A stretch of 20,009 nt of DNA from a virus: positions 1-20,009 of the IMG/VR virus record IMGVR_UViG_3300047493_000052, one strand, 5' to 3'. Under the pieces are notes generated by a model. It did not search any database. It was not told the DNA's origin and saw only the letters and a program-made list of their open reading frames with translations. Each line of letters starts with the position of its first letter. The first letter of the stretch is position 1. Both the position numbers and the translations under genes were made by a program. Of this stretch, positions 1-20,009 are shown piece by piece.

Positions 1-1227
1 GGGATCGTTATATTTTACCAGCAGAAGGAACGTATGTATATTGTTCAGGTCGTTGACCGCGCCTTTGAGAGGCTGGCTGAAATCGATGCGGCGAAAAACG
101 CCGTCGAGGGCATCGGAGATTTTCTCGACCGACGAACCGAACAGCGCGAACACTCCCACCGTGTTTCCGAAAAGCACCAGGCGGTTAAATGAAACCACGG
201 AATCGGGGAATGTCGTTCCCTGGTCGCTGGATAGCTGCGTCGAGCTGAAGCTTGTCGTTGAGCCGCTTACCGTGATATTGCCGATCTGCGTGACCGAATT
301 GTCACCGAACTGAAAGAGATAATTATTGAGAGCGCGCAACGCTGTGATGCGGTGCACCAGGCTCGGGTCGTTGACGATGCTGCTGCCCGCGGCGTCTGCG
401 GTCAGGAAATCGTCATATCCCACGCCGTTGTAGGTGGCTCCCGTTCCGGTCCATATGAGCATATTGGCAGCTCCGATCCAGACCCGCCCGTCAAAGACGG
501 CGAGCGTAGTCACGACGGACGTGAGGAACGGCCAGACATGCGCCGTGGCGGTAGCGCCGCTGCCGCCTGCAACGGCGTGTATGGTAAGCGTCACCGTATC
601 GCCTGCGGCGAATCCCGTCCCGGGATTCGTGAGATTGACGGAGGTTACCACGCCGCCCACGACCGTCGCAGTGAATGTCGCCCCGGTTCCCGAACCGCTC
701 GTGGCGTAAGTCACCGTTGCCCCGCCCGCGTAAAGACTGCCGCCGTTGGTTACCTGCGTGTTGGGTGAAACCCCGCCGGAGACTACCAGTCCCGCGACCG
801 GGTCCCAGCTGCAATAGCCCGCCGTCGGGTCTGCAATCAGCGCGCGCTGCGTCGCCCAGTTCGTCACGTCCGGCAATGAGGAGAAGGTGCCCGGCGCCGC
901 TATCGTAGTTTTCGCTCCGCCGGGGTTTCTCGCCGCAGTGGCGGAGCCGTCGGAACAGAAATTAAGCGTATAATCGGTATTGAGTCCGTAATTGAAATAC
1001 CATTGCTTGGTGATGGTCTTCCCGGTCAGTGTCGCAATCGCATTCGCGGGGCCCGGAACGCACAGGTTATTGTTGGGTCCTATCGGCTGTATGTTTTCAA
1101 GCCATGCCGCTTTCTCTTTGGGCAGATCGTGACGGTCCGACTGCGTGTCCACGCCGTCGAAGCGCGAAAAAAGGATGATGTCCTTTCCCTCGAAATGTTT
1201 CCCGATGGATTCGGTTCTAGGCGGCAT
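1..1227 (-). CDS. Neck/tail structural protein, 3' end outside window
   Basis: An open frame of 409 codons runs from an ATG at 1227 to the left edge with no stop, so the C-terminus is missing. It starts 3 nt after the adaptor gene stop; AAAGG lies about 10 nt upstream. The N-terminal 150 residues begin MPPRTESIGKHFEGKD. Residues 160-231 form a Gly/Ser/Thr-rich repeat shared with two neighbouring genes. The rest reads as repeated beta strands (FDGRVWIGAANMLIWTG, FNRLVLFGNTVGVFALFG), as expected of a beta-propeller-like neck protein. Its place after the adaptor fits a tail-hub or DNA-stabilising protein of the P22 gp10 kind, but I recognise only general resemblance and no diagnostic motif. Virion structural protein is likely; the exact role is uncertain. 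Confidence 0.75.
   Translation of the reverse strand, partial: MPPRTESIGKHFEGKDIILFSRFDGVDTQSDRHDLPKEKAAWLENIQPIGPNNNLCVPGPANAIATLTGKTITKQWYFNYGLNTDYTLNFCSDGSATAARNPGGAKTTIAAPGTFSSLPDVTNWATQRALIADPTAGYCSWDPVAGLVVSGGVSPNTQVTNGGSLYAGGATVTYATSGSGTGATFTATVVGGVVTSVNLTNPGTGFAAGDTVTLTIHAVAGGSGATATAHVWPFLTSVVTTLAVFDGRVWIGAANMLIWTGTGATYNGVGYDDFLTADAAGSSIVNDPSLVHRITALRALNNYLFQFGDNSVTQIGNITVSGSTTSFSSTQLSSDQGTTFPDSVVSFNRLVLFGNTVGVFALFGSSVEKISDALDGVFRRIDFSQPLKGAVNDLNNIHTFLLLVKYNDP
535..750 (-). repeat. Gly-rich beta repeat module in neck/tail protein
   Basis: Residues 160-231 of the left-edge protein carry NGGSLYAGGATVTY, then GSGTGATFTATVVGGVV, then NPGTGFAAGDTVTLTI. This is the same NGGxGY..P.VT..DPTGSGAxATA..GGVV pattern that occurs in the genes at 1231-2139 and 2585-3679. 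Confidence 0.7.
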
Positions 1228-1230
1228 GGG

Positions 1231-2139
1231 CTAAAGCCTTTTCACCATTTTTGCGTAGGTGCGGTACACGTTGGGAATGCGCCGCGAGAATGCGGTCGCC
1301 GGCAGCTGCTTCATGCGGACGTCGTATTTTCCCGGCCGCTGCGGGTTGCCGCTGTAATACCAGTCGGCCATCGCCTGGTTCTGCAAGCTCGCATAGCACA
1401 GGTGCGCGGCGAACAGCTGCACGGCGTCGTTCCAGGGAGGAATGACTTGCGAATCCACATCGGCGAGGTTCACGAGCGGCATGGGCAGCGTGATGATATC
1501 CCATTCCATCGGATAGGCCTGGTCCGGGATCTGGAAGATGAATGCCTGCTGGATGCCCTGGTGCATGGTGAAGACGCTGGGCACGCTGAACTGGCTCGTT
1601 ATCTGCCGCAGGAAGGCCTGAAACGCGGTAAAGGGAAGCCAGCCGAACGTGATGCGTTCGTCGCCCCATAATACCGTGATGGATAATATATCGAGCACGT
1701 TGAGCAGCACGGTCGGCGAAACCTTTGCGCCCGAGCCGGTGGCATCGGTGACTGTAACGGAAGGATTGCTGTAGCCGGTCCCCCAGCTTGTCATGTTGAT
1801 GGCGTCGATGACGCCTCCCTGCACGACGGCGACCGCAGTCGCCCCGGTGCCCGTGGGGTCGGTTATATTAACCGAAGGCGCTGTATAATTTACGCCGCCT
1901 TGCGTGACGGTAATGCCCCCCAGCGTGCCGTTATAAATATAATTTTCCTGCTGGGGGATGGTGTTAAGCGCGTTGCCGCCGGTCACCGATAGGAATCCCC
2001 GGACGCAGTGCGTGTCGAGTGCTACGCGGGTGCGGGCCTGGTTTATGAAACTTATCAGGGTCGCTTGTGAAAAATCCGCGTTATTGGTGTCGTGTATGGC
2101 CGCCTGTAGCTGGTTGAGGTAATCCTGCAATGTTCCCAT
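1231..2139 (-). CDS. Head-to-tail adaptor-like protein with inserted repeat
   Basis: A 302-aa protein. The N-terminus (TLQDYLNQLQAAIHD, then FINQARTRVALDTHCVRG) matches the pattern I know from phage head-to-tail adaptor proteins: a helical start with INQAR.RV..DT. The C-terminal half (WNDAVQLFAAHLCYASLQNQ, then a basic end RRIPNVYRTYAKMVKRL) also fits that family, which forms the ring below the portal. Residues 74-143 are a Gly/Thr-rich beta repeat that would sit as an insertion in the helical fold. The start at 2139 follows the previous gene's stop by 3 nt, and the stop is 3 nt before the next ATG, so translation is probably coupled. The family call rests on pattern memory, not a search. Confidence 0.7.
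   Translation of the reverse strand: MGTLQDYLNQLQAAIHDTNNADFSQATLISFINQARTRVALDTHCVRGFLSVTGGNALNTIPQQENYIYNGTLGGITVTQGGVNYTAPSVNITDPTGTGATAVAVVQGGVIDAINMTSWGTGYSNPSVTVTDATGSGAKVSPTVLLNVLDILSITVLWGDERITFGWLPFTAFQAFLRQITSQFSVPSVFTMHQGIQQAFIFQIPDQAYPMEWDIITLPMPLVNLADVDSQVIPPWNDAVQLFAAHLCYASLQNQAMADWYYSGNPQRPGKYDVRMKQLPATAFSRRIPNVYRTYAKMVKRL
1711..1920 (-). repeat. Gly-rich beta repeat inserted in adaptor
   Basis: Residues 74-143 of the adaptor-like protein hold about one and a half units: GGVNYTAPSVNITDPTGTGA, then WGTGYSNPSVTVTDATGSGA. Both units share GxxYxxPSVxxTDxTGxGA. The segment separates the conserved N-terminal helices from the C-terminal part. Confidence 0.75.
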
Positions 2140-2142
2140 TCA

Positions 2143-2580
2143 TCATGCAGCCCCTTTCTCGCTCAGGCCAAGCGTCTCCTGCCGTTTCCCTTCACCCTTT
2201 TTTCCCTCGTCCCTCTCTCCTCGCACCCCACTCCTTGGCTCAGGCAGGGCTTCCTTTTCGGCCGGGTCGGCCTCGACCAGGCGCAGCGTGATCAGCTTGG
2301 TCTCAATCCTGCCGAACCATTCCCGGCTTTTTTCTATCACTTCCTTCCGGTTCCAGCCCCAGCGCCGCTGCACATGGCGGAACATCTGCTCGCGGAAATC
2401 GGCGGGCAGGTTATGGCCCGGCTCTGCCTTGAACCTCACGCCGAATATGTGGCACGCCGCTTCATAGGGTATCTTGCAGTCGCCCATGGCCGGTATGAGA
2501 TAGGGAATACCGTCGAAACGGTCCTCGATGGGGAAGTCGTTCTTGTTCGTGACCTTGATGTGGTATCCTGCGGCCGCCAT
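2143..2580 (-). CDS. Conserved small virion-region protein
   Basis: A 145-aa protein between the repeat structural protein and the adaptor. Residues 1-100 read as a compact domain beginning KVTNKNDFPIEDRFDGIPYL with PYEAACHIFG at about 38-47. That combination is familiar from proteins found just before adaptor genes in tailed-phage head clusters, whose role I cannot name. Residues 100-145 change abruptly to a charged low-complexity tail rich in E, K, G and R, probably disordered. The start ATG at 2580 lies 4 nt after the previous stop, with AGGG upstream. Its position argues for a head-completion or virion-associated role, which is inference only. Confidence 0.75.
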   Translation of the reverse strand: MAAAGYHIKVTNKNDFPIEDRFDGIPYLIPAMGDCKIPYEAACHIFGVRFKAEPGHNLPADFREQMFRHVQRRWGWNRKEVIEKSREWFGRIETKLITLRLVEADPAEKEALPEPRSGVRGERDEGKKGEGKRQETLGLSEKGAA

Positions 2581-2584
2581 GATA

Positions 2585-3679
2585 CTACCCTATCTGCCAG
2601 TATTGAAGGATGTTGTTGACGCCTCCCACCACAGCGGTGAATGTCGCGTTGACCGAACCGTCCGCCGTGGCGTTACCCACCTGCTTGATGAGCGGCACGG
2701 TCTGGAATCCGTTGCCGTTGTCCTCGATGGTCGCGGTCCCGAGCACGCCTCCCGATTGAGCGATGGTGCCGCATGCAGGACGCGGTAGCACCGGATCGCA
2801 GTAGATATTGAGCGGGGGCGAAGCGGAAGCGCCTAGGCTCGATAAGAAGATGATGGTGGCGGTGTAGCCGGTATTGGTGCTGCCGACCGTCACACTGGTG
2901 AGTGCAAGCGAAGGTAGCGCCGTGGCGGCGGCCGTTCCCGAAGAGCCGGTGGGCCCGGTGATGGTGACGGCCGGTATATGTGTGCCGTCATAGAGCGCGC
3001 CGTTATTGTTCATGATAATACCGGTCAACCCGCCGTTGGAAGGCGTGCCGTTGGTGATGGTAGCGGTGATGACCGCGCCGCTGCCTGTCGGGTCGAGTAC
3101 GGTGACGGGAGGAGCGCTTAGATAGCCCGCACCGGCGAAATCGACCGTGATGCCGGAAAGGGCGCCGGCACTTAATCCCACATGCGCAACGGCGGGCAGA
3201 CATAGGCCCGGCGTACCGCCATACTGGTCCGGTGACGGGATGATGATCTGAGGATTGGTATATCCTGCGCCAGCAGTGGTGAGGGCGAGCGAAAGGGAAC
3301 CTCCGATGATGGGCGTGCCTGTAGCCGTTATACCTCCGGCAACAGGAGCAGCAAAGGATACGCTCGTCCCTGCCTGCGTATATACGGTGCCCGGTGTGGT
3401 GACGTTCGTTCCCTGTATGGTGCCGGAAACGTTGATGGCGCGGAAGTTCGTGCCATCGGAATAGAGCGGTATTGGATGGTTCACAGGGCCGGACTCAAAC
3501 GTCCGCCACAGTCCGGAATAGTAATCCTTGTATTGCAGCGCCGTCTGACCGGCGGGGCGAACCAGGAACACGCCGTTGGGAATCGGCCAGACCGCGCCGG
3601 AACGCAGCGTCACCGACTGCGGACGCTGCAGCGCGCTTAGGGCTTGTCCGGGATACGCTATCTGCGAAAAAGGATTCAT
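2585..3679 (-). CDS. Gly-rich repeat structural protein
   Basis: A 364-aa protein directly after the major capsid gene, with AAGGGAAG placed well before the ATG at 3679. Residues 1-100 look like a globular domain (SVTLRSGAVWPIPNGVFLV, then YSGLWRTFESG). Residues 127-272 are imperfect repeats of AGAGYxxPxVTxxDPTGSGA, rich in Gly, Thr, Ser and Ala. The end contains a further Gly/Asn-rich segment (IEDNGNGFQTVPLIKQVGNA). No catalytic motif is visible. Position and composition suggest a capsid decoration, head fibre or other surface-exposed virion protein. It lacks the usual short decoration-protein length, so a fibre-like role is equally possible. Confidence 0.75.
   Translation of the reverse strand: MNPFSQIAYPGQALSALQRPQSVTLRSGAVWPIPNGVFLVRPAGQTALQYKDYYSGLWRTFESGPVNHPIPLYSDGTNFRAINVSGTIQGTNVTTPGTVYTQAGTSVSFAAPVAGGITATGTPIIGGSLSLALTTAGAGYTNPQIIIPSPDQYGGTPGLCLPAVAHVGLSAGALSGITVDFAGAGYLSAPPVTVLDPTGSGAVITATITNGTPSNGGLTGIIMNNNGALYDGTHIPAVTITGPTGSSGTAAATALPSLALTSVTVGSTNTGYTATIIFLSSLGASASPPLNIYCDPVLPRPACGTIAQSGGVLGTATIEDNGNGFQTVPLIKQVGNATADGSVNATFTAVVGGVNNILQYWQIG
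2864..3301 (-). repeat. Tandem Gly-rich beta repeats in structural protein
   Basis: Residues 127-272 of the preceding protein hold at least three degenerate units: TTAGAGYTNPQIIIPSP, FAGAGYLSAPPVTVLDPTGSGA, and NNNGALY with PAVTITGPTGSSG. Spacing is about 40-45 residues. This is the longest of the three arrays in the cluster. Confidence 0.75.
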
Positions 3680-3692
3680 GTTGGGCTTCCCT

Positions 3693-4718
3693 TCAGATGT
3701 TCAGGAAATTGAGGTTGGCGAACTTGCCCTGGCTCTGCGGCTTGACGTTGACGAGCTGCAGCAGCGTCAGGATGGCCGCGATATAACCGATCTGACCATT
3801 GACCAGAGTCGATTCGAACGGAATCAACTGGAAACCGGCTTTATCATGAATATACATGGAGAGGTAATCGGTGTTGAGCAGGTATAGGATGCCTTCCGGC
3901 GCATACGGATCGCAGTAAATGGGTACGCCGGCGATCATCACCGCCTGGAAAAGCGAACGCACGATGCCGTCGCCGTAGCTGCCTCCCGAATCGACGACGT
4001 AGCGTTCCTGCGGTGTGAAGTCCTGCGTGAGAAGCGTCCAGGTGCCTATGCCGCAGACGCCCATCTTGGGCATCTCGCCATTCTTCTTGGTCACCTGCGC
4101 CACGTACTGCATGATGAGGTTGCGCGTGGGCGTGACTGCGCCTGCCGCATTGGCGACGTAGGTCGATGCCCACCAGCTGTTGCCCAGCGAGTTGGTCGAG
4201 CTGCGGGCGATGCCGCCATAGGTGGCGGCGAAGGTGCCGTCGTCCACCGCGCCGGGAAGGCCAACGATCTGCTGCGTGTTGCTGACATTGTTCCACAGCG
4301 CCGTCGAGAAGGCGTCGATAGTCTCGTTCGTGGCATCGTTCATGCGCGCCTCGATGATGGGCACGACGCCGTAATCGACCTGCACGAGGCCTTCCAGGCC
4401 CAGGAACGGAATCGGCACCACATAGGCGGAGAGATTGAACTCGGCGTCCTGCAGGCCTGGAATGTTGCCCGGCTTGTTGAAAGAGCCCGAATAATCGGTC
4501 CACTCGCCCGACACCATCGGGTTTCCCTGAACGGGCGCGGTGATGGGGGAAAGACCGCCGGATGCCATGAGCGCGGAGGAAAGCAGCGCACAGGTGAGCG
4601 GCGATGCCTTCCATATCTGGACGATATATTTCTGCAGGAAAGCCCGGCGCGTGACGGCCGTGAGTTCCGTCGCCACGCTTCCCGCTGGCGGTATGATTCC
4701 TACTCCGAATTGCGGCAT
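3693..4718 (-). CDS. Major capsid protein
   Basis: A 341-aa protein with a very good ribosome binding site (AAGGAG 9 nt before the ATG at 4718), as expected for the most abundant virion protein. It directly follows the scaffold-like gene, the classic scaffold-capsid order. The sequence is acidic to neutral, rich in beta and small residues, and ends in VNGQIGYIAAILTLLQLVNVKPQ followed by a short asparagine-rich end, the kind of C-terminal strand seen in HK97-fold capsid proteins. Other recognisable stretches are WTLLTQDFTPQERYVVDSGG (residue about 225) and VMIAGVPIYCDPYAP (about 260), which read like P-domain and A-domain segments. No protease or delta domain is fused. The call rests on position, size and pattern. 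Confidence 0.85.
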   Translation of the reverse strand: MPQFGVGIIPPAGSVATELTAVTRRAFLQKYIVQIWKASPLTCALLSSALMASGGLSPITAPVQGNPMVSGEWTDYSGSFNKPGNIPGLQDAEFNLSAYVVPIPFLGLEGLVQVDYGVVPIIEARMNDATNETIDAFSTALWNNVSNTQQIVGLPGAVDDGTFAATYGGIARSSTNSLGNSWWASTYVANAAGAVTPTRNLIMQYVAQVTKKNGEMPKMGVCGIGTWTLLTQDFTPQERYVVDSGGSYGDGIVRSLFQAVMIAGVPIYCDPYAPEGILYLLNTDYLSMYIHDKAGFQLIPFESTLVNGQIGYIAAILTLLQLVNVKPQSQGKFANLNFLNI

Positions 4719-4732
4719 GGCTTATTCTCCTT

Positions 4733-5242
4733 TTAAGATGCCCGTTTTGCCTTGATTTCGTCGATGGCCGCGTAGGCCTGCCGCTGCGCGAATGCGGCGA
4801 GATTGCCCATGTCCTCCTTGGCAATCGTCGGCATTTCCCAGGTGCGGCTTTTGATTTCGTGCGCTGGCGACGCTGGCTTGAGGTCGGCGCTGAATATCTT
4901 CGCGGCGACGTCATAGTCGCTGATGCCGTGTTTTTCCATCACGGAAGTTTCCATCTCCTTGACCTGTTCCTCCTTGAAACGGCCGGTGGCAATAAGAGCA
5001 TGCCGCTGCGCCGCAAGCCTGTCCGAGGTCTTGCGAGCATCGTCGGCGAGTTTCTGCGCGGCGATGTCCGCCTTGACGCTCTCGCGGAATTCGTCCATCT
5101 CCACGTCGGGGAAGGTGCGCGACGGATCGATTTCCTTCACCAGCTTCGCATACTGCTTGCGGGTCTTGGGATCGTGTGCGATTTTGAGCGTCAGTTCCGC
5201 CAGTTGTGCCTGCGCTTCCGCCGATAATTTTTCCGCTGTCAT
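4733..5242 (-). CDS. Scaffolding-like head assembly protein
   Basis: A 169-aa hydrophilic, mostly helical protein just upstream of the capsid gene. The sequence is rich in A, K, E, D and Q and has no cysteine. It contains an extended helix (ESVKADIAAQKLADDARKTS, residue about 55-75) and a short basic C-terminus (AIDEIKAKRAS), typical of internal scaffolds that bind the capsid shell. I choose the ATG at 5242 over the GTG at 5248 because AAGGGA then has about 9-nt spacing. The 14-nt gap to the capsid start supports co-expression. A scaffold is the best reading, but no residue proves it. Confidence 0.7.
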   Translation of the reverse strand: MTAEKLSAEAQAQLAELTLKIAHDPKTRKQYAKLVKEIDPSRTFPDVEMDEFRESVKADIAAQKLADDARKTSDRLAAQRHALIATGRFKEEQVKEMETSVMEKHGISDYDVAAKIFSADLKPASPAHEIKSRTWEMPTIAKEDMGNLAAFAQRQAYAAIDEIKAKRAS

Positions 5243-5289
5243 AATCACGTTCCCTTCTTAACTCGGTTCAAGTCGCTCTTTCGTCGCCC

Positions 5290-5487
5290 CTAGATAGGCT
5301 TGCCCTGTTTCGCCTGCGGTCCGCCCTTTTCAAGTCCCATCACGGCGTCATCACGGTTGAGCTTGCTCGCGCCGGTCAGGCCGCCCAGCTGCATATAGCT
5401 CGGGGGATTGACCGCCTGGTTGTTCTCTCGCTTGCGCTCGAGGCCCGGCGCGCTGACTTTCGGTTCAAAAACGTCGTTCTTCGGCAT
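5290..5487 (-). CDS. Small hydrophilic virion-operon protein
   Basis: A 65-aa protein in the capsid operon between the Gly/Pro-rich protein and the scaffold-like protein. AAGGAGG lies 5 nt before the ATG at 5487, the strongest ribosome binding site in the block. The sequence (MPKNDVFEPKVSAPGLERKR, then NPPSYMQLGGLTGASKLNRD) has no hydrophobic core, so it is probably unstructured alone. It could be a cofactor of head assembly or a minor virion peptide. I do not recognise it. Confidence 0.7.
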   Translation of the reverse strand: MPKNDVFEPKVSAPGLERKRENNQAVNPPSYMQLGGLTGASKLNRDDAVMGLEKGGPQAKQGKPI

Positions 5488-5498
5488 GATGTCCTCCT

Positions 5499-5888
5499 TC
5501 AGGCGGCTTGGGGTTGCGCGCCCGCGGGAGGGCTGGCGGGCGCCAGGCCTACCGGGGGAGCATTCTTGAGCGGACCGCCGCGCGCCGCCATGGCCATCTG
5601 GGTGATGGCGGAAGGCACGAGGGAATCCTCTTCGTTGATTTTACCGACGACGGGGCCTAGTGCCGTAAGCGCGCGAGAGAGCGCCGACCATTCCTTGGAG
5701 CCGGGCTCAAAGGCGTTGAATACGTTATGCAGAAGCGGGAATACCGCCTTGAGCTGTGCGATTGCCGCCGCCTTGTTGCCGCCGCCGCCGCCGGGCGCCG
5801 CCGCCGGAGAGCCGCCCGGGCCGGGGGGAGTTCCCGCGATGCTGCCGGGCAGTTGCGCAGATGCGGGGGATGTTCCTATAGGATTCAT
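5499..5888 (-). CDS. Gly/Pro/Ala-rich protein heading the capsid operon
   Basis: A 129-aa protein. Residues 1-37 and 105-129 are Pro/Gly/Ala-rich and probably disordered. The middle (AIAQLKAVFPLLHNVFNAF, then EWSALSRALTALGPVVGKIN) predicts as two or three amphipathic helices. The layout is seen in small helical proteins near phage scaffolds, but I cannot assign a family. It is the first gene after two promoters and has no Shine-Dalgarno match before the ATG at 5888. The nearer promoter would leave a leader of only a few bases, so leaderless translation is possible. Confidence 0.65.
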   Translation of the reverse strand: MNPIGTSPASAQLPGSIAGTPPGPGGSPAAAPGGGGGNKAAAIAQLKAVFPLLHNVFNAFEPGSKEWSALSRALTALGPVVGKINEEDSLVPSAITQMAMAARGGPLKNAPPVGLAPASPPAGAQPQAA

Positions 5889-5896
5889 GAAAGTGA

Positions 5897-5925
5897 ATAT
5901 TATCGGCCAAAATAAGCAACGTCAA
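5897..5925 (-). promoter_or_regulatory. Proximal capsid-operon promoter
   Basis: On the minus strand TTGACG (5925-5920) and TAATAT (5902-5897) are separated by 17 nt. The predicted start is about 5890, two or three bases before the ATG at 5888, which would give an almost leaderless mRNA. The -10 matches consensus at four of six positions. Confidence 0.45.
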
Positions 5926-5939
5926 TCCTTAAATTTAAA

Positions 5940-5968
5940 ATTATATAATAAATACAATTACTTGTAAA
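5940..5968 (-). promoter_or_regulatory. Distal capsid-operon promoter
   Basis: On the minus strand TTTACA (5968-5963) is followed after exactly 17 nt by a perfect TATAAT (5945-5940). It lies in an AT-rich island just after the terminator of the upstream unit. The leader to the first ATG would be about 45 nt. This is the best sigma70-type promoter in the structural half. Confidence 0.7.
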
Positions 5969-6002
5969 CACTCTCAAACACTTATAATAACGCCAAAGCA
6001 CG

Positions 6003-6035
6003 AAAAAAGGCTTTCCGTGAATCCGGGAAAGCCTT
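6003..6035 (-). terminator. Intrinsic terminator between packaging and capsid units
   Basis: A 10-bp stem (AAGGCTTTCC / GGAAAGCCTT) with a 9-nt loop is followed on the minus strand by a run of six T. On the plus strand the tail is TTCTTCTCG, which is poor, so the orientation is minus. It ends the terminase-portal transcript just before the capsid promoters. Confidence 0.85.
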
Positions 6036-6085
6036 CTTCTCGAGCCCTTGAACTCTGTCATGTCCGCGTTATGCGCGGAGAGCCC

Positions 6086-6136
6086 TCAGCGCTTGCCGCG
6101 CTTGGACTTGCGATGACCTTTGCGACTGCCCTTCAT
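6086..6136 (-). CDS. 16-aa highly basic peptide
   Basis: The frame encodes MKGSRKGHRKSKRGKR, then TGA. A full AGGAGG (6150-6145) sits 8 nt before the ATG, the best ribosome binding site between the portal and the terminator. Ten of 16 residues are K, R or H and none is acidic or hydrophobic beyond the initial Met. It is the last gene before the terminator at 6003-6035. Such a peptide would bind nucleic acid, so a DNA-condensing or packaged virion peptide is one possibility. I know no family for it. The longer overlapping frame from 6263 has no such site. Confidence 0.55.
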   Translation of the reverse strand: MKGSRKGHRKSKRGKR

Positions 6137-6201
6137 GCCAATTACCTCCTTCAGTTTTGAGTATTAAAAAGCATCTGACTTTACAGCAGCTCTGAAAAAA
6201 T

Positions 6202-6471
6202 TCAAGCGCCGTCGTCAACCGGTTCATCCTTGGGGAGATGGCACCCTTCGATTTCAATGACAATAATAGCTTTCATCAGCATGCCCATGGCCGTGGTATC
6301 GATGACATTGCTGCACTGATAGCTCCCGCGGTGGCGGCTTTCTCCGACGATTATAACGCGGCTCCAGTTCTGCTCCATGGCCTTTTTCATCGCGCGTCTC
6401 AATGTGCCCTTGACGCTTCCGGTAACATGCGGGAATTTTGCGACTTTGGTTTTCTTGACGAGTTTCATCAT
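6202..6471 (-). CDS. Unknown 89-aa protein after portal
   Basis: The start at 6471 (ATGATG) is chosen because AGGAGA lies 8-9 nt upstream and because the longer frame from 6546 would overlap the exported-peptide gene. The protein has a basic N-terminus (MMKLVKKTKVAKFPHVTGSV, then KGTLRRAMKKAMEQNW). It is followed by a beta-type stretch (SRVIIVGESRHRGSYQCSNV, then MLMKAIIVIEIEG), so it is probably a small alpha/beta fold. It begins 16 nt after the stop of the 43-aa gene. Function is not recognised; a nucleic-acid contact is possible from its basic half. Confidence 0.65.
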   Translation of the reverse strand: MMKLVKKTKVAKFPHVTGSVKGTLRRAMKKAMEQNWSRVIIVGESRHRGSYQCSNVIDTTAMGMLMKAIIVIEIEGCHLPKDEPVDDGA

Positions 6472-6487
6472 CCCTGAACTCTCCTGT

Positions 6488-6619
6488 TTATCGGTAGCTG
6501 TCATTGCCGCTGGCGCTGCCGGAGGTATTGGCGTTAGCCGCGGCAATCCCTCCTGAATCGTCGGCGCTGACCGGCATGGCTAAAAGCACGAGTATTATAA
6601 AAATCCTTATCATCGTCAT
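6488..6619 (-). CDS. 43-aa peptide with signal sequence
   Basis: The frame begins MTMIRIFIILVLLAMPVSAD, with GGAAGG immediately upstream; the second ATG at 6613 has the better spacing of about 9 nt. Residues 3-19 form a textbook signal peptide: one basic residue, a hydrophobic core and a PVSA cleavage site. The mature part would be about 24 residues, small and polar (Ser, Gly, Ala, Asn, Asp), without Cys, so it is not a lipoprotein. The gene sits between the portal and the 89-aa gene with short gaps. A periplasmic peptide inside a head-gene block is unusual. Exclusion, lysis or envelope roles are possible but unproven. Confidence 0.6.
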   Translation of the reverse strand: MTMIRIFIILVLLAMPVSADDSGGIAAANANTSGSASGNDSYR

Positions 6620-6658
6620 ATCCTTCCAGATTGAGGTTATGACTTTGGTGGTCGATTG

Positions 6659-8353
6659 TTATTTTTTCTTTCCTGCGTGGTCTTCTCCCGATTGCGCCTG
6701 CTGCTCGCGAAGCTTCGCCTCCGCCATTTCGCGCAAGCGCAGGCTATGTAGCAGATTCTCCCGAGCGGGCGGGTTAAGCAGCCGTATGAACCATTCCCGA
6801 TCGATGGCTTGAGCCTTGAACAGCATCTGCGCAAGCTCTTTTGTCTCGAGCGTGAACAGCGGCGAATGGGAATGCCCGTCCACCATCATGGAATATTTTC
6901 CCGTGAGCTGCGAAGCGATGAATTCGGTCTCGTCCGATGTCTTGATATGCCCGTCGTCGTTTTTCATCTTCAGCTTCAGGCCCAGCTCGCCCAGGCGAAC
7001 GAGCGGCCCCTCAAGCCCGATGGCGGTCTTGCGGATGTTGCCGCCGCCGGTGATCTGCATCTGGCGCTGCTGCTGCCCGCCTCGCGCGCCTCCGGAGGAA
7101 CGGCCGGACGTGACTTCCGTGAGCCCCGAGGCCTCGAGCATGAACGCCCCGATTTCGTTGAATTCCGCGAACAGGTCCGTGGGCATGGTGGGTTTGAGCT
7201 CATTGACGGAAGCTCCTGGCATGGCGTCCGCCACCCACGTTCCGGGTCCTCCCAGCGCGCCGGCGATTTCATCCTCGAGCCCCTGGAAACCGCTGAAGAC
7301 TTTCGCCGGGTCCTCCTGCCGCTTGAGAATCTCGTCGATCTGCTCGAGGCGCTCGTTGCTCCATTTCTGCAGCGGGATGATGTCCTCCTGGTGGCAGTCG
7401 CCCCAGAACAGGTTATAGAGCTTATATGGCGTCACCGGCACGAAAGGGTTTTCGCCCTTAAGATACCAGTTTGTCGTGCTGTCGTATTTCGTCGCTTTCG
7501 TTCCCGCGGCCGTGATTATCTTGATCGTCTCTTTTGAATCCGAGAGGATGACGCCGCCGAGGGAATGAAATATCCGCCAGTCGTTCGCCAAGGAATCCCA
7601 TATCCATGTCTCGTTGAGACGCACGGTGGGACCCGTCACGGTCGGCTGGAATTTCGTCGATTCCTCGTACCCGGGGTTGACGCTCCCTTTCACGTTGCCC
7701 GTCAGGTTCTCGCCACCCGTGGCGGTGACGATAAGACCCATCAGCGGTGCGGGAAGCCCCGATCCTAGCGTCTGTGCCCCTTCGACCGCAAGCTTGCCGA
7801 TGTCCTGCGCGCGCCCTGCATGGTAGAGCCTTTCCGCGGCGTCGTCGTAGTCGAGCAGATATTGATGATTCATCGCCGGCTGGTTGACGAAGTCTTTCTT
7901 ATCTTCGCGGAACACGCCGAAGCTGGACGGCTCGATGAGTTCCGAGAATAATTTTCCCGTTAGGTCGTTCCATCCGAGCTTGAGTATCATCGTGTCGAAA
8001 TTAAGGGCCCATAGCACGGCTTCCGTGAAATCGTCCGCAAGACCGGAATCCTGCACGTCCTGATTCCAGTCGTCCTGCAGCGCCTTATACATCAGTATTT
8101 CTTTTTCGCCGGAATTCTTGGGCGCGGTGATGTTGTAAATCAACCCTTCCGGGGAATATAAAAACGACGAAACGAGCTTCAGGTGCGACTTAAGCCGGTT
8201 GAAGCGCGTCTTCAGGTCCATGTTCTGGCCATAGAGAAAATAGCGGCGGCGCTTTTCGTAAAGTGTCCTTCGCTGCTGTTGCGACGCCATGCAGCAGCTG
8301 ATGACCCATGTCAGGAATTTTACCTTTGGTCCTTCTTCCTCGGGAATAATCAT
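6659..8353 (-). CDS. Portal protein
   Basis: A 564-aa protein following the terminase gene and preceding scaffold and capsid genes, the usual place for the portal ring through which DNA is packaged. The N-terminal 110 residues are helical (LYEKRRRYFLYGQNMDLKTR, then FLYSPEGLIYNI). The middle carries the stem-like and wing segments, including a Trp-rich beta stretch (ETWIWDSLANDWRIFHSLGG). Residues 335-375 and 395-430 are long helices (ERLEQIDEILKRQEDPAKVF; LFAEFNEIGAFMLEASGLTE). A Gly/Gln-rich loop (SSGGARGGQQQRQMQ) follows, then a basic hydrophilic tail. Length and layout fit large P22-type portals. The start overlaps the upstream stop as ATGA. Confidence 0.8.
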   Translation of the reverse strand: MIIPEEEGPKVKFLTWVISCCMASQQQRRTLYEKRRRYFLYGQNMDLKTRFNRLKSHLKLVSSFLYSPEGLIYNITAPKNSGEKEILMYKALQDDWNQDVQDSGLADDFTEAVLWALNFDTMILKLGWNDLTGKLFSELIEPSSFGVFREDKKDFVNQPAMNHQYLLDYDDAAERLYHAGRAQDIGKLAVEGAQTLGSGLPAPLMGLIVTATGGENLTGNVKGSVNPGYEESTKFQPTVTGPTVRLNETWIWDSLANDWRIFHSLGGVILSDSKETIKIITAAGTKATKYDSTTNWYLKGENPFVPVTPYKLYNLFWGDCHQEDIIPLQKWSNERLEQIDEILKRQEDPAKVFSGFQGLEDEIAGALGGPGTWVADAMPGASVNELKPTMPTDLFAEFNEIGAFMLEASGLTEVTSGRSSGGARGGQQQRQMQITGGGNIRKTAIGLEGPLVRLGELGLKLKMKNDDGHIKTSDETEFIASQLTGKYSMMVDGHSHSPLFTLETKELAQMLFKAQAIDREWFIRLLNPPARENLLHSLRLREMAEAKLREQQAQSGEDHAGKKK

Positions 8354-8853
8354 ACGGGTATTTTTCCCTTATGCTCCGCGTGGATCGCAGCCGGTGGCGT
8401 CCTGCTCGCCTTCGCAGGCAGCTTTGTCTGCGGCTGTACATTGAACGGCGCATAGGGAACATGCCCCCAGTTCCCGGTCGGCCGGTCGTTTATCGGTACT
8501 TCCACGCCGAAGTAATTGCGGGTGCCGTACTTGCCCGGCTGTCCCGGTTCCGCGGTGACGTGACTCTTTGCCGCGCGGCCGTCCTTGTTGTTGATGTCGC
8601 CCAGACCGTGTGCGTCGGCAATCGTGCGTAGCGTTCTATCGGTGCGAGCTACTATGCCGGTGCCAATGAACGGTCCGTGCCAGGGCTTTTCCCCATACTC
8701 GCCGTGGTCAGTCACTTTCATGCCGCCACACTCAGGACATACGGGCGTCGGCGCGTTCATTGCCGTAAACAATGTTCCGAGCCGCGGAGGACGGTAACCG
8801 GAACAATTAAGATTTTCGCATTGATAGCGGTGCAGCGCTGGCATACCGCGCAT
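8350..8853 (-). CDS. Zinc-ribbon protein upstream of portal
   Basis: A 167-aa protein from the ATG at 8853; the frame extends to a TTG at 8880 but no ribosome binding site supports it, and an ATG at 8844 is also possible. The N-terminal part has two Cys pairs, YQCENLNC and VCPECGG, spaced about 30 residues apart, which would bind one zinc ion. The stretch RTLRTIADAHGLGDINNKDG (about residue 80-100) is a conserved-looking helical motif. The C-terminus is Pro/Lys-rich. It ends in an ATGA overlap with the portal. A packaging or DNA-binding accessory role is plausible. I recognise the domain type, not the exact family. Confidence 0.7.
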   Translation of the reverse strand: MRGMPALHRYQCENLNCSGYRPPRLGTLFTAMNAPTPVCPECGGMKVTDHGEYGEKPWHGPFIGTGIVARTDRTLRTIADAHGLGDINNKDGRAAKSHVTAEPGQPGKYGTRNYFGVEVPINDRPTGNWGHVPYAPFNVQPQTKLPAKASRTPPAAIHAEHKGKIPV

Positions 8854-8921
8854 AATAATCCGGAACTTCCCGCGCGGCAATGGGTAAAAAATTTAGCGCC
8901 TAAAGGCCAGGATAATCCACA

Positions 8922-9614
8922 TTAATAATATTTCTTCGCCTCGCGGTGTATCAGGCTGGTTTTAATCTCACGGCCGCCGAATGTCAAATGCTGCGTCGGG
9001 GGCAGGCAGCGGTAGCAGGCGATGTGAGATTCGATGACGCCGTGTACCGCTACCGGCAGGAACTGGTTGCCGCCGCAGGACGCGCAGCGTGCGAACAGCG
9101 ACCAGCTGGCGGAGACGGAAAGCCGTTTGATGATCGGGCAGCGCTCGGGCGCGTCGAAGCGCAGGAACTTCGGAGCTTCCGCGCGCGGCGCTTCGGATTC
9201 GCCGGCGAACATATCGAACTGGTTTTTTGATTTTTTAACCCAGCTGTTCCTGACCGGCTCCGGAAAAACAAGCCGCCGCGCCTCGATATCCGGAATCGCG
9301 CGCGCGATGCGTTCGAGGACTTTGCCGTAAAACGGATTCGCGGGCCCGCGCGTCACCAGTACCGACTCGCGACCTATGGCTGCGCCCAGCGCCGCCATCG
9401 TTATAGGCATCTGCGCCTGGTACCAGTAATCCCTTGCCACTATATCAAGCCAGCGCTGTGTCTCCCGCTCACTTAGCGGTGGCGCTACACAAACATCGGA
9501 CTGCGGCTTTTGGCACGCCTCGCGCCCAGTGCGCAGCGAGAAACCTTCGCGCGCATGCACTAGCATGCCGCCGCGCGGGTTGTGAGTGATGTTATTTTCG
9601 GAATGGCGGTACAT
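8922..9614 (-). CDS. Second zinc-binding protein of packaging block
   Basis: A 230-aa protein. I use the ATG at 9614, which begins MYRHSENNITHNPRGGM. The frame opens further to a TTG inside the inverted repeat, but an ATG three bases outside the stem is more likely. There is no clear Shine-Dalgarno sequence, so initiation may depend on the folded RNA upstream. Residues 50-130 are helical (ERETQRWLDIVARDYWYQAQ, then IGRESVLVTRGPANPFYGKV). The C-terminal third carries CASCGG and CYRC, a probable four-cysteine zinc site. Function is not recognised; its place between terminase and portal suggests a packaging-linked or DNA-binding role. Confidence 0.7.
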   Translation of the reverse strand: MYRHSENNITHNPRGGMLVHAREGFSLRTGREACQKPQSDVCVAPPLSERETQRWLDIVARDYWYQAQMPITMAALGAAIGRESVLVTRGPANPFYGKVLERIARAIPDIEARRLVFPEPVRNSWVKKSKNQFDMFAGESEAPRAEAPKFLRFDAPERCPIIKRLSVSASWSLFARCASCGGNQFLPVAVHGVIESHIACYRCLPPTQHLTFGGREIKTSLIHREAKKYY

Positions 9615-9617
9615 AAA

Positions 9618-9735
9618 TAATTTTAGCGGATACGGCAAGACTAAGTGGAAATCGAACCCCTGACATCCGTTCTACCTGGCTGAACTATAGCACGAGTAAG
9701 TCAATCAAACTAACCCGTCGTATCCGCTAAAATTA
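9618..9735 (-). ncRNA. tRNA-like element closed by 17-bp inverted repeat
   Basis: A perfect 17-bp inverted repeat (TAATTTTAGCGGATACG at each end, opposite orientation) encloses 84 nt. Read on the minus strand the interior contains TAGTTCAGCCAGGTAGAACG, an exact tRNA D-arm layout (T8, A9, GTTC/GAAC stem, A14, G18-G19, A21). It is followed after only six bases by AGGGGTTCGATT, a tRNA T-arm 5' half with TTCGA loop. The anticodon arm is missing and the 3' half of the T stem no longer pairs fully. The element sits between the stop of one gene and the start of the next. It may be a decayed tRNA, an attachment-site remnant or a structured regulatory RNA. Confidence 0.6.
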
Positions 9736-9981
9736 CTTCCTATTAAGCAAATCTAAAATTATTTTCTGGTCTGCATTCGTGCATCCAATCCCGTCGCTCT
9801 CAAACCCTTCGGCCCAAATTATTTTTTACGGTTCCATAGACTTGCGACCGAATGGACCACGGGCTAGACAAAGCCCTGTACCTCCCTCCTTAACAAGTGT
9901 CCAGTAAGGTTCTTTTTTTTGCTGCGCAGCTCTATCGCATTCAAAAATAGTCCATTCACCAAAAACATAATCTTCGGCCAT
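9733..9981 (-). pseudogene. Small gene interrupted by in-frame TAA
   Basis: The ATG at 9981 lies 3 nt after the terminase stop, with GGAGAGG upstream. The first part (51 aa) begins MAEDYVFGEWTIFECDRAAQ and ends FGRKSMEP, then TAA (9828-9826). In the same frame 30 more codons follow (KIIWAEGFESDGIG, then NADQKIILDLLNRK) up to a second TAA at 9735-9733. The downstream part has normal protein composition, so the whole was probably an 82-aa gene broken by one substitution, for example CAA to TAA. Alternatives are a genuine 51-aa product or stop readthrough. A run of eight A (9911-9918 in mRNA sense) lies in the first part. Function is unknown. Confidence 0.6.
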
Positions 9982-9984
9982 AAA

Positions 9985-11898
9985 TCACTGCCTCTCCGTG
10001 AGTTTCATATCTTTCATGTACCGCGCCACCAGCCCATCCACCCGCTTCCGCGGCTCATTTTTTTCCGCATCCATCACGGCCGCGCGGGTGAGTTTTTCTC
10101 CCTTCATTCGCAAGCGAACGGTCTCGTCCCAGGCCCAGTAGGTTAGCGCCGCGGCGAACACGCGGTCGTTGCATTTGCTGGGCGGGCTGCCGATATAACC
10201 GTCGTCGTCGATATACATACTCTTGCATTCATTGAGACACATCAGGGAGCGTATATGTGCCCGCCGCAGCTCGATGCCGTCGTGCAGCTTGTGCAGCATC
10301 TGAATGCGTGTCTCCGGCGTCGTCTTCCACTGCTTCAGCACGCTGCCGGTCATCGAGTCCACCCGGCGGTAGAAAAAATCCTTTATATACTTCAGGCAAT
10401 TTCGCATGTCCTGGTCGTCTTTCACACCAAGTCCCACGAGCTTCTGCCTTAGTTGCGTCAGCTCCTGATATACTGGTCCCCCGGGGCCGGTGATTTCAAG
10501 GTTGAGGGTGATGTCGCCATATAGGCCGCAGATGAACGCCAGCGCCCAGGCGAATTGATGCGTCGATATCGACGGGCTCGCATACTCCGCCACCTGCACC
10601 ATGCAATCAGAGAACGCGCGCGCAACGTGGATAACGCCGTTGTCTCCGTTCGGGCTGCTGCCGAAAATCGGGTCGGCGCCGATGACGTATCTCGCTCCAG
10701 CGACGGGCTTCTCCCAGATTTTAAGATCCGCGCGGCTGATGTCGCACTGGAACAGCCTCGTATCGCGAAAGTCGTCGGTGAGCTTGATGATGAACGGGCT
10801 GCACAAGGATTTATGGGCCTCCTTCATGCAGGCCGTCAGCGTCGTATTGGTGAAGAAGCTCGATCCCGTGGACTGGAAGGCGTCCTCTTCCGTCCAGGGC
10901 ATCTCCTGGTCCATGGTGGACTGGTCGTTGCTGCATTCCGTCTCCAGGTGGCAGCGGTACCAGGCAATCTGTCCCGCGGTGATATCGAAGCCGTATTCGA
11001 GTTTCACCTTGTCGATGCGCTCGCGTTCGAGCTGCGTGAGCGCGCTTTGCGTTCCTTCCGGCATGTATTTCAGGTAAAGCGGATGCTTTTCGCTGAATTC
11101 GTTGCGCTCGTCGCGCCACCAGCCGATGAAGATGGCTCGCTGCGCCGGCGAGCTTTTTGCGATTTCCCACATATCGGCGAAATGGTTGAAGCCGTTTGCG
11201 GTGCTCTCATAGGCGTAGAGGCGGTGCCGGTAAATCTTGGTGAGCGTCTGCCCCAGCGCCTTGATATCGTCGGCCGACCCCCAGAAAGCGACTTCCGTGG
11301 CATGCAGGAAATTACAGCCTCCCGAGCGTCCCATTTTATTCGTCGTCGTGCGCGTGCCGGCGACGAGATAGCGGAACACGGAAGAATTTTTGAACACCAG
11401 CATCAAGCGGTTGTTGGTGTTATGCTCGACGCGGTAGTTGGGGGGTAGCGTTTTCAGGAACATATCAATCTGATTGCGGAACTGGTCGCGCGAGCCTTCG
11501 TCATGCGTCGCGAAGATGCCCAGCAGGCCCTTATGCTCAAACGCCCAGAATATGTCGAGTGCCAAAAAAAAAGTCGATATCCCCGCTTGCCGGTTCTTAA
11601 GAATGATGAACGTCGTGACGCCTTCGGCCATTCCCGCTATGATTTCCTCGAGAAGGTAGAGCTGGGAGCCCAGCAGGTGCAAGGGAATCAGCCCGTAATC
11701 GCGCGACTGTATTTTCAGCGCTTTGATGAAATCCAGGAAGCGTTCCTTTGGGAACGGCTCCACGCTCCCGTCGGGAAGTTTCAGCTCGCTGTTCTCCTGC
11801 AGCAGGTGGGCGCGGAAAGAACGTGTGTCATGCGGATTCTCCGCGCTGTCCGGCACGGCTTCCGGCTCAATTTCGTCATCGTCAGGTTCGTCAACCAC
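9985..11898 (-). CDS. terL: Terminase large subunit
   Basis: A 637-aa DNA-packaging ATPase-nuclease. The N-terminal ATPase shows the terminase-type Walker A KNRQAGIST (101-109), a Walker B-like region HATEVAFW (199-206) and the coupling motif ESTANG (231-236). The C-terminal RNase H-like nuclease shows VIGADPIFG (Asp409), LNLEITGPGG (Glu468) and SKCNDRVFAAALTYW (Asp578), the expected acidic triad. It drives DNA into the head through the portal coded downstream. The start is GTG at 11898 and has no Shine-Dalgarno sequence; the frame is open without ATG back to a TAG at 11961. It overlaps the Cys-rich gene by 8 nt, so coupling or frameshift entry is possible. No small terminase was recognised. 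Confidence 0.92.
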   Translation of the reverse strand: MVDEPDDDEIEPEAVPDSAENPHDTRSFRAHLLQENSELKLPDGSVEPFPKERFLDFIKALKIQSRDYGLIPLHLLGSQLYLLEEIIAGMAEGVTTFIILKNRQAGISTFFLALDIFWAFEHKGLLGIFATHDEGSRDQFRNQIDMFLKTLPPNYRVEHNTNNRLMLVFKNSSVFRYLVAGTRTTTNKMGRSGGCNFLHATEVAFWGSADDIKALGQTLTKIYRHRLYAYESTANGFNHFADMWEIAKSSPAQRAIFIGWWRDERNEFSEKHPLYLKYMPEGTQSALTQLERERIDKVKLEYGFDITAGQIAWYRCHLETECSNDQSTMDQEMPWTEEDAFQSTGSSFFTNTTLTACMKEAHKSLCSPFIIKLTDDFRDTRLFQCDISRADLKIWEKPVAGARYVIGADPIFGSSPNGDNGVIHVARAFSDCMVQVAEYASPSISTHQFAWALAFICGLYGDITLNLEITGPGGPVYQELTQLRQKLVGLGVKDDQDMRNCLKYIKDFFYRRVDSMTGSVLKQWKTTPETRIQMLHKLHDGIELRRAHIRSLMCLNECKSMYIDDDGYIGSPPSKCNDRVFAAALTYWAWDETVRLRMKGEKLTRAAVMDAEKNEPRKRVDGLVARYMKDMKLTERQ

Positions 11899-12148
11899 CG
11901 GTTTTTTGCGGAAAATCGTTGATCCGTTTTTTTTCTTCCCAAATCTTTGGATGTTGGTCTAAGCGGTGTACGGTGCCGCGGAATTCCGTTGATCCGTTTT
12001 TTTTCGAGACATCGGCACAAACGCTGCACAAGTCATCCTCCACCCAGTGGCAGGGCAAGCCAGTGAGCTGGATACACTGCAGGCAGTTCATATCGGTGCA
12101 CCCGCATTCGCGGCAACGTCTGTCGGTCGCAGGTATTGTCTTAGTCAT
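11891..12148 (-). CDS. Small Cys-rich zinc-finger protein before terminase
   Basis: An 85-aa protein. Residues 10-45 hold CRECGC, MNCLQC, then LPCHWVEDDLCSVCAD: eight or more cysteines in CxxC-type spacing, enough for one or two zinc ions. CHWVEDDLC is a pattern I know from small phage zinc-finger proteins. Residues 47-85 (VSKKNGSTEFRG to KTGG) are basic and probably disordered. AGGAG lies about 14 nt upstream, closer to a five-codon mini-frame (MRHYD) whose stop overlaps this ATG, so reinitiation is likely. The stop overlaps the terminase GTG by 8 nt. A packaging accessory or DNA-recognition role is possible. The C-terminal frame may be altered by the A8 tract described separately. Confidence 0.65.
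   Translation of the reverse strand: MTKTIPATDRRCRECGCTDMNCLQCIQLTGLPCHWVEDDLCSVCADVSKKNGSTEFRGTVHRLDQHPKIWEEKKRINDFPQKTGG
11917..12005 (-). repeat. 19-bp direct repeat with A8 tract at terminase start
   Basis: The sequence cgttgatccgttttttttc occurs at 11917-11935 and again at 11987-12005, exactly 70 bp apart. On the coding strand each copy contains AAAAAAAAC. Copy 1 is read KKNGSTEFR in the Cys-rich gene; copy 2 is read KKNGSTIFR only in the terminase frame. Since 70 is not a multiple of three, the copies lie in different frames. Confidence 0.85.
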
Positions 12149-12326
12149 AATGTCTCATAATTACTCCTTCAGCTGGGGTCAGTCTACCTTTTCTCTGGCT
12201 GATGATGATTTTATTATTTTTTTTGGGGCGGAACACTAGGGTGCCCTTTTTTGAGCTGGGGGAAAACCCCGGCGGGTGCCCGCCCACGGACGCGCGTTTC
12301 GGCCCGATTCTTTTCCAGCTTTTCAC
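12141..12326 (-). CDS. Possible small basic protein at operon start
   Basis: A 61-aa frame with a GTG start at 12326 and a stop overlapping the Cys-rich gene ATG. It is strongly basic (KSWKRIGPKRASVGGHPPGF, then LVFRPKKNNKIIISQRKGRL). No convincing Shine-Dalgarno sequence precedes the GTG. An internal AGGAG at about 12163-12167 serves only the last five codons. It could be a DNA-binding packaging protein in the position of a small terminase, but it is shorter than usual and has no visible HTH. It may equally be leader sequence. Weak call. Confidence 0.3.
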   Translation of the reverse strand: MKSWKRIGPKRASVGGHPPGFSPSSKKGTLVFRPKKNNKIIISQRKGRLTPAEGVIMRHYD

Positions 12327-12878
12327 CGCCAGGACACCATATCTGGTTTGATGATGATGAAGAGTAATTAACTGTGGTTATTTATCATAATGTTATAATT
12401 CGTATAATTTTTATTATGGAAAATATCCTGCGAAAAACCGCATCATTCCGACCTGGCAAGTTAACTGCTTTTTCCCCTCCAGATTCTCCCGAAAACGCAA
12501 ATCCTCTCACGCTGCGGGTGCCCCGCCACAATTACCGGTTATTTTATAATTTTACTGATAAAATCTTTACTTTTGAAAGTCTTGCCGTGCTGGTGAGCCC
12601 TGAGTGATAGCCAAACAGAGCCAGTCCCGCGAGAATTCGCAGGCACCGGCCCTGGTTGGAAGAAACAGCGCCGATGCCGGAGCCGCCCCTCGCTTAAACC
12701 AATCTGCGTCGCACATTCCGCGCGCAGACAAAGGAACTTTTTGCCGGATACTAGCATGCACACAGGTTCCTTCCGGTGTAAGCCGTGAGCCATCCTGTTT
12801 CCTTTTTGTGCAAGTCCCGCGGTAGAGGATAAAATACCCACACCTGCCGCCGTTAACCGTCCCAGTGTGAGTAAATGC
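12327..12878. other. Divergent intergenic region without a clear gene
   Basis: About 550 bases separate the minus-strand packaging operon from the plus-strand regulatory cassette. The part at 12360-12420 is AT-rich with two TATAAT boxes on the plus strand (12394-12399 and 12403-12408) and fits a divergent promoter area. From 12600 to 12870 several frames are open on both strands, but they overlap one another, have no ribosome binding sites and no recognisable protein character. I see no tRNA, CRISPR or long repeat here. Confidence 0.5.
12416..12607 (+). CDS. Weak 63-aa candidate, possibly leaderless
   Basis: The frame begins MENILRKTASFRPGKLTAFS and ends YNFTDKIFTFESLAVLVSPE. The C-terminal part alternates hydrophobic and polar residues like a beta structure. 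A TATAAT box ends 7 nt before the ATG, which would place transcription start at the initiation codon. No -35 or ribosome binding site is visible. No family is recognised. It could be chance. Confidence 0.2.
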   Translation: MENILRKTASFRPGKLTAFSPPDSPENANPLTLRVPRHNYRLFYNFTDKIFTFESLAVLVSPE

Positions 12879-12906
12879 TTGACAATTCCTCCTGGCGTTA
12901 TATGAA
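12879..12906 (+). promoter_or_regulatory. Promoter of candidate small RNA
   Basis: TTGACA (12879-12884), a perfect -35 box, is followed after 16 nt by TATGAA (12901-12906), a four-of-six -10 match. Predicted start is about 12913. No gene begins before the terminator at 12971, so the product would be a short untranslated RNA. Confidence 0.45.
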
Positions 12907-12911
12907 AGCGA

Positions 12912-13009
12912 CGGGAGCCTTCCTCCCGCCAGAACCACACTCTACGTCCGTTATCGTGAGTGGGTCAAGAGCCTCTCCGGTATTCCCCCGCCGGAGAGGC
13001 TTAATTTTT
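12912..13009 (+). ncRNA. Candidate structured small RNA of about 97 nt
   Basis: Between a TTGACA promoter and a strong terminator the RNA would fold into a first hairpin CGGGAG/CTCCCG (12912-12928), a weaker CACTC/GAGTG pairing (about 12935-12957), and the terminator hairpin. No start codon with a ribosome binding site lies inside. A second promoter starts 3-4 nt after the terminator, so the unit is self-contained. It could be a trans-acting phage sRNA, an antisense RNA, or an attenuated leader of the HTH cassette. It is predicted from signals only. Confidence 0.4.
12971..13009 (+). terminator. Strong intrinsic terminator
   Basis: A perfect 10-bp stem GCCTCTCCGG / CCGGAGAGGC (12971-12980 and 12991-13000) with a 10-nt loop is followed by TTAATTTTTG. 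It isolates the HTH cassette from upstream transcription. Confidence 0.85.
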
Positions 13010-13012
13010 GTC

Positions 13013-13041
13013 TTGACATACCCCTCAATGATGGGAAGAAT
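13013..13041 (+). promoter_or_regulatory. Promoter of membrane peptide-HTH cassette
   Basis: A perfect TTGACA (13013-13018) is followed after 17 nt by AAGAAT (13036-13041), four of six -10 bases. Predicted start is about 13048, giving a short leader to the AAAGGAG site and ATG at 13074. It begins directly after the terminator. Confidence 0.6.
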
Positions 13042-13073
13042 ACGGTCCTAACCCACTCTCAAAGGAGAAAGCC

Positions 13074-13190
13074 ATGAAAATTGATAAACCGGTCGCCTCG
13101 GTCGTCGCTTGGGGCTATGTCATGCTTGCCGGCCTGCTGCTGCTTTACGCCGATATCTGCATCGCCTGGTGCTTGAGGCTGTTCGAATGA
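13074..13190 (+). CDS. 38-aa single-span membrane peptide
   Basis: The frame begins MKIDKPVASVVAWGYVMLAG and continues LLLLYADICIAWCLRLFE. One hydrophobic span covers about residues 9-31, with a lysine-containing start and an Arg/Glu end. AAAGGAG sits 7 nt before the ATG, an excellent site. The last codons overlap the next gene as ATGA, so its translation is coupled to the HTH protein. Small membrane peptides paired with a regulator occur in phage exclusion, holin-like and toxin modules. Which applies here cannot be told from sequence. Confidence 0.65.
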   Translation: MKIDKPVASVVAWGYVMLAGLLLLYADICIAWCLRLFE

Positions 13191-13411
13191 GTGTCACCAC
13201 GCACTGTGCCAGGCACAAGGTCAGATCCTGGCCGGATATGTTGCGCCGCTTTCGTCAGAGGCATGAGTTATCCCGGCAAAAGCTCGCTGACCTTCTAGGT
13301 ATATCGTTGCGCTGCGTCGAGCAATGGGAAATAGGAAAGCGCACTCCCCCTCTTTATCTCAGGAGGGCGCTCGGGGAACTGCACGGGCAACTAGCCGCGG
13401 TAATTCATTAG
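13187..13411 (+). CDS. Small Cro/C1-type HTH regulator
   Basis: A 74-aa protein from the ATG overlapping the previous stop. Residues 17-62 form a Cro/C1-type (XRE) helix-turn-helix: MLRRFRQRHELSRQKLADLL, then GISLRCVEQWEIGKRTPP, with the classic xxLAxxLGxSxxxVxxWExGxRxP pattern. It consists of little more than the DNA-binding domain. It probably binds operators nearby and may regulate its own promoter at 13013 or the opposing operon. The longer in-frame start at 13109 lies inside the membrane-peptide gene and is rejected. It ends 3 nt before the convergent minus-strand gene, with no terminator between. Confidence 0.8.
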   Translation: MSVTTHCARHKVRSWPDMLRRFRQRHELSRQKLADLLGISLRCVEQWEIGKRTPPLYLRRALGELHGQLAAVIH

Positions 13412-13414
13412 GTT

Positions 13415-13816
13415 TCACGTTTTTTTGCGCGCATCCAGAAATGCAAGCGTTTTTGCCCGGTCTTCCGGCGAGATGACCCGCTTTTCGCGCTCGCCAATGC
13501 CATGCGCCGCGATCCATTCAGTCTGCTGCTGTTTCTCAGCTTCATTTATTGGGATAGCAGCAGTTTCCGTTGGCGCATTTCTCGGGTTATTATATGTCAA
13601 GCGATTATTTTCAATAATGCGCGTGAAATAGGTAAAACCTGACGGCCTGATGCCTTTGATTCTGACAAAGTCAACCGCCGGCCTGATGTGAGTCGCCAGC
13701 TCATACCCTTCCTTGCTCCATGCATGAATTACGGCGGGGTTCTGCGTGGCCAGATGCGGAAAAACCGATGTGACGTAGTCGAAAACTTCCCGGAAAAACG
13801 AGTCAGTAGATGTCAT
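13415..13816 (-). CDS. Replication-accessory-like protein
   Basis: A 133-aa protein at the end of the RHH operon. I start at the ATG at 13816, which overlaps the upstream membrane-protein stop by 14 nt, rather than the far upstream start in the same frame. The core (VIHAWSKEGYELATHIRPAV, then GIRPSGFTYFTRIIENN) resembles the W..G.....I.P.I.....P.S..YF...I pattern at the C-terminus of several phage replication proteins (DnaT or replisome-organiser type). The remainder is a polar linker and a basic end (EDRAKTLAFLDARKKT). There is no N-terminal DNA-binding domain. A replication link is tentative. Confidence 0.6.
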   Translation of the reverse strand: MTSTDSFFREVFDYVTSVFPHLATQNPAVIHAWSKEGYELATHIRPAVDFVRIKGIRPSGFTYFTRIIENNRLTYNNPRNAPTETAAIPINEAEKQQQTEWIAAHGIGEREKRVISPEDRAKTLAFLDARKKT

Positions 13817-13988
13817 TTTGCAGCAAATCCCATAATTGTCTGGAGATTTTTCCGCTGAATTCCATTGATACCCACGAAAGGCACAGTCCCACCCAGAAAT
13901 GGAGCGCTGCGCACAACATGATAAGACCAACATTAAGACATGTTAGCAGCAACGACACCGCAAAGAGAAACGGCAGCAGATAGGGCAT
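13803..13988 (-). CDS. Small two-span membrane protein
   Basis: A 61-aa protein from the ATG at 13988, which overlaps the upstream stop as TAATG. It begins MPYLLPFLFAVSLLLTCLNV and continues GLIMLCAALHFWVGLCLSWV, so two hydrophobic spans cover nearly all of residues 3-40. A polar tail (EFSGKISRQLWDLLQNDIY) follows. The overlap structure supports this start over the TTG at 14012. Size and topology would fit a small holin or an inner-membrane accessory, but no lysozyme lies beside it. Function unknown. Confidence 0.6.
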   Translation of the reverse strand: MPYLLPFLFAVSLLLTCLNVGLIMLCAALHFWVGLCLSWVSMEFSGKISRQLWDLLQNDIY

Positions 13989-14140
13989 TATTTTTGGTCC
14001 CTGCCTATCCAAAACGGGAATCTTTCAGACGCAGCTGGCAGGTTCATAATCGCTTTCCTGAGTTTGCGCTCCAAAATTGAACGGCGGCGATGATACACCT
14101 TGGGGAAGAACAAATGCTCGATTATGTCTCTGAGAATCAC
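13988..14140 (-). CDS. 50-aa basic protein with GTG start
   Basis: A GTG at 14140 overlaps the upstream stop (GTGA) and the stop overlaps the next ATG (TAATG). This double coupling is the main evidence for a real gene. It reads VILRDIIEHLFFPKVYHRRR, then SILERKLRKAIMNLPAASER, then FPFWIGRDQK. It is basic with two amphipathic helices. No family is recognised. Confidence 0.6.
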   Translation of the reverse strand: MILRDIIEHLFFPKVYHRRRSILERKLRKAIMNLPAASERFPFWIGRDQK

Positions 14141-14319
14141 AGGAACCCCTTTCTTTTCGCCAGCCATTCCTGCATCTGCAGCATGCCGGCATCCGGATAC
14201 CAGTATACCTGCGACTTGGGAAACCAGGCATCATGCGTCGCGTCCGAGAAGAGAAACGCGCCTTTGGTTTCCCCAATGATTTTACCCGCCACCAGCACCG
14301 TCCTAGACTTTTTTCCCAT
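14137..14319 (-). CDS. Conserved small phage protein
   Basis: A 60-aa protein overlapping the RHH gene by 17 nt. The sequence KSRTVLVAGKIIGETKGAFL, then DATHDAWFPKSQVYWYPDAG, then LAKRKGFL follows a pattern I have seen in many small phage proteins: VAGKI..ET..A.L......WFPKSQV. The beta-rich core suggests a small barrel. The biochemical function is unknown. It is the second gene of the operon and would be expressed together with the regulator. Confidence 0.7.
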   Translation of the reverse strand: MGKKSRTVLVAGKIIGETKGAFLFSDATHDAWFPKSQVYWYPDAGMLQMQEWLAKRKGFL

Positions 14320-14497
14320 TAGATTCGGCTTCCCAGCCCTTTTTGATGAGCCTGCGGTAAAATTCGCTTACTTCCCTATCCGCCTCAGCGGCATGCGCTT
14401 CTATGGCCTTTCCCAATTCGTCCGGAAGATAGGTGGTAACCCTGTGCGTGAGGATTTTCTCGCGGGGATTACCGGCTTTCCGCTGTTTTTCTTTCAT
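14303..14497 (-). CDS. Ribbon-helix-helix type regulator
   Basis: A 64-aa protein. After a basic arm (MKEKQRKAGNPREKILTHR) comes a strand-helix-helix pattern: HRVTTYLPDELGKAIEAHAA, then EADREVSEFYRRLIKKGW. TTYLPDEL is a typical RHH beta strand and helix start, as in Arc/CopG and antitoxin regulators. Such proteins bind as dimers in the major groove of short palindromes. A 6-bp plus 3-bp inverted repeat lies over its own promoter, 23-49 nt upstream of its ATG, which suggests autorepression. No toxin-like partner is recognised in the operon. It is probably an early regulator of the phage. Confidence 0.75.
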   Translation of the reverse strand: MKEKQRKAGNPREKILTHRVTTYLPDELGKAIEAHAAEADREVSEFYRRLIKKGWEAESNGKKV

Positions 14498-14514
14498 GGA
14501 GTGCCTTTAAATTC

Positions 14515-14553
14515 TTTACAATGACTCTATACCTGTTAGAGTTATTGTGTCAA
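14515..14553. promoter_or_regulatory. Overlapping divergent promoters on palindromic operator
   Basis: Minus strand: TTGACA (14553-14548), 16 nt, TATAGA (14531-14526), driving the RHH operon. Plus strand: TTTACA (14515-14520), 16 nt, TAGAGT (14537-14542), driving the ParB operon. Both -10 boxes lie in the inverted repeat AATgACTCTA tacctgt TAGAGTtATT (14520-14546), nine of ten pairs matching. One bound repressor would cover both promoters. Confidence 0.65.
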
Positions 14554-14582
14554 TTGTCTTTTTTAAAAGAGGTTTTATAAAA

Positions 14583-14780
14583 ATGCTCCTTCTCATAGTC
14601 TTCGTGCATGACACGCCGGGCCCGCAGCTCGTCGTGGAATCCATGTCAACACAAATCCTCGATTTTGACGCCTGCGCCGCTGCTGTCTATCATATTGATA
14701 CAATGTATTCCGGATCATTTCACGCACCCATGGCTTATTGCGTTTCGCTCGAGCCGGCTGAACCATCAAATAAGGAATAA
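14583..14780 (+). CDS. Small protein heading the ParB operon
   Basis: A 65-aa protein from the ATG at 14583, with AAGAGG about 10 nt upstream. It begins MLLLIVFVHDTPGPQLVVES, with MSTQILDFDACAAAVYHIDT next. The first eight residues are hydrophobic, but the segment is too short for a clear membrane span or signal. It reads more like a compact alpha/beta protein with an N-terminal strand. The TPGPQLVVES and FDACAAA stretches look conserved in style, yet I cannot name a family. It lies 6 nt before parB and would be the first product of the plus-strand switch. Confidence 0.6.
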   Translation: MLLLIVFVHDTPGPQLVVESMSTQILDFDACAAAVYHIDTMYSGSFHAPMAYCVSLEPAEPSNKE

Positions 14781-14786
14781 CGCCTT

Positions 14787-16544
14787 ATGGAATATCTCTC
14801 CATCCCTCTTAACCAGCTCGAGCTTTCTATGCAGAATGCTCGCGGCCAGCCGTCGATGACGGACATCTCCGATATGATAGCTTCCATACGGACGCACGGC
14901 CTGATGCAGGGCCTTGTCGTCGTCGCGGGCCCCGCCAAAAAAGGAAATGCGCCTAAATCCTATAAAGTCATCGCCGGAGCGCGCCGGCTCGCCGCGCTCA
15001 AGGAAATGACACGCCAGGGCGTCCCCGGTTACAGCAGCATTCCCTGTGTCCTGGTATCCGATGAGAACGCCTACGAACTCAGCCTGGCGGAGAACGTGGT
15101 GCGCCGCAACATGCATCCGGCGGATGAATTCGCGGCGTTTGCCATCCTTATCGACGAGAAGAATACGCCGGCGCAGATCGCCACGCGCTTTGGCGTAACG
15201 GAAAAGCACGTGCAGGGGCGTCTAAAGCTCTCCAAGGTGCATCCGGATATCCTTAAGGCCTACCGCAACGGGGATCTCTCGCTTGAAAAGGTGATGGCTT
15301 TCACGCTGTCAGACGACAAGAAAAAACAGAAGGAAGTGTTCAAAAATCTCACTGACTGGCACGAACCCGACGATATCCGCGAGAGCCTGACTGACAATCT
15401 GGTCAAAGCCGACAATGTGCTTGTTTCCTTCGTTACGCTCGAGAAATATAAAAAAGCGGGCGGAGCCTACACGGAAGATCTGTTCGGTGAGGATGTCTTC
15501 CTGCACGACCGGCCGCTGCTCAACAAGCTCGCCCGGCAAAAGCTGCACGACTATGCCGCCAAGGTCGAGCAGGAAGGCTGGGGGTGGGTTGAAATCATCC
15601 CGGACGGCCATATCTACGATTTCACGAAGGGACTGACGCGCATTTTTGAAGCTCCGAAGAAAAAAGACGAACGCCGGCACCTTGGAGTCATTGTGAGCGT
15701 CGAAAAAGGCATGCCCGTCACCACCGGCTGGTATTTGAAGAAAAGCGATGCGGAGGCCTTCCGCAAATCTTCCCCCAAAATCGCCAGGGAAGCAGGACTG
15801 AAGCCCGGAAAGGAAAAGGGCGTTACTTCTGCCAGCGTGAACGATATATTGCGCGTACAGCGTCACCAGGTCGTCCAGCTCGTCCTCTCACGCGGAGGCG
15901 AGGCGACTATAGACCTGTTGCTTTACACTGTCGCCCGCCAGCTCCTCGGGGAAACGAGCATGGCAAGCGGATATGTTTCACTTCCTCTCGCTGTTGATTG
16001 CCAAGATGCGCGTGAATACAAGGAATTTTCACAAAGCGCCGCCGCGTGCGGGCTGCAGATGGTAGAGAAAAATCTTCCGCTCGACTGGCTTAAACATAAA
16101 AACGAAAAAGAGCGTTTCGAGGCTTTTCAGGTACTAAGCTGGGGAGAAAAAATGCACATTATCGAATATTGCACCGCGCTTATGGTGGAAGCAGAACACC
16201 CCGAGGAAGCAAAGGAAAGCCTTATTGAAGGGCTCTTAGCCCGTAGTGGGGAAAAAGTCTGCGACTACTGGCGGCCGACGCGAGAGAATTACCTCGAGCA
16301 TATCACACGCGACCAGCTGCTCGATATCGGCCTGGAATTGTTCGGACTCCAATGGCGCAAGGATTTCAAAAACGCCAAGAAGCCGGAGCTGGTGACGGAG
16401 CTGGACGGCATCTTCGCGCACCCCGATAAATATGCTGGCATGGGCGACGACCTGCAGCGCCGCATTTTCGAGTGGCTGCCGTCGGGCATGGGATTCTCAG
16501 TTTCCGATGCTGACGTGAAAGGGCAAAAACATGCGCAAGGCTGA
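14787..16544 (+). CDS. ParB/Spo0J-family protein with long C-terminal region
   Basis: A 585-aa protein. Residues 1-110 are the ParB N-terminal domain: IPLNQLELSMQNAR, IASIRTHGLMQGLVV, then YKVIAGARRLAALKEM (the GxRR motif) and ELSLAENVVRRNMHPADE. Residues about 125-180 are the HTH part (TPAQIATRFGVTEKHVQGRL, then KLSKVHPDILKAYRNGDLS). The remaining 400 residues are helical and carry no motif I recognise; plasmid ParB proteins are far shorter. No parA lies beside it, so it is probably not a standard partition gene. Phage proteins of this kind may act as regulators or nucleases. It leads the early-type operon and overlaps the next gene by 14 nt. Confidence 0.88.
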   Translation: MEYLSIPLNQLELSMQNARGQPSMTDISDMIASIRTHGLMQGLVVVAGPAKKGNAPKSYKVIAGARRLAALKEMTRQGVPGYSSIPCVLVSDENAYELSLAENVVRRNMHPADEFAAFAILIDEKNTPAQIATRFGVTEKHVQGRLKLSKVHPDILKAYRNGDLSLEKVMAFTLSDDKKKQKEVFKNLTDWHEPDDIRESLTDNLVKADNVLVSFVTLEKYKKAGGAYTEDLFGEDVFLHDRPLLNKLARQKLHDYAAKVEQEGWGWVEIIPDGHIYDFTKGLTRIFEAPKKKDERRHLGVIVSVEKGMPVTTGWYLKKSDAEAFRKSSPKIAREAGLKPGKEKGVTSASVNDILRVQRHQVVQLVLSRGGEATIDLLLYTVARQLLGETSMASGYVSLPLAVDCQDAREYKEFSQSAAACGLQMVEKNLPLDWLKHKNEKERFEAFQVLSWGEKMHIIEYCTALMVEAEHPEEAKESLIEGLLARSGEKVCDYWRPTRENYLEHITRDQLLDIGLELFGLQWRKDFKNAKKPELVTELDGIFAHPDKYAGMGDDLQRRIFEWLPSGMGFSVSDADVKGQKHAQG

Positions 16545-16707
16545 TATATTGCAATTTCCCCCCAGATACTCTGTTCCAGCCCGGGGAACCACGCAACTGC
16601 TGCCCTTCTGGCTGCGTCCCTGGTTCAACGCCACCATCATCACGGCGTATATCGCCGCCGCTGCTTTCGCTTCAGTCCTGGCGCTCCTGCAGGGAGAAAC
16701 GCGGTGA
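16531..16707 (+). CDS. 58-aa membrane protein in ParB operon
   Basis: The ATG at 16531 overlaps the parB end by 14 nt and has AAAGGG about 9 nt upstream. A polar start (MRKADILQFPPRYSVPARGT) leads to TQLLPFWLRPWFNATIITAY and a hydrophobic span ending in ALLQGETR. The single span covers about residues 33-53. The stop overlaps the next GTG (GTGA). Function is unknown. The tight coupling on both sides supports it as a real gene. Confidence 0.65.
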   Translation: MRKADILQFPPRYSVPARGTTQLLPFWLRPWFNATIITAYIAAAAFASVLALLQGETR

Positions 16708-17042
16708 TTAGAATAGATCTGAAATCGTGCGAGCTAAACCGTGCGGATCTGGATGTAATTCTAGGTGCTTTTCTAAAGAAGATGGGCTATGACGAATCCG
16801 CCTGCGAGTGTGTCAATAAGGATATAGCCGCCGGCATTCTGCTGGGGCTCAAGTTCTTCATCGAGATCCGCAATTCCCATATGCCGGCTATCCTGACGGA
16901 CAAGCAATTCACCACCATGCTGTTGCTTCTGCTGCGCGACATCGCTAAAAAACACCTGCCGGATGATCCGTCGCTCTTTTTTGTCTATATATCCGAAATG
17001 GAACAGCACCTGGCAAGCCAGTCTATTTTTCATTCCAAATGA
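16704..17042 (+). CDS. Unknown 112-aa protein
   Basis: The GTG start at 16704 has AGGGAG about 9 nt upstream and overlaps the previous stop. The protein is mostly helical: LNRADLDVILGAFLKKMGYD, then AAGILLGLKFFIEIRN, then TTMLLLLLRDIAKKHLPDD. The leucine-rich third helix is amphipathic rather than a clean membrane span. No motif, metal site or known domain is visible. It is in the early-type operon, 9 nt before the next gene. Confidence 0.65.
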   Translation: MIRIDLKSCELNRADLDVILGAFLKKMGYDESACECVNKDIAAGILLGLKFFIEIRNSHMPAILTDKQFTTMLLLLLRDIAKKHLPDDPSLFFVYISEMEQHLASQSIFHSK

Positions 17043-17051
17043 AAGGTTAAA

Positions 17052-17489
17052 ATGATGCATTCTCCTGAAGATTCCCCAAGGGAAGCTGCCCGATCTGCGA
17101 TTCAAGCGGTTAATCAAGGCACTGAGGCTGCCAGGGCATCAGCACACGAAGCCATTGCCCGCGAGCAGGGATATCCTCCTCGCAAGACCGCTGCACAATT
17201 GCAGGAAGAAATGGAAAACCGCATCACGATCACCCGGCAGCTGGCTGGAGAGATGAAGCTGCGGCAATGGGCAGTGCAGCAGGTTGTTCCGGTGCTGCAG
17301 GCCTTCGCGCAAAGCACTCCTTCTCTTCCGCCCTTTATGGTTAAAGGCGATGGGTCGAATATAACAGAAAAAATGATGCTACCGGGAATGATAGGCGGTG
17401 AGACATCAGTAAAGCCCGAGCTTTTTCTCGTAACTCTGGCAAAAGACCTGACCGAATTTTTTCACGATTTCGTAACCTCCACCTCCTGA
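17052..17489 (+). CDS. Unknown 145-aa helical protein
   Basis: AAAGG lies 6 nt before the ATG at 17052; a second ATG follows at 17055. Residues 8-75 are charged and Ala/Glu/Gln-rich (SPREAARSAIQAVNQGTEAA, then QLQEEMENRITITRQLAGEM) and should form a long helix or coiled coil. A Gly/Ser/Met loop follows, and a hydrophobic end helix (PELFLVTLAKDLTEFFHDFV). This layout suggests an oligomeric protein. I recognise no family. Confidence 0.65.
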   Translation: MMHSPEDSPREAARSAIQAVNQGTEAARASAHEAIAREQGYPPRKTAAQLQEEMENRITITRQLAGEMKLRQWAVQQVVPVLQAFAQSTPSLPPFMVKGDGSNITEKMMLPGMIGGETSVKPELFLVTLAKDLTEFFHDFVTSTS

Positions 17490-17499
17490 AAGGCAAGCC

Positions 17500-17859
17500 A
17501 TGTTTCAAATCACTATTCCCCAGCGCGCCGGCGGCGTGCAAGTTGTGCTCTGGTATAAAACGTCATCGTCTATGACTGAGCAGCTCACGGCCGCCCAGGA
17601 AAAATTCCACGCCTTCCTTGTCGATCCCATTCCGAAAAAAAACAGGGATCTTTTCACGATACGGGATGATTTCGGCCACGTCGCTAAAATTGACCCGGCC
17701 AACGTCGCCTTCATTGTCAGCACGGACCTGGTGGCGGAGGGCAAGGGGCACGAGGAAAAAACCATCCTCACCAACCGGGCGGCAAAGAAGCTGCAAGACC
17801 GGCAGCGTATGGACCCGGTGCTCAACATGGCCACGTCCGCTCCCGGACTGATTTCCTGA
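17500..17859 (+). CDS. Unknown 119-aa protein
   Basis: GAAAGG lies about 8 nt before the ATG at 17500, the same type of site as its neighbours. The first half alternates short strands and a helix (MFQITIPQRAGGVQVVLWYK, then AAQEKFHAFLVDPIPKKNRD). A beta hairpin (LFTIRDDFGHVAKIDPANVA) follows, and then a basic helix (TNRAAKKLQDRQRMDP). The FTIRDDFGHVAKIDPANV part resembles small beta domains used to bind DNA or partners, but this is only a shape impression. No known motif. Confidence 0.65.
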   Translation: MFQITIPQRAGGVQVVLWYKTSSSMTEQLTAAQEKFHAFLVDPIPKKNRDLFTIRDDFGHVAKIDPANVAFIVSTDLVAEGKGHEEKTILTNRAAKKLQDRQRMDPVLNMATSAPGLIS

Positions 17860-17889
17860 TATCTCAACCCTCATTGAAAGGATACGACC

Positions 17890-18666
17890 ATGTTACAGAC
17901 TTACCATAACGACGAAGCCCTCAAAGCCAAAACCATCGCCGCCATGCGTGAAGACGTAGCTGCCGAACGCTTGGTGCCCGGTCATTACTGGAACGGCCGC
18001 AACGGCTGTTTCGTGGGCTGCGTCATCCGCGGCAACGACCATAGTAAGTTTGAGGACGTGCTCGGCATTCCCCGTCTTATCGCGCGCCTGGGCAACGGTA
18101 TTTTCGAAGGGCTACAGGACCGCGCAGCGCAGCAGGCCTTCGCGTTTGACTTCCTCGATGCCATCCCAGTCGGTGTATACCTTTCTTCCTGCTGGCCTAA
18201 ATTCGCCGTTTTTATGCTGGCTGATAAAGAACACGGGGTCCTGCAATATGCGAAGAAGGATTCCACGAAGAAGGCCATCCAGGATGTCGTTGATCTTTAT
18301 CAGCGCGTAATAAACGGCGAAAAAATTGACAACGCAGAATGGCAGAATGCCTACTCCGCCGCCGCCGACGCCGCCGCCTACTCCGCCGACGCCGACGCCG
18401 CCGCCTACGCCGCCGCCGCCTACTCCGCCGCCGCCGACGCCGCCGCCTACTCCGCCGCCGCCGACGCCGCCGCCTACGCCGCCGCCGACGCCGCCGCCTA
18501 CTCCGCCGACGCCGCCTACTCCGCCGCCGCCGACGCCGCCGCCTACGCCGCCGCCGCCTACTCCGCCGCCGACGCCGCCGACGCCTCCTCGCGCGCACGC
18601 AAAAGCCGCTTCGCGGCTTTTGCTACTTACCTTCTTAAACTCTTCCGCGAAGCGACCGTGAATTAG
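17890..18666 (+). CDS. Phage protein with Ala/Tyr-rich repeat tail
   Basis: A 258-aa protein; AAAGG precedes the ATG at 17890. Residues 1-155 form a globular domain with conserved-looking stretches: YHNDEALKAKTIAAMREDVA, then GHYWNGRNGCFVGCVIRGND, GIPRLIARLGNGIFEGL and LDAIPVGVYLSSCWPKFAVF. I know this arrangement from phage proteins that likewise carry an Ala-rich, Tyr-punctuated tail. Residues 154-232 here are only Ala, Tyr, Ser and Asp in repeating order and would form a continuous helix. A basic end (RARKSRFAAF, then YLLKLFREATVN) follows. Its role is unknown. Cys in GCFVGC could bind metal. The tail probably changes length easily. Confidence 0.75.
   Translation: MLQTYHNDEALKAKTIAAMREDVAAERLVPGHYWNGRNGCFVGCVIRGNDHSKFEDVLGIPRLIARLGNGIFEGLQDRAAQQAFAFDFLDAIPVGVYLSSCWPKFAVFMLADKEHGVLQYAKKDSTKKAIQDVVDLYQRVINGEKIDNAEWQNAYSAAADAAAYSADADAAAYAAAAYSAAADAAAYSAAADAAAYAAADAAAYSADAAYSAAADAAAYAAAAYSAADAADASSRARKSRFAAFATYLLKLFREATVN
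18349..18585 (+). repeat. GCC/TAC/GAC/TCC codon repeat coding AYSAAADA tail
   Basis: About 79 codons consist only of GCC (Ala), TAC (Tyr), TCC (Ser) and GAC (Asp), for example AYSAAADAAAYSADADAAAY. The unit is about 7-12 codons and varies. Every third base is C, so the tract is also a near-perfect trinucleotide repeat prone to slippage. Confidence 0.9.
18599..18623 (+). other. Perfect 11-bp hairpin inside gene end
   Basis: GCAAAAGCCGC (18599-18609) and GCGGCTTTTGC (18613-18623) pair perfectly around a 3-nt loop TTC, within the last 23 codons of the repeat-tail gene. It resembles a terminator stem with T residues in its descending arm, but no T run follows. It may reduce readthrough into the next gene or stabilise the mRNA. 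Confidence 0.55.
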
Positions 18667-18696
18667 CGATTTCAGCCCGTGCCCTAGTCATAGGGA

Positions 18697-19026
18697 ATGA
18701 CCGCGGGAGTGAGCTGGGCAAAACCCCAAACGCGGGGGCCAGTGAGGAAAGGGAGTGTGACAGCCGGAGAGATGGCATTATGGGTAGCCAAAGACTATAA
18801 GCCGTTTCGCGCCGGGGAAGGCGTCTTGTTTACCGTCGGAGAGCCTGATGAAGTGCTTTGGTTCGCCCACGGAAGGCCTGCGACGAGAGTGGAAGTCATG
18901 GAATCGATTAACGGAGGCATTCCGTCGCTGGAAGAACATGCGCGGCTCGATGGCGAAGAAGCCATGAAGGATTTGCAACGACTGACAGCCATCGCTGCGA
19001 AGTTTATTCCGCAAGCGGCTATTTAG
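18697..19026 (+). CDS. Conserved unknown phage protein
   Basis: 109 aa from the ATG at 18697; the start is uncertain because the first 25 residues look like translated leader and GTG at 18757 or ATG at 18772 are alternatives near GGAG-type sites. The sure part is ALWVAKDYKPFRAGEGVLFT, then EVLWFAHGRPATRVEVMESI, then LEEHARLDGEEAMKDLQRLT. WFAHGRPATRVEV followed by a helical end is a pattern I know from uncharacterised phage proteins. Its TAG overlaps the TAA of the opposing membrane-protein gene by a few bases. Function unknown. Confidence 0.7.
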   Translation: MTAGVSWAKPQTRGPVRKGSVTAGEMALWVAKDYKPFRAGEGVLFTVGEPDEVLWFAHGRPATRVEVMESINGGIPSLEEHARLDGEEAMKDLQRLTAIAAKFIPQAAI

Positions 19027-19229
19027 CTTTTTCTGTTATCCCCGGTAGCCACATCGCACAAATGTGCGACCACACCGTAAACCACGATAACGATCGAGAC
19101 CTGGTCGTCGGCGTCGATGGGGTATCCATGGCGGCCGCACCAGGTCATCACGAACTTGCTCACCAGGCTGCAGATGGCGCCAATCCAGACATTGCGATCA
19201 GGTAGCTTATTTCCCGGCAACAGGGCCAT
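19023..19229 (-). CDS. Two-span holin-like membrane protein
   Basis: 68 aa from the ATG at 19229, chosen because GGGAG lies 6 nt upstream; longer starts in the frame are less likely. It begins MALLPGNKLPDRNVWIGAIC, followed by the rest of the first span (SLVSKFVMTW). A loop with Asp-Asp leads to a second span (QVSIVIVVYGVVAHLCDV) and a charged end (ATGDNRKS). Short N-terminus, two spans and charged C-terminus fit small phage holins. It overlaps the lipase-like gene by 23 nt. No endolysin is visible, so the holin call is tentative. Confidence 0.55.
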   Translation of the reverse strand: MALLPGNKLPDRNVWIGAICSLVSKFVMTWCGRHGYPIDADDQVSIVIVVYGVVAHLCDVATGDNRKS

Positions 19230-19851
19230 TTTCATCTCCCGATAAAGCGGCATAGGATACGGCCGCATAGAGCAGCGGCATGTGGTGATAACGGAACGGA
19301 GTCAGATCTGCGGCGACCGGAGGGCAACTCACATTGATTAGCCGCCGCGGTTGCGCCAGTTCACTCGGCATATACGGGATTGAACTGCCGCAATTGGCAT
19401 ACGGCCGTACAGGATAGCGGGCGAGCATCTCCACAAGTTTAGGTCCGCAGGCCTGCGGCGGCTCGAAAAGAGATAACTCCACGTGCATGCCGTCGTTTAC
19501 CAGCAGCCCGGCAAGATATTCCCCGTGCGCGCACCCCAGGCTATGGCCTTCCAGAAATACAAGATCTTCCGACCGGAAAGGCAACTTCTTTTTTATCACG
19601 GCATATATTGCGTCCACGCCGTCGATAAAGCCCTTGCCGACCGTCCCCAGCACCGGATGCTCCACCGTCTCGATGCTCTCGCCGTCGCGGAACCAATCGA
19701 GCCAGGTTAAGCTCCCCCGGCAAATGAGGTGGACATTGCCGGCTATGAATTTGAAGCCCACATAAACACCGGCTATATCGAAAATCGCATCGAAATATTC
19801 CGGCCGGTCGTAAATCGCGCAGCACCGCAGGGCTGCTTCGGTGTCCGTCAT
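19207..19851 (-). CDS. Class-3 lipase-like alpha/beta hydrolase
   Basis: A 214-aa protein. Residues 102-106 are GHSLG, the nucleophile elbow with Ser104. It is preceded by VHLICRGSLTWLDWFRDGES (the R-G-S/T...W..D pattern of lipase class 3) and HPVLGTVGKGFIDGVDAI (the helix before the elbow). LSLFEPPQACGP follows at the place of the usual FG.PR.G loop, and FRYHHMPLLY could supply the catalytic His. The position that normally reads DPVPxxP here reads SSIPYMP, so the expected Asp is absent. It may be inactive on lipids, use another acid, or act on a different ester. The start overlaps the upstream stop (ATGA). Confidence 0.75.
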   Translation of the reverse strand: MTDTEAALRCCAIYDRPEYFDAIFDIAGVYVGFKFIAGNVHLICRGSLTWLDWFRDGESIETVEHPVLGTVGKGFIDGVDAIYAVIKKKLPFRSEDLVFLEGHSLGCAHGEYLAGLLVNDGMHVELSLFEPPQACGPKLVEMLARYPVRPYANCGSSIPYMPSELAQPRRLINVSCPPVAADLTPFRYHHMPLLYAAVSYAALSGDENGPVAGK

Positions 19852-19976
19852 GCGTCGTCTGCCTGTGCTTCCTCCGCGGCGATTTTTTCCGCCAGCCTTG
19901 CTGCGCGTCTCTCTGCCGCCGCTTGCTTGGCCTCGGGGGACCAGCCTTTACCGGTTTTCTTCTTGTCTTTTTTCAT
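19848..19976 (-). CDS. 42-aa highly charged protein
   Basis: It begins MKKDKKKTGKGWSPEAKQAA and continues AERRAARLAEKIAAEEAQAD. A lysine-rich start is followed by one Ala/Glu/Arg helix. The stop TGA overlaps the lipase-like ATG, so translation is coupled. No good ribosome binding site is visible before the ATG at 19976. The gene may be one of the basic-helix peptides common next to phage accessory genes. Function unknown. Confidence 0.55.
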   Translation of the reverse strand: MKKDKKKTGKGWSPEAKQAAAERRAARLAEKIAAEEAQADDA

Positions 19977-20009
19977 GGGGCTATCTTTATCGCTGCTGGA
20001 GGGGGGGGG

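Follow-up and report, generated by a model that had tools for sequence, protein, structure and literature searches.

The window analysed here is the whole stretch of 20,009 nucleotides of viral DNA taken as positions 1 to 20,009 of the IMG/VR virus record IMGVR_UViG_3300047493_000052. Its packaging operon lies on the minus strand, so that the relevant RNA reads as the reverse complement of the window. Along this strand the gene of the terminase large subunit (TerL) is followed by a 51-codon ORF, a structured element spanning about 118 bp and a downstream gene (Table 1). The tRNA layout inside the element was found on the minus strand as well, in agreement with the operon orientation assigned to it in the initial annotation.

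Table 1. Features of the element and of the surrounding operon, in window coordinates
Feature	Position	Strand	Remarks
TerL gene, upstream in operon	9985..11898	(-)	
51-codon ORF, Shine-Dalgarno-like GGAGAGG upstream	9826..9981	(-)	relatives searched for, none found
AT-rich lineage-specific insert relative to L082	9615..9984	(-)	limits approximate
AAATAATTT motif, one of three	9756..9764	(-)	others at 9615-9623 and 9816-9824
5' arm of exact 17-bp inverted repeat	9719..9735	(-)	RNA sense is the minus strand; pairing probability >0.99
Linker, 24 nt, from 5' arm to tRNA-like	9695..9718	(-)	weak hairpin possible
tRNA-derived stretch from acceptor to G-CCG, anticodon arm absent	9633..9694	(-)	alignment, arm-deleted scores, covariance models
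D arm, GTTC-AGCCAGGTA-GAAC	9669..9685	(-)	4/4 pairs
T arm, AGGGG-TTCGATTT-CCACT	9644..9661	(-)	4/5 pairs, 8-nt loop
3' arm of exact 17-bp inverted repeat	9618..9634	(-)	shares final two bases of tRNA-like
Downstream gene; L082 homologue directly after TerL	8922..9614	(-)	start codon assignment tentative

The element lies in an insert with a GC content of ~41-47% against ~57-60% in its surroundings, and the motif AAATAATTT occurs only three times in the window (0.14 expected), each time inside or beside this insert. In the nearest relative, L082 (65% in TerL and 77% in the capsid protein), the insert is absent and TerL is followed at once by the counterpart of the downstream gene; the insert is also absent from L083, and no tRNA-like was detected in the relatives of the window phage that were searched. 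A conserved signal of the packaging operon is ruled out by these relatives, which lack the stem and the tRNA-like, the very observation that the initial annotation had named as counting against it. The sole other copy, on contig IMGVR_UViG_3300049217_000088, is identical across 11,249 bp, so that the junctions are real yet carry no evolutionary signal. No Shine-Dalgarno sequence precedes the ATG at 9614, which lies 3 nt past the 3' arm, as had been remarked, but the gene opening there carries ~46 additional N-terminal codons (9474-9614, minus strand) compared with its L082 homologue, which makes the true start doubtful. Elsewhere in the window, an ORF at 17890-18666 on the plus strand has a long Ala/Tyr/Asp/Ser-rich repeat tail (AYSAAADAAAYS...) and no PHROGs match.

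An inverted-repeat search of the window recovered the exact 17-bp arms separated by an 84-nt loop just as first described, and the arms can be extended to 9615-9634/9719-9738 with 19 of 20 bp paired. The only other perfect inverted repeat of at least 12 bp with a gap of up to 200 nt in the window was a 12-bp repeat sharing one of these arms. A survey of other viral contigs totalling 1.44 Mb yielded a single repeat, common to three contigs, whose arms reach 17 bp or more with a gap of 30-200 nt. A perfect 20-bp inverted repeat with a 100-nt gap was observed at L028:1351-1490 (also in L036 and L045), alike in architecture and unrelated in sequence. Folding of the minus-strand RNA, a check suggested at the outset, predicted formation of the stem with a probability above 0.99, and the loop alone was no more stable than shuffled sequences. 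The claim that a simple tRNA pseudogene does not explain such a stem was not compelling, as template switching can generate perfect stems in a single step (PMC8794818). The possibility that the 24-nt linker is an anticodon arm moved out of place (4/5 pairs, 7-nt loop, U33) was also considered and rejected, with a chance occurrence estimated at ~14%, a pyrimidine at position 37 and an order of parts that is no circular permutation.

The sequence in the loop was aligned to several tRNAs, E. coli asnT among them, and the alignment placed a 16-nt gap (positions 28-43) exactly at the anticodon arm, whose absence had been noted. The complete D arm was likewise borne out with all four pairs formed at 9685-9669, while the T arm, of which half had been recognised, proved nearly complete with four of five pairs and an 8-nt loop. 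The acceptor strands at 9694-9688 and 9643-9637 (minus strand) form 5/7 pairs, two of them G-U, and are followed by G-CCG; as most of the acceptor persists, the 17-bp stem encloses it and does not replace it as had been supposed. In total, 13 of the 16 cloverleaf pairs are retained. The window copy lacks two features of a canonical tRNA gene, the anticodon arm and a fully paired 7-bp acceptor stem, and is no intact tRNA gene; ARAGORN gave no match, nor did Rfam even at E 10. Scored against tRNAs with the anticodon arm deleted, the copy reached 46 (tRNA-Pro, L196) and 44 (E. coli asnT), whereas 1,878 control windows from the same phage averaged 17.4 and never exceeded 27. A generic covariance model built from 18 tRNAs with the anticodon arm removed matched it with 29.9 bits (E 1.6e-6), the runner-up in the window scoring 9.7 bits; the tRNA and covariance checks proposed initially were answered by silence from ARAGORN and Rfam and a match to the arm-deleted model. 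The loop sequence is tRNA-derived and has lost its anticodon arm, and its pairing is partly decayed.

Such a remnant could be a former attachment site, where part of a host tRNA gene stayed behind in the phage after integration or imprecise excision. Integration-derived tRNA fragments are common (PMC9897764), and the Lactococcus phages bIL309 (L306:2494-2554) and 98202 (L307:2505-2565) carry an unannotated 61-nt tRNA-like without a normal anticodon arm, past the lysin gene and near the record end, perhaps close to the attachment site. The window copy, however, covers the span between D arm and CC but lacks the middle of it, and its T stem is mismatched; an unbroken segment of a functional host tRNA gene would not be expected to look like this. 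It also stands among packaging genes, and the window proteins tested included no recognisable integrase. The attachment site put forward in the initial annotation is hence largely refuted and very improbable. The MITE-like insertion suggested alongside it, a mobile element with terminal inverted repeats of 17-20 bp and the tRNA remnant as cargo, fares no better. The insert is lineage-specific and its ~118 bp are bounded by perfect terminal repeats starting with TA, but these termini are trivial for any repeat that starts with TA, the window holds no second copy, and the search for mobile copies that had been called for found the exact repeat pattern only in the window virus within IMG/VR, not once in 84,980 prokaryotic genomes, and no copies of the element in INPHARED or PLSDB. 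We regard this explanation also as largely refuted, with a very small probability.

IMG/VR was searched with patterns combining a D arm and a T arm so close together that no anticodon arm would fit between them. In its GTTC/GAAC form the pattern occurred in the window virus and five others, including L310 and L313, which scored 55.6 and 68.1 bits against the arm-less model and which also show a switch of one D-stem pair from C-G to U-A. The GCTC/GAGC form was the commoner of the two, with 82 contigs; of the loci examined, 12 matches were ordinary tRNA-His and 68 lay outside any ARAGORN tRNA. Demanding at least 6/7 acceptor and at least 4/5 T-stem pairs defined a class of 46 contigs with 37 distinct sequences, counts that reflect these strict D-arm patterns only. 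Acceptor pairing was not part of the search pattern, and about 1.3% of random sequence is estimated to reach 6/7 acceptor pairs. Members measure ~58 nt and keep the acceptor, D and T arms intact, with a linker of ~8 nt (about 7-10 nt) in place of the anticodon arm.

The alignment of 36 class sequences revealed two-sided changes at all seven acceptor pairs, with both partners altered in 157 cells where shuffles gave 43, a signal that collapsed on sliding the partners by one base. The sequences had been selected for pairing and the 98.6% of paired cells is biased accordingly, which does not explain the variety of pair types. In L256 and L288, whose flanks are near-identical, the acceptors are wholly different yet paired. 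The phage class has strongly covarying acceptor stems. Several of its elements are scored by Rfam as plain tRNA, which keeps them inconspicuous, and no description of the class was found in the open-access PMC literature, the extent of our search.

In cellular genomes, 38 of the 40 matches to the GTTC-type pattern were rejected as ordinary tRNA-Pro of the Verrucomicrobia type, in which the anticodon arm mimics a T loop, and the remaining two were Flavobacterium tRNA-like runs. These two genomes (L181:1477-1539 and L195:2558-2618) share a conserved run of tRNA pieces, among them an arm-less tRNA-like whose T stem is perfectly paired; the run may be a composite RNA or what is left of a tRNA array. 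The class model applied to 148 Bacteroidota genomes also matched ordinary tRNAs and is hence uninformative there; the strict arm-less pattern was absent from 99 genomes. BLAST of single class members against INPHARED returned mainly the Polaribacter phage Danklef. Some further tRNA-likes were observed, namely a related one with a longer unusual middle in Hafnia phage yong2 (L314:2870-3040), placed between cI and the next gene and preceded by an inverted repeat, and tandem pairs of arm-less matches at L212:4857-4977 and L224:11354-11460; at L245:1866-1903 an Rfam abiF RNA match (39.9 bits) lies directly upstream of an arm-less tRNA-like. The M3 RNA of phi80 was discarded as a candidate member, being an annotated oop homologue that the class model does not match.

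No class element fell within a confident ORF. Under a simple coding filter 27 of 30 loci had a co-directional gene as their closest upstream neighbour and 29 of 32 as their closest downstream neighbour, a tendency that is weak by itself as phage genes are often co-directional. The next start codon followed 18-35 nt after the element in L216, L236, L268, L214, L271, L227, L277 and L253, start positions being approximate in metagenomic contigs. Neighbouring genes encode the major head protein (L216, L227, L245, L273), a head assembly or scaffold protein (L245, L273), TerS (L250, L229), TerL (L218, L250, L284), PhoH (L236) and DNA polymerase (L214). An isolated phage is represented by Danklef_1 (MT732458.1, 43546-43603), whose 58-nt element is a perfect class member annotated as an 'Undet_(NNN)' tRNA, with co-directional flanking genes and a CDS 13 nt downstream; the isolation paper counts one tRNA (PMC8776804). 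Strong hairpins (z < -2) lay just upstream of 12 of the 37 class elements, for example in L216, L227 and Danklef, compared with 8 of 134 controls (Mann-Whitney p 3.6e-4).

These hairpins bear on an explanation by which the stem alone matters, the 17-20 bp intercistronic hairpin acting as an RNase III site, a protector of the 3' end or a control on translation of the ATG 3 nt downstream, with the tRNA remnant as passive cargo of the loop. It would account for the near-certain predicted stem and for the ATG at 9614 just past the 3' arm without a Shine-Dalgarno sequence, and it draws on the frequency of hairpins before class elements, but the stem is not conserved, its loop is long and the later start of the L082 homologue casts doubt on the start codon that would be controlled. 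We consider it unlikely.

Whether the window copy belongs to the class was judged from its score and its parts. The class model matched it with 21.3 bits (E 6e-7), less than the 29.9 bits of the generic arm-deleted model, and an independent loss of the arm is for this reason possible. The D and T arms are kept and the 7-nt linker GGATGTC falls within the class range, whereas the stems are less completely paired (acceptor 5/7, T stem 4/5) than in the class. The discriminator-equivalent base at 9636 lies 21 nt before the ATG at 9614, itself a tentative start, and the flanking genes are co-directional. No class member has an enclosing stem, the longest repeat in their flanks being 9 bp. The window copy may be a degraded or divergent example of the class, by descent or by separate loss of the same arm, and may work like a class member.

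The main rival to mRNA punctuation is a decayed tRNA scar without function. A tRNA gene would have arrived with the AT-rich insert, its anticodon arm would have dropped out as replication jumped over that hairpin, and the rest would have decayed; the inverted repeat would be a young, one-step template-switch copy of ~20 nt in reverse complement. The partly decayed pairing, the absence of the insert from L082 and a conservation limited to one identical contig agree with such a history, as do the origin of perfect stems by template switching (PMC8794818) and the commonness of partial tRNA genes in prokaryotes (PMC9897764). Against it, the same exact arm has been lost in a structurally maintained phage class at similar positions, and 13/16 cloverleaf pairs remain here. 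We hold the scar to be a serious possibility, short of an even chance.

Our preferred reading, to which we give a probability of roughly 0.4, is that the window element is an intercistronic tRNA mimic serving as RNase P-cut punctuation and a degraded or divergent member of the phage class, its transcription and cleavage being inferred. Among the ideas of the initial annotation, a tRNA-mimic leader or a signal for processing the packaging mRNA is the best-supported reading because the anticodon-less class occupies the same kind of position in other phages, although the element is absent from the nearest relatives. Bacterial RNase P reads the acceptor and the T arm of its substrates. It cleaves mRNAs and phage-induced RNAs, and human RNase P tolerates loss of the anticodon arm (PMC4919922). 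As such mimics could be read by RNase P and could not decode, their most likely job would be the punctuation of mRNA. Acceptors that vary freely while staying paired argue for a structural signal rather than for charging by one synthetase, and the intergenic placement just before a start codon fits a punctuation of the mitochondrial style. In the proposed mechanism the operon mRNA would carry the mimic after TerL and ahead of the following gene, with the acceptor/T-arm helix retained for RNase P recognition and decoding made impossible. Host RNase P would cut the transcript at the mimic, tRNA 3'-end nucleases helping on the 3' side, and the upstream mRNA would be separated from the downstream one. 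The 17-bp stem of the window copy would enclose the mimic and hold both ends together; it may also be an RNase III target or shield the 3' end of the TerL mRNA. With its poor acceptor (5/7, two G-U), T-stem mismatch and 8-nt T loop, the window copy may be a bad RNase P substrate.

More tentatively, and as a possibility rather than a likelihood, three-armed tRNA mimics without an anticodon may be in wide use among phages to punctuate polycistronic mRNAs in cis, most of all near head and packaging genes, recruiting host RNase P and sometimes adding a protective hairpin; the window copy would be a variant within its own 17-bp stem. A class of this kind would be the phage counterpart of mitochondrial tRNA punctuation, with tRNA bodies that can be processed and do not decode; it would account for some of the tRNAs that phage annotations list as 'undetermined', give RNase P a further class of targets and be amenable to testing in the isolated phage Danklef. 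The window copy, even as a mere scar, led to the class.

Several known systems resemble the element in part. The late genes of T7 have RNase III sites in long intercistronic stems; the long intercistronic stem is shared, whereas those sites have no tRNA-like body and cleavage here is putative. Correia-type MITEs of ~100-150 bp have terminal inverted repeats, are intergenic and are co-transcribed with their neighbours. They are similar in size, terminal repeats and intergenic site to the window element, which in contrast is single-copy and has no family that we could find. To our knowledge, the mRNA sites of bacterial RNase P are not whole tRNA bodies with a D and a T arm. The enzyme proposed here and the intercistronic position are otherwise the same as at the RNase P sites of bacterial polycistronic mRNAs and phage RNAs (PMC4919922). 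The 'Undetermined (NNN)' tRNA of Danklef is like the window copy in its acceptor, D and T arms, its ~8-nt linker and its co-directional genes, but is perfectly paired, has no enclosing stem and was annotated as an ordinary tRNA without comment. In mitochondrial tRNA punctuation and in the t-elements of plant mitochondria, tRNA or tRNA-like structures mark the cut sites of polycistronic transcripts (PMC8003010). These are likewise intergenic tRNA-likes at which the transcript is cut, a step that is putative here; unlike them, the elements described above lie in phage operons, their anticodon arm is cleanly missing, an extra 17-bp stem encloses the window copy and cleavage is predicted.
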